NCBI GenBank assembly: GCA_018969425.1
Contig: JAGWYJ010000004.1
Span: 1 to 64,000 of the forward strand
DNA length: 64,000 nucleotides
Source of the DNA: Alphaproteobacteria bacterium
Lineage (GTDB): Bacteria > Pseudomonadota > Alphaproteobacteria > Caulobacterales > Hyphomonadaceae
Direction: 5' to 3'
Shown: piece by piece, positions 1 to 64,000 of the stretch
Numbering within the stretch: position 1 is the stretch's first letter
Layout: every line of letters begins with the position of its first letter
The notes under the pieces: model-generated
The model's database searches: none
What the model was told of the DNA's origin: nothing
The model's input: the letters and a program-made list of their open reading frames with translations, nothing else
Program-made: the position numbers and the translations under genes

Positions 1-464
1 CCAGCCTCATACCGAGACGTCGGAGATTTTCTCCGGCGCGACCTGGATCAAGAGCGAAGGTCGGAGCGCCATGAGAGACAAAAAGCGACGGCAGCGTGGG
101 CATGAACCTTCAATCGCATATTCGAGCTGATGGGGAGGCGGTCAGATAGAGCTCTTCAGCCCGCCCGTCACGTTAATCGCCGTATCAGTGAACCTAAAGG
201 AGACATGACAATGTCGGCGAGGCTTGCGGGAGGCGTGGAGCAAAGACGACATTGTTCCCTCTGGTGAACGGGCCGATCCGGATTCCCCACTCTGAGGATC
301 AGTCGGAACGCCCCGCGCAGGCGATGGCAAGGCAGGCGTTCGCAGTCCGTCTTCCCCGGGCCATGGCCTAGCCCCCATGAGAATCCCGCAGTGAAGGGCG
401 CCCCTCAGTCTCTCGCGCACAAAAATCCTGAAGAGTCCGCTCAAATTGACGCTTGACGCCAAGC
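1..464. other. Gene-poor left edge, possible SDR remnant
   Basis: I see no intact gene here. On the minus strand, positions 142-198 translate to TDTAINVTGGLKSSI followed by a stop. This resembles the extreme C-terminus of short-chain dehydrogenases, which commonly end with a V-x-GG motif, but nothing upstream continues the family, so at best it is a remnant. A plus-strand open frame enters from the left edge and ends near 130; it could be the tail of a gene outside the window, but I do not recognise it. Confidence 0.3.
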
Positions 465-481
465 ACTTTGTATTTCAAAGT
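465..481. promoter_or_regulatory. Palindromic operator upstream of membrane protein/HTH operon
   Basis: ACTTTG and CAAAGT form a perfect inverted repeat separated by TATTT, about 50 bases before the ATG at 531. TTGACG precedes it at 453-458, in a position suitable for a -35 element, and recurs at 484-489. The downstream operon encodes a small winged-helix regulator, so autoregulation through this site is the natural inference. Confidence 0.55.
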
Positions 482-530
482 ACTTGACGTAAACAGTCGG
501 CTTCGACGCCAATGCAGGGAGACTTTCGCA

Positions 531-1163
531 ATGACCGATAACCACACCGCAGCCACTTCTGATCTTTCCTATCTGCGCACTCTGGCCGAAACCGGCAGAG
601 AGGCGCCGCTCATGGCGGGCCCCTACCTCGCCGCCGGGGGCGGCTGGTTTGCAGCCGCGAGCCTCACTCAGTGGCCTGTCCTTCGCAATCTTCTGGGACT
701 GGACCTCCAGCAAGCCATGATGGCCTGGCTGGCGGCGGCGGCCGGTTTCGCCATTCACCTGCTTGTGCTGATCCGTCAGGACAGGACGAAGAGCGAAAAC
801 TCGAGCAATCGGGCCGTCAACTCAGTCTGGACAGGCATAGGGTTCGCCATCATGGCGTTCTGGATAGGGGTCGCGGTCATGGCCTACCGACAGGAGGACC
901 CCTTCCTCATGAACTCGATCAGTCTCCACGTCCTGAGCCTCTATTCGGTCGGCTGGGCCGTGGCCGCCGCCATGACCCGTCAGGGGTGGATGAGGTTTAA
1001 CGCCCTTATGGCGCTAATCACTGTCCCGCTGCTCGGGGCATTCGTCGGAACGGGCCACGAATATCTTATCTACGCCATCGCCCTCATATTGACGGCCGTG
1101 ATTCCGGGCCTCCGCCTCATGGCGGCTTCGCAGGTCGTCCGTCAGCCAAAGCTCGGGGCGTGA
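531..1163 (+). CDS. Integral membrane protein, partner of winged-helix regulator
   Basis: This 210-residue protein is mostly hydrophobic. About six membrane segments are visible, roughly at residues 30-45, 60-80, 95-115, 125-150, 155-175 and 180-200 of the ATG-531 form, and the N-terminus is polar. I chose ATG 531 because AGGGAG lies about 10 bases upstream; an in-frame ATG at 453 would run through the operator palindrome. The stop is 4 bases before the start of a winged-helix regulator, so the two form an operon. I recognise no enzymatic motif. A role as a regulated inner-membrane protein is inferred from the pairing; the true function is unknown. Confidence 0.75.
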   Translation: MTDNHTAATSDLSYLRTLAETGREAPLMAGPYLAAGGGWFAAASLTQWPVLRNLLGLDLQQAMMAWLAAAAGFAIHLLVLIRQDRTKSENSSNRAVNSVWTGIGFAIMAFWIGVAVMAYRQEDPFLMNSISLHVLSLYSVGWAVAAAMTRQGWMRFNALMALITVPLLGAFVGTGHEYLIYAIALILTAVIPGLRLMAASQVVRQPKLGA

Positions 1164-1167
1164 GGCG

Positions 1168-1461
1168 ATGAAAGAGTTCGACATCAACTCCCTCGACGAC
1201 GTGATACACGGACGTATTCGCCTCGGCATCATGGCGTTCCTGGTAGGCGCAGAGACAACCGATTTCAGCGCTCTTAAGACTCACCTGGGAGCAACCGACG
1301 GCAATCTTTCCGTACACCTCCGCAAGCTCGAAGAGGCGGATTACGTCAAAGTCGAGAAATCGTTCAGGAACCGCAAGCCTCTGACAACCATCACTCTGAC
1401 AACGACGGGTCGTCAGGCGTTCGTGAGATATCTCGACTCAATCGGCAAGCTTATCAGTTGA
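1168..1461 (+). CDS. Winged-helix transcriptional regulator (HTH_34-like)
   Basis: This 97-residue protein matches the small single-domain winged-helix (PF13601-type) regulators. The N-terminus carries the VIHGRIRLGIMAFL segment typical of the first helix, residues about 30-60 form the helix-turn-helix with the GNLSVHLRKLEEADYV recognition region, and a basic wing with FRNRKPLTTITLTTTGR follows. It is transcribed just behind a membrane-protein gene, with GAGGCG serving as ribosome binding site in the 4-base gap. The palindrome at 465-481 is the obvious candidate operator. Family assignment is firm; the signal it senses is unknown. Confidence 0.85.
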   Translation: MKEFDINSLDDVIHGRIRLGIMAFLVGAETTDFSALKTHLGATDGNLSVHLRKLEEADYVKVEKSFRNRKPLTTITLTTTGRQAFVRYLDSIGKLIS

Positions 1462-1514
1462 GAGGATCAGTCAGCGTTTGTCGATCACCTACGATAGGAC
1501 GCTTCTCGTTAAAC

Positions 1515-1559
1515 AGTCCTGACCACGCGCCGCAGCCTCCGGCTCGCACGGTCAGGACT
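1515..1559. terminator. Bidirectional terminator candidate between convergent genes
   Basis: AGTCCTGACC at 1515-1524 and GGTCAGGACT at 1550-1559 are perfect inverted repeats with a 25-base GC-rich loop. They lie between the convergent HTH gene and pyrC and overlap the pyrC stop codon. There is no long T-run, so a factor-independent terminator is plausible but not certain. Confidence 0.45.
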
Positions 1560-2652
1560 TCTCGAGGCCCTCCAGACCGGAAATCGACCACCTCAGAGTT
1601 TCACCTGCGTGAAACGGAACGATCTCCTGGTCGCCAAGCGTCATCCTCGCCGGAACTGGATGAGGCAGGCGCTCCAGCTCCACAAACCCCTCATTGAGCG
1701 GGAGCCCGTAGAATCTTGGCCCGTTCTCTGAAGCGAAGGCCGCAAACCGCGAAAGCGCTCCCTCTTCTTCAAAGACCATAGCGTAACTTTCCAGAGCGCA
1801 GGGCGAATTGAAGATGCCCGCGCACCCGCAGGCGGCTTCCTTATCGGCCGCCGGGTGAGGCGCTGAATCCGTTCCGAGAAAGAACTTCGGCGAGCCGGAA
1901 ACCGCCGCCTTTCGAAGAGCAAGCCGATGCGGCTCCCGTTTGGCGACCGGCAGGCAATAGAAGTGGGGTCGAATTCCGCCCTCGAACATGGCGTTGCGAT
2001 TGATGTGCAGATGATGCGGCGTGATTGTTGCGGCGAGATTCGGCCCGGCGGCTTCAACGAACGCGACAGCTTCCGCCGTCGTAATGTGCTCAAATACGAC
2101 TTTCAGTCCCGGAAAATCAGCCAGAAGTTTCACCAGAACACGCTCGATAAAAACCGCCTCCCGGTCAAAGATATCGATATGACGATCCGTAACCTCCCCA
2201 TGGATGAGGAGCGGCATGCCGATCCTTTGCATAACCTCAAGGACGCCATGCAGGTTTCGGACATCCGTGACGCCGTGAGCGGAATTTGTGGTGGCGTTGG
2301 CAGGATAGAGCTTACAGGCCGCAAATACGCCCTCGGCGAACCCGCGTTCAACCTCCAGAGGGTCGAGAGTGTCTGTAAGGTAGCAGGTCATTAAAGGAGT
2401 GAAGGCAAGGCCCGGGTCAACGGCGGACAGAATGCGGTCCCGGTAGGCGGCCGCTGCGGCTGCGGTCGTGACGGGCGGGCGAAGATTGGGCATGACGATG
2501 GCTCGAGCAAACTGCCGCGCTGTGTGATTGACGACCGAGCGGAGGATGGCCCCGTCGCGAAGATGCACATGCCAGTCGTCCGGACGACGGAGCCTGATGC
2601 GATCAACCGAAGAGCCTGTCTGATTGCGACCGTCAGGAACAGAACTTGGCAT
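1552..2652 (-). CDS. pyrC: Dihydroorotase, homodimeric type
   Basis: The 366-residue product closes N-carbamoyl-aspartate to dihydroorotate in pyrimidine synthesis. The metal-binding WHVHLRDG motif lies near residue 30, and the lysine expected to be carboxylated is in FAACKLYP about 90 residues later. The histidines in LLIHGEV and VFEHITT and the late GTDSAPH aspartate motif complete the binuclear metal site. Length is slightly above the roughly 350 residues of the E. coli PyrC type. I chose ATG 2652, preceded by AGAGG, over a longer frame to 2853 whose extra N-terminus does not resemble the family. pyrE lies elsewhere in the window, so the pathway genes are dispersed. Confidence 0.93.
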
Positions 2653-3114
2653 ACAAAAAACCTCTGGGACACTCTGCCAGCCCAGACCGCCGCGGGATGT
2701 GACTGATCTGATTTTCCGCCCGCATATCCTGTTTTGACGCGACTGCACAGCGCCCGGAAAGGATCGCGGAGAGACTGTAACGAAAACGCCCGCCCCCAGG
2801 TGCGCCGCCCCTGAGGCATGGGAGCGATCACATGCCTCAGATGGCGTTCGCATTCACATCACGGGATCATGCGCTGACGCCGGAACAGCGACTCTTCAAT
2901 CGCTTAGCGATGAGGAACGCTGAGATCCGCATGTCTCCGCAAACACCTCGACAGCGACCAGATGAGCTCAGAAAGGCCATTCGACCCTCTAAGCCGCGGG
3001 ACGAACATGTCCGGCCTGCCGGCAACACGGCTGACCCGGTTTCACCTTCAGGTCACGACGTCGCCGGTCAGGCTACACCAGTCGATGTCGCAACGACGGA
3101 GAGGATTGTGACGG
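2653..3114. other. Intergenic, no supported gene
   Basis: This 460-base stretch between pyrC and a DsbA-like gene contains a plus-strand open frame (2832-3185), but its product matches no family I know, is basic and proline-rich, and runs antisense into the neighbouring gene. I regard the region as the pyrC leader plus degraded or non-coding DNA. Confidence 0.5.
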
Positions 3115-3717
3115 TCAGCTGCCTGACAGCATCTCCTCAATCTGTCCCAAGCGCTCCTTCCCAAAGAACATTTCCGTACCGATGAAGAAGGTCGGGATGC
3201 CGAAGGCGCCCCGTTCGACCGCCCTTTCCGTATTGTCCATAAGCGCCTGCTTGACGGCAGGGTCCTGCGTCCGGGCTGCGAGGACGTCAGCATCGAAGCC
3301 CGCTGCAGTCAGCGCGGCCGCGACAGCACCGGCATCCGTCACATCGAGCCCCTCCTCCCAAATCGCCGGAGACACAGCCTCGATCAGCCTGACCTGGTCA
3401 TCGCCGCTCAGTGACACCAGCATCCGAAGCAGATTGACCGAATTAAAAGGGAAGTTGGGGTTCATTCTGAACCGCGTGAACCCATGTTTCGTGATGAAAC
3501 GCTGCATTTCGAGCGCCGCATACTGATTCTTGCCCTTCACTTCCGCATCACGAACAAACGGAGGGGCGTTGCCTGTCAGCTTGTGCATCCCTCCAAGGAA
3601 GGCGGGCGTGATCAAGATCTCAGCACCCTGTCGTGCGGCGAGCTCCCGCAGCGGCCGCCAGACCAGATAGCCGTTGGGACTGACGAAATCAAAAATCAGT
3701 TCAATGGTTCTGGTCAC
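3115..3717 (-). CDS. DsbA-like / 2-hydroxychromene-2-carboxylate isomerase family protein
   Basis: This 200-residue thioredoxin-fold protein belongs to the kappa-GST/HCCA-isomerase branch of the DsbA family. It opens with IELIFDFVSPNGYLVWRPL, where the S-P-N-x-Y stretch replaces the CxxC of true DsbA proteins and supplies the glutathione-contacting serine of the family. The C-terminus has GIPTFFIGTEMFFGKERL with the cis-proline IPT-F motif. The GTG at 3717 fits the family N-terminus and has GGAGAG upstream; an ATG at 3762 gives a 215-residue alternative. Likely role: glutathione-dependent isomerisation of an aromatic degradation intermediate. The precise substrate is unknown. Confidence 0.82.
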   Translation of the reverse strand: MTRTIELIFDFVSPNGYLVWRPLRELAARQGAEILITPAFLGGMHKLTGNAPPFVRDAEVKGKNQYAALEMQRFITKHGFTRFRMNPNFPFNSVNLLRMLVSLSGDDQVRLIEAVSPAIWEEGLDVTDAGAVAAALTAAGFDADVLAARTQDPAVKQALMDNTERAVERGAFGIPTFFIGTEMFFGKERLGQIEEMLSGS

Positions 3718-3828
3718 GTTCACTCTCCAGCCAGCCGCCACGCGGCGTTTTTGATTTTGCACTCATCTCAGGATGACCGCCGTCATCATGCGTCATCCAG
3801 TCTTCGACCTGAGGGTCTAAACGCAGCC

Positions 3829-4980
3829 TCATCCAAGGCCTTCCACAGCGAATGTCAGGCCTGCGCCCGCCTGCAGTCGAACCAGAAGCGCCTCTCCCAT
3901 CGCCGACGACGACGTCCAGCATCCTCCCGGAACCCTGTCGCGTCCGATGTCGCGCGCAAGACAGATCGCGCACTCGGCGATGATCTTCGACGTTGACCCG
4001 TAGCCCGGATCGCGATCGCCTTTCACTGACGCGCGCAGGGTGCGGCCATCAGGATACTCAGCGATGAAAAGCAGGTCATAGAACCCGGCCTCGCGCTCTT
4101 CCTTCGTAGGGCCTTCTCCAGGTTTCAGGGGCGAACCGAACGAGAAGCCCGCAGCGGAAGCAGCGTCAGGTCCTCCCGTCATCGTCATCTCATCATAGAC
4201 GAAGTCCCTGCCCCAGAGGTGATCAAGCAGGAAATTCGACCTGTGAACGGCCTTGGTGTTGATCGAAGCCATCATGAACGGAGCGACCCAGGAGCCCGTG
4301 ACTTTGTCCTCGTAGGCGGCGTTGAGGTCAGGCTGCGCCGGACCCCTGAATCCAGGCGTCAGCGCGAAGGGGTCGGCGAGCAGAGCGCCAATGGACGGAT
4401 CCTTCCGGACCGCTGCGGCGGTGGCTGCACCCGAAGCCATCGTGCCGCCCGAAAGTCCGCCATTGATCGCGCGCACGCGCCCTCTGACCCGCGGCGCATA
4501 GGCGCCAAAGGTCTTCTTCGCTTCGTTCTGAACAAACCAGACCCCAAGATCGAACGGCACGGAATCAAACCCGCAGGAAAACACGATCCGGGCGCCGCTC
4601 TGTTTGGCAGCGACTTCGTGCGCCGCAATCATGCTGGCGATCCAGTTGGATTCTCCTGTGAGATCGACATAGTCGGTCCCGGCCTTTGCGCAGGCCGCCA
4701 GCAGCTTATCTCCATAAAGCTGATAGGGACCCGCCGTCGTCAGCACCACCGCAGCGCGCTGGGCCAGCGCGGCCAGCGCCTCCGAATCGTCCGCATCCGC
4801 AACGATAAGAGAAGTGTCCGCCCTCGCCCCGATGAGATCACGCACCTCTGCAAGCCTTGCCGCGCTTCGCCCAGCCATGGCCCATGTCACGTCGCCGCCA
4901 TGCGCTACCAGATACTCTGCGACAAGCCGACCCGTATAACCGCTGGCGCCGTAGACCACGATGTCGAATTCGCGCGTCAT
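3829..4980 (-). CDS. Saccharopine dehydrogenase-like trans-acting enoyl reductase family protein
   Basis: This 383-residue protein has an N-terminal Rossmann fold with FDIVVYGASGYTGRLVAEYL, the G-A-S-G-Y-T-G dinucleotide-binding signature of the saccharopine-dehydrogenase NADP-binding family. Residues about 95-150 include TTAGPYQLYG and YVDLTGES, also typical of this group. Members include trans-acting enoyl reductases and membrane-associated reductases of unknown substrate. It is transcribed divergently from nothing obvious; the next minus-strand gene is an SDR 160 bases upstream. A redox role on a lipid or ketide substrate is inferred only from the family. Confidence 0.8.
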   Translation of the reverse strand: MTREFDIVVYGASGYTGRLVAEYLVAHGGDVTWAMAGRSAARLAEVRDLIGARADTSLIVADADDSEALAALAQRAAVVLTTAGPYQLYGDKLLAACAKAGTDYVDLTGESNWIASMIAAHEVAAKQSGARIVFSCGFDSVPFDLGVWFVQNEAKKTFGAYAPRVRGRVRAINGGLSGGTMASGAATAAAVRKDPSIGALLADPFALTPGFRGPAQPDLNAAYEDKVTGSWVAPFMMASINTKAVHRSNFLLDHLWGRDFVYDEMTMTGGPDAASAAGFSFGSPLKPGEGPTKEEREAGFYDLLFIAEYPDGRTLRASVKGDRDPGYGSTSKIIAECAICLARDIGRDRVPGGCWTSSSAMGEALLVRLQAGAGLTFAVEGLG

Positions 4981-5140
4981 TCGCCTCTTCCTTCCTGTCC
5001 GCCTGGGAGCGTTGAACTCGATCCGTCATCGGCCCGATGCAATCGTCGCCCCATGGAAGGCGAACGCCTCGCCGGCGGGCGGCTCGAGCCGTGACGACGA
5101 TCGATCCTTCGAGGGGGACAGAGTTTCGTCATGCCAGGAC

Positions 5141-5929
5141 CTATTTGAGATTTGGGTTTCCGGCATGATTCCACCAGGCGAGATCTGAATGGGCGCGCAG
5201 GTCGAGCTCAAAGGTCCAGGCCGATCGATGCTGGTGGGCAAGATGAAAGTAAGTCTCCGCGATTTCAGAAGGGACGAGCAGTCCGTCATGCTCGAGCCCC
5301 TTCTGCTCCCGCAGCGCCTGAAAACGCTCAGCGCCCAGCATCTTGCCCAGAGTGTCCGGAGCATCGACGGCGCCGTCGATGACGATGTGGGCGACATGAA
5401 TGCCCTTGCCCGCAAACTGGGCGTTCAGAGACTGGCACAGCATGCGGCGGCCGCCCATGGCCGCCGCATGCGAATGCTGGCCCGCATTACCGCGCATGGC
5501 GGCCGTGGCCGATGTCACCAGCAACACCCCTTTTCCGCGTTCCTCCATATACGGGAACATCGCCTGCGCGAGGCGAAACAGACCGAACGTCGCCATCCGC
5601 CAGCCCATCTCAAACTGCTTCAGGGTCGTGGAGGCGAGGCCCCGGTCCCCGATCTGCGCTCCAAGGTTGAACACCGCTGCTGCAATCGGCCCAACATGGC
5701 CTTCGACGTGACCGACCAGCTGTTCAATGCTGCCTTCTTCCACTGCGTTGACGATGTAGCCGCTGGCGGCGCCGCCCTCCGCCTCAATTTCTGCGACAAG
5801 CCTGTCCAGGCCCTCTCTGTCGGACCGTCGTGCGAGAACCGCGTGGTAGCCCTCCCGGGCGAACCTCTTCGCTACATTGCCGCCAATTCCGGCCCCGGCG
5901 CCAAGGACTAAGCAGACAGGTCTGGTCAT
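5141..5929 (-). CDS. Short-chain dehydrogenase/reductase
   Basis: This 262-residue SDR starts MTRPVCLVLGAGAGIGGNVA, with the glycine-rich nucleotide-binding loop near residues 10-17, and continues with FNLGAQI where classical SDRs have NNAG. The active-site region around residues 140-160 reads LVTSATAAMRGNAGQHSHAAA: the tyrosine of the usual Y-x-x-x-K is replaced by histidine and no lysine follows four residues later, so it is an atypical member. Start ATG 5929 matches the family; the longer frame to 6055 overlaps the divergent TetR gene. The TetR neighbour probably controls it. Confidence 0.8.
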   Translation of the reverse strand: MTRPVCLVLGAGAGIGGNVAKRFAREGYHAVLARRSDREGLDRLVAEIEAEGGAASGYIVNAVEEGSIEQLVGHVEGHVGPIAAAVFNLGAQIGDRGLASTTLKQFEMGWRMATFGLFRLAQAMFPYMEERGKGVLLVTSATAAMRGNAGQHSHAAAMGGRRMLCQSLNAQFAGKGIHVAHIVIDGAVDAPDTLGKMLGAERFQALREQKGLEHDGLLVPSEIAETYFHLAHQHRSAWTFELDLRAHSDLAWWNHAGNPNLK

Positions 5930-5957
5930 GGATGGCCCCTCAGCCGACAACCTTGAC

Positions 5958-5981
5958 ATTATGGACCAATCATTCCAGAAT
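5958..5981. promoter_or_regulatory. TetR operator candidate in divergent SDR/TetR region
   Basis: ATTATGGA and TCCAGAAT form an inverted repeat (7 of 8 positions) around an 8-base spacer, in the gap between the SDR and the TetR gene. A TTGACA at 5953-5958 overlaps its left edge and could be a -35 element for the TetR gene. Position and symmetry suit a TetR dimer controlling both genes. Confidence 0.5.
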
Positions 5982-5987
5982 GCAAGG

Positions 5988-6563
5988 ATGTCCCGCCCTC
6001 CTGAATTCGATCGCTCCAAAGCCCTGAGCCAGGCCCTCACGCTGTTCTGGCGCAAAGGATATCAGGCCACGTCTCTGGCGGACCTCCTCACAGCCATGCA
6101 GATCAGCCGGAGCAGCTTTTATGCGACGTTCGGCGATAAACGCTCTTTGTTCATTGAATGCCTGGACCAGTTCTCGACGCGGATAAGGTCCATGCTAAAA
6201 ACCGCCCGTGGAGACATGGCTCCGTTGGATTTTCTGCAGCGTTTCTTCGAGGGCAGCGTCACGGGTAGGCCAAACCCCAGAGGACAGTGGGGGTGCATGC
6301 TGGTCAACACGGTGCTGGAAATGGCCGACGTTGATTCAGAGCTCGCATCTCGCGCCAGCGAGCACTTGTCCGCAATGCAGGACGTGTTTGAAAGCTACCT
6401 GCTGGAAGCGGGAGCGGATCCGGCCTGCGCGAAGGAATTGGCCGCCATGCTGACGCTGGTGAATGAAGGCATCCGTGTCTCAAGTCGCCGCCGCTTGCCA
6501 GACGAGCAGCGCCGGCAGCCGGTCGCAACGGCCTTTCGCCTGATCCGGAACGCGATAACGTGA
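5988..6563 (+). CDS. TetR/AcrR family transcriptional regulator
   Basis: This is a 191-residue TetR protein. The N-terminal DNA-binding domain reads FDRSKALSQALTLFWRKGY, then TSLADLLTAMQISRSSFYATFGDKRSLF, the canonical helix-turn-helix ending in a YxxFGDK turn. The rest is the helical ligand-binding and dimerisation domain. The start at 5988 was chosen because upstream ATGs (5961, 5877) would lie in or before the operator palindrome. It is divergent from an SDR gene, so local regulation of that gene is the most likely job; the ligand is unknown. Confidence 0.88.
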   Translation: MSRPPEFDRSKALSQALTLFWRKGYQATSLADLLTAMQISRSSFYATFGDKRSLFIECLDQFSTRIRSMLKTARGDMAPLDFLQRFFEGSVTGRPNPRGQWGCMLVNTVLEMADVDSELASRASEHLSAMQDVFESYLLEAGADPACAKELAAMLTLVNEGIRVSSRRRLPDEQRRQPVATAFRLIRNAIT

Positions 6564-6881
6564 CCTCTGTCAAATCCTTCATCACGGTCCGCGCCCTGCC
6601 CGGTACGGGAAGGTTTTCGGCAAAGCCGTAAACGTCGGCTCATCACTGAAGAAGACGATCCGGATACGGCAAGTCAGGTGGGTATGTGCGTAAAGCTCCT
6701 CTCCTGACGGTCGCCTCTCCACAAAGTGACCCTGCTGCGAGACATAGGGCGCCCAGCCAGACGATCGGATGTAGCCAAGCAAACGGGTTTTAAACCGAAG
6801 ACAGTCGCACGCCCTGTGAAACCTGCGTGGTCGGCAGCCTCGGGCGCCGGCTTGAGAGGTCGCGAGGCAAACTTATACTCC
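6564..6881. other. Intergenic, possible short minus-strand frame
   Basis: I see no recognised gene. A minus-strand frame at 6582-6782 encodes 66 residues (ending TALPKTFPYRAGRGP) with protein-like composition, and may be the remnant of a gene, but I cannot place it in a family and do not call it. Confidence 0.3.
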
Positions 6882-7919
6882 TCAACCAAAAACGTCGCTA
6901 ACTCCGAGATCAGCGAGCCACCGCTGAACGAGAGCGCCGGTGGGCGCATCCAGACGATCGGCAATGCGACGCCGGATCATGGTGCGGGCCTGCTCAGGAT
7001 ATGCCCGGCAAAGATAACTTGCCGGTTCACCATAGGTGTCGATTGTGAACGCACGACTGCCGGCTCTCAGCGCTTCGGCGTTGGCCAGCAGAAAGGGCCG
7101 GTACTGCTCGGCGGTCAACCTCAGGACACGGCGAGCAAAGGGAGTTGAATCCGGAAACGGCGCCCAGGTCGCATCCGTCGCCCAGCCGATGCGGGCAATA
7201 TCCGGGGTCGTGTTTTGCGCGTGCCATGCCACGATGCGCGGGTAACCAAGCACAATCTTTCGGGGGTCAGGATCATGCAGCGTGTGGGCGTGCAGACCTC
7301 CCAGAAAGATGCAGTCGACAGCGGTCGGCCGGTCACCCAGCAGAAACCGCGTATCGGCCAGCTGCGCCTCGGCCGCGGCCAGCAGCTGTCGGTACTCGTC
7401 TTCAGCGGCACGCTGATGAAACACAGTCTCAGTGCCGGTTGCGCGACAGGAGCGCGGACCCCAGGCGCTCAGCTGTTCAGCAGCCTTGGCGTCAACGCCC
7501 GCGATCACGCTGGCGGCGAAGCGGCCGCTCTCCGGATAATGCCAGCGATAATGGACCATCACGCGTCCCACCCACTCGTCCAGGCAGTCCTCAACGATAT
7601 GGGTAAGCACCCCTAGCGCCCCCTCGGGGAAAAGCCGCCGTTCGGGAAAACGTGAATCCAGCAGGTCGATAATCGGGGTCGTGTCAGCCAGCGCCCAGTT
7701 CTCGGGCGTAACCAGCACAGGCATCTGATGCGTGCCGGCGCGCGCCTCGAGCTCGATCCGGTTCGGACTGGTCCGCTTGTTATGAAATACAAAAGGGACG
7801 CCATAGAACCGCAGGGCCGCTTCCAGCTTGCGAGTGAACAGGCTGAGTGCAGATCCATACAGGGAGTACAAAGTCAAACTCCGCTCGATGCGCTTTCGTG
7901 TCAGACATCTGGACGACAC
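6882..7919 (-). CDS. Glutathione S-transferase-like protein
   Basis: This 345-residue protein has an N-terminal thioredoxin fold (LTLYSLYGSALSLFTRKLEAALRFYG, split here by family position), followed by THQMPVLVTPENWALADTTPIIDLLD, where the P-V-L cis-proline and the adenylate D-T/S-T position match GST N-terminal domains. The C-terminal half carries LADTRFLLGDRPTAVDCIFLGGLHAH, the GST C-terminal helix motif with the conserved D-x-x-L. It is longer than classical GSTs (about 220). The start is uncertain: GTG 7919 or TTG 7877, the latter fitting the fold better but with a poorly spaced Shine-Dalgarno. Substrate unknown. Confidence 0.75.
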   Translation of the reverse strand: MSSRCLTRKRIERSLTLYSLYGSALSLFTRKLEAALRFYGVPFVFHNKRTSPNRIELEARAGTHQMPVLVTPENWALADTTPIIDLLDSRFPERRLFPEGALGVLTHIVEDCLDEWVGRVMVHYRWHYPESGRFAASVIAGVDAKAAEQLSAWGPRSCRATGTETVFHQRAAEDEYRQLLAAAEAQLADTRFLLGDRPTAVDCIFLGGLHAHTLHDPDPRKIVLGYPRIVAWHAQNTTPDIARIGWATDATWAPFPDSTPFARRVLRLTAEQYRPFLLANAEALRAGSRAFTIDTYGEPASYLCRAYPEQARTMIRRRIADRLDAPTGALVQRWLADLGVSDVFG

Positions 7920-8134
7920 AATCTCACGACTGTCTACGGTGTGCTGTCGCTATCCTGCACGCAATCTGAGACGAAAGGACCGGAGCGAAAACCCAGCCGC
8001 CAGTATCCCCTTTCGTTCAGCCCCTCACAGTGAAAGCGCCACGCCGATCGAAACGCTGGATAAGAGCGACTGTGAAAACCAAATCAGGCAGCGCCAGCCA
8101 GCTTTCCGGCATCCGGAAGCCGCCCAACCTCTGG

Positions 8135-9865
8135 TCAGAACGCATTGTCGCGATACGTTTCCCGGCCGCCCATGATCGTCATCAGAACCTTAGTCTCCCG
8201 AATGGCTGTCGGCTGGACCTGGGTCAGATCCTGAGACAGAACGACAAAATCCGCCAGTTTTCCGGCAACAAGGCTGCCCCGGATATCCTCGTTGAACGTC
8301 GCGAACGCGCCATCGATCGTATAGTGGCGAAGCGCCGCCTCGACTGAAATGCGTCCGGCCGGGTGCCAGCCCCCTGGCGGATTTCCATCGGCCGTCATTC
8401 GGGTGACAGCAACTGCAATCCCCTCGATGGGCGACAGATAGAAGACAGGATAGTCGCTGCCGAAGGCCTGCCTTACGCCAGCATCGTCGAACAGGCTGAA
8501 CGAGTCTGCATGCGGCGCACGCTCAGGCCCGAGCAGCGGTTCGAAGTTAGTCAGCACGGTCGCATCGGGATTAGCGAAGATCGGCTGGGTGGAGGCGATG
8601 ACCCCGAGATCGCGGAAACGTTTCAGGTCGCCAAGGACGGGCACCTCCACGTGTTCGACACGATGACGACGTCCGCTTGTACCGTTGGCGCTGGCGGCAT
8701 AGGTGAATGCATCAAGCGCTTCGCTGATAGCCTTGTCGCCGATTGCGTGCAGAAGGACCTGGAAGCCAAGCCGATCATAGAGCGCAACCGTCTCGTTCAG
8801 CTCCTTCGGGTCCCAGAACGACAATCCGCTTGTCTCTGTGCCCGTGTAGGGCGCGTGCATGGCGGCTGTCTGGGCATCGATCGCGCCGTCCAGCATGCCC
8901 TTGATCGAGGCTACCGTGAGAAGCGGCCCTTTGAACGCATCACGCGCCGCCACGTACGCCGCAATATCCGCCTCGGAGACCGGGCGGAGGAGCTTATGGT
9001 CCTTCGGATAAGTGCCAGAACCGGGGATCATGGGAAGAGCGACATGCATTCTCAACTTCAGGGCGTCAGCCTTCAATGCACGCTCGAACAGCGAAAACGC
9101 CTCCGGTGAGGCGCCGGCTATGTGTACCGCCGTCAGGCCTTGCGAAGCCGCATCGTCCATATTGGCAAGAAGCGTAGCATAGCGCTCATCGGCCGTTTCC
9201 GGGGGTATCTGGCTGGTGACCATTCCATGTGCGGCCTCCCTGAACTCGCCCGTAGGGCGCCCCGCGGCGTCCTTTACGATCTGGCCGTTTGGAGGATCAG
9301 CGGTCGCCGGGGTGATCTGAAGGGCTGCAAGCGCTGAGCTGTTTCCCAGACCTGCATGCCCGTCACGCATTGTGATATAGACCGGACGGTCCGGGATCAC
9401 GGTATCAAGATACGATCGATCGGGCGTAGCATCCGGAAAAATCGCATACCCCCATCCCGTGCCAGTGATCCAGGGCAGATCGGGATTTGCGTCAGAAAAC
9501 GCCTTCAGCTTCGCCTGAAGCTCGGCGACATTTGTCACAGCCTCGAGGGGCACAGAATTGAGAGATGGCCCAGGCAGATGGAGATGGGAATCCTGGAAGC
9601 CCGGCGCAACGAAGCGCCCCTGAAGGTCGACGACGGCTGTCTGGTTGCCGACGGCCCACCTGATCACGTCCGAGCTTCCGACACAGACCAGCTTGTCGCC
9701 GGACACCGCCAGCGCCTCAGCCCATGGCTGAGAAGCTTCGGCCGTCCAGACGCGACCATTGACGTACACCGTGTCGACCGGGCCTTCACAGACCGTCTCG
9801 GTCGCTGCGAGCTGTGGCCCACAGGCAGTCAAAAAAAGCGCCGCCGCAAGAATTCCACGCTTCAT
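8135..9865 (-). CDS. Lipoprotein amidohydrolase, YtcJ-like
   Basis: The 576-residue product begins MKRGILAAALFLTACG, a lipoprotein signal with lipobox LTAC, so it should be anchored on the periplasmic side. The rest is a YtcJ-type amidohydrolase (amidohydrolase_3): VDLQGRFVAPGFQDSHLHLPGP with the metal-binding HxH, IGDKAISEALDAF and HRVEHVE with further histidine ligands, and FGSDYPVF with the terminal aspartate. GGGAG lies 8 bases before ATG 9865; ATG 9880 is an alternative. It probably hydrolyses an amide or imide substrate outside the cytoplasm; identity unknown. Confidence 0.85.
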   Translation of the reverse strand: MKRGILAAALFLTACGPQLAATETVCEGPVDTVYVNGRVWTAEASQPWAEALAVSGDKLVCVGSSDVIRWAVGNQTAVVDLQGRFVAPGFQDSHLHLPGPSLNSVPLEAVTNVAELQAKLKAFSDANPDLPWITGTGWGYAIFPDATPDRSYLDTVIPDRPVYITMRDGHAGLGNSSALAALQITPATADPPNGQIVKDAAGRPTGEFREAAHGMVTSQIPPETADERYATLLANMDDAASQGLTAVHIAGASPEAFSLFERALKADALKLRMHVALPMIPGSGTYPKDHKLLRPVSEADIAAYVAARDAFKGPLLTVASIKGMLDGAIDAQTAAMHAPYTGTETSGLSFWDPKELNETVALYDRLGFQVLLHAIGDKAISEALDAFTYAASANGTSGRRHRVEHVEVPVLGDLKRFRDLGVIASTQPIFANPDATVLTNFEPLLGPERAPHADSFSLFDDAGVRQAFGSDYPVFYLSPIEGIAVAVTRMTADGNPPGGWHPAGRISVEAALRHYTIDGAFATFNEDIRGSLVAGKLADFVVLSQDLTQVQPTAIRETKVLMTIMGGRETYRDNAF

Positions 9866-10380
9866 CAGAACGGCTCCCATCCGCCTTCCAGAACACTTTT
9901 CTCTACTTTATATCAACGCGCGATCGACGCCTTTTCTCGTTTTACAGGGTCTGCAAAAGTCGATCTTCGACACTCTTCTGCTTTTTTTGATGTTTTTCAA
10001 ATGTCGAAAGCCCGAACCTAAAACGCTGCCCGACAGGACGGAAGCGCGCGACAGGCTAGCCCAGGAACAGAAACCCAAATCCATTCCTCGAAAAGACTTT
10101 GCCTGCCCATCAGCCGCTTGTGACGCACGAGGAGCGGCTAGCTCAGGAACTTGCGCAGGCTGAGAAGCAGGCAGATCAGGCTCGTAACGCTACGCAGCGC
10201 GATCCCCGAACGATGCATCAAGCCGCTCAGTGCGGTGCTGGATGACCACGGAGAAGATCGCCCAAACGCCAGCATCCTTAGGCAGGCTGCTGGGAATAGG
10301 ATCGCCAGAGAGTGGTTACGATTTGCGAAGACCGCTAAACGAAGATTTTGTAGGCTTCTTTTCCAGAGAGAAGAGAAATC
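9866..10380. other. Intergenic between divergent genes
   Basis: This 515-base region separates divergent genes and presumably holds both promoters. A short plus-strand frame near 10118-10244 encodes about 40 residues with a helical, Glu/Gln-rich stretch (EERLAQELAQAEKQAD), but I have no family match and do not call it. A T-rich tract lies at 9982-9990. Confidence 0.35.
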
Positions 10381-11667
10381 ATGGCGGATTTGCTGGCGAT
10401 GTCGAATGCCGTGATCGAAGGCGCAGAAGGGGCAGAAATGGTTGGCCCTATAAACCGCATCAACCACCAGCTCTCCGAGATCGGACACGGGGTGGCGGTC
10501 GTGGAAGCCTTCTCGCATTCGATCCTGTTCGAAACGGACGACGGGCTGGTAGCGTTCGACACCTCTAATCCACAGGGCGGCTCCCGGGTAGTCCAGGAGA
10601 TACGGCGGTGGAAGAAGGATCGCTTCAACACGATCATCTACACGCACGGTCATATAGATCATGTCGGAGGGTGCGGCGCTTTTATTGCGGACGCAGCCGG
10701 CAGCAACCAGCCACGACCATGCGTATGCGGGCATGCCAATATCGCGCGGCGTTTTGAGCGCTACAACAATACCAACGGCTACAATCAGATCATCAATGAA
10801 CGACAGTTTGGTCAGTTCCGCCGAACCGGATACGAAATCGCAGGTGAAAAGCAGTTTCTGCCGGAACGCTCTCCCAAGCCTGACAAGACCTACATGGACA
10901 CTATGTCCCTGAATATTGGCGGCCTTGCGATAGACCTGCACCACGCCAAGGGTGAAACCGACGATCATAGCTGGGCTTGGGTGCCCAAACACAAAGCGAT
11001 CTGTGCCGGAGATTTCTTCATCTGGAATTTTCCCAACGCCGGCAATCCACAAAAAGTCCAGCGATATCCCCGTGAATGGGCCCGCGCCCTTCGGGACATG
11101 GCGAGCCGGGACGCGGAGCTGTTCCTACCCGCGCACGGGCTACCGATTGGCGGTCGAGAACGCATCAGGCGCGTGCTCACGGAGGTGGCCGATACGCTGG
11201 ACAGACTTGTCGATGAAACCATAGCGCTGATGAACCAGGGAGCACGACTGAACGACATAATTCACAGCGTCAGGGTTGACCCCGCTACGCTGGAGAAGCC
11301 CTATCTGCGCCCCCTCTACGATGAACCTGAATTTGTCGTGCGCAATATCTGGCGGCTGTACGGCGGTTGGTATGACGGCAATCCCGCAAATCTGAAGCCC
11401 GCCCAGGACGCGATGCTCGGAGCAGAGCTCGCCTCTCTTGCCGGTGGCGCTATCAGACTCGCTGAGCGCGCGCGCGAACTGGCGCAGACCCAGCCTCGCA
11501 TTGCCTGCCATTTGGCGGAGCTTGCAGCGTCCGGCGCGCCGAACGACAAGCGCGTGCACGAATTGCGAGCGGAAGTGTTTCAAATCCGGCGTGACAACGA
11601 AACATCTCTCATGGCTAAGGGTATTTTCGGTTCAGCCGCTAACGAGTCCCGATTGAAATCGACCTAG
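10381..11667 (+). CDS. Short alkylsulfatase-like metallo-beta-lactamase-fold hydrolase
   Basis: This 428-residue protein has the metal motif TIIYTHGHIDHVGGCGAF near residue 90 (THxHxDHxxG type), a further H in LHHAKGETDDHSW and GDFFIWN, and later LPAHGLPIGG. The C-terminal half, with LYDEPEFVVRNIWRLYGGWYDGNPA and LKPAQDAM, matches the alkylsulfatase dimerisation domain of SdsA1/BDS1-type enzymes. Those are around 650 residues and end in an SCP2-like domain, which is missing here; there is also no export signal. Hydrolysis of a sulfate or phosphate ester is plausible. It stands alone, ends in TAG, and is followed by an IS3 remnant. Confidence 0.82.
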   Translation: MADLLAMSNAVIEGAEGAEMVGPINRINHQLSEIGHGVAVVEAFSHSILFETDDGLVAFDTSNPQGGSRVVQEIRRWKKDRFNTIIYTHGHIDHVGGCGAFIADAAGSNQPRPCVCGHANIARRFERYNNTNGYNQIINERQFGQFRRTGYEIAGEKQFLPERSPKPDKTYMDTMSLNIGGLAIDLHHAKGETDDHSWAWVPKHKAICAGDFFIWNFPNAGNPQKVQRYPREWARALRDMASRDAELFLPAHGLPIGGRERIRRVLTEVADTLDRLVDETIALMNQGARLNDIIHSVRVDPATLEKPYLRPLYDEPEFVVRNIWRLYGGWYDGNPANLKPAQDAMLGAELASLAGGAIRLAERARELAQTQPRIACHLAELAASGAPNDKRVHELRAEVFQIRRDNETSLMAKGIFGSAANESRLKST

Positions 11668-11678
11668 CCCGTCTTCCG

Positions 11679-11820
11679 TCAATAACAGGTAGGTTCAGAG
11701 CCCCCCAGCTGCCCGATCAGGTCAGCCGCAGGCAACTCCAGATTCGATTGCTGCAGAGCGGCCGCAATCTGTTCTGTCGAATAACGCTTCCGATTCCCAG
11801 CGAACTTCTCACTCTCGAAA
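11679..11820 (-). pseudogene. IS3-family transposase OrfA fragment
   Basis: The minus strand reads RKRYSTEQIAAALQQSNLEL, then PAADLIGQLGGSEPTCY and a stop. This aligns by eye with the N-terminus of IS3-family OrfA proteins (K-R-Y/F-S/T-x-E-Q-I, followed by the L-x-x-S-E-x-T-F-Y-R-W helix), the stop falling where the R-W-K should begin. Only about 45 codons remain, and no terminal repeats are visible. It marks the left part of the decayed mobile region before guaA. Confidence 0.6.
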
Positions 11821-11993
11821 TCCCTTGGGGACACCAACATCACATGCGGACCAATTTGGCCATGTAAGGCGCCTTTCGGACGGCAACTCCCTGTTCGCGT
11901 CCCGGAGGATGTTGATCGCTGGATCTCAGCCCATCAGCTTCATCCTGCTGTGTAGCGCGCGTTTGGAGACCTGCGGACAGACAATTCAAAACG

Positions 11994-12776
11994 TCATGGG
12001 GGTGTGGATGCCTCATCGCCCTCCTCGGTGCTCGGTGCTGATTTTCCACGGATCGCTTCTTCGAAACCAATTCGCGTCGATACGTTTTCAAGGGCCCTGG
12101 TGAGTCCGCTTTCAAAGCCAAAGTCCCCCGAACCGTTTGTCACCACACCGTAGACGGACCGAAACACGATCAACGCAAGAACGCCAACAACGGGCTGGCC
12201 AAGGACAAACAGAGCAGCTGCGCCGGCAAAGATCGCAACATGCAGGACAAGGATACGGCCATAGGGGGCAAACATCTCTGCAAGGGGATTTGTGTGAAGC
12301 CATTGCTTTCTGATGAGGAACTCGAAGATGAGCACCAACATCTGAAATGCGATGATAGACTGAACAAACCAGTCGACATGCTGCCCAGCGGTGAGGCCGA
12401 ATACGAACATAGCGGGCACATCCATCAGGCTGCTCAACTGTCCGTCGATGGAGCCCTCGCTTAGACCGATGAACATCATCAGAAAGGAGCCGTGGACAGC
12501 GCAGAAAAGGCCATAATGGATGATAAAGAAAGCGCAGAAGAACAGGCCGATAAGAACACCTCTGGCGCCAAACGATGCACCAGACAGAAAGATCCGTGGG
12601 AGCGTCAAAACTCCGGCTATGACGTTTTCCATCCAATATAACATGACTAGCGGCGCGGCGCCCCACCCGAACACAATCACGCCGACGATTGGAAAGAGAT
12701 CCACTGCAATCCCGGCCAGAACGAGCGGTCGGCTCAGAGCCCGCCCCCATGCCGCCGGATTCAAAAGCTTTCGCAC
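11994..12776 (-). CDS. DUF6498-like integral membrane protein
   Basis: The 260-residue protein has about six hydrophobic segments. An aromatic, membrane-embedded motif, LVMLYWMENVIAGVL near residue 45, and FFIIHYGLFCAVHG near residue 85 fit the DUF6498 family as I remember it. No catalytic motif is evident. It lies in the region of decayed mobile DNA, so it may be cargo, though the frame is intact. Function unknown. Confidence 0.7.
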   Translation of the reverse strand: MRKLLNPAAWGRALSRPLVLAGIAVDLFPIVGVIVFGWGAAPLVMLYWMENVIAGVLTLPRIFLSGASFGARGVLIGLFFCAFFIIHYGLFCAVHGSFLMMFIGLSEGSIDGQLSSLMDVPAMFVFGLTAGQHVDWFVQSIIAFQMLVLIFEFLIRKQWLHTNPLAEMFAPYGRILVLHVAIFAGAAALFVLGQPVVGVLALIVFRSVYGVVTNGSGDFGFESGLTRALENVSTRIGFEEAIRGKSAPSTEEGDEASTPP

Positions 12777-13069
12777 GTTCGCCCCTCCGACCTGTCAGGC
12801 TCTACCAGTCATAAAAGCTGCCTGATGCCGTTTTTACTCCATCAGACAGCTGAGTTTCCATCATGGCAGCATACTGATCAGTGCTGTCGAACCGCCAGAC
12901 CAAAACGAGTCCGCACCTCGGGACGTGTCCTGCACCAACAAAGCGGCACAAAAAACGCCCCAGCAAAGCAGGTTGCGGCACTCTCCGTCGTTTGCCAAAC
13001 GCCGTCGGTTGATTTCCACGAACGTGGTCGCGACCGTCCTGCGACCCTACCTGGAAGCGCTGACCGCCA

Positions 13070-13369
13070 ATGCCTGATCCAAAGCAGCCTGAGCAGAAGA
13101 AGAATATGAGCGCCTCGGTCCGCGCGCGGCTGTTGGCGATCTCCAAAGCTAACGGTCAGGTCTTTGACCTCGTCCTCAACCGATATGCGGTCGAGCGGCT
13201 GCTCTACGAGCTCTGTGTATCGGCGTACGCCAGACGCTTCGTTCTCAAGGGCGCCACCCTGCTAATGACCTGGCTAGATGCTCCCCACAGCGGCGCACGC
13301 GACCGCGACCTGCTGGGATTCGGCGATCCCGATGGGGAATACATGCTTGCCGTCTTCCGTGAGATAATG
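13070..13369 (+). pseudogene. AbiEii-like nucleotidyltransferase toxin, truncated
   Basis: The first 100 residues match the AbiEii/type IV toxin family: SVRARLLAISKANGQVFDLVL, then YAVERLLYEL, RRFVLKGATLL and RDRDLLGFGD, the last being the D-x-D-L-L-G nucleotidyltransferase core. Homology stops after FREIMA, where the sequence switches within a few bases to the antisense of an integrase 5' end; the frame runs on to 13507 as meaningless antisense. About two thirds of the toxin is lost. Just upstream the plus strand encodes LRPYLEALT before a stop at 13073, which could be the tail of the partner AbiEi antitoxin. Confidence 0.7.
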
Positions 13370-13540
13370 GCGACCATATTGGCCAATGGTGAGAATCTCG
13401 CGTCGCCCGTGCAGCCGGTAGTCGAGCCGGAAGACGATGGCGCCTGTGGTTTTGGGCAGGGCATACATACCGTCACGGTCCGAGACTTTGTACGTTTTGT
13501 TCTTTGATTTCCAATTCTTGAGTACAGTGTCGGTGAGCAT
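13370..13540 (-). pseudogene. Integrase 5' fragment (second copy)
   Basis: The minus strand from ATG 13540 encodes MLTDTVLKNWKSKNKTYKVS and continues to LTIGQYGR, the N-terminal arm-binding (DUF4102-type) domain of phage/island tyrosine recombinases. It is closely similar to the first 57 residues of the integrase remnant at 19413, then ends abruptly at 13370 where AbiEii sequence begins. The catalytic domain is absent. It marks a second, older island insertion. Confidence 0.8.
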
Positions 13541-13868
13541 TTTCCGCTCCATTTGCGATGCGGAGAGGCAGAAAAACGGGTTGAAAGACCGTCAGCCAAA
13601 ACACCCTCAAAACTCACCCATCCGCTGGGTTTCACAGTGTATTTCGACCGAAACGTGCGGAGATGGCTGAAAAGGAGCTTGACGGTGCGGGGATCAATCG
13701 GCTCGCACCGATGTCGCCACGCCGTCGCGCGTACCGCCAGACCGTCACGTTGCCTGGCGATCAGCGGCGATAGATGTCGATTGGATTTCTGGAGGAGTTT
13801 CAGAACTCTGGGATCGATCACCGATTGAGCGGCGAACTACCGGGAAGAGCTCTGAACCATTCCCGCTC
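13370..13868. repeat. Left copy of ~500-bp imperfect direct repeat
   Basis: This block comprises an integrase 5' end, its leader and a guaA-type attachment site. It aligns throughout, with scattered substitutions and small indels, to 19243-19743. Both copies end in AAGAGCTCTGAAYCATTCCC, where the right copy enters the guaA stop codon. Such a duplication is expected when two related elements insert in tandem at one site. Confidence 0.85.
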
Positions 13869-13873
13869 TATGA
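13845..13873. other. Degenerate guaA-type attachment site (left)
   Basis: AAGAGCTCTGAACCATTCCC at 13845-13864 continues as GCTCTATGA. The real guaA 3' end at 19719-19748 reads AAGAGCTCTGAATCATTCCC then ACTCGATAG. The left copy thus retains an approximate copy of the last five guaA codons without any guaA gene, as expected for an att site at the distal end of an island integrated into guaA. Confidence 0.7.
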
Positions 13874-13972
13874 TCAACGAGCCTTTCGCGGCCCATTGTT
13901 TCCAATTGACAGCGGACAGCGGTTTTTCCCCGAACCAGCAAGCTTACCGTTACGGTTAAGCACAGGCCCGGC

Positions 13973-14392
13973 TCATGCCCTTTCCAGCCACGGGTTGAGC
14001 AATGCCACGCCCATCGGTTCGAAATCGACCACGTTGCGCGTCACGATGGTCAATCCGTGTGTCAAAGCAGTCGCCGCGATCAGAGCATCACGCTCAGGCC
14101 GAGGATCGGGACCATGCAAGGTCGCGCACCGCCGTGCGATGGCAGTGTCGATCGGCAGGATGCGATGCGCGAACTGCGCCACGACCTTGGTCTCGAGCCA
14201 CTGTCGCAAGAGGGCGCCCTGCGATTGATCGCGCCGCTCAATCCGCAAGACTCCGATGTCAAGTTCCATCAATGTCATCACCGACAGATGCATCAACGCT
14301 GGCGTCGTCGCGATCGCCCAAGCCGCGACCGTCGGATTGGCGCGCCGCAATTTCCGCAACTCAGAAACTACATTGGTGTCGAGGAGAAACAT
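13973..14392 (-). CDS. PIN-domain toxin, VapC/FitB-like
   Basis: The 139-residue protein has the PIN acidic residues: MFLLDTNVVSELRK (first Asp), LMELDIGV (Glu), RDALIAATAL (Asp) and VTRNVVDFEPMGV (late Asp/Asn region). FitB-type PIN proteins have this length and the NVVSEL opening. It should be a Mg-dependent RNase neutralised by the product of the gene upstream, whose TGA overlaps this ATG by one base (TGATG), implying translational coupling. Cargo of the guaA-associated island. Confidence 0.92.
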   Translation of the reverse strand: MFLLDTNVVSELRKLRRANPTVAAWAIATTPALMHLSVMTLMELDIGVLRIERRDQSQGALLRQWLETKVVAQFAHRILPIDTAIARRCATLHGPDPRPERDALIAATALTHGLTIVTRNVVDFEPMGVALLNPWLERA

Positions 14393-14649
14393 CAGTCAAA
14401 ATCGACTTGCTTGGACAGCGGGCCTTCAAGCCGCGGTGGTTCAAACTCGATATCTTCGCTGTCAGGATCGCCGAGCGCCTCCAATAGGCTTTGCCCTCCC
14501 CCCACCAGCTTCTGATAATCTTCAAAGCTGAGCAGGACATGTGCCGGTCGCCCGCGGTCCGTAATGATAACCGGCCCCTTCTCCGCGGCCTTTTTGGCGC
14601 CACCAGCGTCCTGATTGAACTCGCGGCTCGAAATGGTGGTGGTGCTCAT
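14392..14649 (-). CDS. Phd/YefM-family antitoxin
   Basis: The 85-residue product opens TTTISSREFNQDAGGAKKAA and carries GPVIITDRGRPAHVLLSFEDYQ, split here across the family consensus of Phd/YefM antitoxins (x-V-x-I-T-x-x-G-x-P-x-x-V-L). The N-terminal part binds operator DNA; the acidic C-terminal tail (residues 60-85) would wrap the toxin. It directly precedes and overlaps the PIN toxin gene, and the complex presumably represses its own promoter in the 14650-14983 gap. Confidence 0.92.
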   Translation of the reverse strand: MSTTTISSREFNQDAGGAKKAAEKGPVIITDRGRPAHVLLSFEDYQKLVGGGQSLLEALGDPDSEDIEFEPPRLEGPLSKQVDFD

Positions 14650-14983
14650 CTGCGATCTCCAGTTGAGCGTCGTTACCAGGATAAGCGCCGTCAGTCAAGT
14701 TTTTGTAGCAACGTTTCTACATTCACTCCCACTCGATCATCCACCGCACCATCGAAACGTATCGCTATCGCTCGATCAGCTATCGGCATTTCGCTCAGCA
14801 CCGTCAGGCTTACCGTCATGATTTTTCGCTGAAGGATGAGCCGCAAAATCCGCAGGTATGCGATGATGTTTTGCAACGAGTCTTGGCTAGCACGAGTACG
14901 AGCTTGAGCCAATTCGACGAAGGTCATTTCCGCGCCTTTCCCGCATCCCGCGCTTCAGCACGCCCAGACCGAGGAGCCAACCG
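14650..14983. other. Intergenic between TA pair and AlpA-like gene
   Basis: This 334-base divergent region is AT-richer than its surroundings and should hold the toxin-antitoxin promoter and the AlpA-like gene promoter. A minus-strand frame at 14691-14927 (78 residues) has no recognisable motif, and I do not call it. Confidence 0.4.
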
Positions 14984-15316
14984 TTGGCAGACTTCAAAGA
15001 TCAATCGCTGGAGACTGCGTGCGCCTACGCAGCGCTTCTGCCGCACAACGTGGCGAAGCAACCGGCGCGTCGTTTCATTCGTCGGGCGGAATTGCGCCGC
15101 ATGGTCGCGCTCGGCGACAGCACGATTTACGAGATGGAAAAACGCGGCGAATTTCCGCGTCGCATCGCACTACTCCCGAGGGTTGTGGTTTGGGATCTCA
15201 CAGAGGTCGAGGCATGGATGGATAAGTGCCTGTCCAACAGATCGTCAGGTAGCTTTGAACTGACCAAGCCCGCTGGGCTCGCCAAACGAAAAGCACGCTC
15301 TTCAGCCCGCAAATAA
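14984..15316 (+). CDS. AlpA-like phage/island regulatory protein
   Basis: The 110-residue protein contains the AlpA/excisionase-type helix-turn-helix: RFIRRAELRRMVALGDSTIY, then EMEKRGEFPRRIAL and VVWDLTEVEAWM, matching the family pattern of recognition helix, F-P-x-x-x, and W-x-x-x-E-V-x-x-W. AlpA proteins activate integrase or excision in cryptic prophages and islands. It begins with TTGGCAG context before ATG and lies between TA and relaxase genes, as expected for mobile-island control. The last 15 bases overlap the 3' end of the opposing relaxase remnant. Confidence 0.88.
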   Translation: MADFKDQSLETACAYAALLPHNVAKQPARRFIRRAELRRMVALGDSTIYEMEKRGEFPRRIALLPRVVVWDLTEVEAWMDKCLSNRSSGSFELTKPAGLAKRKARSSARK

Positions 15317-15964
15317 CCAGAGCAGTTGAAGCTGTCGTCCGTCGTTCGGAGACGCCGCACGCGGCCGCCGCTTGTCGGGAATGATCAGGTCTTTCCCGTC
15401 GGCGCGGATGCCCCGGACGAGGACATGGGTGTGCGGATTGTCGGTGTCCAAGTGATCAACCGCCAGCCATTGGAGACGCGTCCCGACATGGCGCTCGAGG
15501 CGCGACATGGTCTCGCGGCTGAACGGACGAAGCTCGCCGAGATCGCCGCCTTGCCGCTCGCGCGACAAATAACCGATCGTCGCGTCAATGTGCTGCTCGG
15601 AAGACTGCTCCGGTCCGCGCGATGGCTCTCGCTGATCACCGACCTCGGGCTGGTTAGGCCGAGCGGCGCCCTCCCGTCCGAGATAGGCGACATGGCCCCG
15701 GAGCGTCTTCGCCTGCCCTGCGACATGAGCCACAAACCTGGCCTTCACCACGACCCGGCGCTGCGTGACGCGGACCGGCCGCGCGCGTGATGCCGACCCC
15801 TTTGCGAAGTGGGCGCGTACGGAGGACTGTCGGACCGGCGAGCCGCCCTTAGGCGTTGAAGCAGATGCGCGTCGCACTCCAGCGCGCACCTGCTTCAACG
15901 CCGGACGCACGTCGGACGCTGAACGGCCGATGCGGATCTCGAATTCATTTTCGTCACGCTGCAT
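15302..15964 (-). pseudogene. Relaxase/mobilisation nuclease, C-terminally truncated
   Basis: From ATG 15964 the product starts MQRDENEFEIRIGR, the usual opening of a large family of VirD2-like island relaxases. FVAHVAGQAKTLRGHVAYLGREG and TRLQWLAVDHLDTDNPHTHV follow, the latter with the H-x-H metal motif of the relaxase active site, and then VRGIRADGKDLIIP. Homology stops at about 15385; the last ~27 residues are unrelated and the normal remaining several hundred residues are absent. The nick site and partner mobilisation genes are not visible. It records former conjugative mobilisation of the island. Confidence 0.8.
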
Positions 15965-16113
15965 GGCCTCAGCATCGCGCGTTGGCGGCGGCTGTCGACA
16001 GCTTGCAACCGGTTCAAGAAATTGCGGCGGATCCGCCGCAAGCGCCTCCAGCATGTGAGGCGGTGTTTTCTATGTGCAGACAGGCGGTTGGCGTCCCAAC
16101 CGCCGCTCTACCT

Positions 16114-17289
16114 TTATCTTGCATTCCGCAGCAACCCACTCAGAGCACGGAGGGTGATGGCCTCAACGCCGCCGCCAAGAGGAAAATCCTTCTCGCCGCC
16201 ATGAACGATGAAGCTGCGATCGGGTTTGAGATCCTCGATGGCCGCCTTTAGCCCTCTGGACACCGATGGCGCTACGGTCCGCTTGATCTCGATGGCCCAG
16301 CGTCCCAGCTTGCCGCCAAGATCAAGAACGAGATCCACCTCTGCGCCGGCCGCCGTGCGATAAAAGGCAGCGCTGGCATCATCGGGCGTTACCGCCAAGA
16401 GGCTCTCCAGCACGAAGCCTTCCCAACTTGATCCCGCAACGGAATGGCCGAGCACATCCGGCAAGGAGCGCAGGCCGAGCAGGGCATGCAGGAGGCCAGT
16501 GTCTCTGACATAGACCTTGGGAGATTTGACCAGTCGTTTCCCCACGTTGGCGATGAGCGGCTGGAGGCGGCGCACCAGCAATAGATCGGCGAGCAGGTCG
16601 ATATAGCGTGAGACGGTTGGAGACGAGACTTCCAGGGAGGCGGCAAGTCTGGAGGCGTTGAGGAGCTGACCCTGGTTGTGGGCGAGCATCATCCAGAGGC
16701 GTTCAAGGGTCTCGGCCGGAACGCGCGGTCCGAATTGAGGGACGTCGCGTTCGAGATAGGTCCGGATCAGGCTCCTGCGCAGGAAGAAACTGTCCTTGTC
16801 CGTCCTGGCCAGCAGGCTGTCCGGAAAGCCACCCCTTAGCCAGAGCCGCTCTTCATGAGTTCGTCCCGCATCAATCTCGAAGGCAGAGACGGGCGTCATG
16901 TTCACATACTCGATCCGTCCCGCCAGCGTTTCCCCGGATTGGCGTAGAAGGTCGATCGCAGCTGATCCGAGGATAAGGAACTGCCCTGCCCTGCGACCCT
17001 TCCTGCGCTGGCGGTCGATGAACCCACGCATCGGCTGGAACAGATCAGGCGTCCGGTGGATTTCGTCGAGGATGATGAGCTTGGCCGCCTCCCGCTCGAA
17101 GAAGAGCTCGGGCTCTTGCAGCTGGGCCCGGTCCTGACGCGACTCAAGGTCGAGATAAACCGATGGGCGCTCCTCGGCGATCTTGAGCGCGAGCGTTGTC
17201 TTGCCCACCTGGCGCGGCCCGATGATGCCCACAGCCGCCTGGCGGGCCAGCGCGCTGCGCACGTCTTCTCCAATGAGGCGATCAATCAT
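16114..17289 (-). CDS. AAA+ ATPase with DUF4143 domain
   Basis: The 391-residue protein has a Walker A motif GPRQVGKTTLAL near residue 25, Walker B LIILDEIHR near residue 74, and sensor-like FLILGSAAIDLL. Its C-terminal half is the DUF4143 region, with a winged-helix part (LNASRLAASLEVSSPTVSRY) and a PD-(D/E)xK-like end (GAEVDLVLDLGG ... WAIEIKRT). Such proteins are common in mobile and defence-rich regions, and their role is unclear. It reads as intact. AT-rich sequence just upstream (17290-17330) with TTGCAT/TAAATA could be its promoter. Confidence 0.88.
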   Translation of the reverse strand: MIDRLIGEDVRSALARQAAVGIIGPRQVGKTTLALKIAEERPSVYLDLESRQDRAQLQEPELFFEREAAKLIILDEIHRTPDLFQPMRGFIDRQRRKGRRAGQFLILGSAAIDLLRQSGETLAGRIEYVNMTPVSAFEIDAGRTHEERLWLRGGFPDSLLARTDKDSFFLRRSLIRTYLERDVPQFGPRVPAETLERLWMMLAHNQGQLLNASRLAASLEVSSPTVSRYIDLLADLLLVRRLQPLIANVGKRLVKSPKVYVRDTGLLHALLGLRSLPDVLGHSVAGSSWEGFVLESLLAVTPDDASAAFYRTAAGAEVDLVLDLGGKLGRWAIEIKRTVAPSVSRGLKAAIEDLKPDRSFIVHGGEKDFPLGGGVEAITLRALSGLLRNAR

Positions 17290-17664
17290 CCGTGCATATT
17301 TAACACAAAATGTTCAATATGCAACATACAGGACATCGGTTCAGCGCCGATCCAGAAGCCAAAAATCCTCCAGCAATCTACCTATCCCGAAAGCCGCGGC
17401 GCGGTCGGAGAAAACGAACCACCTCTGCTAGTTGGACTTGTCGCGGCTGATACGAAAGTCCTGCCCCGCGACCGCCCTTGTCTGTCGCTTCACGAGCCCA
17501 TTCCGGCCAGTCAGCCAAAGCACTGCGACCGGCAGTTCATCGCCCGAAGCAGTCATCGATGCGCTGGGCTTGGCCCTACAATTTGGCGCAGGTCACACCC
17601 TTCGCGCTGGCCGTGCCTGTGATACCAGGGACGCAACAACACGCGATTTCGGCAGGGTGCCGCC
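17290..17664. other. Intergenic, no gene seen
   Basis: This 375-base gap separates the divergent ATPase and VOC genes. The left 40 bases are AT-rich and presumably promoter. I recognise no coding remnant in the rest. Confidence 0.4.
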
Positions 17665-18132
17665 ATGAGTTTTCGGGCTGTAGTGATGCTGGCAGTGGCG
17701 CTCGCGGCTTGCGACCGCACCGGTCCGCCAACAAAGAGCGCAAGCCAAGGAGCCGCCAGCGTGACAAATCCGGTCTACCACTTTGAAATTCCCGTCACCG
17801 ACATGGATCGGGCCGTGCACTTTTATCAATCAGTGTTCGGATACGAGTTAAGTCGACAGACAGTTGACGGGTACGAGATGGCCTTTTTTCCGCGTGCCGA
17901 TGGCGCGCCCGGCGCAAGTGGAGCGCTAGCCAGGGGCGATGTCTATGTGCCGTCGAAATCAGGGGCGATCATCTACTTCGATGTTCCCGACATCGACCCG
18001 GTGCTTGAACGAGCGTTAGCGCAAGGAGCAACGATCCTATATGCCAAGAAGCATGTTGGGGCGGCCGGATACGTCGCAGAGATCTCAGATAGTGAGGGCA
18101 ATCGCATTGCCCTCAGCGCAGTCTCTGACTAA
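17665..18132 (+). CDS. VOC (glyoxalase-fold) domain lipoprotein
   Basis: The 155-residue product begins MSFRAVVMLAVALAACDRTG, a short signal with lipobox LAAC. Residues 35-150 form a VOC domain: VYHFEIPVTDMDRAVHFYQS, FGYEL, IIYFDVPDIDPVL, GATILYAKK and ISDSEGNRIALS, the last containing the E-x-N-x-I/L end strand. VOC proteins of this type (COG3324-like) are usually cytosolic; anchoring to the membrane on the periplasmic side is unusual. A metalloenzyme or ligand-binding role is possible. It lies within the guaA-associated island and has no co-directional partner. Confidence 0.82.
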   Translation: MSFRAVVMLAVALAACDRTGPPTKSASQGAASVTNPVYHFEIPVTDMDRAVHFYQSVFGYELSRQTVDGYEMAFFPRADGAPGASGALARGDVYVPSKSGAIIYFDVPDIDPVLERALAQGATILYAKKHVGAAGYVAEISDSEGNRIALSAVSD

Positions 18133-18253
18133 CCGAAACCTCTCAATCATTGCTTGGCAACCGGCAGCTTAGGGCCAGTTGAGCCAGTGAGCCTGCCCTC
18201 GCGGACACAGCAGCTCATCTCCCAAAGCGCGACAGTCGCGAAAAATCGAAAGG

Positions 18254-18667
18254 TCAGTCTACCCTGATCGGGTAGTTGGGATACTTCCTACCCAGCTCTC
18301 TGTGCATCCGTTTTATCTCCCGATCCGTGATTTCGGAGATGGCCGCCTCGGCTTCCTGTTGAACCTCAGGGCCGAACGAGTTCGGCGCGTACATCGGGAA
18401 AAGTGTTTCAAACGGCTCCCCGCCGAATGAGTACCGACCTTCCGACTCGACAAGACTCTGGCGGATCATACGCATCGCGAACAACTGACATTCGCAGGGG
18501 CTCGGGGCGTAAGCCTCGAAGATGGCATCGTCGCCGATCCCCACGACTTGAACAGCCGATTTCCAACCGTTCTTCGCCCGCCTTGGAGCCCATGCTCGTA
18601 TCGACACCTTGGGTGCTGATTCCGACCTGAAGGCGCCCACCATTCCAAGTAATTGACGCCCAGGCAT
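18254..18667 (-). CDS. Hypothetical protein, start disturbed by repeats
   Basis: The open frame encodes 137 residues, but its first codons lie inside short tandem repeats that look like an insertion-sequence end, so the original N-terminus was probably replaced. The conserved-looking part is AVQVVGIGDDAIFEAYAPSP, then CECQLFAMRMIRQSLVES and EITDREIKRMHREL. I do not recognise a family with confidence. It is an island gene of unknown function, perhaps truncated. Confidence 0.45.
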   Translation of the reverse strand: MPGRQLLGMVGAFRSESAPKVSIRAWAPRRAKNGWKSAVQVVGIGDDAIFEAYAPSPCECQLFAMRMIRQSLVESEGRYSFGGEPFETLFPMYAPNSFGPEVQQEAEAAISEITDREIKRMHRELGRKYPNYPIRVD

Positions 18668-18709
18668 TCCTGCTAATTGACGCCCACCATTCCGATTAAT
18701 CGACGCACA
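18641..18709. repeat. Three ~22-bp tandem repeats, IS21-end-like
   Basis: CATTCCAAGTAATTGACGCC at 18641, CATTCCTGCTAATTGACGCC at 18665 and CATTCCGATTAATCGACGCA at 18688 repeat with periods of 24 and 23 bases. The core is CATTCC-N4-TAATTGACGCCCA, with one T-to-C change in the third copy. They sit exactly where the integrase gene is broken. Multiple short terminal repeats are a feature of IS21-family ends; assigning these to that family is inference. Confidence 0.6.
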
Positions 18710-19413
18710 CCCTGCAGAAGGAGTTTCATCCCGAGGCGGATTGTCAGCGTGGTTGCGACCCGCTCGATCAGTCTGAAGGCAATTCTGATCTCGCTTGGCG
18801 CGAGGGACCTGTCTCTGATCTGAAATGTTGCGATGGATGACGGAGCGACAGCGTCCGCCGGGTTGGCGATCATCTCGCCTTGCAGGACCGCAAAGCCGAA
18901 AATCTGCTTCACGATATCACGCACGTGGATCGCCGTAGCCGGCGCCCCGCGGCTTTTGACCTTGTTGCACAGCGCCCTCAAATCGTCGGGCGTGATTTCG
19001 GTCATGAGCCGACTCTTCCATGCCGGGGCGATATCCCGGTCATAGATGTGCCGCCGCATGTCCCGGGTCGACTGGGCGATCTTCGCTTCCCTGAAGTAGA
19101 AGTCTCCCCACTCCCCAAGCGAGCGCGCGGTTGAAACGCGGCGCTTCTCGCGCTGCTTTTCCTGGGCGGGAGAGCGGCCGGCCTTGGCCGCTCTGCGGGC
19201 CTCAATGCATCGCTCGCGGGCCTCCGCCAGCGTGATCCCATCGCGACCGTATTGGCCAATGGTGAGAGTCTCGCGTCTCCCGTGCAGCCGGTAGTCGAGC
19301 CGGAAGACGATGATGCCCGTGGTTTTGACTAAGGCATACATACCGTCACGGTCCGAGACTTTGTACGTTTTGTCCCTTGATTTCAGGTTCTTGAGTGCAG
19401 TGTCGGTCAGCAT
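18673..19413 (-). pseudogene. Tyrosine-recombinase integrase, C-terminally truncated
   Basis: From ATG 19413 (AGGAGCGG upstream) the frame encodes 246 residues against about 400 in intact island integrases. The N-terminal arm-binding domain (MLTDTALKNLKSRDKTYKVS; LTIGQYGRDGITLAEARE) and the core-binding domain (DIAPAWKSRLMTEITPDDLR; GAPATAIHVRDIVKQIFGFA) are present. The frame breaks after IRLGMKLLL at about 18715, where the catalytic R-K-H-R-Y domain should begin, and tandem repeats start. It lies next to the guaA 3' end, the usual place for an integrase specific for that site. Confidence 0.88.
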
Positions 19414-19743
19414 TTTCCGCTCCTTTTTGGATGCGGCGAGGCAGAAAAAACGGGGCCGAAAGACCGTCAGCCAAAATACCGTCAATACTCACCTATCCGC
19501 CTGGTTTCACAGTGTATTTCGGTCGAAACGTGCGGAAATGGCGGTAAAGGGGCATGACGGTGCGGCGATCAATCGGCTTTCGCCGATGCCGCCACGCCGT
19601 CGCGCGTACCGCCAGGCCGTCACGCTGCTCAGCGAAAGGCGGCGATAGATGTCGATTGGATTTCTAATGGAGTTTCAGGGCTCTAGGCAGGATCGCCGAT
19701 TGAGCGGCGAACTACCGGAAAGAGCTCTGAATCATTCCCACTC
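19243..19743. repeat. Right copy of ~500-bp direct repeat, ending in guaA
   Basis: This is the partner of 13370-13868: integrase 5' end, leader with the pentad GATAGATGTCGATTGGATTT, and attachment core AAGAGCTCTGAATCATTCCC running into the guaA stop codon. The 318 bases between the integrase ATG and guaA contain no gene. Divergence between the copies points to two related but separate elements rather than a recent duplication. Confidence 0.85.
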
Positions 19744-21303
19744 GATAGTGCCCGGAGGCTTGGATGTAATGTCATAGACGACGCGATTAACGCCCTTGAC
19801 CTCATTGATGATACGCGTCGCGCACCGACCGAGGACGTCATGCGGAAAAGGATAGTAATCAGCCGTCATGCCGTCCGTTGACGTCACCGCTCGAAGAGCC
19901 AGCACGTTATCGTAGGTGCGCCCATCGCCCATGACCCCGACGCTCCGCACAGGCAACAAGACCGCGAAGGCCTGCCAGATCTCGTCATAAAGACCGGCCT
20001 TGCGTATCTCATCGAGGTAGATCGCATCCGCCTTCTGGAGGATCGCAACACGCTCCGCAGTCACCTCTCCCGGAATTCGGATGGCGAGACCCGGACCAGG
20101 GAAGGGATGTCGTCCGACGAAGGCCGGAGGAAGACCAAGCTCCCGGCCCAACGCCCTCACCTCGTCCTTGAAGAGCTCTCTCAAAGGCTCGACGAGCCTG
20201 AGATTCATGCGTTCGGGAAGACCTCCCACATTGTGATGAGACTTGATGGTGACAGAGGGCCCTCCGTCAAATGAGACGCTCTCGATGACGTCAGGATAGA
20301 GCGTTCCCTGAGCGAGGAACCGCGCATCCCCCACCCGACGCGCCTCGCGCTCGAATATCTCAATGAACTTCGCCCCGATGAACTTCCGCTTCGCCTCAGG
20401 ATCCGTCACTCCAGAGAGGCCGCCGAGAAACTCGCCTCGCGCATCCACGTGGACCAGCGGAATATTGTAGTGCTCGCGGAACAGGGTCACCACCTCCTCC
20501 GCCTCGCCCTTTCGCATGAGCCCCGTATCAACGAAAACGCACGTCAGCTGCTCTCCGATTGCTTCATGGATGAGCACCGCCGCCACAGAGGAATCCACTC
20601 CTCCGGATAAGCCGCAGATCACCCGGTCGCCTCCAACCTGAGAGCCAATGCGCTCCACCGCCTCGGAACGAAAAGCGGCCATCGTCCAGTCGCCGCGGAG
20701 GCCGGCGATCCGCTTGAGGAAATTCTCCAGCAGACGGGCGCCGTCGGGAGTATGGACCACCTCAGGATGGAACATGGTCGTGTAAAAACGTCTTCGCTCG
20801 TCCACAGCCACCGCGAACGGGGCGTTCGGCGAGACGCCGATCACCTGAAAGCCTTCCGGCAGACGTGTCACCCGGTCGCCGTGGCTCATCCAGACCGGAT
20901 ATCGCTCGCCGACCCGCCACACGCCTTCAAAGAGCGGACTGTCAGCAAGGACCTCCACATCCGCGCGACCGAACTCACGCGCATGACCGCCCTCAACCTC
21001 CCCGCCAAGCTGAACCGAAAGGGTCTGCTGCCCATAGCAGATCGCAAGCACGGGAACGCCTAGCGAAAAGATCTGATCAGGGGCGCGGGGGCTGGCGCCA
21101 GTCGTCACGCTCGCCGGACCGCCCGAAAGAATGACAGCCTTCGGCGCAAATCCCCCTTCCAGAACGGATGCGGCGCGGTTGTAGGGATGAACCTCGCAGT
21201 AAACGCCGATTTCACGAACGCGGCGAGCGATGAGCTGCGTCACCTGACTTCCGAAATCAACGATCAGAACCCGCTCGTGCAGGCCGTCGGCCGGTTTCGT
21301 CAT
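19732..21303 (-). CDS. guaA: GMP synthase (glutamine-hydrolysing)
   Basis: The 523-residue enzyme converts XMP to GMP. The N-terminal class I amidotransferase domain ([19 protein letters not shown]; catalytic cysteine in [18 protein letters not shown] histidine) is followed by the ATP pyrophosphatase domain with P-loop [15 protein letters not shown] near residue 230. The C-terminal dimerisation domain ends GTIEWE. The 3' end, including the stop, is the attachment site of the neighbouring island, and integration reconstitutes the last codons. guaB lies 1.7 kb upstream on the same strand. Confidence 0.98.
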
Positions 21304-21373
21304 TCCATCTCTCCGATTTCCTGATGCCTGCCCGGGGCGATCTTGTCGCCCCGCATATCGAACGCACGTCCCT

Positions 21374-22681
21374 TCATGACGCCCTCGCCAGAAGAGCGAC
21401 GAAAAACCCGTCGCATCCCGAAGAACGAGGAGACAGGCGAATGGCGCCGTCTGCCGTTCGCCGGCGCCTCACCAGACGGGCGCCGGCATCCGTCAGGCGG
21501 CCGGATGTCACCGCCGCTTCCGCCGCATCGCCCATTCGGAACCCGCTGGTCTCGGCAAGAAACCGGAGGATCTGGTCCTCATTCTCCTCCATAAGGAAGG
21601 AGCAGGTGACATAGACCAGCCGCCCGCCAGGTCTCACGCAGACGCTGGCCTCACGCAGAATCATCGCCTGATCTGCGATCCTTTTTTCGAGCGCTCCCGG
21701 CGAGACCCGCCACTTGGCGTCGGGTTTACGACGCCAGGTGCCGACCCCTGTGCAGGGCGCATCGATCATCACGAGATCCATCGCTGACGCCAGATCGTCC
21801 ACGGAGGCGTTCTCTCTGGGATGACGAAGCTGGACGTTGCGCGCTCCAGCCCGCTCCATACGCGGAATGAGGGCTGACAGTCGTCGACCATCATTGTCAT
21901 GGGCGAAGATCTGCCCTCGATTCTCCATCATCGCCGCCATCGCCAGCGTCTTGCCGCCGCCGCCCGCGCAATAATCAAGCACCTGCTCGCCCGGACGCGC
22001 TCCGCTGACAGCTGCTGCGATCTGGCTGCCCATATCCTGAACCTCGACCCATCCCTTCGAATAGGCCGGAATCGCCTCCACGCTGTCTCCGCGATCAATC
22101 GCTTCGGGGGCCGGGATCCGGAACCCATCCCGCAATTCCGGTATCGGACGCGCCCGCACGCTCTCGAGAGCCCGACCCGCGCGCTCCGCGTCCGCCTTGA
22201 GCGTGTTGACCCTGAGATCGACCGGAGCGCGTCGCGCCATGTCCTGGGCCTCAATGACCGCCTCAGGGCCGAAGGCCCGCTCGAGATGCGGGGTCATCCA
22301 TTCGGGAAAATCGCCGCGCACATACGCCGGAGCCGAGGGATCCGGGGCCATGAGAAGCGCCTCACGTTCAGCTCCCTGCAGGGCTGAAGGCGCGTGCTCA
22401 TCGCGAAACGCCTCCTCAATGCGCCGGACGTCCCAGTCCCACGCGTATCGCAGCGCCCCGATCGCAAGGGCGCGCGCATCCGCCGTTCCCATCGCCCAGG
22501 CGATGGACTGACGCCGTCTCAGCGCATCAAGAACCAGCCCGGAGACCCAGGCGCGATCGCGCGCGCCAGCATAGCGGGCCCGCTTGCCCCAGTCACGCAT
22601 CGCCTCGCGAACAGGCTGCCTGTGCTCGAGGACATCCCTCAGCACATGCATAGCGCCTGCGATACGTCCGCCATCCCTCAT
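21374..22681 (-). CDS. RsmB/NOP-family RNA (cytosine-5)-methyltransferase
   Basis: This 435-residue protein has an N-terminal NusB-like helical region (residues 1-130) and a Rossmann methyltransferase domain: [19 protein letters not shown] (SAM motif I), [20 protein letters not shown] with the PC motif cysteine, and [16 protein letters not shown] with the catalytic TC motif. This is the architecture of RsmB, which methylates C967 of 16S rRNA; in alphaproteobacteria several paralogues exist, so I withhold the symbol. The start overlaps the DUF3088 stop by 4 bases (ATGA). Confidence 0.9.
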
Positions 22682-23010
22682 GGATGAGGACCCGCCCCGC
22701 CGTGACGAATGCAGAGTTCCCTCGCAATCTGCCGCGGGTCGGTGAGAATGGCCCAGTCTCCGGTGCGGACAGCATGGTCCGGAGCGCCGTCCGCAGGCAT
22801 CACGAGAACCGGCATCGACTGATGAGCCTCCCCGAGCAGGTCGATCAGCTCATGGCGAGGCCGGGGAAAGGCCATTCGCTTCACATCGACCGCTAAAAGC
22901 CAGTGCGGATTGACCAGAAGCGCGCCCTCCATCGTGGCGCAGTCCTGACAATACCACGCCTCCCCCAGATCATCAAAAGGCGCAGCGAGCAGGTAGAGCC
23001 GGTCCTTCAT
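22678..23010 (-). CDS. DUF3088 family protein
   Basis: The 110-residue protein begins MKDRLYLLAAPFDD and carries WYCQDCATMEGAL, VDVKRMAFPRPRHELIDLLG and QSMPVLVMPA, which match DUF3088, a thioredoxin-like fold with a CxxC pair (residues 21-24, C-Q-D-C). It lies 3 bases after guaB and overlaps the methyltransferase start, so it is part of the guaB operon. Biochemical role unknown. Confidence 0.8.
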   Translation of the reverse strand: MKDRLYLLAAPFDDLGEAWYCQDCATMEGALLVNPHWLLAVDVKRMAFPRPRHELIDLLGEAHQSMPVLVMPADGAPDHAVRTGDWAILTDPRQIARELCIRHGGAGPHP

Positions 23011-23013
23011 GCG

Positions 23014-24624
<1,611 letters not shown>

Positions 24625-25080
24625 CTACTGGGTGACGTAGCAGGTCCCGACAGCATCCGCGAAGGCCTGCTGAGCCTTCGTATCGATGGCGTTATCGGCG
24701 AACCATTTGCGCGAACGCATCTGAGCCATGCCGTCGCGGTTCACATATCCTTCCCAGACCCACGTGAAGAGAGCCTGCGCGCCCAGGGTCTTGACCGTCT
24801 GCTTACCCACGCAGGCGCATACCCCGGCGTCGAGCCCCGAGGCGCCGCAGGCCGCAACCCAGGTCGCCTCATCCGCCAGCGGCGCATTGGCTGCAGCCAG
24901 TCGCGCGCGCTCCGCCTCAGCCGCCGCAGCCGCCTCAGCCGCGGCTTTCTCAGCGGCCGCCGCCTCGGCGGCCGCAGCGGCTGCGGTTTCTTCAGCTGAC
25001 GGCGCGGCAGGCGCGCCGCCGCCGTCCCCGCAGGCGCCCAGCGCCAGCGCCAATGCGATCGCACAGATATAGGATTTCAT
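24625..25080 (-). CDS. Small lipoprotein with Ala/Glu-rich helix
   Basis: The 151-residue protein starts MKSYICAIALALALGACGDG with lipobox LGAC. Residues 30-70 form an extremely alanine-rich, Glu/Lys-containing stretch likely to be a long helix or spacer. The rest contains CGASGLDAGVCACVGKQTVK with several cysteines, and ends CYVTQ with a TAG stop. A GGAGGGG ribosome binding site precedes ATG 25080. It is probably a periplasm-facing envelope lipoprotein; function unknown. Confidence 0.75.
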   Translation of the reverse strand: MKSYICAIALALALGACGDGGGAPAAPSAEETAAAAAAEAAAAEKAAAEAAAAAEAERARLAAANAPLADEATWVAACGASGLDAGVCACVGKQTVKTLGAQALFTWVWEGYVNRDGMAQMRSRKWFADNAIDTKAQQAFADAVGTCYVTQ

Positions 25081-25192
25081 GATGCGCCCCTCCCTAAGGC
25101 CTGCGGACGGCGTCGCGTCCCCACGATGATGGCGTGAACCGTACACCACCGCTCACAAGAATTCAGCTGGTTTCGTTCAAGAAATTAAACCG

Positions 25193-25921
25193 TCAGGACC
25201 CCTGACGTCCGCGGAAACCACGGGCGATAACGAACGTCTCGGGACTTTCGGGACGACTGGATGGGGGTTTCCAGTGCCTCACATCCCCGAAATGGGCCTT
25301 GAGAATCTCAAGGAGCTCCCCCTGGGCGCCGCCCTGAAAGACCTTGCCGATAAAATCGCCGCCTCTGGCGAGATGAGCGACGGCGAAACGCGCAGCCTCT
25401 TCGGCAAGGGCCACCGTCCGCACATGATCGGTCTGGCGATGACCGGTCGTATCAGCAGCCATATCGGAAAGTACAAGCCCCGGAGCCGCGCCAAGCGCCG
25501 CCATGAGACGATCCGGCATGCCGGGCTCCGTCATGTCTCCCTGAAAAAACACAGCATCGCCCAGAGGCTCTACCGGCAGGAGATCCACACCGACAATGGC
25601 CTGAGCTCCCTTCTCGAGCGCGACCTGCGCCCAGCCGCCCGGAGCGCAACCGAGGTCCACAACACGGACCCCTCGGCGAAAGACAGAGAATTTCTCGTCG
25701 ATCTCAAGAAGCTTGTAAGCCGCCCGGGCCCTGTACCCCGCCTCTATGGCGCGACGCACATACGGATCGTTGAGCTGACGCTCAACCCATTGACGGGACG
25801 ACTTTCCAAGCTGCTTCCGGCGAACTTTCTGCTTCTTCGCAAGGGTGCGCCCCCCGACAGGGCCCCGCGCGTCCTCAGGGGGAGACCACCGCCGTCGACC
25901 GGTTTCATCCTCTGTGCTCAC
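25193..25921 (-). CDS. rlmE: 23S rRNA (uridine-2'-O-)-methyltransferase
   Basis: The 242-residue FtsJ-family enzyme methylates U2552 of 23S rRNA. AAYKLLEIDEKF supplies the catalytic lysine, VVDLGCAPGGWAQVAL is the SAM motif, VLSDMAADTTGHRQTDH the catalytic aspartate, and DFIGKVFQGG and ESPETFVIARGFR the distal lysine and glutamate of the K-D-K-E tetrad. A basic N-terminal extension (KKQKVRRKQLGKSSRQWV) precedes it, as in many alphaproteobacteria. The start overlaps the ppx stop by 4 bases. Confidence 0.95.
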   Translation of the reverse strand: MSTEDETGRRRWSPPEDARGPVGGRTLAKKQKVRRKQLGKSSRQWVERQLNDPYVRRAIEAGYRARAAYKLLEIDEKFSVFRRGVRVVDLGCAPGGWAQVALEKGAQAIVGVDLLPVEPLGDAVFFQGDMTEPGMPDRLMAALGAAPGLVLSDMAADTTGHRQTDHVRTVALAEEAARFAVAHLARGGDFIGKVFQGGAQGELLEILKAHFGDVRHWKPPSSRPESPETFVIARGFRGRQGS

Positions 25922-27024
25922 TGAGCCCTCTCCCCTGCGCTGGCCGGAGCGCGACGGCGGCCAGAATCTGATCGCCGGACCGCAGGAGCTCCGTCTCTGG
26001 CTCCATGCATCATTGAGAGAAGAATGCCTTCACGCAGACCCCGGTCTCCGACACGAAGGCGCGCCGAGGGCCATAGCGACCAGACCGCATCAAGAATGGC
26101 GCATCCGGCCATGACAAGATCGGCCCTTTGAGGGCCGATGCACGGCTCAGCCGCGCGTTCGTCGGGACTGGCGCGATACAGACGATCCCGCGCCGCCTCC
26201 GCCTCTTCACGCAGGAGCCAGATCCCATCAACCGCCGAACGCGAATAACGCTCAAGACGGAGATGCACACCTGCGAGGCTCGTGACCGTTCCGGAGTTAC
26301 CGATGAGCTGACCCCGGCCGGCCTCGAACAGAGGACCGAAGCGGGTCGCAGCATCGTGGGCGGCTAACCGATCGCGAACCGACGCGACCATTCTGTCATA
26401 CCAGCCCTCGGACTGATCGTCGAAACTCTCCGAGAGGGTCACAACCCCAACCGGAAAGGACGCCCAGCCAAGGATAGGCGGCCTCCGGGCGCATCCCTCG
26501 ACGCCGCGGGAAAGGGCGGCGCGGGCGTCAATCCAGCAGAGTTCGGTCGATCCGCCCCCGATATCGATGACAAGCGCAAAATCCGAATCGCGATCCACCA
26601 GATCGAGCGAACCCAGAAGCGCGAACTTGGCCTCCTCCTTGGGGGATATGGTCTCCATCCTGAGACCGACATCAGACCGAACGCGTTCGAGAAACTCCCG
26701 CCCGTTTGACGCCGCGCGACAGGCCTGGGTCGCAATACATCGGGTGTCCCGAACAGAGTGCCGCCGGATCTTTTCCGCACAGCGCCGAACCGCCCCAAGC
26801 GCACGCGTCATGGCCTCCTCGGAGAGGCGGCCCGTCCGCGCGAGCCCCTCGCCCAGCCGGACGATCTGAGAATAGGAATCGACCACGCGCAATCCTCCCG
26901 ATGCGGATCTCTCCGCGATCAGGAGCCGGCAGTTGTTCGTGCCCAGGTCGAGCGCCGCATAGAGGCCCCCGCCGGGCCTCGATCGGCGCGCAGACGCGGC
27001 TCGCGCAGGATAAGGCCTCGCCAT
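25918..27024 (-). CDS. Ppx/GppA phosphatase family protein
   Basis: The 368-residue protein contains LYAALDLGTNNCRLLIAERS (phosphate-binding motif of the ASKHA fold) near residue 20, LVIDIGGGSTELCWID near residue 150 and GNSGTVTSLAGVHLRL near residue 240. Such proteins hydrolyse polyphosphate or pppGpp; at this length, without the C-terminal HD domain of long Ppx enzymes, the substrate cannot be decided. Coupling to rlmE by an ATGA overlap is common in alphaproteobacteria. An rsh gene for (p)ppGpp lies 9 kb away. Confidence 0.92.
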   Translation of the reverse strand: MARPYPARAASARRSRPGGGLYAALDLGTNNCRLLIAERSASGGLRVVDSYSQIVRLGEGLARTGRLSEEAMTRALGAVRRCAEKIRRHSVRDTRCIATQACRAASNGREFLERVRSDVGLRMETISPKEEAKFALLGSLDLVDRDSDFALVIDIGGGSTELCWIDARAALSRGVEGCARRPPILGWASFPVGVVTLSESFDDQSEGWYDRMVASVRDRLAAHDAATRFGPLFEAGRGQLIGNSGTVTSLAGVHLRLERYSRSAVDGIWLLREEAEAARDRLYRASPDERAAEPCIGPQRADLVMAGCAILDAVWSLWPSARLRVGDRGLREGILLSMMHGARDGAPAVRRSDSGRRRAPASAGERAQ

Positions 27025-27308
27025 GGAGGTGTCCGCAATTTGAGTTGCACGCCTTTTAGCGCGCTTCCGCCTCGGCGTACACCATCATGGGCCGTCAGGC
27101 GCTTCATCCCCCCCATTCAGGCTGGATTCGCTATGGGGCTGACAGCAACGCTTGTCCTGACGCGCGCCCCGACCTAAGGTGTCGGATGGTTACGCCCATT
27201 ATCGCCCGTCCGGAGTTTGGGAGGAGCGGTCGAGGCGCGGCTGCTTCCCTCTGATGGGCGGGTTGAAATCGTCAGGGGCGAACGCGGAACATCCAGGGGT
27301 TTCGGGTC

Positions 27309-27641
27309 ATGAATTCCGTCAGATGCGCCAAGTTTTCGATCGGCCAGCAGGTCCGTCACAGGGTTTTCGCCTTCCGAGGGGTCATATTCGACGTGGATCC
27401 CGAGTTTGCGAACACGGAGGAGTGGTGGACCTCCATTCCCGAAGAAATCCGACCGCGCAAGGATCAGCCCTTCTATCATCTCCTGGCGACCAATGAGACA
27501 TCCCATTACGTGGCCTATGTCTCGGAACAGAACCTGTTGCCCGATGATGATCGGGAACCCGTCAACCATCCCTCGATCGCAGAGATCTTCGAGGTCGACG
27601 ATGAGGGCGGTTTCCGGATCAAGTCGGCGGTCGCGCACTGA
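27309..27641 (+). CDS. hspQ: Heat shock protein HspQ
   Basis: The 110-residue protein has the YccV/HspQ core: AKFSIGQQVRHRVFAFRGVI, FDVDPEF, PFYHLLATNE and YVAYVSEQNLLPDD. E. coli HspQ is a heat-shock specificity factor for Lon and is related to hemimethylated-DNA-binding proteins. The C-terminus (FEVDDEGGFRIKSAVAH) resembles alphaproteobacterial homologues. Upstream, GTTGAAA at about 27263-27269 resembles a sigma-32 -35 element, but no clear -10 follows. Confidence 0.92.
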   Translation: MNSVRCAKFSIGQQVRHRVFAFRGVIFDVDPEFANTEEWWTSIPEEIRPRKDQPFYHLLATNETSHYVAYVSEQNLLPDDDREPVNHPSIAEIFEVDDEGGFRIKSAVAH

Positions 27642-27804
27642 GGTCGTTGACCTCAGCTACAACCTTTCGCCCCCTTTAACCGACAGAGCGGACCCGGCGC
27701 ACGATGAGATCAGGCATGACCGGGGACAGTGACCAGACAGGCCTCGCCCGCTCGGGAGAGGCCCGGACCATCCCTTGCGTCCCCTCTGAGGGACATAGGG
27801 GATA

Positions 27805-29274
27805 ATGGCTGTGTCAGACCGCCCCTGTCTTGTCTGGCTGAGAGACGACCTGCGTCTCGCCGATAATCCGGCCCTGAGCGCCGCCCTCGCTGACGGCGGC
27901 GGGGTGCACATCGCCTACATTCTGGAAGAGACCGGAGAGGGCGTTCGTTCGCCCGGAAGCGCCGCACGCTGGTGGCTCGGCGTCTCACTCGCAAAGCTCG
28001 CCTCGGCTCTTTCGCAGAGAGGGGGATCGCTGATCCTGAGGAGAGGCGCGGCCGAAGACGAAATCCCGAAGCTGGTGAGAGAAACGGGCGCAGGATCCGT
28101 GATGTGGAACCGCCGTTACGGCCCCGCGCGGGAAACGGATCGCAAAATCAAGGAACAGCTCCGGGAGAGCGGGACAACCGCGAAGAGCTTTCCTGGCGCG
28201 CTCCTCAGCGAACCGTTCACAATGCTGACAGGCGCGGGACAGGGATACAAGGTGTTCACCCCGTTCTGGAAGGCGCTTCGCAGCCGCTATGAGCCGCCGC
28301 CGCCTCTGTCGGCGCCGACAAAGATACTCTCACCGTCCCCGCCCCCCTCGGATCGCCTCGAAGACTGGGGACTTCAGCCCGTTGCGCCGGACTGGTCAGG
28401 AGGCATGCGAACAACCTGGTCTCCCGGCGAGGACGGCGCACATGCGCGACTGGCGCAGTTTTTGTCCGCCGACGCAGGATACGGTCAGGCGAGAGACAGG
28501 CCCGCGCTGGAGGGCACATCTCGCCTGAGCCCGCATCTGCGCTTCGGAGAGATCGCGCCAGCAGCGGTCTGGCGGGCTGTCAGATCGGCGGAAGCGGCAG
28601 GTCGGATCGCTCAGGACGACGCTGAGAAGTTTCTTTCGGAGCTCGCCTGGCGCGACTTCTGCCGTCATCTGCTGTTCCATGACGGAGAGCTGGCCAGCGT
28701 CAGCTGGAAACGTGATTTCGAAAATCTGTCGTGGCGGGAGCCGTCTTCCGCCGAGCTGAGAGCGTGGCGCCGGGGACAGACGGGATATCCGATCGTCGAC
28801 GCCGGGATGCGTCAGCTCTGGACCACAGGCTGGATGCACAACCGCGTTCGGATGATCGCCGCTTCTTTCCTGACCAAACACCTCCTCACTCACTGGCGCA
28901 TCGGCGAAACCTGGTTCTGGGACACGCTGGCTGACGCTGACGAGGGCTCTAACCCGGCTGGCTGGCAATGGGTCGCAGGCACAGGGGCGGACGCCTCCCC
29001 CTACTTCAGGATCTTCAATCCAGTCCTTCAGGGCGAAAAATTCGATCCGGACGGCGCCTATGTGCGCGCATGGGCGCCCGAGCTGGCTCGCCTGCCCAAT
29101 CGCTTCGTGCATCGCCCATGGGAGGCTGACTCAGCCCAGCTGGCAGCAGCCGGCGTGCGGCTCGGAGACACCTATCCTCGCCCGATAGTCGATCATGCTT
29201 TTGCCCGTCGAAGGGCTCTGGACGCTTACGCCGCCCTGAGGGCCGGCTCACACACCGAAGGACAGGATTTATGA
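27805..29274 (+). CDS. phr: Deoxyribodipyrimidine photolyase (class I CPD)
   Basis: The 489-residue photolyase repairs cyclobutane dimers using light. It begins PCLVWLRDDLRLADNPAL (antenna domain), and the FAD-binding half holds TSRLSPHLRFGEIAP, AWRDFCRHLLFHD, GYPIVDAGMRQLWTTGWMHN and the highly conserved WFWDTLADADEGSNPAGWQW, followed by DASPYFRIFNP. It heads a four-gene operon in which every junction overlaps by 4 bases. In Rhodobacter this photolyase/fatty-acid-synthase gene set belongs to the singlet-oxygen (ChrR/sigma-E) response; no such regulator is in the window. Confidence 0.95.
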   Translation: MAVSDRPCLVWLRDDLRLADNPALSAALADGGGVHIAYILEETGEGVRSPGSAARWWLGVSLAKLASALSQRGGSLILRRGAAEDEIPKLVRETGAGSVMWNRRYGPARETDRKIKEQLRESGTTAKSFPGALLSEPFTMLTGAGQGYKVFTPFWKALRSRYEPPPPLSAPTKILSPSPPPSDRLEDWGLQPVAPDWSGGMRTTWSPGEDGAHARLAQFLSADAGYGQARDRPALEGTSRLSPHLRFGEIAPAAVWRAVRSAEAAGRIAQDDAEKFLSELAWRDFCRHLLFHDGELASVSWKRDFENLSWREPSSAELRAWRRGQTGYPIVDAGMRQLWTTGWMHNRVRMIAASFLTKHLLTHWRIGETWFWDTLADADEGSNPAGWQWVAGTGADASPYFRIFNPVLQGEKFDPDGAYVRAWAPELARLPNRFVHRPWEADSAQLAAAGVRLGDTYPRPIVDHAFARRRALDAYAALRAGSHTEGQDL

Positions 29275-30590
29275 CTTCACAACGCGCACGCATCGCCGTC
29301 GTGGGCGCCGGCGTCTCCGGCCTCGCCGCCGCCTGGTCGCTGAGGGATACGGCGGATGTCGTCGTCCTGGAGCGCGCGGACCGTCTGGGCGGTCACGCCT
29401 GGACAGTTGATGTCGACTATGACGGCGACCGGATCCCGGTGGATATCGGCTTCATCTGCTATAACGAACTCAATTATCCCAACCTGACCGGCATGTTCTC
29501 GAAGCTTGGAGTCGAGGTTATCGCCACCGATATGAGCTTCGCCGTCTCGGATCCGGAAGGTTACGAATGGTGCTCGGATCTTTTAGGCCTGTTTGCGTGG
29601 AAGCGAAATCTCGTCGATCCGCGGTTTCTGGGCCTTCTGAGCGAGATCATACGGTTCAATACGCTGGCGCGGAAGGACCTGGCCGCCGGAACGATCCCCG
29701 AGGTCAGCCTGAAAGACTATCTCGATGAGAACGGTTTTTCTCAGGCCTTTCGGACAGGTTACCTCCTGCCCATGGGCGCAGCCATCTGGTCGACCCCGGA
29801 AGTTGGAATGCTCGACTACCCGGTCGCAAGCTTCATCCAGTTCTTCGACAATCATCGTCTGATGCAGACGCTGAGACCGACGTGGATGACGGTAAAGGGC
29901 GGAAGCCGCGAATATGTCCGTCGCCTGACCGCCGACCTTGCCGGCCGGCTTGAGACCGGCCGTCGCATCGAGACCATCCGGCCGGCTTCAGGCGGCACAG
30001 TGGAAATCGTGGAGGCTGGCGGACGCGCGCGCACCTTCGATCGGGTTCTCCTCGCATGCCACGCCGACGAGGCCAGGCGCATGCTGGATCCGGCCTATCA
30101 GGACCACCGTCGGGCTCTGGAGCCGATCCGCTTCTCGGCCAACACCGCCTACCTCCACAGGGACCTGTCGCTGATGCCCCGGCGCCGGTCGGCCTGGGCG
30201 TCCTGGAATGTGCTGAGAGGAGCGGACGACCGCGTCTGCGTCACCTACTGGATGAACCGCCTTCAGAAGATCAGAAAGTCGGCCCCGCTCTTCGTAACCC
30301 TGAACCCGACCACGCCGCCGGCCCCGGATCTGACGTTCGGCGTTTATGAGTTCGACCATCCCATGTACGACGCCGCCTCCGCGGCGGGCCGGGAAGACTT
30401 GCGGCGCCTGCAGGGACGCGACGGGATTTACGTCTCCGGAGCCTGGCTCGGCGACGGTTTCCACGAGGCCGGACTGAGGACCGGCCTTGAGGCGTCTCTG
30501 GCCATGGGGGGACGCGTTCCGTGGACGCCCGCGCTTCAGCAGAAATACCCCTCCGACGTCCTGAACGTTCGCGAGGCCGTGAAGGCATGA
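29271..30590 (+). CDS. FAD-dependent NAD(P)/amine-oxidase-like oxidoreductase (COG2907)
   Basis: The 439-residue flavoprotein starts with a dinucleotide motif IAVVGAGVSGLAAAWSL, then VLERADRLGGHAWTVDVDYD. Residues 45-60 (VDIGFICYNELNYPNL) and the C-terminal GIYVSGAWLGDGFHEAGLR match the COG2907 family, which nearly always neighbours DUF1365 and a Cfa-like synthase. It probably oxidises or desaturates a membrane fatty acyl chain before or after methylation; this is inferred from linkage. The 4-base overlaps imply coupled translation with phr and the DUF1365 gene. Confidence 0.88.
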   Translation: MTSQRARIAVVGAGVSGLAAAWSLRDTADVVVLERADRLGGHAWTVDVDYDGDRIPVDIGFICYNELNYPNLTGMFSKLGVEVIATDMSFAVSDPEGYEWCSDLLGLFAWKRNLVDPRFLGLLSEIIRFNTLARKDLAAGTIPEVSLKDYLDENGFSQAFRTGYLLPMGAAIWSTPEVGMLDYPVASFIQFFDNHRLMQTLRPTWMTVKGGSREYVRRLTADLAGRLETGRRIETIRPASGGTVEIVEAGGRARTFDRVLLACHADEARRMLDPAYQDHRRALEPIRFSANTAYLHRDLSLMPRRRSAWASWNVLRGADDRVCVTYWMNRLQKIRKSAPLFVTLNPTTPPAPDLTFGVYEFDHPMYDAASAAGREDLRRLQGRDGIYVSGAWLGDGFHEAGLRTGLEASLAMGGRVPWTPALQQKYPSDVLNVREAVKA

Positions 30591-31405
30591 CATCCGGCGC
30601 GCCCCTCGTGCTTTATCAGGGCCGCACCGTGCACAGGCGCGAAACGCCCTTTCGCAGGGCGTTCTCCTATCCGGTCGCGATGATCGGTCTGGACATCGAC
30701 AGACTGAACGAGGCGCGCCGAGGCCTGCGGCTGTTTTCAGTCGATCGGTTCAATGCGATCGCCTTTTTCAGGAAGGATCACGGCCAGCGCCGCGAAGGCG
30801 CAGACCTGAGGGCTTGGGCCGAAGCCCGGCTGTCGGCGGCCGGAGTTGACCTGGAAGGCGGCCCGATTGAACTGATCACCTTCCCCAGGGTGCTCGGGAT
30901 TGGATTTTCCCCGATCTCTCTCTGGCTGGCCCGCGGCCCTGAAGGAGATCTTCGGGGCGCCGTCTACGAGGTGCACAACACTTTTGGGGAGGCTCACGCC
31001 TACGTCTCGAAGGTTGACGCTGATCATGGCCGCATGACCGCCGACAAGGAATTTCATGTCTCACCGTTTTTTGATGTGAGCGGGGCCTATCGCTTCACCC
31101 TGCGCCAGGGTCCCTCGCGTCTGGAGCTGATCGTTGAAAACATGGCCGCAGCTGGTCGAGATCATGTCGCATCCCTGCTGGTTCGTCCCCGCGCCGCCAG
31201 CGACGGGGCGATCCTGAGCTGGCTGGCCAGCCTGCCGTTTTCGGGCCTGGGGGTGATCCTCGCCATTCACTGGCAGGCCCTTCTTCTGCTCGCGCGCGGA
31301 GCGCGCTATCGTGACAAACCCGCTCAACGCGCTAATCAGACGACAGTAACGGCGCCGGCCGAAGAGCCGGAACAAGACGCCGAACGAGGGATGAGGAAGC
31401 CATGA
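30587..31405 (+). CDS. DUF1365 family protein
   Basis: The 272-residue product includes LYQGRTVHRRETPFRRAFSY at its start, VLGIGFSPISLWLA, YEVHNTFGEAHAYV and KEFHVSPFFDVSGAYRF, the DUF1365 signature. The C-terminal third is hydrophobic near residues 205-225, perhaps a membrane-associated helix. The gene sits between the oxidoreductase and Cfa-like genes. The start at 30587 follows from the ATGA overlap; the frame extends upstream to 30521 inside the previous gene. It is thought to take part in fatty-acid modification; the mechanism is unclear. Confidence 0.87.
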   Translation: MTSGAPLVLYQGRTVHRRETPFRRAFSYPVAMIGLDIDRLNEARRGLRLFSVDRFNAIAFFRKDHGQRREGADLRAWAEARLSAAGVDLEGGPIELITFPRVLGIGFSPISLWLARGPEGDLRGAVYEVHNTFGEAHAYVSKVDADHGRMTADKEFHVSPFFDVSGAYRFTLRQGPSRLELIVENMAAAGRDHVASLLVRPRAASDGAILSWLASLPFSGLGVILAIHWQALLLLARGARYRDKPAQRANQTTVTAPAEEPEQDAERGMRKP

Positions 31406-32640
31406 AGATCCAGAACCGGATGTTGATCCGCATGAATCCGGGAAACCTGAACCTCATGAAGGGACTTCCCACCAGCATGCGTCTGGCCGGAATGCTGCTG
31501 GTTCGGCTCAAGAAAGGATGCCTCGACATCGTATTCCGGGATGGTCGGACCTATAGGTTCGAGGGCGGTGAGCCGGGGCCGTCCGGCGAGATCATCGTCC
31601 ATGATCCATCATTTGCAGGCCGGGTGCTGTCGCGCGGCGACATCGGTTTTGCTGAGGCTTTCATGGCTGGAAAGTTCGACACACCCGATCTGGCGGCGGT
31701 TCTCGAGTACTTCACCCAGAATTTTGAAAGTGCTGGCAAGCTGGCGGTCGGCGACCGCCTCACCCACTTCATAAGCGCTGTGAGGCACGCATTCCGGGCC
31801 AACACGAAAAAGGGGTCGCGGCGTAACATTCTCGCCCACTACGATCTTGGAAATGATTTCTATGCGCGCTGGCTTGATCCGTCGATGACCTATTCCTCGG
31901 CGATCTTTCGCGAACCCTCCCAGTCCCTTGAGGACGCCCAGCAGGACAAGTATCGCGCGATCGCCACACGGCTCGACCTGAAGCCCGGCATGAAGGTTCT
32001 CGAAATCGGATCCGGATGGGGCGGTTTCGCCGAAGTCGCTGCGCGAGACTTCGGCGCGGAAGTGACCTCGATCACCATATCCGACGCGCAGCATGATTAT
32101 GCGCGTGACCGGATGGCTCGCAACGGACTGTCAGACCGTGTCAGCATAAAGATGTGCGATTATCGCGATGTCACGGGCGCATTCGACGCCGTGGCCTCAA
32201 TCGAAATGTTCGAGGCGGTCGGAGAGAAGTTCTGGCCGCAATACTTCGGCAAGGTGGCGGAGGCTCTCAAGCCCGGCGGCAAGGCGGCGCTGCAGATCAT
32301 CACGATAGATGAGCAGGAGTTCGAGAACTATCGCGCCCGGCCGGATTTTATCCAGCGCTACATATTCCCTGGCGGGATGCTGCCCTCGATTGAACGCATC
32401 GCGAAGGAATCGGCCCGTGCAGGCCTCGGATGCGAGGTCGCTCAGCTCTTCGGCCAGTCCTACGCGCGCACGCTGGCGGACTGGCAGACCCGTTTCGAAC
32501 GCGAATGGGACGCAATTCGCACGCAGGGGTTCGACGAACGTTTCCGTCGTCTGTGGCTGTATTATCTTGGCTACTGTCAGGCGGGTTTCCGCTCAGGTCG
32601 GATCGATGTGGGTCACTTTGTGCTGACCAGGCCTGCCTGA
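31402..32640 (+). CDS. Cyclopropane-fatty-acyl-phospholipid synthase-like methyltransferase
   Basis: The 412-residue SAM enzyme carries NILAHYDLGNDFYARWLDPS, MTYSSAIF, then VLEIGSGWGGFAEVAARDFG (SAM motif), SIEMFEAVGEKFWPQYF, and a late YRARPDFIQRYIFPGGMLPS. These are diagnostic of the CFA/10-methyl fatty acid synthase family. In its operon it could make cyclopropane or methyl-branched/furan-type lipids in response to light stress. I withhold cfa as a symbol because paralogues such as UfaM share the motifs. Confidence 0.92.
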   Translation: MKIQNRMLIRMNPGNLNLMKGLPTSMRLAGMLLVRLKKGCLDIVFRDGRTYRFEGGEPGPSGEIIVHDPSFAGRVLSRGDIGFAEAFMAGKFDTPDLAAVLEYFTQNFESAGKLAVGDRLTHFISAVRHAFRANTKKGSRRNILAHYDLGNDFYARWLDPSMTYSSAIFREPSQSLEDAQQDKYRAIATRLDLKPGMKVLEIGSGWGGFAEVAARDFGAEVTSITISDAQHDYARDRMARNGLSDRVSIKMCDYRDVTGAFDAVASIEMFEAVGEKFWPQYFGKVAEALKPGGKAALQIITIDEQEFENYRARPDFIQRYIFPGGMLPSIERIAKESARAGLGCEVAQLFGQSYARTLADWQTRFEREWDAIRTQGFDERFRRLWLYYLGYCQAGFRSGRIDVGHFVLTRPA

Positions 32641-32664
32641 GCCCCACTCGGGCGCGAGGTCCTG

Positions 32665-33582
32665 TCAGACATCGAACTCAAGGCCGATCGCCGAGAAGCG
32701 CTCGCGACTGTCCTGCCAGCGCTCTGAAACCTTCACGCGGGTGAACAGGTGCACAGGACGTCCCAGGATCGCCCCGATCTCGCGACGGGCGGCTATCCCT
32801 ATGTCCCGGATCGTCGCCCCTCCTCGACCGAGGATGATGCTCCGGTGACTTTCGCGGGCCACATAGATCACCTGATCGATCTTCACAGCGCCGTTGGAAT
32901 GGCTCTCCCATCCTTCCGTTTCCACGGTCAGCTGATAGGGCAGTTCCTGATGCAGGCGCAGCATAAGCTTCTCGCGCGTGATCTCAGCGGCGAGCAACCG
33001 GACCGGCATGTCGGCAGCCTGGTCCTCAGGAAAGAGAAACGGCCCCTCCGCCATCGCCGAAGCCAGATGATCGGCGAGCTCCCCGACGCCGTCTCCGCTG
33101 AGCCCGGAAATCATGAAAATGTCCGAGTAAACCCCCGTCTCGTGCAGGCGTCTGGCAAGATCGAGAAGCGACGGCCGTTCGACGAGATCGATCTTGTTGA
33201 TCGCCAGAACCGCCTTTCGTCCGAGCTCCCGCAGCCGCTCGATGATCGCCTCATCATCGGCATGCTCACGATCCGCCCCGCACCACAATCGCGCATCCAC
33301 AAGGTGGACAATGCAGTCGGCGTCTCCCGCACCTTCCCAGGCTGACCGCACCATGGCCCGATCGAGCCGCCTGCGCGGGGAGAAAATCCCGGGCGTATCG
33401 ACGAGTACCACCTGCGATGATCCGCGCATCATGACCCCGCGAATGGGAAATCGCGTCGTCTGCACCTTGTGGGTGACGATCGAAACCTTCGATCCGACAA
33501 GCTGGTTGACCAGCGTCGATTTGCCAGCGTTGGGGGCGCCGATGATCGCTGCAAAGCCGCTGCGTGTGGTGTCCTGGGTCAT
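32665..33582 (-). CDS. era: Ribosome-maturation GTPase Era
   Basis: The 305-residue GTPase has G1 GAPNAGKSTLVNQL, G2/G3 KVQTTRFPIRG and VLVDTPGIF, and G4 LAINKIDLV, followed by a C-terminal KH domain with HSNGAVKIDQVIYV and GRGGATIRDIG. Era binds 16S rRNA near the anti-Shine-Dalgarno end and assists 30S assembly. It is the last gene of the rpoZ-to-era operon and overlaps rnc by 4 bases; convergent with the cfa-like gene 25 bases away. Confidence 0.97.
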   Translation of the reverse strand: MTQDTTRSGFAAIIGAPNAGKSTLVNQLVGSKVSIVTHKVQTTRFPIRGVMMRGSSQVVLVDTPGIFSPRRRLDRAMVRSAWEGAGDADCIVHLVDARLWCGADREHADDEAIIERLRELGRKAVLAINKIDLVERPSLLDLARRLHETGVYSDIFMISGLSGDGVGELADHLASAMAEGPFLFPEDQAADMPVRLLAAEITREKLMLRLHQELPYQLTVETEGWESHSNGAVKIDQVIYVARESHRSIILGRGGATIRDIGIAARREIGAILGRPVHLFTRVKVSERWQDSRERFSAIGLEFDV

Positions 33583-34343
33583 GAATTGCGTAATCCGATC
33601 TGTTCGAGCATGGCGCGGGCGGCTGCGCGCTCGGCTTCCTGTTTAGAGGCGCCCGATCCGCTGATCTCGGGAACACCCTCAATTCTGACAGAGGCGGTGA
33701 ATACGGGCGCATGATCCGGGCCCTCGCGTCCATCGTGCTGATATCTGGGCGTAGGATACCCCTGTCCCTGCGCCCACTCCTGCAGGGCGGTCTTGGGATC
33801 GCGCGGCGCAGAGGAGACCTCCATCAGCGCCTGCTTCCAACGTCGAAGGATCAGGGTTTTGACGGCCGGAAGACCGGCGTCCAGATAAACCGCCCCGATG
33901 GCCGCCTCAACAGCATTCGCCAGCAGGGACTTCTTCGTCGCCCCGCCGGTGGAGCGCTCGGCTTCGTCGACGATCAGAAAAAACCCGAGGCCGATCTCGG
34001 CGCCGATGCGGGCGCATGCCTCGCGACTGACCACAAGATTGAGCCTGGGCGCCAGCTCCCCCTCCCGGGCGCCGGGAAAACGCTCCAGCAGGGTCTCCGC
34101 CATGACAAGCCCCAGCACCCGATCGCCCAGAAACTCAAGCCGTTCATTGCTCCATTCGGAGGGACGACCCTGAACGGCGCTGCGATGAGTCATCGCGCGA
34201 TCCAGCAACTCGGGCGTTCGAAACCTGTGACCGATCGCGCTCTCGCACGCCTCACGATCCGCCGCCTCCAGACGGGGCGCCTCGACCTGCCCGCGCGTCC
34301 GGTTGCGTCGTCGCTTGCCCGTATGGCTGGAGTTCGGCCTCAT
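33579..34343 (-). CDS. rnc: Ribonuclease III
   Basis: The 254-residue double-strand-specific RNase has the signature NERLEFLGDRVLGL near residue 65 with the catalytic acidic pair, and a second acidic site in NAVEAAIGAVYLD. The C-terminal dsRNA-binding domain (about residues 180-250) ends in GSGASKQEAERAAARAMLEQ. An extra basic N-terminal tail of about 25 residues precedes the domain. It processes rRNA and some mRNAs. One base (TGATG-type) links it to acpS. lepB, which often precedes rnc in alphaproteobacteria, is not here. Confidence 0.96.
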   Translation of the reverse strand: MRPNSSHTGKRRRNRTRGQVEAPRLEAADREACESAIGHRFRTPELLDRAMTHRSAVQGRPSEWSNERLEFLGDRVLGLVMAETLLERFPGAREGELAPRLNLVVSREACARIGAEIGLGFFLIVDEAERSTGGATKKSLLANAVEAAIGAVYLDAGLPAVKTLILRRWKQALMEVSSAPRDPKTALQEWAQGQGYPTPRYQHDGREGPDHAPVFTASVRIEGVPEISGSGASKQEAERAAARAMLEQIGLRNS

Positions 34344-34756
34344 CAGGCGTCCTCACCCGCAGGGTGCGCCTCGATAATCACAAACGCCTCAGCATAGGGA
34401 TATTCGTCCGTAATCGTCAGATGAACGACCGCCCTCATGCCCGGGGGAGTAATCGCCAGCAGGCGGTCGGCGGCCCCGCCGGTCAGAGCGAATGTCGGCC
34501 GACCGCCAGGTTGGTTGACGACGCCGATATGTCGCCAGTGCACGCCTCGCCGGGGAACGCCCGTTCCGAGGGCCTTCGCGCAGGCCTCCTTGGCCGCAAA
34601 TCGCTTGGCGTAGGTAGCCGCCCTCTGACGCCGCCGATTGGCGAGCGCCTGCTCGACATCGGTGAACACGCGACGCTCGAAACGTTCACCGAAACGTTCA
34701 AGCGACGCCTCGATGCGTCGTATATCGCACGTGTCCTGCCCGATGCCGAGGATCAT
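34343..34756 (-). CDS. acpS: Holo-[acyl-carrier-protein] synthase
   Basis: The 137-residue enzyme transfers phosphopantetheine to [19 protein letters not shown] contains the Mg-binding D of the GxDxxxI/V motif, [12 protein letters not shown] follows, and [18 protein letters not shown] is the conserved second motif with W/F-x-x-KE-A. It overlaps pdxJ upstream by 4 bases and abuts rnc, so it is coupled to both. Confidence 0.96.
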
Positions 34757-35508
34757 GCCGCCTCGCCGCGGGCCCGATCGATTTCCATGCGCATTCGTCG
34801 AATGGCGGGCTCAAGACCGATGAACATAGCCTCACCCATGATGAAGTGTCCGATGTTCAGCTCGCGAACCTCCGGCAGGCGCGCCAGAGCGCCCACAGTG
34901 TCAAAGCTGAGACCATGACCGACATGGATCTCGAGTCCGCGACGCGCGCCTTCCCGGCTTGCTTCGGCGAGACGCGCAAGTTCGAGCGCGGCCTGATCCT
35001 CCTCGCCTGCGAGGACGAGCTCCACATAGCGGCCGGTGTGCAGCTCGACCACCGGCGCGCGCAGCGCCAGCGCAGCCTCGATCTGTTCGACAGACGGCTC
35101 GACGAAAAGAGAGACACGCATGCCGCCCTGCGCAAGCGCGGAGACGATCGGCGAGAGCGTCGACTGCAGGCCGGCTGCGTCAAGTCCACCCTCTGTCGTG
35201 CGCTCCTCTCTTTTCTCAGGAACAAGGCAGGCCGCGTGAGGTCGGAAGGAAAGCGCAATCTCCAGCATGGCCTCCGTGGCGGCCATTTCGAGGTTGATCG
35301 GCAGGCTCGTCGCAGCGCGGACCGCCGCCAGATCCGGCTCCCGAATATGCCGGCGATCTTCCCGAAGATGCATCGTTATGCCGTCCGCGCCGGCCTGAGC
35401 CGCCAGGGCCGCAGCCCGGGCGGGATCAGGATGGGCGCCGCCGCGAGCGTTTCGCACCGTCGCCACATGATCGATGTTGACGCCGAGACGGGCGCGCGGA
35501 AGGCTCAT
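34753..35508 (-). CDS. pdxJ: Pyridoxine 5'-phosphate synthase
   Basis: The 251-residue TIM-barrel enzyme condenses 1-deoxy-xylulose-5-phosphate with 3-amino-2-oxopropyl phosphate to give pyridoxine phosphate. The start [18 protein letters not shown] holds the active-site HVATxRxARG motif; [23 protein letters not shown] and GHGLSFDTV are further active-site strands. It overlaps both neighbours (pyrE, acpS) by 4 bases. Confidence 0.97.
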
Positions 35509-36089
35509 GCCAACCCCCGGCTTCCGGGCTTGACCGCCGGAAGTCGGGCGAGTTCCGGAGGAAGATCAGCCGGATCGTAATCCGGAAAATCAACGCTCGC
35601 GAGGGGAACGAGCGTCAGCCCGCCGACATCCGCGCGGCCGTTCGATCGGTCGACGATACAGGCGGCGCCGACGACCTGCGCGCCGACACCCTGCAGCGCC
35701 GCCAGAGTTTCGCGCATCGATACGCCTGTGGTGACGATGTCCTCGACAATCACGACGCGCTCATCGGGAGCAAGGGAGAAACCGCGACGAAGCGTCATCA
35801 CTCCGCCTTCCCGCTCCGTGTAAAGAGACCGACAGCCGAGAGCGCGCGCCGTCTCATACCCCGGAATAAGTCCGCCCACTGCAGGTCCGACAACAGCATC
35901 GATCCGACCGAACTCCGCCCTGAGGCGATCAGCGAGCGCCGAGCACAGACGCTCTGAAACATCGGGATGAGAAAAGACCAGGGCCTTCTGGAGGAAGACC
36001 GGGCTGCGTCGGCCGGATGAAAGGATGAAATGTCCCTCCAGGAGCGCGCCGGCCCTTTTGAATTCGCCAAGAACCTCATCGCGATCCAT
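35505..36089 (-). CDS. pyrE: Orotate phosphoribosyltransferase
   Basis: This 194-residue enzyme joins orotate to [23 protein letters not shown] and [16 protein letters not shown] supply substrate contacts; [18 protein letters not shown] is the PRPP-binding motif. It sits 12 bases after rsh and overlaps pdxJ by 4 bases. pyrC, the preceding pathway step, lies 33 kb away. Confidence 0.96.
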
Positions 36090-36101
36090 GTCCGCCCTCT
36101 C

Positions 36102-38480
36102 TTATCCGCGAATGCGCTCAGCGCGATCGACCACCGACAACGCACGTATCGCCGCAACGATTTGCGTCAGACGGCGGCTATCCTCAACCTCGATATCGAA
36201 CTCGAAGTCGAAAAAATCGACAGATCGCTTGAGGGTCTTGATATTGATGATGTTGCCCTGGGCGTCGGAAACCGCCTTGAAGAGAACTGCGAGCGCCCCC
36301 CGTCGGTTTGCCGTCGTGACGTGAATGCGTCCGACGGCCAGCACATCGCCTCCCGCAGCCTCGCGAGGTTTCCAGCGCAGGTCGATCCAGGTCTCGCTTG
36401 CCTCCTCATGCTCGCCCAGACGGGCGCAATCGATCACGTGAACCTCGATCCCTCGTTCGGGCGCGAGAAGCCCGACGATCCGATCTCCCGGGAGGGGCGA
36501 ACAGCACTCGGCGAGATGGAGAGTGACCCCCGGGGTAAGACCGTCTCCCGCGACCAGCAAGGGCGCAGGATCGGCCTCGACAGACCCCTGCTGCCGCGCC
36601 GGGTCGTCCCGACCCGGAAAGGCGACGGAGAGAAGGTCAGCCGTGGACAGACGACCTCGCCCGACGGCTTCGCTGAGAGCCTCGAACCGATCAAAACCCG
36701 CACGCTCCGCCATCTCCGGACGGCTGACCTCAGAGGGCTCGAGACCTATGCGGCGCAGAGCGTGATCAATGAGCCGCGAACCGATGGCGATAAACTCGCC
36801 GCGCTCGGCGGAACGGGTCAGACGCCGGATCGCCGAACGGGCCCTGCCCGTGACCGCAAGACCCTCCCAGTTCGCATGAGCGGCAGGCGCAGGACCGCGC
36901 AGGATCTCGACCACGTCGCCGTTCTCAAGGGCTGTCCGCAAGGGACGTTCGACATTGTTGATCCGGGCGCCGACGGTCGAGTCGCCGATCTCGGAGTGGA
37001 CAGCATAGGCGAAGTCCAGAGGCGTGGAACCTGCCGGGAGCTTCACCAGCTTGCCCTTGGGCGTGAACACGAACACGCTGTCCCGATACATCTGGAGCTT
37101 GGCGTGCTCGAGAAACTCTTCGGGCTCCGCGCCATGAGTGAGCATGTCCGCAAACGCTGTGAGTTCGGCTTCGGCGTCGATGCCGACAGCTCGGGCCGCC
37201 TCGGCGTCGAAGCCGTACCGGGAATTTTTATATGTCCAGTGAGCCGCCACGCCTCGTTCGGCGATGGCGTTCATCTCCGCGGTTCGGATCTGAAGCTCGA
37301 CACGACGGTTCCCGGGCCCCAGAAACGTCGTGTGGAGCGAACGGTAGCCGTTCGGCTTGGGGACGGAGATGTAATCCTTGAAACGCTCTGAGAGGACCGC
37401 CCACTGCTGATGGGCGGCGGCGAGCGCCCGGTAGCATTCATCGACGGAGCTGACGATAAGACGGTAGGCGAAAACGTCTCCCAGATCCTTGAACGAGATG
37501 GACTTCGTCTCAAGCTTTCGCCAGATCGAGTAGGGACGCTTCATCCGGCCGTACAGCTCTCCGGCCACGCCCCTTTGCCTCATCACGTTTTCAATATCGG
37601 AGTGGATGCGTGCCACCGTCGCCCGATCGTCTGAAAGGAGCTCGTCAAGCCGCAGGACGATCGCCTCATAGGCCTCCGGATTGATGATCCGGAAGGCGTG
37701 ATCCTCAAGCTCCGTGGCGTAAATCGACAATCCGACCCGCCGCGCAAGGGGCGCGTAGATATCGATCGTTTCGCGCGCGATGCGCAGCCGGCTTTCCTGC
37801 CGGGGCATGAACTCAATCGTGCGCATATTATGAAGACGATCGGCGAGCTTGACGATCAGCACCCGGATGTCGCGTGTGGTCGCGAGGATGAATTTCTGGA
37901 AATTCTCCGCCTGTTTCTGACGTGGCCCGTCTCCCGACAGTTTGGGAAGCTTGGTCACGCCGTCGACAAGATCGGCGACCGCATCTCCGAAGAGTCGGCG
38001 GATATCCTCGACCGTCGCGTCCGTATCTTCGACCGTATCGTGAAGGAGCCCGGCGATAATCGTCGCCTGGTCCATCTTGAGTTCGGTCAGAAGGCCGGCG
38101 ACCGCGACAGGATGGGCGTAATAGGGATCGCCGGAATGGCGAAGCTGCTGGCCATGACGAAGTGTGGTGAACACATACGCCTTGTTGAGCGCTTCTTCAT
38201 CCGCATCCGGCTGATAGGCGAGAACCCGTTCCACGAGCTCGTACTGACGCAGATATCCCCGCGACCGCGGCGGAGAGGCCTCACTCCTGCCTGACGACTT
38301 CACAACTGGCCCAGCAGGCGGCTGTACCGGAGGCGGCGCCTGACCCGGCGCGCCGGCAGAGGAGGATGAACGATCAGTCCCAGCGGGCTCCTGAGCGCCC
38401 TGAACCGCCGCCCCGTGACCTGACGCGCCCGATTTCGGGACCGACCGCCCCGACCGGCTTATCGCATCACGAGCCGTCAA
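36102..38480 (-). CDS. RelA/SpoT-homologue (p)ppGpp synthetase/hydrolase
   Basis: This 792-residue Rsh protein comprises an unusually long, Ser/Pro/Gly-rich N-terminus (about 75 residues), an HD hydrolase domain ([31 protein letters not shown]), the synthetase domain ([36 protein letters not shown]), TGS ([23 protein letters not shown] is its core, shortened here to [12 protein letters not shown]) and an ACT domain ([14 protein letters not shown]). With both HD and synthetase motifs intact it should make and destroy the stringent-response alarmone. The start overlaps the rpoZ stop by 4 bases. Confidence 0.95.
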
Positions 38481-38827
38481 AAGCGCTCTTCGCGAGCGGA
38501 CTCAAGCTCGACCTGATAGGCTCGCAGAACCTCTTCCTCAGAGGAGACGGGAGCAGCCGCCAGAGCCCGACGATCTTCTTCGCGCTCCGCTTCTTCATTC
38601 GGACGCACTTCCTGCAGCCCGGAGACGAGGCTGTCGCGGATCACGTCAAGATCGACCGTCTCATCAGCGATCTCGCGCAGAGCCACCACCGGATCCTTGT
38701 CGTTGTCGCGGTCGATCGTGATAGCCGCCCCCTCGCGAATGACGCGGGCGCGATGAGCCGCCAGAAGAACCAGCTGGAAGCGGTTCGGGACCTTTTCCAC
38801 GCAATCTTCGACTGTCACACGCGCCAT
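38477..38827 (-). CDS. rpoZ: RNA polymerase omega subunit
   Basis: The 116-residue subunit opens [20 protein letters not shown] and continues [20 protein letters not shown], then [19 protein letters not shown], the omega fold that clamps the beta-prime subunit and binds ppGpp. It is the first gene of the operon leading through rsh to era, placing a ppGpp target and the ppGpp enzyme together. The C-terminal 35 residues are an acidic tail. Confidence 0.96.
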
Positions 38828-39076
38828 GGACGACTCCTATCAATCCGCCTCCATACTGTATGACGCCGCGACAGGCAAGCTTGCCGGCCGGCCCTCAAGG
38901 CCTTTGCAAGGGCCGAAGGCGGGCATGAGGCCGCGCTCGGCAAGCTCTCCGCTCCCAGTCGAAAAAACTCAGGCGCCATAGCCGTCAGACCTGGGCCTTT
39001 TTAGACCGGAAAACAGAGCCATAGACCCCGCCGACGCCCCCTGATACGAGTTGTGCACGCTGACGCAGGAACCCTG

Positions 39077-39760
39077 ATGCGCTCCTCCCGGACCTCTCCG
39101 TCGACGCCCGTCCGCGCTGGGGAGCCCGGCGTCGACTGCAGACTCTGCCCCAGGCTGGCGGCCTATCGAGACGCCAACCGGGTCCTCATGCCAGAGGGCT
39201 TCAACGCTCCGGTCCCCTCTTTCGGATCCGAAACCGGCCGGCTCCTGATCCTAGGACTCGCCCCGGGCCTCAACGGGGCCAACCGGACAGGACGCCCGTT
39301 CACGGGCGACTACGCCGGAGACCTTCTTTACGCGACGCTTGAGACTTTCGGCCTGTCGACAGGCGCCTACTCAGGAGCCGCAGATGACGGGGTGCGCCTG
39401 CCTGACGCCCTGATTTCCAACGCCGTTCGATGCGCGCCGCCGGAAAACAAGCCGACCGGCCAGGAAATCAACGCCTGCCGCACCTTCCTCGTCGGACGGA
39501 TCGAAACGATGCCGAAGCTCAGGATCATCCTGGCTCTGGGCCGCATCGCCCATGACTCGGCTCTGCGCGCCCTTGAGATCCGCCCGACCGATGCGCCCTT
39601 CGGGCACGGACGTCGCCACACCCTGACCGCTCACGGACGCCCGATCGTCCTCTATGACAGCTACCACTGCTCCAGGTACAATACGAACACTGGGCGGCTG
39701 ACCGAGGCCATGTTCCATAATGTCTTCCGAGCCATCGCCGATGAGCTGAAGCAGGCCTGA
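39077..39760 (+). CDS. Uracil-DNA glycosylase, family 5 (UDGb)-like
   Basis: The 227-residue protein has CRLCPRLAAYRD near its start (two of the Fe-S cysteines), RLLILGLAPGLNGANRTGRPFTGDYAG with the GLAPGxxGANRTGR active-site motif of family 5 UDGs, ISNAVRCAPPENKPT with a third cysteine position, and a late YDSYHCSRYNTNTG where family members have an H-P-S/H-C-S motif. Family 5 enzymes remove uracil and hypoxanthine without the usual catalytic Asp or Asn. I chose ATG 39077 (AGGAA upstream) over GTG 39053. Confidence 0.88.
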   Translation: MRSSRTSPSTPVRAGEPGVDCRLCPRLAAYRDANRVLMPEGFNAPVPSFGSETGRLLILGLAPGLNGANRTGRPFTGDYAGDLLYATLETFGLSTGAYSGAADDGVRLPDALISNAVRCAPPENKPTGQEINACRTFLVGRIETMPKLRIILALGRIAHDSALRALEIRPTDAPFGHGRRHTLTAHGRPIVLYDSYHCSRYNTNTGRLTEAMFHNVFRAIADELKQA

Positions 39761-39854
39761 AACTGCGCAAGGCGCCTTCAGATGGAGTGGACAGACCGCC
39801 GGAATTGGCGTAACCGCTCCCCCCGATCGGCTATCGGTCCGTTCAGAACCGGTC

Positions 39855-39928
39855 GCGGGTATAGCACAATGGTAGTGCAGCAGCCTTCCAAGCTGAATAC
39901 GTCGGTTCGATTCCGACTACCCGCTCCA
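39855..39928 (+). tRNA. tRNA-Gly (UCC)
   Basis: GCGGGTA at 39855-39861 pairs with TACCCGC at 39918-39924, followed by T and an encoded CCA at 39926-39928. The anticodon loop CTTCCAA gives anticodon UCC, and GGTTCGATTCC forms the T loop. The downstream 24 kb is accessory in character; tRNA 3' ends are common integration sites, but I found no second copy of the tRNA end inside the window. Confidence 0.95.
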
Positions 39929-40301
39929 GTTTTTTCATAGACTTAGCCTGCAGCAGCGTCGCTAAAACTTTGAAATCCGCGGCGTCGGGCCCAAGCCCTC
40001 AACGCTGAAGTCCGATGCCGAAGTTGACCTAAAGCTGCCGTTCGCTCTCTGCCGGTTCAACGGCGGGATGTCTCCCAATTGACGTCATTGGTCATCGCGG
40101 GACCTCCGGAGCGCGATGCGACGTTTCGTCAGCCGCGTAAGGTCGATCGCAAATTCTGCTCAACCGAGGTTGATCGGGAGACTGAACTGCCCGACAGGCA
40201 TTCCGTCGTTGCGCTCTAATGACGGGCTCCACGCACCGGGGCCCGCTGTTCGGGAGTGATCGGTCGGGCATGTTCGGCTCGTTGTGGGAGTACGTCTATC
40301 G
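39929..40301. other. Intergenic leader of the TonB receptor gene
   Basis: The 373 bases between tRNA-Gly and the receptor gene show no coding remnant. TTTTTT directly follows the tRNA (39931-39936) and may help terminate it. AATTGACGTCATTGGTCAT at 40078-40096 contains a short TGAC/GTCA symmetry. The receptor promoter should lie here. Confidence 0.4.
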
Positions 40302-42515
40302 ATGATGCTGACGAGTGCCTCAATTTGTCGTCTGGGTATTGTGGTGTCCATGTGCGCGGGGCCGGCCGCCTTCGCGCAGCTCCCATCTCCGAGCGATCGC
40401 ATCATCGTAACGGCGACACGCGAGCCCGCCCTGGCGAATGATCTGCCACAGAGCGTCGTTGTCTTGTCGGGAGACGAGCTTGTCGCCGTGGATGGCGCAG
40501 AAGATATCGTGTTGCGCCTCGCGGGCGTGCAGGTGGCGATCTCGAATGGCTCTCAGGCCACGTTCCAGATCCGCGGCGTTGGCGCCGTGGATCACCAGGC
40601 GCTGACGCCGAGCGGAGCCGCCGTGCACGTCGATGGCGTCTTCCTGCAAACCAATGTTCAGGCCAGTCTGCTGGCTTATGATCTCGCCCGTGTCGAAGTG
40701 CTGAAGGGGCCGCAGGGAACGGTCCAGGGGCGAAACGCATCGAGCGGCTCGATCAATTTCATCACGGAGCGGCCGACGAACGATTTCGAAGCCTATGCGG
40801 ATGCATCGTATGGCCGCTTCAATCGCTGGGATCTGCAGGCTGCGGCAAGCGGCAAGGTGGCCGAGGGCGTCAGCGGGCGCATCGCGGCGCGCTACCTGAA
40901 GCAGGATGCGACGCTGGAGAATGCAGGCGGGCCCAAGGATGCGGGCGGCGTGCGCGATGAGTATGGCGTGCGCGCGTCACTGACCTTCGATCTCGGCGAG
41001 GGGAGCGAACTTCTCGTGCGCGGGCATCTGGAGGCTGACAACGGCGTCAACCCCGCGCCGCGCAATTCGGCGCTGGTGGTGGGCGATCATCAGGTATCTG
41101 TCGGCGCGGATGGCGTGCGCCCCACCGACAATGACTTTCAGGGTCTGTCGGCGGAATACTCGACGCCCTGGGGCGCCTGGCGCATCACCTCCCTGACGGC
41201 CGCTGAAGGTTTTCGGCAGCGCTACGGTTTTGATTTCGACGGGACGCCCACAGCAATCGCGAACCTGTCCTACAATCGCGATTATCTGCAACTGAGCCAG
41301 GAGCTCTATGGTCGCATCGATTGGGACGGCGGGAATACGCTTGTCGGCGTCTCGCTGGCGGAAGACGATTTTTCGCAGGACTATCTGATCTGGTGCGGAA
41401 CGCTCGATCCGGTGACGCTCGCAGGCACATGCGTCTACCCAGGCGCACCCGGACGCGTGGGGCCGACGCCGGCTTCGACGGCGCGGGCGGTGTCGCTGCT
41501 GACGCATATCGAACAGACGCGCCGGATGGGCGCTGTCTATGCGACGGTCGATTTCGATCTCGGTTCGCGGACGACGCTGACGCTCGGCGGGCGGCAGACA
41601 TTCGAGCGCATCGACGGCGAAGGATTTGGCAAACACATCTATGCCGATGGCGTCCGTGCGCTGAACAACCGCTCGGGCGCAGGCCTGGCGCAGGGCGCCA
41701 ACACCATCGACGAAGATCGCTTCACAGGCATGGCGGCGCTGCGTCACCGCATCGGCGACCATCTGTTAGCCTACGCCTCCCTCGGTCAGGGCTACAAGAG
41801 CGGCGGTTTCAATGGCGAGGTGGCCAACAACGTCACTCACTATCAGGATGAAGGTCTGTTCGGCGCCGAATCCGTAGACGCCTATGAGGTCGGCTTGAAG
41901 GGCTCGCTGGGCAAGGCGCTGAGCTTCGATGCCGCAGCATTCTTGCAGAACTACAGCCATCCGCAGGCCAGGATATTTGTGGCGTTTCCGTTGCCAGGTG
42001 GCGGTTCGATCACTTCCAACTCGCTGGCGAATCTCGATGCGGCGACGGTGATGGGCTTGGATGTTTCCGCCAGGTGGCGGCCGTTGGAGGGTCTGAACAT
42101 CACCAGCGGCGTCGTGGCCCTCGACAGCGAGATCGAGCAGCGGACCGGTGCAAGCGCCAACGCCGCGGTTTTCAATGGCAAGCCTCTGCCATTCGCCTCC
42201 CGCCTATCGGCGACGCTGGGGGTCAAGCAGGAATGGAAGCTGGGCGCCGAAATGGCGGCATCGGTGGAAATCTTCGCCAAGCACCAGACCGCGTATTATC
42301 TCGATGCCGAGGGCCGGGGCGACCGCAGGCAGGACCCGCTTACGCTGGTCGACGCCACCGCGCGCCTGGTGCTGGATAGACAGACCGAACTCTCCCTGTG
42401 GGCGCGCAATCTGACGAACGAGGACTACGCGCTCTCCGGTTATGGGTTCATCGGGTATGACACTTTCCGATCCCAGCCGATCCTGTGGGGCGTTTCAATG
42501 CGAGCAACGCGATAG
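40302..42515 (+). CDS. TonB-dependent outer-membrane receptor
   Basis: The 737-residue protein has a signal peptide (ICRLGIVVSMCAGPAAFAQ), a TonB box-like region (DRIIVTATREP), a plug domain with VVLSGDELVAVDGAEDI, VQVAISNGSQATFQIRGVG and VEVLKGPQGTVQGRNASSGS, and a beta barrel ending SMRATR. The motifs match siderophore/organic-substrate receptors of Sphingomonas-type degraders. ATG 40302 has GGGAG upstream; GTG 40284 is an alternative. It may import the substrate handled by the cluster beyond the IS. Confidence 0.93.
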   Translation: MMLTSASICRLGIVVSMCAGPAAFAQLPSPSDRIIVTATREPALANDLPQSVVVLSGDELVAVDGAEDIVLRLAGVQVAISNGSQATFQIRGVGAVDHQALTPSGAAVHVDGVFLQTNVQASLLAYDLARVEVLKGPQGTVQGRNASSGSINFITERPTNDFEAYADASYGRFNRWDLQAAASGKVAEGVSGRIAARYLKQDATLENAGGPKDAGGVRDEYGVRASLTFDLGEGSELLVRGHLEADNGVNPAPRNSALVVGDHQVSVGADGVRPTDNDFQGLSAEYSTPWGAWRITSLTAAEGFRQRYGFDFDGTPTAIANLSYNRDYLQLSQELYGRIDWDGGNTLVGVSLAEDDFSQDYLIWCGTLDPVTLAGTCVYPGAPGRVGPTPASTARAVSLLTHIEQTRRMGAVYATVDFDLGSRTTLTLGGRQTFERIDGEGFGKHIYADGVRALNNRSGAGLAQGANTIDEDRFTGMAALRHRIGDHLLAYASLGQGYKSGGFNGEVANNVTHYQDEGLFGAESVDAYEVGLKGSLGKALSFDAAAFLQNYSHPQARIFVAFPLPGGGSITSNSLANLDAATVMGLDVSARWRPLEGLNITSGVVALDSEIEQRTGASANAAVFNGKPLPFASRLSATLGVKQEWKLGAEMAASVEIFAKHQTAYYLDAEGRGDRRQDPLTLVDATARLVLDRQTELSLWARNLTNEDYALSGYGFIGYDTFRSQPILWGVSMRATR

Positions 42516-42710
42516 CCCGACACCTCGGATCACGACAGCAATTGGCCCCCTCGTCCGACCATGGCCGGACGAGGCGGATAACGGCAAGGTCGCTCAAGAT
42601 CCGCCAGTCATCCTGCCCCAGCCGACCCGGCGGGTCTACGCCCCAAAAGCGTCATTCGGAAACGGCCAAGCGCAGACAAAAGGGTTCGCGAGGATTAGTG
42701 GGAGACTATC

Positions 42711-43640
42711 TTGACCGGGCATCCGATCACTCGTGCAAGGCTTCGCAAATACACGGTAGCGCGAACACTGTACGGCCCCGTGACGCTGGCTCGTGCGATC
42801 GAGCGCCTGGGCTTTGTCCAGGCCGATCCAATTCGCGCACCGGCGCGCGCCCAGGATCTGATCCTCCGCCATCGAGTACGCAACTATCGTGCTGGCGACC
42901 TTGAGCTTCGTTATCCAAAGCTCGCGATCGAAGAAGACTTCTTCGTCAACTATGGATTCCTGCCGCGCGACACGCATGCGCTCCTGCATCCACGTACGCC
43001 GCGAACAACGTGGTCAAAATCTCATGAGGACAAAGCGGCTGCCGTACTTGCGTTTGTGCGCGAACGAGGGGTCGTGCACCCACACGACGTCGACGCACAA
43101 TTCCAACATGGAAAAGCACGGAATTGGTTCGGCGGCTCGACCACCGCAAGCACTCAACTGCTGGACCAAATTCACTACCGCGGACTTTTACGAATAGCCG
43201 GTCGCGCGAGCGGCACGCGTCTCTACGCGGCGCGCGAAGCCACACCGCCCCCTGTGGACCCGCAAATCGCGATGGACAGGCTCGTGGACGTTGTCGTCAA
43301 GAAGTATGCGCCGTTGCCTGAGCGCTCGTTGGCGGAGCTTGTGGGCCGGCTCCGCAGCGGCGCCCCTCAATGGGCAAATGATTGTCGCGCTGCTGTTCAA
43401 CGTTCGCGAACGCGACTGCAGTCCGCCGAAATCGATGGCACGCGTTGGTATTGGCCGGCCAACGAAAACCCGAGCGCCAGGCGATGGAGCTCCGTTGACG
43501 TCTCAGAAGGCGAAGTGCGCCTCCTTGCGCCGTTCGATCCGATCGTCTGGGACCGCCGCCGCTTCGAAACACTATGGAGGTGGGCCTACCGCTTCGAGGC
43601 CTATATACCGGAGGCGAAGCCGGTACGCGGATATTATTGA
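42711..43640 (+). pseudogene. AlkZ/YcaQ-like winged-helix DNA glycosylase, 3' end lost to IS
   Basis: The TTG start at 42711 (GGAG upstream) opens a 309-residue product: ARLRKYTVARTLYGPVTLARAIERL, shortened here to the family pattern, RLGFVQADPIRAPARAQDLI, RHRVRNYRAGDLELR, and LLAPFDPIVWDRRRFETLW followed by FEAYIPEAKPVRGYY. These match the YcaQ/AlkZ family, which excises bulky adducts with a QxD/QxQ motif (VQAD here). Family proteins continue about 50-60 more residues after the GYY; here the inverted repeat of an IS begins at the stop codon. It may be non-functional. Confidence 0.8.
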
Positions 43641-43671
43641 TCGGCCCCCACCGAGTGGTCCAAGTCGATTG

Positions 43672-44514
43672 TTAGTTCATCATCAGGTCTGACGCTAGCC
43701 GGGGCATGGCCGGCGGAGCGGTTACGCGGCGCGGAGCCGGCCATGCTCCGGCTAGCGACGGCACGAACACTTCCGGAGCAGGCGCACGATATCCGAGCGA
43801 GGCGTGAGGGCGCACGGCATTGAAGTGCCGACGCCAGGCCTCGATGATCACGCGAGCCTCTGCGAGCGAGTAGAAGATCTCACCGTTGAGAAGCTCATCG
43901 CGCAGCCTTGCATTGAAGCTCTCGACGAACCCACTCTCCCACGGACTGCCTGGAGCGATGTAGGCGGTCTTGGCGCCGACCGCGGCGATCCACTCCTGCA
44001 CCGCCTGAGCGATAAATTCGGGCCCGTAGCACATCGGGAAGGTGGCTGGTTCGGGCACGCCGCGCGTGATGAAGAGATCAGACAGCACATCGATAACGTC
44101 GAACGACTTCAGCTTTCGTTCGATGCGGATGGCGATTCACTCGTGGGTGAACTCGTCGACGACATTGAGCAGGCGATACTTCCTCCCCTCATGGGTGCGG
44201 TCCTCGACGAAGTCATAAGACCAGACATGGTTGCGGCGCTCCGCCCGGAGGCTGATGCACGATCCGTCGTTGAGCCATAAACGGCCGCGTTTTGGCTGCT
44301 TCTGAGGGACCTTCAGTCCCTCCTGACGCCAGATCCTCTCGACCTGTTCGTCGTTCACGACCCAGCCAGCCGTCGACCGCAGCAGCACTGCGATCTTCCG
44401 GTCGCCATAGCGGCCGTTCTGCCTGGCGAGCTCGACGATGTCGGCGGTCAGGCGTTCTTCATCATCATGGCCCCGCGCCCGCTTGCGCTGCGTCGAGCGA
44501 TGCTGTCCGAGCAC
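43672..44514 (-). pseudogene. IS3 transposase OrfB, broken
   Basis: The two halves (44514-44137 and 44136-43672) are in one frame, separated by a TGA at 44137-44139 in FTHE[13 protein letters not shown], where relatives have a cysteine. The DDE catalytic core has lost its second aspartate: homologues read SDNGPEF but here the segment is MCYGPEF. The first Asp (VWSYDFVEDRT) and the Glu ([13 protein letters not shown]) remain. So the transposase is inactive. Confidence 0.85.
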
Positions 44515-44588
44515 CCGGCAGATCCGGCGCTCGGACAGCTTTAACTCTGATCGAAGGTGATCAATGCAGGCGCGGCGACGCGCGGGGC

Positions 44589-44867
44589 TTAGAAGTTTCC
44601 CCTGGAAGCCTCCAGCAGGATCAGCTTGTCGAGCGTCAGATCCGAGACCGCCTTGCGCAGGCGCTGGTTCTCCACCTCAAGCTCCTTCATCCGCTTAACC
44701 TGGTCCGTCTTCAGCCCGCCAAACTCAGAACGCCATCGGTAACAAGTGACATCCGTGACGCCGATCGATCGTACTGCGTCGACCACCGACTGGCCCTGAG
44801 ACACCAGCACATCGACCTGCCGGAGCTTCGCAACGATCTCCTCCGGCTTGTAACGTTTCCTTGCCAT
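44589..44867 (-). CDS. IS3 transposase OrfA
   Basis: The 92-residue protein MARKRYKPEEIVAKLRQVDV has the helix-turn-helix SIGVTDVTCYRWRSEFGGLK and a leucine-zipper-like region KRMKELEVENQRLRKAVSDL, typical of IS3-family OrfA. It normally fuses with OrfB by a programmed -1 frameshift near its end. Intact, but its OrfB partner is dead. Confidence 0.9.
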   Translation of the reverse strand: MARKRYKPEEIVAKLRQVDVLVSQGQSVVDAVRSIGVTDVTCYRWRSEFGGLKTDQVKRMKELEVENQRLRKAVSDLTLDKLILLEASRGNF

Positions 44868-45043
44868 CCGCCTTCTCCATCCTGTCCGAAGACATACCTA
44901 AGGGCGGACCACTTCAAAGGGGGCGGATCAGCAGGCGTTGGCCTTCTCGACGTCCGCGACCGCATTTCCTGGCAGCTCCGCCATCGCAAGCAGGACGATC
45001 ACTGTGATCTGGCGTACCCGGTTCATCCGCATAGCCTATCCCC

Positions 45044-46129
45044 TCAAGAATTGACGCTAGCGATTATGCCGATGCTCGGCGGGATCTCGTTGGCTACCAG
45101 TCGTGAAAAGGCCCTCGCGACGGCCTCAGCCCCAGTCACTCGCTGTATCGACAACGCACCTCGCAGTTCTAGCGACATCCGCGCCGCCTCGCGCGAGGCG
45201 CGGCGGATCACTTCCCCTGGCCCCCATTCCTGTTCGCGTTTCATGAACTGGGTTGGCGCGAAGAAGAAGTTGTGCGGGACAGAGGCACCCTCACCCCGGA
45301 AACGCGGCCCCTGCCAGTGTGTTGCGCCCACGCCCGTGCTGAGCTTGAGATTTTCACCAATGTGCCCGTGAATGCCGCTTATCACCTCGGCGCTGCCGGA
45401 CATATCCACGAACGCCGTTGGCAAGGAGGCGTCGAGATCGCCGATCTGCTGGTAGGTTCTGACATCATCGCACATGCCAAGACTGCGGAGGAAATCGAGG
45501 TTTCGCGGTGAGGTCAGGCCAATGACCCGCGGACGCCCGCTGTTCAGCCGCATCAACAGGTTGCAGAGCCCGAGCCCGGTCTTCGAGGACGCGCTGCCGA
45601 CGATGATCTGGCGCGCACCAAAATGCGCGTTGTCGACAAGATAGTCACACAAGATGAAGGATGTCGTGAACAGTGGGAACAGGATGCAGCGTTCATCTTC
45701 AAGCGCCTTCATCTCGGGCGGGTCACCCGTCGTGCGCTGGTAGGTGTTGTAGATGCCCGGCAAGGGCGCCCTGTGTTCCGCGCCATCTGTAAACGAACCG
45801 TCAGCGACTTGGACTGGCTTCAGCGCGACATGGGTTGCCATTGGCAAAAATCCCCAAATTCGCTCGCCGACAGGAAGCGCATCGCATCGCGACTGAACAA
45901 TATCAGCAAAGCCCCATACGGGAACGATGCCCCACGGCTCCTCAACCGGAAAGAATTTCCAGTAGCCTATCATGTCTCCCGAAAGCGCGTAGGACACGTT
46001 GTTAGCAGTGAGCGCGAAGCGCTCGATGCGGGCCAGCACTTCGCCCTCCGTCAAGTAGGGAACCGCGTGCGAGGTGACGCTCGTTTCACCAAACGCTTTG
46101 CGCCGCACCTCAATCTGCTCGATGATCAT
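45044..46129 (-). CDS. DUF2855 family protein (MDR-like)
   Basis: The 361-residue product opens with EGEVLARIERFALTANNVSY, typical of the DUF2855 family, whose fold resembles zinc-independent medium-chain dehydrogenases. IIVGSASSKTGLGLCNLL looks like a nucleotide-binding turn. No zinc ligands are seen. It overlaps the GST gene upstream by 4 bases and is the last gene of the run that begins near 50994, so it should act on the same pathway, probably as a reductase or eliminase of unknown substrate. Confidence 0.82.
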   Translation of the reverse strand: MIIEQIEVRRKAFGETSVTSHAVPYLTEGEVLARIERFALTANNVSYALSGDMIGYWKFFPVEEPWGIVPVWGFADIVQSRCDALPVGERIWGFLPMATHVALKPVQVADGSFTDGAEHRAPLPGIYNTYQRTTGDPPEMKALEDERCILFPLFTTSFILCDYLVDNAHFGARQIIVGSASSKTGLGLCNLLMRLNSGRPRVIGLTSPRNLDFLRSLGMCDDVRTYQQIGDLDASLPTAFVDMSGSAEVISGIHGHIGENLKLSTGVGATHWQGPRFRGEGASVPHNFFFAPTQFMKREQEWGPGEVIRRASREAARMSLELRGALSIQRVTGAEAVARAFSRLVANEIPPSIGIIASVNS

Positions 46130-47310
46130 AGCCTTGCTCCCCAGACTTCGAGGTGATTTCGGCGCTCGATGCGTCTTGCTGTTCGCAGTCGCAGCAGGTC
46201 CGAGAGCCCGGTCTCTTCCAGCAGCGCCCGCATTCGCGCAGCGGCCTCTGGCTCTGCGCGGTCAGCGATGTCCTGGATCTTCTGCAGCAGGTAGAGGCGA
46301 TAAGGCATGACGCCGACCCTGATCCGGTGGCCGCGCCAGTCGAAGTCAACCTCGCCGATGCGGCGCTCCTGCACCCGATCGAGACCGGTCGTTCCCGGTT
46401 CCAGATCAGGACGCGCGACTAGCCAACCGTTCGCGAACGAAACGAATGCGCGCACTTCAGGTAGATAGTCTTCAGCAATGTAGCAAAGCAGGGCTTTTAG
46501 CGTCTCTGGGACAAGATCGTCCGGATACAACGCTTCAGGCGGGTGTCCGTATTCGCCGGCGTCTTGGTCGGGGCGATTCATCCGCTCGACCCAACGCCAG
46601 ACACGATGTGCGGAGGTTTGCATGATGCGTGCGGGATAGGGATCGCGGCCCAGATGCGCATAGAGCGGCGCGATCAGGCCATAGTCGCCGATCGTCGGTC
46701 GCCCGCCGAGCAGGAAGGGCGAAGCCTGCAGATGCGCATCGAACAGTCGCAGGAATTCGGCGTACGAGGATTCAACAGCGGGAATAGTCTCAGGCGAGAC
46801 GCCAAAGCTTGCCATCGCCAGACGCATACGCTGGCTGGCCATCTCGAAGATGGCTCCCCGAACATCCGCCGAAGCACCAGTCGGCGCCAGCGAGGAAGAA
46901 AAGTCGGCCGAGACGAACGCGCGGTTCACATCGTCGAAGTTCCACCGATAGTGCATTGCCGGTCGCAGCATCCCTTCACCGCCGAACAGTTCGAAGATCT
47001 GGCCGATCAGCGCATGGCAGGGTGTCGCCGGATAGGCAGGAAAGCGCGTTGTGCCCCCCGCCTCGAAGTGCGCGATGATGTCCGATCCATCCTGGATCAG
47101 GGTGCCGTCCTCGGCCTCGAGAACCGGAACGATCCAGCGGCCGATCTTGGGCACGATCTCTTCGCGGAAACGCGCCTCCCCCGCTGCGCAGTTCACGAAC
47201 GGGATCCCCTGCTTGATCAGGTAGCTGCGCACCTTGCCGGTGTAGAGCGACCCGGGCGTACCGTACAGGCGATAGGAGGATGGAGTTGAGGGGTCCGATG
47301 ATACGGACAT
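46126..47310 (-). CDS. Large glutathione S-transferase family protein
   Basis: The 394-residue protein begins with a thioredoxin fold, YRLYGTPGSLYTGKVRSYLI, with WIVPVLEAEDGTLIQDGSDI supplying the cis-proline and the adenine-binding D-G-S. The GST helical domain follows, with QASPFLLGGRPTIGDYGLIA. About 130 extra C-terminal residues extend beyond classical GSTs. GSTs in degradation clusters often perform dehalogenation or thioether chemistry; placement between a dehalogenase module and a DUF2855 gene suits such a role, but it is inference. Confidence 0.85.
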   Translation of the reverse strand: MSVSSDPSTPSSYRLYGTPGSLYTGKVRSYLIKQGIPFVNCAAGEARFREEIVPKIGRWIVPVLEAEDGTLIQDGSDIIAHFEAGGTTRFPAYPATPCHALIGQIFELFGGEGMLRPAMHYRWNFDDVNRAFVSADFSSSLAPTGASADVRGAIFEMASQRMRLAMASFGVSPETIPAVESSYAEFLRLFDAHLQASPFLLGGRPTIGDYGLIAPLYAHLGRDPYPARIMQTSAHRVWRWVERMNRPDQDAGEYGHPPEALYPDDLVPETLKALLCYIAEDYLPEVRAFVSFANGWLVARPDLEPGTTGLDRVQERRIGEVDFDWRGHRIRVGVMPYRLYLLQKIQDIADRAEPEAAARMRALLEETGLSDLLRLRTARRIERRNHLEVWGARL

Positions 47311-47312
47311 GA

Positions 47313-47792
47313 TCAGGCGTCCTTCGTTCGGGCGGGACAAAGCGACAGATAGAGTGCGACGAGAACGATCGGCAGAAGCGCAAAGTTGAAGGCATGTCCC
47401 GGCGCCGTGCCGACCGTCTCAATCGGCTTCAGATGACCGGCCAACGCCCGCAAGAGGGGCTCAGCCGCGAATACGCACAGGACGAGCGGCAGCGTCCCCG
47501 GGTAACGCAGCAGCAGGACCCCGATCAGACCGGCCAGCAGCAACTGGATCGCGCCCCATTGTCCGAACAAGCCGATGATGTTGGCCCCGCCCGCAACCGA
47601 TGTATCGATGGTGGCGATGGTCTCTGCACCTCCGTCCGGCAGGAAGACATGAATGAGGCTCCGCGCCGTGGTCGCCAACAGGATGAGAAGCGCAACTCCA
47701 AAGGGGAGGCTGGGTCCACGATAGACCACCGGGTCAGCGGGCAGCAGCTCCGAAAGCCGAGGCGACCAGACGACCGGAAGCATGGATTTCAT
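47313..47792 (-). CDS. Small membrane protein paired with dehalogenase (copy 2)
   Basis: The 159-residue protein has about four hydrophobic segments and the motif IHVFLPDGGAETIATIDTSV near residue 45. The same module occurs in the protein at 48967-49413 (IHYFLPDGGAGVIAGLDLSV), also directly behind a haloalkane-dehalogenase gene. ATG 47792 is preceded by a GGGGCGAG sequence. It ends 3 bases before the GST gene. I do not recognise a named family; co-duplication with the hydrolase suggests a functional partnership. Confidence 0.7.
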   Translation of the reverse strand: MKSMLPVVWSPRLSELLPADPVVYRGPSLPFGVALLILLATTARSLIHVFLPDGGAETIATIDTSVAGGANIIGLFGQWGAIQLLLAGLIGVLLLRYPGTLPLVLCVFAAEPLLRALAGHLKPIETVGTAPGHAFNFALLPIVLVALYLSLCPARTKDA

Positions 47793-47820
47793 CGGGCTCG
47801 CCCCGAAAGGGAAGAGCGTT

Positions 47821-48945
47821 TCATGGCTGCGCATCCAAAAGCGGGGTCTCGGCGATGAACGTGATAATGCGCTCGGCCAGCTCCTCGCCCTTGTTGTCCT
47901 GGATGAAGTGACCCGCCTCGAGCGCCGCGTGCGCCTGGCCGCGCGCGCCGGGGATCGCCTGCACCATGTCGTCCTGCATTTCCTGCGTGCCGAACTGCGT
48001 GTCCAGCGTGCCGCGGACATGGAGGAAGGGACGCGTGAAGCGGGAAAGGCCGCCCCAGGCCACGGCATTGCGCGGGCCGCACTGGTTCACCATGGAAGGG
48101 AAGGCGCGCGGGCCTGCGCGGTAGAGGATGGACGGGAACGGAGCGTTGTAGGCAGCGATCTCGGCCTCGTCGAGCGGCCTGGCGCCGCGGGCGCACATCA
48201 ACGCGATCATTTGGCCGGGATCGAAACCTGGCGAGGTGAGCGCGAAGTTGATCCATGCCTGGAACGCCACGGGGAATGGTTCGCCAACCGTCGGACCGAG
48301 CGCCTGCAAGATGGTCGGTGCGGCTGCATCCAGCTCGACCGGTTCAGGGATGTAGAAGATCGGCGGGGTGAACACCGGAAGGCCGCCATTGGAGATGGCG
48401 ACGCGGGCGAAAAGGTCACCCCGGTCGCCGACGATCCGCAAGCCGAAGCAACTGCCCCAGTCCTGAGCGAAGAGCGTAATGCGGTCGAGGCCCAGCGCCT
48501 GGATGAAAGTCTTCACCAGCCCAACCTGCCGCTCGAATTGATGAAAACGCAGGTCGATCGGCTTGTCGGACCTGCCAAAGCCGATGAGGTCGGGCGCGAT
48601 CACGCGATAGCCTGCGGCTGCGAGCGGACCTATCATGCGACGATAGAGATAGGACCATGCCGGCTGGCCGTGCAGCAGGAGGACGGTCTCTCCCGTTCGC
48701 GGTCCCTCGTCGACATAGTGCATCCGGAGCCCGTCGATCTCCACATAGTTGGGACTGAACGCGTAACCCGGCAGGTTTTCGAAACGCGCATCGGGTGTGC
48801 GCACGAACTCAACGCCGCCTGGCGTGCGCATCAACCCGACCTCGGGCTCGGCCGCAGCTAGTTCGCTGGGCGAAGGGATCAGCGTCTGGATGGTCGCATT
48901 GCGGACGCCGGCATATCCGGCCTTTCTCTGCTCGACGGTGGGCAT
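47821..48945 (-). CDS. Haloalkane dehalogenase-like alpha/beta hydrolase (long form)
   Basis: The 374-residue hydrolase resembles HLD-I dehalogenases: VRTPDARFENLPGYAFSPNY, HYVDEGPRTGETVLLLHGQP with oxyanion-loop HGQPAWS (most HLD-I have HGNPTWS), IAPDLIGFGRSDKP, and the nucleophile elbow LFAQDWGSCFGL. A late aspartate (VRGTLDTQFG) and histidine (ALEAGHFIQDN) complete the triad. An N-terminal extension of about 40 residues is unusual. The Gln in the oxyanion loop and GS after the tryptophan make its substrate range uncertain. Confidence 0.85.
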   Translation of the reverse strand: MPTVEQRKAGYAGVRNATIQTLIPSPSELAAAEPEVGLMRTPGGVEFVRTPDARFENLPGYAFSPNYVEIDGLRMHYVDEGPRTGETVLLLHGQPAWSYLYRRMIGPLAAAGYRVIAPDLIGFGRSDKPIDLRFHQFERQVGLVKTFIQALGLDRITLFAQDWGSCFGLRIVGDRGDLFARVAISNGGLPVFTPPIFYIPEPVELDAAAPTILQALGPTVGEPFPVAFQAWINFALTSPGFDPGQMIALMCARGARPLDEAEIAAYNAPFPSILYRAGPRAFPSMVNQCGPRNAVAWGGLSRFTRPFLHVRGTLDTQFGTQEMQDDMVQAIPGARGQAHAALEAGHFIQDNKGEELAERIITFIAETPLLDAQP

Positions 48946-48966
48946 TCTGGACTCCGGAGGGTTGCT

Positions 48967-49413
48967 CTAGGCGACCGGGCTGGCGGGCTTTCGCGAAAGG
49001 GACAATGCAAGAAAGACGAGGCTCAGACCCACCGCGACCGGGCTGCCATAGTGCTCCGGCGGGTGATGGCCCGAGTGTGAAGCTTTGCCAAACCAGCCGT
49101 CATAGGTCATCAGGGCACGCGCGATGATCACCGCCAGCAGGCCCAGCGGTACGAGCGTACGGTAGCGCAGGCCGATGATGAAGAGCATCATCGCAAATGG
49201 GATCTGCAGCGCGCCGAACCAGGCGAACACCGAGATGATTGTGTCACCGCGCACAGAGAGATCCAGGCCCGCAATGACCCCCGCTCCGCCATCCGGCAGG
49301 AAATAGTGGATGCAGCCCGGTATGAACTCCATGATGCCCACCAGCATCAGGAACCAGGCCGAGGCCTGCGCCCCGCGATAGTCGGCGTTTGTGCTAACAG
49401 GGAGCAGCGACAT
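48967..49413 (-). CDS. Small membrane protein paired with dehalogenase (copy 1)
   Basis: The 148-residue protein has around four membrane segments and the shared IHYFLPDGGAGVIAGLDLSV motif (near residue 37), with FGALQ further on. Its start is 6 bases after the preceding dehalogenase stop, indicating co-translation. His-rich SGHHPPEH at about residue 117 is peculiar to this copy. Function unknown; compare the protein at 47313. Confidence 0.7.
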   Translation of the reverse strand: MSLLPVSTNADYRGAQASAWFLMLVGIMEFIPGCIHYFLPDGGAGVIAGLDLSVRGDTIISVFAWFGALQIPFAMMLFIIGLRYRTLVPLGLLAVIIARALMTYDGWFGKASHSGHHPPEHYGSPVAVGLSLVFLALSLSRKPASPVA

Positions 49414-49418
49414 GACGA

Positions 49419-50318
49419 TCAGCTCACGGACAGGAAGCGGGTGATGTGATCGACGAGCTCCGCGCCCGCATCCTCTTGGATGAAGTGGCTGGCGCCGGCG
49501 ATGATCCGGTGGTCTTGGTCCCTCGCGCCCTTGAAGTATTCCTGTGCGCGCTTTTCCCAGCCGCGCGACACCGGATCGAGTTCGCCAAACAGAGTCAGGA
49601 ACGGCTTGTCGAACGAGGCCAAACGCCCCCAAGCCTCGCGATTGAGCGGCGCGCCCGGATTGTCGACCTGGACTGCAATCAGCACAGGAAACTGGATGAT
49701 CCCGGATTCGTATTCAGACGTCGGGAACGGGGCACGATAGGCGGCTATTTCGGCGTCCGTTAGCTTACGTGTCATGCCTGCCGTCAGCATGTGCCAGGGG
49801 AACTCGGTCGCCTCGCGCATCATGCCCACCCACATCTTCATGAAGTCGCTTTCACCCTCGCCTAGCGGCAAGCCAGTGTTGGCGGCGATCACGCGGTCAA
49901 ACCGCTCAGGGTGCAGCGAAACGAGATGCAACCCGATGGTCCCGCCCCAGTCTTGGCAAAACAGCGTGATGTTGTTGAGGTCCATCGCGGTAAGCCACTT
50001 AGACATCCAGTCATAATGGCGCGCGAGCGTGTAGTCGGACTTCGCTGCCGGCTTGTCTGAGCGTCCGCAACCCACCAGGTCCACAGCGATAACGCGACGA
50101 CCCGTCTTCAGTAGGCCGGGAATCATCCTGCGGTACAGGAACGACCAGGTCGGGTTGCCGTGCATTAAGAGAATTGGCTCGGCGCCGGGGGGACCCTCAT
50201 CGACATGGTGGATGCGGATCTCGGTTCCATCCTCATCGCGCACGGTCGTATAGCGAGGGACGTACGGAAAATCCGGTAGATCTTCAAAGCGGTCGTCTGG
50301 CGTGCGCAAGAGCCTCAT
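49419..50318 (-). CDS. Haloalkane dehalogenase, HLD-I type
   Basis: The 299-residue enzyme is a canonical HLD-I dehalogenase: LRTPDDRFEDLPDFPYVPRY, HVDEGPPGAEPILLMHGNPT with oxyanion-loop HGNPTWSFLYRRMIPG, VDLVGCGRSDKPA, nucleophile elbow LFCQDWGGTIGL, acid in LTLFGELDPVSRGW and histidine in GASHFIQEDAG. The tryptophan after the nucleophile provides one halide-binding NH. Expected reaction: hydrolytic halide release from an alkyl halide. It is second in the operon that starts at 50994 and forms, with the membrane gene behind it, one of two tandem modules. Confidence 0.92.
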   Translation of the reverse strand: MRLLRTPDDRFEDLPDFPYVPRYTTVRDEDGTEIRIHHVDEGPPGAEPILLMHGNPTWSFLYRRMIPGLLKTGRRVIAVDLVGCGRSDKPAAKSDYTLARHYDWMSKWLTAMDLNNITLFCQDWGGTIGLHLVSLHPERFDRVIAANTGLPLGEGESDFMKMWVGMMREATEFPWHMLTAGMTRKLTDAEIAAYRAPFPTSEYESGIIQFPVLIAVQVDNPGAPLNREAWGRLASFDKPFLTLFGELDPVSRGWEKRAQEYFKGARDQDHRIIAGASHFIQEDAGAELVDHITRFLSVS

Positions 50319-50331
50319 GAATGCATCGTTC

Positions 50332-50994
50332 CTAATGATGTGAGGGGAACCTACGGGCCGCGCTAAGGCGAAGCAGCCAGGTAATTTGCGCGAAGGCAGA
50401 GATCAGTGCGAGCAGCCCACCGACCCAGAATTGCGGGCTGGCCAGGATCAGCAGCTCTGGTTGGGTCGGAAACGAAAACGTATTGGGCATGGCGGCAAAC
50501 TTGAAATCATGGGCTCCACTGAAGCGGGGATCCAAAACAAGCTCGGCAAGATCGCGCCGGCTGCGATAGCGCATATAGCCGATAACTGACCAACCGGGAT
50601 CCGCCTCCACGCCCCAAGCATCGAAGTATCCGCCCTGCTTGCGTGCTACGATGGCCGGATACCCTCCACGCGCAAATAACGCTGGCATGAAAACCTTGGT
50701 GTAGCTCTCGACGGCTTCTCTGGCCGGGCGTTCTGCGCCATCCGGTCCTTTGACACTCCCGGCAGCGACCCGAACCAGATTGAGCATGTAAAATTCACGC
50801 CCATCATCCTCCTCCAGGAATTTTCGCAATGTCCCGAGTTCATTGCGGTCAGTCTTTCCAACGTCGCTTTCCTGAATCCTTTCCATAATGTCGCTGATCT
50901 CAGCGGAGCTAAGCGGGCCGGTCCAGTTCTGATACCAGCCAAGAAACAGCACATAGAGAATGGCGGCTGGAATCCACGCAATAAAAGTCTTCAC
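50332..50994 (-). CDS. Membrane-anchored DUF1330-like protein
   Basis: The 220-residue protein has one N-terminal membrane segment (MKTFIAWIPAAILYVLFLGW), a soluble region with FYMLNLVRVAAGSVKG, YTKVFMPALFARGGYP, GWSVIGYMRYRSRRDLAELV and FKFAAMPNTFSFPT, and a second hydrophobic segment near residues 185-205. The soluble part resembles the dimeric alpha-beta barrel of DUF1330 proteins. It is first in the dehalogenase operon, directly below the palindromic operator. Function unknown. Confidence 0.65.
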   Translation of the reverse strand: MKTFIAWIPAAILYVLFLGWYQNWTGPLSSAEISDIMERIQESDVGKTDRNELGTLRKFLEEDDGREFYMLNLVRVAAGSVKGPDGAERPAREAVESYTKVFMPALFARGGYPAIVARKQGGYFDAWGVEADPGWSVIGYMRYRSRRDLAELVLDPRFSGAHDFKFAAMPNTFSFPTQPELLILASPQFWVGGLLALISAFAQITWLLRLSAARRFPSHH

Positions 50995-51012
50995 GTCGAG
51001 TTCCTAATTTAT

Positions 51013-51029
51013 TGACACTCTAAGTGTCA
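51013..51029. promoter_or_regulatory. Palindromic operator of the dehalogenase operon
   Basis: TGACACT-CTA-AGTGTCA is a perfect 7-bp inverted repeat, 18 bases before ATG 50994. On the coding strand it reads TGACACTTAGAGTGTCAATA. TTGACC at 51044-51049 (minus strand) may be a -35 element, placing the palindrome over the -10 region. A closely matching site precedes the selenoprotein gene at 60126-60144. On the plus strand the repeat is followed by T8, so it could also act as a terminator hairpin for plus-strand transcripts. Confidence 0.7.
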
Positions 51030-51077
51030 GGTTTTTTTTGGGCGGTCAAGTACGCTGAGCGCAGCGAGCGCGCATAC

Positions 51078-52082
51078 TCAGACCTCAATCAGGAGCTTGC
51101 CTTCGTTGGCGCCCGAAAAAAGCATGTCGAACGCCTCAGGGAAGCGCTCGATCCCCCTCACAACGTGCTCACGGAAGAGGATCTCTCCGGATGCGCGCCA
51201 CTGCGCCAGCGCCATGAACGCCTCCGGGATGCGGTCGATATAGTCACGCATTGTGAAGCCCTGCATTCGAGCACTCTGGGCGATAAGTTGCAGATAGTTC
51301 GATGGTCCGCGTACGGCGTCCATGTCGCCATATTGAGAGATGCCGCCGCAGACGACGATCCGGCCATGGCGGTTGATCAGTCCGAGCGCAGCGTCAAGCG
51401 TCTCCCCGCCGACATTGTCGAAATAGACATCGATCCCGTTCGGGGCGGCAACAGCAAGTTGCTCGGCGATCGGCGAGGCCCTGTAGTCCAGCGCCTCATG
51501 CACCTTGAGATCGTCAAGCAAAAAGCGACGCTTGCGCTCGCCACCAGCGATTCCCACCACGGTACACCCCCTGATGCGCGCAATCTGAGCAACAATTGAA
51601 CCAACCGCACCAGCGGCGGCTGAGACAACAACCGTCTCGCCACGAGCGGGCTGACCGACGTCCAGAAGGCCGAAATATGCGGTGTAGCCGGTCATGCCGA
51701 GCCCGCTCAGATAGTCGCGTGGAGATGCAAACCGAGTGTCGATTCTCCGAAGCGATCGAGCCGACAAGGCGGCCTCGGATTGAACGCCCGTAAAGCCCGT
51801 CATCCAGTCGCCGGCGGCAATCCCTTCTGCCCGGGACTCTACGACCTCTCCGACACCGAACGCGCGCATCACCTCGCCCGGTTTGACCGGCGGCATGTAG
51901 CTCCGCTTGGGCGTGATCCATCCGCGCATGCCTGGATCGACCGAGATGTGGCTCATGCGCAACCGCACGTCGCCTTCGGCCAGGACGGGCACGGGATCCA
52001 TCGTTCGCTTCCAGACGCCATTGAGGCCGGCGCCATCGGGATAGCGCATCATCCGATACTGTATGGGACTGGACGGGGCCAT
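51078..52082 (-). CDS. NADP-dependent MDR oxidoreductase (CurA/PTGR-like)
   Basis: The 334-residue zinc-independent MDR enzyme shows GDVRLRMSHISVDPGMRGWI, YLSGLGMTGYTAYFGLLDVG, VVVSAAAGAVGSIVAQIARI (nucleotide-binding AxxGxxG), GIDVYFDNVGGETLDAALGL and RIVVCGGISQYG. These are typical of NADPH-dependent alkenal/enone reductases such as CurA and PTGR. ATG 52082 has AAAGGAACC upstream; the frame extends to 52160 but overlaps the next gene. It probably reduces an unsaturated carbonyl in the cluster's pathway. Confidence 0.88.
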   Translation of the reverse strand: MAPSSPIQYRMMRYPDGAGLNGVWKRTMDPVPVLAEGDVRLRMSHISVDPGMRGWITPKRSYMPPVKPGEVMRAFGVGEVVESRAEGIAAGDWMTGFTGVQSEAALSARSLRRIDTRFASPRDYLSGLGMTGYTAYFGLLDVGQPARGETVVVSAAAGAVGSIVAQIARIRGCTVVGIAGGERKRRFLLDDLKVHEALDYRASPIAEQLAVAAPNGIDVYFDNVGGETLDAALGLINRHGRIVVCGGISQYGDMDAVRGPSNYLQLIAQSARMQGFTMRDYIDRIPEAFMALAQWRASGEILFREHVVRGIERFPEAFDMLFSGANEGKLLIEV

Positions 52083-52128
52083 CAGGGTTCCTTTCCGGTA
52101 ATGGGAGACCATACCCGCTGCATGAGCG

Positions 52129-52512
52129 TTAGCGCGGAAGCGGGCGCCAACCCGCTGCAAACACGAGGCACAACACCACTTCGATCACCAGAGGCGGCCC
52201 CATCTCAGACACGAAGCCATTCACGGCCACGGCAACCAGGCGGCCTGCCAGCGCAAGCCCTACCAGCACGACTAGCGCCAGCAGAAGGCCGCCACTGCTC
52301 TTGAAGCTTGCCGCCAGGGCGAATACCCCACCAGCGCCAAAGAACCCACCCATGTCAGCCCGGATGCTGGCCAGGCCCAATGGACCTGTCGCGGCAATAC
52401 CCAGTTGAGCCGCAGCCTCCTCCGGCGCCATCCACATCAGCGAGGCAACCGGAACGCCCAGTAAACCGGCAACACCCACCCAGACGTGCAAGACCATCGT
52501 CATGTCCGTCAA
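52129..52512 (-). CDS. DUF4345-like small membrane protein
   Basis: The 127-residue protein has about four hydrophobic segments; residues 48-66 read SIRADMGGFFGAGGVFALA, the R-x-D-x-GG core seen in DUF4345 proteins. It overlaps the upstream DJ-1/PfpI gene by 4 bases (ATGA) and lies 46 bases before the MDR gene. Function unknown. Confidence 0.68.
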   Translation of the reverse strand: MTDMTMVLHVWVGVAGLLGVPVASLMWMAPEEAAAQLGIAATGPLGLASIRADMGGFFGAGGVFALAASFKSSGGLLLALVVLVGLALAGRLVAVAVNGFVSEMGPPLVIEVVLCLVFAAGWRPLPR

Positions 52513-53342
52513 CCTTCCCTGAGGGCGGCAACGAGGACGACCTGCATCATTCGGTCGGCTGTCTCTGCTCCGTCATTCTGGTTTTGGCCGGTCACCAGGC
52601 GACCGTCGACGGTCACATGACTGGCGAAGATGTCTCTGAATCGGATCGAGGATTCGAACCGCGCCCCAGCGGCGCGCAGGTCACGTTCCGGGTGACGTGG
52701 CGTATGCGTGATGCCCAGTTCCCTGACCTGCTTGTCTGTTACCGCAGTCAGCGCTCGGCCGTTGACGAGCGGCTGGCCATTGCCGCGCCGGGCCGCCAGT
52801 AAACCAAGCGGCCCATGGCAAACACCTCCGATCACCGCGCCCGCATCTTCCGCCTGAAGAAGCAATCGACCAAGTTCCGGGGACTGCTCGAAGTCGAAGG
52901 CAGCGCCCCATCCGCCAGCAAGAAACACGGCGTTGTACCGCGCGCCGTCCACCTCGCTTACGGATTTCGCCGCAGTTACCTTTCGGCGCAGGTCATTGTC
53001 ATTTCGAAAGCGGTCATCGTGATCGGATTTCAGAGGCCATTTCACGGACATGGGTTCAACAGGAATGACCCCGCCCTTGATGCTCGCCACATCGACATCC
53101 ATTCCAGCATCCAGGAATGTATAGTAGGGGGCCGTCATCTCGGAAGCGAACACGCCGGTCTTCTTGCCAGTATCGCCAAGCGTGTCGTGGCTGGTTGCAA
53201 TGACCAGCGCTCTCATGCCTCTGAGGTTACGCTTCGGGGCAGCAAAGCGGCGATGCAGGCCCATCGCCCTCAACAGCACCGGAAGGCCCAGCCATATTAG
53301 GAGCATGGATCCGGCAAAGGCCGACAGAATAGACCACTCCAT
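52509..53342 (-). CDS. DJ-1/PfpI-family protein with N-terminal membrane anchor
   Basis: The 277-residue protein carries an N-terminal hydrophobic helix (ILSAFAGSMLLIWLGLPVLL) followed by a class I amidotransferase-like fold: MRALVIATSHDTLGDTGKKT, APYYTFLDAGMDVDVASIKG, AVFLAGGWGAAFDF and the nucleophile elbow VIGGVCHGPLGLL with the cysteine. Hsp31/DJ-1 proteins of this type have glyoxalase or deglycase activity or act as chaperones. The gene is divergent from the sulfatase pseudogene and opens the minus-strand run. ATG 53342 has GGGAGGCG upstream. Confidence 0.85.
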   Translation of the reverse strand: MEWSILSAFAGSMLLIWLGLPVLLRAMGLHRRFAAPKRNLRGMRALVIATSHDTLGDTGKKTGVFASEMTAPYYTFLDAGMDVDVASIKGGVIPVEPMSVKWPLKSDHDDRFRNDNDLRRKVTAAKSVSEVDGARYNAVFLAGGWGAAFDFEQSPELGRLLLQAEDAGAVIGGVCHGPLGLLAARRGNGQPLVNGRALTAVTDKQVRELGITHTPRHPERDLRAAGARFESSIRFRDIFASHVTVDGRLVTGQNQNDGAETADRMMQVVLVAALREG

Positions 53343-53413
53343 CTGCGCCTCCCTAAATTGACAGTTTGGGTGGCATAATATTCCATGACTCACATGTCCA
53401 GCGCCGAGGTGAA

Positions 53414-55151
53414 ATGATGCGCGAAATCATCCGAGGAGGTCTCGCCGCGGCCATCCTGTGGCTAACAGGCCTCCTGTCCGCGTTGGCGCAGGAGGAGGCG
53501 CCGATCGCTGCGGGTTGCCCCAACATCATTCTAATTCTCGTTGACGACGCTGCTTTCATGGATTTCGGCGTTTATGGCGGAGAAGCCCGCACACCCAACA
53601 TTGATCGCCTCGCCGCCTCCGGCGCGATGATGACAAACTACCATACCTCGCCCTTATGTTCGCCCTCGCGCGCCATGCTTCTGACCGGTATGGACAGCCA
53701 CCGCACGATCGTATCGACAATCGAGGAGGTCCTTCCGCCGGAATTGAAGGGCAAGCCTGGCTACACCCTTCGCCTCGAGCCTGGTGTTTCCACCATCGCG
53801 GACCGTCTCAAGGCGGAGGGTTATCGCACATTGATGTCGGGGAAATGGCACCTTGGACATGGCAAGGGGGACCTGCCCAACCATCATGGCTTCGACAGAT
53901 CACTCGCACTCGACGCTTCCGGCGCCGACAACTAGGCCGCCAAGGCCTACATGCCGCACTACAAGGACGCGCCATGGTTCGAAGACGGCGCGCCCGCAAA
54001 GCTGCCGGATGAGTTCTATTCCTCCGAACTGCTCGTCGATCTTCTGATCGAGTAGATCGACGAGGGAGATCGCAGCACTCCCTATTTCGGGTATATCGCC
54101 TTTCAGGCGGTGCACATTCCTGTCCAGGCGCCCAAGGCGTTTTCCGACCGCTATGCCAGCAGGTTCGACGCGGGGTGGGAAGCGATCCGCCGCGCACGTT
54201 GGGGTCGCGCCGTTGCATCGGGGATTGTACCAGCCGATGCGCCCTACGCCGCCATGCCGGCCGAGGCGCGTGCGTGGTCATCGCTCGGTCCTCACGACCA
54301 AGCCAAGTATGCAGGGCGTGATGGAGGTCTATTCAGGCATGATCGAGGCGATGGATCATCGTGTCGGTCGACTGATCGATCACATTGCGTCGCGTGGCGA
54401 ACTGAACAACACGGTCTTCGTCATAACGTCGGACAACGGGCCAGAGCCCAGCGATCCTGTACATGAGCCGTGGATGGATATCTGGATGTCCCTCAACGGC
54501 TATAACTGGAATCTCGAGGGCATGGGCGAACCGGGCAGCCTCGGCTTCATCGGACCTGAATAGGCCTCAGCTCTCTCGGCGCCGGGGTCGCTCTACAAGT
54601 TCTATGCCTCCGGTGGAGGCCTTCGCGTGCCGATGATCATGGCCGGGCTCGGCGTTCCGTTCGGCGAACGACATGCTGGCCTGACATTTGTCACCGATGT
54701 TACGCCGACCTTGCTGGAGCTTGCCGGCATTGGCGCAAGCGCGCCCGAAGGGGCGCGGCCCATGACCGGCCGCAGCCTTCTGCCCATTCTTACAGGCCAA
54801 GCGGACCGTATCTACGGCCCTGCAGATACCGTTGGCGTCGAGGTCTCCGGAAATGCAGCCCTGTTCAGAGATTCCTGGAAGATCGTCCGCAACGTGCCGC
54901 CGGTCGGCGACGGCGCATGGCGGCTCTACGATCACGCAAGAGACCCCGCCGAGGCAAATGATCTCTCAACAGCAATGCCAGACCTCTTCAAGTCGATGCT
55001 GGCGGAGTATGAGACCTACGCGACGCGTTCCGGGGTCCTAGCCCTTCCGGACGGCTATCAGGTCGAGCTGCAAGTTCGCCGGAACGCGATTGCGCGGCAG
55101 TTATCATTTCATGCCGGTACGCAGATCGCGGCCGGCCCGTCTTCTTTGTAG
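53414..55151 (+). pseudogene. Arylsulfatase, decayed
   Basis: The frame starts with a signal peptide (GGLAAAILWLTGLLSALAQ), then NIILILVDDAAFMDFGVYGG and the formylglycine motif LCSPSRAMLLTG (CxPSR type), then LMSGKWHLGHG. It is interrupted by TAG at 53933, 54053 and 54561 and by a +1 frameshift near 54313; beyond these, homology resumes in order (ITSDNGPEP; LYKFYASGGGLRVPMIMAGL; YDHARDPAEANDL). At least two stops sit where relatives have tryptophan. With four lesions it cannot make a normal enzyme. Confidence 0.88.
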
Positions 55152-55483
55152 CGTGTGACGGACGCGCGAAAGTTTTTTCCTGGCGAGCGCGCGGGCGCGC
55201 TGCTGCACCATGTCGGCAAGCGAGGTGCGCGGCGCCAGAGCATAGACAAGCTGGGAGTTGAGCGCCTCGGCAGCCTCGCGCAGTGTGTTAAGCGTGACCG
55301 TACCTGCAGCCTCGCCCTTCTCCAGAGCGATGATGGTGGATTGGGCAAGACCCATGCGGGCGGCGAGCTGTCGGCTCGTTATGCCAAGCGCATCGCGTAC
55401 CGCCCGCACCCAGCCACGCGGCGGGCGCGAGGGGAGACAACATCTGGCGCGGCGCCAGCTACGGACACCGGGCGCGATAACTA
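55104..55483 (-). pseudogene. Mobile mystery protein A (XRE) fragment
   Basis: The minus strand encodes SRPPRGWVRAVRDALGITSR, then QLAARMGLAQSTIIALEKGE, LNTLREAAEALNSQLVYALA and MVQQRARALARKKLSRVRHT. These match the XRE-family mobile mystery protein A, which usually pairs with a Fic-domain mystery protein B. The N-terminal ~25 and C-terminal ~20 residues are missing or frameshifted, there is no plausible start, and no partner gene is present. Confidence 0.7.
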
Positions 55484-56710
55484 GGTAGCGGCAGGGGCCA
55501 TCCCGACCGCGGCGGCGGCGATGGCGCGAAATACCGCGTTCTCTTCGGCCTCCGTCGGTGGATTGTTGGGATAGGCGGCGACCTGGGCGACGACCACGCC
55601 ACGCTTGCGATCGACCCACAGGATCTGCCCAAACGCGCCTAGGGCCATCGCCTCCCCGTCATAGTCCTTTGGCACCCACCATTGCATGGCGTAGCCGCGC
55701 GGCCTTTCGCCAGGCTCCTGAAAGTCCGCCTGCGGCCGCATGACGAGGTCGGCCCAACCCGCTGGCGCAAGCCGATCGCCGGCAACCTGAAGATCGTCCA
55801 GATAGAGCTGCCCGAGATGAGCGAAATCCTGCAGCGTCGCCTGCAGGCAACAATGCCCGAACTGGACGCCGGCCTCGCCGTCCGCGTGTTTCGACCAGGT
55901 GGCGGCACCTGCGAAGCCTCCCGGACTCCAGAGCTTCTGCTGCACTATGTCGTAATAGCGCTGCCCGTAGGCGCCACGAAGAACCGCCGACAGTACATGC
56001 GTGTCCGTAGCGAGGTAGTTGAAATCCGTGCCGGACGCGACCCGCGCACCCAGGCCCGCGGCGAAATCATCGAGATTCTCGCCCTGGAAGGCGAGACGGA
56101 CATACATGTCGTTCCGATTGGGCCGGCCGCTATCGTGGAAAAACTCCACGCCGGACGACATCATCGCCACATGCCGGATCGGCACACCCCCATATGCCGT
56201 TCCCCTGAATTGCGGTGCGTATTTCTGTACGGGATCATCGAGGTTCGCGACCACGCCGTCCCTCAAAGCCGCTCCAAGGACAGTCACAGTGAAGCTCTTC
56301 GAAGCCGACCATAGTGAATGGCGCGTGTCCGGCGTAAGACCGTTGCGGTAGACTTCAAAGACTACGCGCCCGCCATGCAGGACCAACAGACCATCGACAT
56401 TCGCGCGCTCCAGATAGTCCCCGACTGTGCGCGTCTCGTCCGCATATCCGTAGCGAACGGTCTCCAGCGGCCGCAGCGTACGCAGATAGGTGCGGGGGGA
56501 GGCGGATGAATGAAGCTGATCCACCGGCCAGATCTTCTCGTAGTGCGTGAAGATCCAAGTACGGGTGGACGGGATCGCGTTGAGAAACCAGTATCCGGGC
56601 GCATGGTCCGCCCACGGTCGGAACAGGAACAGGATGAGCGCCACCATCAGGGCGAGGAGCGCAAGTCCCCCTATCGTAAGGATACGCAACACCGGCCGCA
56701 TGCTTCGCAC
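55481..56710 (-). CDS. Serine hydrolase, class C beta-lactamase/6-aminohexanoate-dimer hydrolase-like
   Basis: The 409-residue protein has an N-terminal membrane segment (ILTIGGLALLALMVALILFL), so it is probably anchored with its domain in the periplasm. SLWSASKSFTVTVLG holds the nucleophilic S-x-x-K, and FNYLATDTHVLSAVL supplies the Y-x-x equivalent (Y-L-A). It resembles NylB-type and esterase members more than true beta-lactamases. It is last in the selenoprotein operon, 2 bases after the MFS gene, and ends in TAG. Confidence 0.87.
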   Translation of the reverse strand: MRSMRPVLRILTIGGLALLALMVALILFLFRPWADHAPGYWFLNAIPSTRTWIFTHYEKIWPVDQLHSSASPRTYLRTLRPLETVRYGYADETRTVGDYLERANVDGLLVLHGGRVVFEVYRNGLTPDTRHSLWSASKSFTVTVLGAALRDGVVANLDDPVQKYAPQFRGTAYGGVPIRHVAMMSSGVEFFHDSGRPNRNDMYVRLAFQGENLDDFAAGLGARVASGTDFNYLATDTHVLSAVLRGAYGQRYYDIVQQKLWSPGGFAGAATWSKHADGEAGVQFGHCCLQATLQDFAHLGQLYLDDLQVAGDRLAPAGWADLVMRPQADFQEPGERPRGYAMQWWVPKDYDGEAMALGAFGQILWVDRKRGVVVAQVAAYPNNPPTEAEENAVFRAIAAAAVGMAPAAT

Positions 56711-56712
56711 CC

Positions 56713-58014
56713 TCAGTCCTCCTTTGCAGCTTCAATCCCCGCTGCCATGTTACGCCCGCACAGGAAGAAATGCAGCGCGCTCCAGAAACCGAGGACATGG
56801 ATTGAGAGCAGCGCGTACCGTAGCGAGTCGTCGCCGACGGCGGGCTTGAGCGCGTCGCTCACGGCACCCACGATCAATGGACCGCAGCTGAGCCCCACCA
56901 GGTTCATGATCAGCATCTTCACGGCGGCGGAGATCGCTCGCATGCGCAAGGGCGCCAGGGTCTGTATCAGCGCCAGCGACGGGCCCAGAAAGAAGTTGCC
57001 GAAGAATACCGGCACAACCAGCCACGCCAGCGCCAGGGCCGGCGAGCCTGCAAGGTAGGCGACCGCGGTGAAGGGCAGCGAGATAAGCTGCACGACACCG
57101 ATCATCCAGACCCCCCATGCGGGATTGCGGGTCTGCAGCTTGTCGGTCAGCCAGCCGCCCGTGACCGCGCCGACGCCGCCGACGACGCCAAGCAGCCCCG
57201 CTAGCAGAAACCCTGTTTCCATTTGCGAGAGCTGGTGGATGCGCGCGAAAAAGGCCGGCTGGAACGCCGAAACGCCGTAGGTCACCGTCGCCGAAAGCGT
57301 TGATGCAAGGATGATGTGGCGCATTGCGAGGCTGCCCCACAAGTAGCCAAGCGACTTACGCAGCGGGGGAGGTGTAGCGGCCGCCCGCCGGTTCTCCGAA
57401 AAGCCGCGGGGCGCTTCCTTGAGGGCCGCTGCCATGACAAGCGCCAGCAGAATCCCTGGAAAGCCGACAACAAAAAGCGCCGTCCGCCAACCATAGAGCT
57501 GGCTGACCACGCCTCCTGCGACCAGAGCCAGCAGCATGCCCACGTTCGCGCCCATTGCGAGAACCGACAATGCGGAGGAGCGCTTCTCCGGCGGATAGTA
57601 GTCGGCGAGAATGGAGTGACTGGAGGGATTGACCCCCGCCTCGCCAATGCCGACCCCGAAGCGCGCCAGCGCCAGCTGCCAGAAATTCTGGGCAAGGCCG
57701 GTCAGGAACGTCATTCCAGAAAAAATCGCCAGCGACCAGACGACGATACGCTTGCGATTGCCGCGGTCGGCGATCAGCGCGAGTGGAATGCCAAGCGTGG
57801 CATAGAACATAGCAAATGCGAAGCCGCTCAGCAGCGCAAGGGATGTGTCGGATAGGTTGAATTCCTTGCGTATGGGCTCCGCAAGAATAGACAGGATCTG
57901 TCGGTCGAGGATGGACAGCGCAAAGGCGAGAAAAAAAAGCAGGAGCGCGGTTCGCCGTTCGCGCAGGAATGCGATCGACTGGAGTGGGCGGCCGGTTTGC
58001 GTTGAAGGGGTCAT
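56713..58014 (-). CDS. MFS transporter
   Basis: The 433-residue permease has 12 predicted hydrophobic segments and major-facilitator signatures ILDRQILSILAEPIRKEFNL and ADRGNRKRIVVWSLAIF (loop 2-3), and ALARFGVGIGEAGVNPSSHS, typical of the spinster-like/aromatic-acid MFS group. ATG 58014 overlaps the TauD stop by 4 bases (ATGA). It likely moves the substrate or a product of the operon's enzymes across the inner membrane. Confidence 0.92.
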   Translation of the reverse strand: MTPSTQTGRPLQSIAFLRERRTALLLFFLAFALSILDRQILSILAEPIRKEFNLSDTSLALLSGFAFAMFYATLGIPLALIADRGNRKRIVVWSLAIFSGMTFLTGLAQNFWQLALARFGVGIGEAGVNPSSHSILADYYPPEKRSSALSVLAMGANVGMLLALVAGGVVSQLYGWRTALFVVGFPGILLALVMAAALKEAPRGFSENRRAAATPPPLRKSLGYLWGSLAMRHIILASTLSATVTYGVSAFQPAFFARIHQLSQMETGFLLAGLLGVVGGVGAVTGGWLTDKLQTRNPAWGVWMIGVVQLISLPFTAVAYLAGSPALALAWLVVPVFFGNFFLGPSLALIQTLAPLRMRAISAAVKMLIMNLVGLSCGPLIVGAVSDALKPAVGDDSLRYALLSIHVLGFWSALHFFLCGRNMAAGIEAAKED

Positions 58015-58862
58015 GCCGCCGCCCGCGCCAGAACCTGGCACCTGCGCATCAGACGGCGGTGGCGGTCGTCGAACTCGTCTCGACGGTGCAGCACGGTGCG
58101 GTTGTCCCAGACGATGACATCCCCGATCTCCCAGATATGGCGCCAGACAAGATGCCCGGGAGCCGCATAACTCCAGACCTCGTCCAGGAGGCGCTCGCTC
58201 TCCTCCAGAGACAGACCGACGACGTACGCCCAGTCGCGCCGCCCGAGAAACAGCGCCTTACGGCCTGATTCCGGGTGCGTGATGACCGCGGGATGGACGG
58301 CCCCAGGCGCCTCAACCGGCGAAGCGGGTTCGCTGTATCCCGCCCGCAGCTCGCCGATGCTAGTGTGCGAGGCGTCGTGCTTGATCGAAATCGTCTCCAC
58401 GCGCGCTCTGAGGTCCGTCGGCATGGCCTGAAAGGCGGCGTGCTGATTCACAAAATAGGTGTCGCCGCCCTGCGGGGGAATCTCCACGGAATATAGCACG
58501 CTCGCGGTCGGCGGCGTCGGGTTGTAGGTCATGTCGGAGTGCCATGAGGCCTCCGCATTGCCGAGTCCGCCAATTGGGCGGCCGTCTTCCTTGATGTTCG
58601 ATATGACCGTGACAAACCGGCTGTCGAGTCGATCGCGCAAGGCCTCCGGCAGGCGGGAGTATCCTGGCATCTCTTCGAGGGGGCCAAAGCGGGCGCTGAA
58701 TGCCTGCAACTGGTTAACGTCCAGCTTCTGGCCGCGCATGCGGATGACGCCGTGATCGAGCCATGCAGCGTAGATCGCTGCGAACTCCGCTTCCGACAGG
58801 TTGGTGAGATCGACCCCCGAGATGTCGGCGCCAGTGTGGGAAGTGAGGGGCGTAATTTTCAT
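58011..58862 (-). CDS. TauD/TfdA-family alpha-ketoglutarate dioxygenase
   Basis: The 283-residue Fe(II)/2-oxoglutarate dioxygenase starts MKITPLTSHTGADISGVDLT, with the iron-binding H-x-D in ASWHSDMTYNPTPP and the distal histidine in DNRTVLHRRDEF, followed by the 2-oxoglutarate arginine in LMRRCQVLA. Members cleave taurine, 2,4-D or alkyl sulfates by hydroxylation. It lies 13 bases after the selenoprotein gene and overlaps the MFS gene, so all are co-transcribed. ATG 58862 has GAGGAAGC upstream. Confidence 0.93.
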   Translation of the reverse strand: MKITPLTSHTGADISGVDLTNLSEAEFAAIYAAWLDHGVIRMRGQKLDVNQLQAFSARFGPLEEMPGYSRLPEALRDRLDSRFVTVISNIKEDGRPIGGLGNAEASWHSDMTYNPTPPTASVLYSVEIPPQGGDTYFVNQHAAFQAMPTDLRARVETISIKHDASHTSIGELRAGYSEPASPVEAPGAVHPAVITHPESGRKALFLGRRDWAYVVGLSLEESERLLDEVWSYAAPGHLVWRHIWEIGDVIVWDNRTVLHRRDEFDDRHRRLMRRCQVLARAAA

Positions 58863-58875
58863 TGTGCTTCCTCGC

Positions 58876-60081
58876 TCAATCCTCGATGGCGTAGCGCGGG
58901 GCAAGCGCACGCGCGAAAGCAATGAGAAGTGGATTGCCGCTTCCTGCGAAAGCGCCATGGATCGCCAGCATGGCGCGGCCCAGCTCGGTCTCGCGCCAGA
59001 GCAGGCGGTTGATCCGGTCGGGCGGATAGTCGCCCGGCTGGGCCGTCATCCCCTCAAGCCAGTAGACCTTTAGATCCTCCAGCGCGTGCTTGAGCGCCTT
59101 GAGGTCCCCAACAGTCGCCGCGCCGGCGTCCGCTGCTTCGCCGACCTTGCGCGCGAGGTCCTCGACCGGCGCCTTTGCGGCGCCGAACGACGTGCGCTTG
59201 CGACGACGTAGGGAGAGTTCGTACCAAGGTCGAATCATCAACAACTCGTTTGCAAGACGGGAAGTCCAGGTCAAAGGAGCGGCATCCGGAACGGCAAAAT
59301 TGACCGGACAGAACACCCCGTCCGCCTCCGCTGCGTTCGAAGGAGCCGGCGCCATAGGCGCGTCCTCGGGAAAGTCTTCAAGCACCGGACCCTCAGGACG
59401 GTTCAGCAGGTCAAGCGCCGCAAGGATGACGCGACGCTGGAACGCAGCGTCATTGGGTTTGCCCAGGGGCCGGCCCAGCGCAAAGCTTGTCCAGAGAAAG
59501 CGCGGGGGCTTCAGCGCTTCCGTGTTTTCGCGGACTAAGCTGATGCCGGTGGTCTGCACGCCCTCGCTCTCAAGATAGTAGGCAATCGCGCATACTGCGC
59601 GGGTGCAATTGGGTCAGACGGGAGTTAGGAAGGCAGTATCGACATGGTCGCGCTTCAGAAGTCCGGCCAGGTGGCGAACGCTAGCCTCATAGGCCTGCGG
59701 TAGCAGCAAGGCCCCCATGAAGCTCACGTGCTGGCTCGCAAGCGAGCCAAGGGAGCCCTCATCAGCCAGCTCGCGAAAACGGTCGATGGGGAGGACAGTG
59801 TTGACGTCCTCGAGGAACCCGGTGCGGTCGAAATTGGCCGAGGTGTGCGACATCACCAACTCGTCTCCCCTGAGATCACCGGGAATCAGCCTGTAGCTGG
59901 CGTCCGTCAGCTCGAAAGCTTCGTCGTCACGCACATGCAGCCCGGCCGTAGTGATCAGCACGACGCGGCGCCTGTTCATGGGGAGGTCGGCGCGGACGAA
60001 CGGGGTGGGGCCAAGCGGCTCCATCGCTTTGGCGCGGAGGTGCGCCCGTTCAAACTCCGGCAGGTCCGAAAGTCGAACCAT
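58876..60081 (-). CDS. GrdB/PrdB-family selenoprotein with in-frame UGA
   Basis: This is a 401-residue product if UGA 59616-59614 is read as selenocysteine 156. Both flanking frames are the same and translation continues: AFLTPV-U-PNCTRAVCAIAY, with Cys159 making a U-x-x-C redox motif. The two halves are MVRLSDLPEFERAHLRAKAM and VQTTGISLVRENTEALKPPR, typical of the glycine/sarcosine/betaine/proline reductase selenoprotein B family, whose relatives have Cys or Sec at this position. AAAGGAGG lies 6 bases before ATG 60081. A stem-loop 12 nt after the UGA suits a bacterial SECIS. First gene of an operon with TauD, MFS and serine hydrolase, downstream of a shared operator. Confidence 0.85.
59587..59601 (-). 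promoter_or_regulatory. Candidate bacterial SECIS hairpin
   Basis: On the coding strand, CGCGCA-GUA-UGCGCG is a perfect 6-bp stem with a 3-base loop, beginning 12 nt after the UGA. Flanking CAAU (59611-59608) and AUUG (59586-59583) could extend it with an internal bulge. Bacterial SECIS elements lie within about 40 nt of the UGA with a G/U in the apical loop, so position and form fit. Confidence 0.6.
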
Positions 60082-60125
60082 ATCGCCCTCCTTTGGTCGC
60101 AGCGAGGAATAAAGAACCATCGCTT

Positions 60126-60144
60126 ATTGCACTAGGAGTGTCAA
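60126..60144. promoter_or_regulatory. Operator of the selenoprotein operon, match to 51013 site
   Basis: On the coding strand the site reads TTGACACTCCTAGTGCAATA. The dehalogenase operator reads TGACACTTAGAGTGTCAATA. Aligned in one orientation they share TGACACT-N3-AGTG-(T)-CAATAA, with one base missing in the right arm here. It sits 45-63 bases before ATG 60081. Confidence 0.6.
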
Positions 60145-60213
60145 TAGTAGAAGCGCTAAGCATCTGCCGGCTACATGCCGATCACTTTTATGGTCCTTCG
60201 CCAATTGGTTATC

Positions 60214-61158
60214 TGAACCGCCCCGGTAACCCCGGAGGCTATTTGGTTTGAGACAGGCTGAGACGGCTTGGTTCTCCATTACAGCATAGTAGACGGCTTC
60301 GGCCTCGGCAGGCGGGATGTTGCCGATGGGCTCCAGCAGCCGGCGATTGTTGTACCAGTCGACCCATTCGAGCGTGGCGTACTCGACGGCATCGAGAGAT
60401 CGCCACGACCCCTTCCGCCAAATCACCTCAGCCTTGTAGAGTCCGCGGATCGTCTCAGCGAGAGCATTGTCATAGCTGTCGCCGACACTGCCGACGGACG
60501 GTTCAAGCCCGGCTTCGGCCAGGCGCTCGGTGTATTTTATCGACACCTATTGCGACCCCCTGTCGCTGTGATGAACGAGGCCGCCGCCGGAGAGCGGCCG
60601 GCAATCATGCAACGCCCGCTCGAGCGCATCGAGGACGAAGCCCGCGTGCGCCAAGCGTGAGACGCGCTAGCCGACGATGCGGCGAGCGTAGACGTCGATG
60701 ACGAAGGCTACGTAGACGAAGCCCGACCAGGTGGCGACGTAGGTGAAGTCGGAGACCCAGAGCGTGTTCGGCGCCAGCGCATTGAAGTTGCGGTTCACAC
60801 GATCAAGCAGGCAAGGCGCCGCCCTGTAGCTGAACGTCGTTCGATGCGGCTTGCCACGGATGACGCCCTTGAGTCCCATAGCCTTCATCAGCCTTGAGAC
60901 CGTGCAGCGGGCGATGTCGAAGCCTTCGCGCTTCAGCTGCCGCCAGACCTTGCGAGCCCCAAAGACCTGGAAGTTCTCGGAGAAGACTCGCAGCACGTGC
61001 GGCTTCAGCGCTGCGTCACGCTGGATCCGCGGCGGCGCTGTCTCCGGCCGCGCTCGTCGTGCCGCGTGCGCATGGAAGATGGACGGAGCGATCTTCAGCA
61101 CCCTGCAGATCGGCTCGACCCCGTACTCACCCCGGTGATCATCAATGAAGGCGATCAT
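60214..61158 (-). pseudogene. IS3 transposase OrfB with two amber stops
   Basis: The frame from 61158 contains the HTH_21-like and DDE domains: FGARKVWRQLKREGFDIARC, LWVSDFTYVATWSG (first Asp), HHSDRGSQ (second Asp) and DSYDNALAETIRGLYK (Glu). It is broken by TAG at 60669-60667 (in IVG-stop-RVS, tryptophan in relatives) and TAG at 60549-60547 (in RGSQ-stop-VSIKY, tyrosine in relatives). The open frame runs past the IS end to 60124. Confidence 0.85.
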
Positions 61159-61486
61159 GACTTGAACCGGCGGTCGAGCTGCGCCTGGGCAAAATATACG
61201 CGCTGGCCTTACGCAGGATCTCGTTGGCCTGACGCAGCTCGCGGTTCTCGCGCTCCAGCGCCTTCATCCGCTCGCGCTCTTCGGACGAAAGACCAGCCCG
61301 TGTACCGGTGTCGCGCTCGGCTTGCGCCACCCATTTGTGCAGCGTCTGCGCCGAACACCCGATCTTGGCTGCGATCGACATAATCGCCGCCCACTGCGAG
61401 GCGTGCTCGGCCCCATGCTTTATCGCCATCCGGACCGCTCGCTCGCGGACCTCAGGCGAGCACTTCGCCGTATGCTTCTTGCTCAT
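61142..61486 (-). CDS. IS3 transposase OrfA
   Basis: The 114-residue protein shows [40 protein letters not shown] (helix-turn-helix) and [20 protein letters not shown] (zipper), typical of IS3-family OrfA in the IS51/IS2-like branch. It overlaps the start of orfB by 17 bases, as expected for the -1 frameshifting arrangement. The gene is intact. Confidence 0.9.
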
Positions 61487-61536
61487 GGCTCCAGTCTCTC
61501 AAAGAGTTCGGCCTCCGACAAACCCGGGGCGGTTCA

Positions 61537-61704
61537 CTTGGCGTGGTAGCTCGCTCTCAAGGTATGGCGAAGATCGCAGGTGAGAGCGGGCTTTCTCGCG
61601 AAACGCTTTACCGAACCCTCAGCGACGACGGCAATCCAAGGCTCGCGACACTACTCGGCGTGTTGCGCGCTATGGGCCTTCGGCTCTCTATGGCCGCAGC
61701 GTAA
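61537..61704 (+). pseudogene. Addiction-module antidote (HigA-like) C-terminal fragment
   Basis: Immediately after the IS end, the plus strand reads LGVVARSQGMAKIAGESGLS, then RETLYRTLSDDGNPRLATLL and GVLRAMGLRLSMAAA with a TAA stop. This is the C-terminal half of the helix-turn-helix antidote proteins that pair with RelE/HigB toxins. The N-terminal half is not on the other side of the IS, so it has been deleted, and no toxin gene follows. Confidence 0.78.
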
Positions 61705-61882
61705 GGCACCCCGCATTTGTGACAAAAGGCTGGCCCACTCCCTGCTCCCCAGCGGCAGGATTGATGTGCTCCAACTTCGCGCCCTTGCAATTATGTCGCC
61801 ACTGGCAGGGTCGCGCGTGAGCTGCCGGTCGCGCCTGCCCTACCGATCAGGCGGGTCATGGCACAATGGCTGCCGCTCCGAC

Positions 61883-63268
61883 CTAGCTTCGAGCGATACG
61901 GAAACCCAAGGCCTGAACCCGGTCTGATGGGGCAGCTTCCAGGCGATTGGCCGAGCGGAGCCTCGAGACCGTTGTCGACCATGACCCACCGCGATTGACG
62001 CGCATCTCGCACTCTGGCGGCGAGAATGCGTCTCCGGTTGTTGGCTGGCCGGCCGAATAGGAATCGGCGAAGCAGTCTTCGACCCACTCCCATACATTTC
62101 CCGACATGTCGTGAAGGCCGAAGGCGTTTGCTTCGAAGGAGCCTACTGGGGCGGTTGACCTGTTGTCCCACTGGCTTCCGCAGCCATCGCAGTTCGCTTT
62201 ACCGACGCCCGGCGCCGCTCCCCATGGGTAGGTGGTCGTCGAGCCTGCTCGTGCGGCGTATTCCCACTCCGCCTCAGACAACAGCCGATAGCTCTGCCCG
62301 GTCGACCGTGACAGCCAATCGACGTAAAGCTTGGCATCCTCCCAGCTGACATTGGTGACGGGTCGGCGACCGCCGCCAAATCCGTCATCCTTCGGGGAAG
62401 GGCACGGGCCATCCCAGTGGCAGAGGTTGAACTCGTCCCAGGTGACTTCGAATTTCCCGACCGCGATCTTGCGGTCAAGCACCACCAAACGTTGCGGGCG
62501 CTCGTCGTCAAAACCTTCCCCTTTCGGCGATCCCATTGTGAAGCTGCCCCTTGGGAGGGCCACCATTTCCGGCGCCGCGGCCCCGAAGGATAGCCGGTCC
62601 CGGAAGCTACGTTCGGCTATTGGCCGGCCGGCGTTCGCTGCGGCAAAGGCAGCGGCGGAGCTATCGGTCACCGATCCCGCCACGGGGCTCCCAGCCTTTG
62701 TGTCCGCGCCAGCGGATGCAATGAACTCGCTGCACCGCGCGGTGAACCAGGTCAGCATCATTGGCGGCGGAACCGGGACCTCGATCTGCAGCTGTCCCGC
62801 ATCGATCTTGATGCCAGCAGCGCCGGTCAGACTGTTCAGAAACTGGCGTGCTTCCTCGATATCGAGTTGCACAACGTCCCCCGCCCGATCAAGGTGCGCG
62901 ACATAGGAGGCGGCTCCGACGATCACGCGGCCCTCGGCAGGAAGCGGCTCGGCGCCACCCGCGGAGTTTACAGAGAGGTAGAGGTTGTTTTCGTCGGCGC
63001 AAACGATGCTCCCCTCGCCCTCACTCTTGTCTGCGAACATCATCGTATAGTCTTCGGAGTTTGCGCCGGCATCCCAGCTCGCAGCGGAGACAGCGCTCCG
63101 ATCCAATGCCTCGCTTCCCGTCTCAGCTCCGGCTTGGGTCGTTGAGGCGGCCGTCGCAGACGAGACAGCGGCTGGCGCCTTGGCCCCCATCTCGGCGCCG
63201 CACGCAGCGACCAGGGCGGACCCGAATGCGAGCAGAGGAATGAGCACCAGAATTTTGTGGGTCATCAT
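61883..63268 (-). CDS. Lipoprotein with formylglycine-generating-enzyme/SUMF1 domain
   Basis: The 461-residue protein begins with a signal (KILVLIPLLAFGSALVAACG, lipobox VAAC) and is likely anchored in the envelope. Residues 25-215 are poorly conserved; the C-terminal 240 residues form an FGE-sulfatase domain: PEMVALPRGSFTMGSPKGEG, VTWDEFNLCHWDG, RRPVTNVSWEDAKLYVDWLS, RLLSEAEWEYAARAGSTTTY and FGLHDMSGNVWEWVEDCF. FGE converts sulfatase cysteine to formylglycine; without visible catalytic cysteine pair near the end, this may instead be a SUMF1-fold binding protein. Confidence 0.87.
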   Translation of the reverse strand: MMTHKILVLIPLLAFGSALVAACGAEMGAKAPAAVSSATAASTTQAGAETGSEALDRSAVSAASWDAGANSEDYTMMFADKSEGEGSIVCADENNLYLSVNSAGGAEPLPAEGRVIVGAASYVAHLDRAGDVVQLDIEEARQFLNSLTGAAGIKIDAGQLQIEVPVPPPMMLTWFTARCSEFIASAGADTKAGSPVAGSVTDSSAAAFAAANAGRPIAERSFRDRLSFGAAAPEMVALPRGSFTMGSPKGEGFDDERPQRLVVLDRKIAVGKFEVTWDEFNLCHWDGPCPSPKDDGFGGGRRPVTNVSWEDAKLYVDWLSRSTGQSYRLLSEAEWEYAARAGSTTTYPWGAAPGVGKANCDGCGSQWDNRSTAPVGSFEANAFGLHDMSGNVWEWVEDCFADSYSAGQPTTGDAFSPPECEMRVNRGGSWSTTVSRLRSANRLEAAPSDRVQALGFRIARS

Positions 63269-63482
63269 GAGCCGTTTGCGTCCAGCTTCCATACGGCGAA
63301 CAACTCGGGACCGCCACGTCCGTAATCGAGTTTGCATAGCTGCGTGGTCATGGCAACCGTATCACGCATGACCACCTCTGCAGCGAACAAGCACCAGTCT
63401 CGCCTGCGAGGGCAGACTGTTACGACCGGCAATGTCGCTACAATCCTTCCGTTCCAGAGAGACGCGGCGGACCGGAGATATG

Positions 63483-63779
63483 TCACCTCAGACCAGCCCC
63501 ACTCGACAACCGGCTGACGCTCGGAGCGTCGGCAGATAAAAAGTTGCTGTGCGAGCCATTGCAGAGCGACGCTCTGCCCGTGTGCTTGCATTCGCGGAAG
63601 GACACCGTCTTCGTTTCTTCTGCCGGCCAGGCCATCGGCGTGATGGACGTGCCCTTATGCGGGCCATTGCAGAATGGCTGATTTGTAGACTTACGGCAGG
63701 TGCACCAATCGTACGTCTTGCCCGCTTCCACCTGGATTGCCTTTGGCCCCTTTTCGGCCACGACCGGCTGTCCGCTCAT
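63483..63779 (-). CDS. CDGSH iron-sulfur domain protein (two motifs)
   Basis: The 98-residue protein contains two CDGSH motifs: YDWCTCRKSTNQPFCNGPHK and FRECKHTGRASLCNGSHSN. Each should bind a 2Fe-2S cluster by three Cys and one His. Tandem CDGSH proteins are common in bacteria and are thought to transfer electrons or iron-sulfur clusters. ATG 63779 is next to the window end region. Not obviously linked to the FGE gene. Confidence 0.87.
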   Translation of the reverse strand: MSGQPVVAEKGPKAIQVEAGKTYDWCTCRKSTNQPFCNGPHKGTSITPMAWPAEETKTVSFRECKHTGRASLCNGSHSNFLSADAPSVSRLSSGAGLR

Positions 63780-64000
63780 CCTTGGTCCCCTCGTCGTACG
63801 TCTCGGTACGACCCGCCGCGGTTCGCCCGGCTCTTGCCGCGCTTATCGGCCCGCGCCGCTGCATGGCTAATGAGGGCAGGCGCGCATGACCATCGCTGTT
63901 CCGGCTTGCCCGGTCGGGCGGGCGGCAGATCGCCCACGAAGCGTCGTTCACCTAACCCTCGTTCCACAACTGATCGTCAGCGCGAATAGCCGCGATGGTC
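63780..64000. other. Right edge, no gene seen
   Basis: The last 221 bases contain only short frames without a recognisable product. Confidence 0.4.

Follow-up and report, generated by a model that had tools for sequence, protein, structure and literature searches.

A putative two-domain, PrdB-like selenoprotein of Alphaproteobacteria encoded beside a TauD-family dioxygenase

Gene arrangement at the locus

The window analysed here is the whole 64,000-nucleotide stretch of an alphaproteobacterial contig (JAGWYJ010000004.1). In keeping with this class, the 12 best matches listed for RelA/SpoT and the 12 for IMPDH among plasmid records (88 and 242 further records matched) are all alphaproteobacterial; a search for 16S, which also missed 5 of 14 controls, found none. 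Its minus-strand frame 60081–58876 comprises 401 codons, and the sole internal stop is an in-frame TGA (Table 1). The frame opens with an ATG at 60081, just 3' of a Shine–Dalgarno-like AAAGGAGGG, and closes with a terminal TGA at 58878–58876. Translation with genetic code 11 yields two ORFs, one at 60120–59614 (168 aa) and one at 59559–58876 (227 aa). The preliminary description had taken these for one selenoprotein read as two ORFs, with the UGA in a U-x-x-C motif. This reading holds; the coordinates and the motif (UPNC) are exact, and no other stop occurs in the 401 codons. Standard ORF calling splits the gene in two and probably does so in other genomes as well. A scan of 59980–60700 for promoters and terminators found none.

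Table 1. Features of the selenoprotein locus, in window positions
Feature	Position	Strand	Remarks
Selenoprotein gene (putative)	58876..60081	(-)	N-terminal PrdB-like domain, ~residues 14-226; C-terminal domain, ~236-401
In-frame TGA, Sec156	59614..59616	(-)	codon 156; context LTPV-U-PNCTRAV (motif P-V-U-P-N-C-T-R-A-V; VUPNC)
Bacterial SECIS-like hairpin	59582..59606	(-)	6-bp upper stem, apical loop GUA, -12.5 kcal/mol
C-terminal domain	58879..59376	(-)	~165 residues, without Pfam match
TauD/TfdA-family dioxygenase	58011..58862	(-)	starts 13 nt past the selenoprotein stop
MFS transporter	56713..58041	(-)	relative directly upstream of the Cys form at locus L076
Serine hydrolase, beta-lactamase fold	55481..56710	(-)	without a relative near the other 36 loci
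Sulfatase in three ORFs	53366..55151	(+)	53366-53935, 54153-54563, 54627-55151

The genes for the TauD-family dioxygenase, the MFS transporter and the serine hydrolase run downstream of the selenoprotein gene on the same strand, as had been described. The best-matching piece of the broken sulfatase shares 61.5% identity with the sulfatase found near the Cys form at locus L075. About 130 bp upstream of the selenoprotein gene lies an IS element (60214–61536), which we take to be IS3-like; its transposase reading frame is split, its terminal inverted repeats are imperfect and 26 bp long, and it contains an ALIL pseudoknot (61084–61200).

Recoding of the in-frame TGA

The search for relatives covered a draw of 385 genomes from the class and returned 36 full-length members in 33 genomes, the window's own included; at most four candidates were scored per genome, here as in the phylum draw and the class-wide selA search described below, and the absences in all three are bounded accordingly. 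One more locus, L016, from a Pseudomonadales MAG, was found separately as the only locus from a short-peptide-pattern scan of genome contigs (1 of 29 stretches), bringing the total to 37. Four rows need a remark: L101 is cut by the end of its contig, an additional TAG occurs in L102, the start of L103 is shifted, and that of L078 was trimmed.

At the column of codon 156, TGA is found in 34 of the 37 full-length relatives and a Cys codon in the other three (two TGT and one TGC), in agreement with the earlier expectation of cysteine in non-Sec relatives. In an alignment of 27 of the 37 members, the following positions are invariant: P154, the Sec/Cys column 156 itself, P157, C159 and T160 and, in the C-terminal part, E279, D336 and T365. 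The window protein is identical to L016 at 85 of 154 positions before the UGA, at 55 of 79 just after it and at 67 of 154 in the C-terminal part. Since the identity continues past the UGA, the downstream part is conserved as protein. In a tree of 40 rows, rooted at the midpoint only, the three Cys proteins (L075–L077) form a single clade (95/96) nested inside the full-length Sec proteins, so that Cys most simply replaced Sec once. Together with the window protein and L016 they make up a five-member subclade (86/100), the branch of which was not starred by the tree tool.

The hairpin behind the UGA, whose loop begins 18 nt past that codon, satisfies the published bacterial SECIS model as quoted in the available text of PMC13188914, namely, a loop of 3–9 nt with G in the first two positions, a stem of 4–16 bp, a distance of 16–37 nt from the UGA and an MFE of at most -7.5. 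In our own implementation, the model was satisfied by 30 of the 34 Sec genes, with four failing, and by one of the three Cys genes; as a control, 2082 of 13187 other in-frame sites in the same 37 genes (15.8%) also satisfied it. The loop letters G-T are invariant in all 34 Sec genes, and Val163, which they encode, is replaced in the Cys proteins, twice by Thr and once by Ala. Such variability is expected if it is the RNA, not the protein, that needs the loop letters; the loss of Val163 in the three proteins may be a single event, since they form one clade. Against the hairpin, its stability across the family does not exceed that of dinucleotide shuffles (mean z -0.18 for 34 Sec genes; -1.9 for the window alone). 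Covariation in the stem is thin: 77.1% of the cells are paired, against 25–51% when the partner is slid, and only four cells, in two pairs, have changes on both sides.

A search of the window's assembly for selC, selA, selB and selD, the check proposed in the preliminary description, found all four. The tRNA-Sec gene (C19:664–754) scores 76.1 bits, over the cut-off, and ARAGORN assigns it the anticodon tca; selB (304.7 bits) and selA (532.7 bits), which adjoin it on C19, and selD (426.4 bits), on the window's own contig (C9:71374–72303), are each above their cut-offs. The stretch C9:71239–73569 of this genome, G000 (L018:11239–13569), holds selD and, adjoining it, a 353-aa ORF that, judged by eye, is presumably mnmH/ybbB, encoding a tRNA 2-selenouridine synthase; perhaps the genome thus has a second use for selenium. 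Across the class draw, selA is present in 29 of the 30 Sec-form genomes, in none of the three Cys-form genomes and in 27 of the 352 others (Fisher p = 6e-27 for 29/30 versus 27/355). No selA was found in G322, a Sec-form genome rated 100% complete, in which the gene copy (C98, L107) lies on a 5,967-base contig. Among 61 genomes, the window's own and 60 near relatives, selA exceeded the cut-off in six, including four of the 15 that belong to the genus. Outside the subclade, 13 of 32 loci have a selA, selB or selD match (tblastn) within the fetched stretch, i.e., at most ~10 kb on each side; the selenoprotein gene is near a selD match at 10 loci, selA at nine and selB at 10. Some of the selD neighbours are long and, by eye, resemble what we take to be Ndh-SelD fusions. 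Fusions of this kind are described in the GOS paper (PMC2398784, available text).

Two other accounts of the TGA can be weighed against these data. It might be a nonsense mutation, a sequencing error or a mark of gene decay, in line with the broken sulfatase ~4 kb away and the transposase split over frames just upstream. However, the same TGA recurs in 33 other loci, which are related and not independent, and the remaining three have Cys; moreover, the protein is conserved downstream of the UGA and the gene co-occurs with selA. On the TGA/Cys column and the selA co-occurrence we rejected this account, which we consider extremely improbable. Alternatively, the TGA could be read as another amino acid, by ordinary readthrough or through a reassigned codon, and an open frame by itself cannot tell this from selenocysteine insertion. 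Yet the gene ends on a TGA of its own, the aligned residue is Cys in three relatives and a tRNA-Sec is present, leaving this account a vanishingly small probability.

We therefore hold with high confidence, as judged from sequence, that 60081–58876 is one genuine selenoprotein gene with a recoded UGA. In the cell, SelD would make selenophosphate, SelA would charge tRNA-Sec, and SelB on the hairpin behind codon 156 would read the UGA as selenocysteine, giving a predicted 401-residue protein of two domains.

Family identity, domains and distribution

The preliminary description had assigned the protein to the GrdB/PrdB family. Membership of the superfamily stands, but membership of PrdB or GrdB in the strict sense does not: the scores fall well short of the equivalog cut-offs, PrdA was not found and the protein has an extra C-terminal domain. 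Residues 14–226 match the PrdB model TIGR04483 with 105.7 bits (E 2.5e-30), where the cut-off is 300; four of the 36 relatives were scanned as well and score 108–131 bits, and a true PrdB used for comparison scores 423.7. The GrdB model TIGR01917 gives 27.3 bits versus a cut-off of 602. Pfam GRDB is passed narrowly by the window protein (25.3 versus 22, over 73 residues) and matches at E 0.01 or better in all 27 members scanned (of 37). At E 0.001, none of the 33 genomes carrying the selenoprotein gene gave a match to the PrdA proprotein, in a search that did find the positive control, the Terrisporobacter record W01, at 976.8 bits. A PrdA protein gives only a weak match to the GrdG model.

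The C-terminal domain had no Pfam family match in the 24 members scanned (of 37; best E 0.08). Its profile matches 33 of the 385 genomes, the identical set to that of the full-length gene, with at most nine candidates scored per genome and absence elsewhere bounded to that extent. Of its 37 match rows, 36 lie inside the long genes; the other belongs to G338, where a separate contig holds a tail fragment that apparently stems from the copy cut by a contig end. As far as searched, the domain appears to be specific to this selenoprotein family. AlphaFold2 with two sequences gave a mean pLDDT of 46, too low for a usable model, and sequence searches of the PDB found no relative, with one ribosomal-protein match at E 0.34.

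These data bear on whether the protein is a D-proline reductase (PrdB) or a component B of glycine reductase in the strict sense. It resembles PrdB, the Sec subunit of D-proline reductase, in its N-terminal domain, in the Sec of a U-x-x-C motif and in its dependence on the sel genes, and TIGR04483 is its best curated match, besides the narrow pass of Pfam GRDB. However, PrdB has ~240 aa and no C-terminal domain, and is encoded with PrdA. The neighbouring TauD, as a member of its family, needs O2, which also speaks against a strict PrdB or GrdB. Strict membership was thus rejected on the scores and the absent PrdA, and we regard it as very unlikely, even though the available text of the Sargasso Sea paper gives its own PrdB family a role in D-proline reduction (PMC1088965).

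Several other known groups share part of these features. "Proline reductase PrdB" selenoproteins with the motif UxxC number 42 in the Sargasso Sea data (PMC1088965) and 235 in the GOS data (PMC2398784), and proline reductase makes up 6.4% of selenoprotein genes in the available text of a 2021 GOS paper (PMC9402790). Like the window family, these ocean proteins have U-x-x-C, a match to pfam07355 (GOS) and a Sec form commoner than the Cys form; they differ by description, in that the available accounts name them proline reductases (with that role in the Sargasso paper) and give no second domain, TauD link or host. GrdB and FarB, the glycine/betaine/sarcosine and proposed fluoroacetate reductases, share a homologous Sec-bearing region, with Sec acting on a substituted carboxylate. 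Unlike the window protein, they work with an alpha subunit (GrdE/FarE) and, in the sources as available, occur in anaerobes. GrdB models have ~430 positions, and the window protein matches their C-terminal end. Proteins of Roseomonas and Haematobacter (302 and 308 aa), already annotated as "glycine/sarcosine/betaine reductase selenoprotein B family protein", belong to the same superfamily and likewise come from Alphaproteobacteria, but they are short, have no in-frame stop and form a separate tree branch.

As to earlier records of selenoproteins, in the available texts a 2006 survey lists FdhA as the sole selenoprotein in Alphaproteobacteria (PMC1794560), a 2016 genome paper states that no sphingomonad sequenced by then had selenoproteins (PMC4741004), a 2025 paper gives three known selenoprotein genes for Afipia carboxidovorans (PMC12013277), and a 2026 review describes selenoproteins as rarely kept by aerobic bacteria (PMC13188914). 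Our literature search, which covered open-access papers and a minority of subscription papers, found no description of the two-domain architecture or of a selenoprotein/TauD pair in the texts available. UxxC selenoproteins under the name PrdB are known; what appears to be new is a PrdB-like family that has a second domain of its own, a patchy spread over the class and one subclade tied to TauD and a sulfatase.

Among the 61 genomes comprising the window's own and its 60 near relatives, only the former has the gene. Matches turned up in 16 of 398 genomes drawn from the phylum, full length in the window's own genome only and confined to the PrdB domain in the rest. The distribution of the long form is thus patchy. 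The copy in the Pseudomonadales MAG (L016) has the same TauD neighbour, which suggests transfer of the selenoprotein/TauD gene pair. A scan of viral contigs for the gene found none. The class search also returned one fragment and 49 shorter matches. The latter are proteins with the PrdB domain; many of their genes contain an in-frame TGA, and some genomes have more than one of them.

Gene neighbours and a possible reaction

By tblastn against the fetched stretches, a TauD match is near all five members of the subclade and none of the other 32 loci, and the same holds for the sulfatase (five of five, the four nearest relatives included, and 0 of 32). The absences are bounded, as several stretches are short or stop where the contig does. 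The TauD match begins at most 17 nt from the end of the selenoprotein gene, or overlaps it, in four of the five subclade loci, and Sec and Cys forms share this neighbour. Of the window's other neighbours, the MFS transporter has a relative in one of the four other subclade loci and the serine hydrolase in none. The preliminary description had called the setting unusual; it is not a one-off, in view of TauD and sulfatase neighbours throughout the subclade and of the full-length family in 33 of 385 genomes. Further neighbours that came from greedy heuristic gene calls and were read by eye are presumably genes of a CoA transferase, an acyl-CoA dehydrogenase and an enoyl-CoA hydratase. Three loci of another subclade (L085, L094 and L095) have the selenoprotein gene flanked by a glutathione S-transferase gene directly upstream and, on the opposite strand, by a long SelD-bearing gene directly downstream.

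The protein could be a selenoprotein and yet serve as a general thiol/selenol redox or detoxification enzyme, reducing disulfides, peroxides or glutathione conjugates. Its profile matches are of the PrdB/GrdB type, apart from a weak UGSC match, and TauD, the sulfatase and the genes read by eye point to catabolism, which argues against such a role. In its favour, besides the three loci just mentioned, a fourth has a glutathione S-transferase gene at a distance of ~4 kb, and one is also found near two Cys-form loci. U-x-x-C is, furthermore, a motif of thioredoxin-like selenoproteins as well (PMC2398784, available text). We consider a general redox role possible but rather unlikely.

We tentatively favour, by analogy and with less than even confidence, a reductive C–X cleavage carried out without a pyruvoyl partner, in the same catabolic route as TauD and the sulfatase. 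The Sec/Cys mechanism of such a reaction has its basis in the chemistry of PrdB and GrdB, which is established for those families, and the first domain retains their nucleophile and resolving Cys as U156 and C159. Sec156 would attack the carbon that lies next to a carbonyl and bears the leaving group; C159 would free the reduced product, leaving a selenenylsulfide, and a cellular thiol would then recycle the enzyme. As there is no pyruvoyl subunit, the substrate would be activated by its own carbonyl or bound by the C-terminal domain. TauD family dioxygenases depend on 2-oxoglutarate and O2, and since the neighbouring enzyme uses O2, the pathway probably operates under aerobic or nearly aerobic conditions. 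A GrdB-like selenoprotein, encoded by farB with farE, has been proposed to cleave the C–F bond of fluoroacetate on the basis of transcription, comparative genomics and degradation tests (PMC10838667, available text), and so sets a precedent for leaving groups other than amines. One reaction shared by the whole family is not certain, since the neighbours differ between subclades.

On a more far-reaching reading, the family may constitute a separate enzyme class. Its members would be selenol reductases that are compatible with oxygen and consist of a single polypeptide, the new C-terminal domain taking the place of the pyruvoyl partner of the anaerobic enzymes, and they would occur in Alphaproteobacteria and in at least one further lineage of Pseudomonadota; in the TauD subclade, the enzyme would act in series with the dioxygenase and the sulfatase on one sulfated organic compound. 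We advance this proposal, too, as a tentative one. In the ocean surveys, as far as their available texts go, the PrdB family is among the commoner selenoproteins and is named after the anaerobic proline reductase. For the window family there are host genomes to work with, the protein has two domains, Sec and Cys forms occur beside the same TauD, and PrdA was not found; with these features the role of PrdB-like proteins outside proline fermentation becomes testable.
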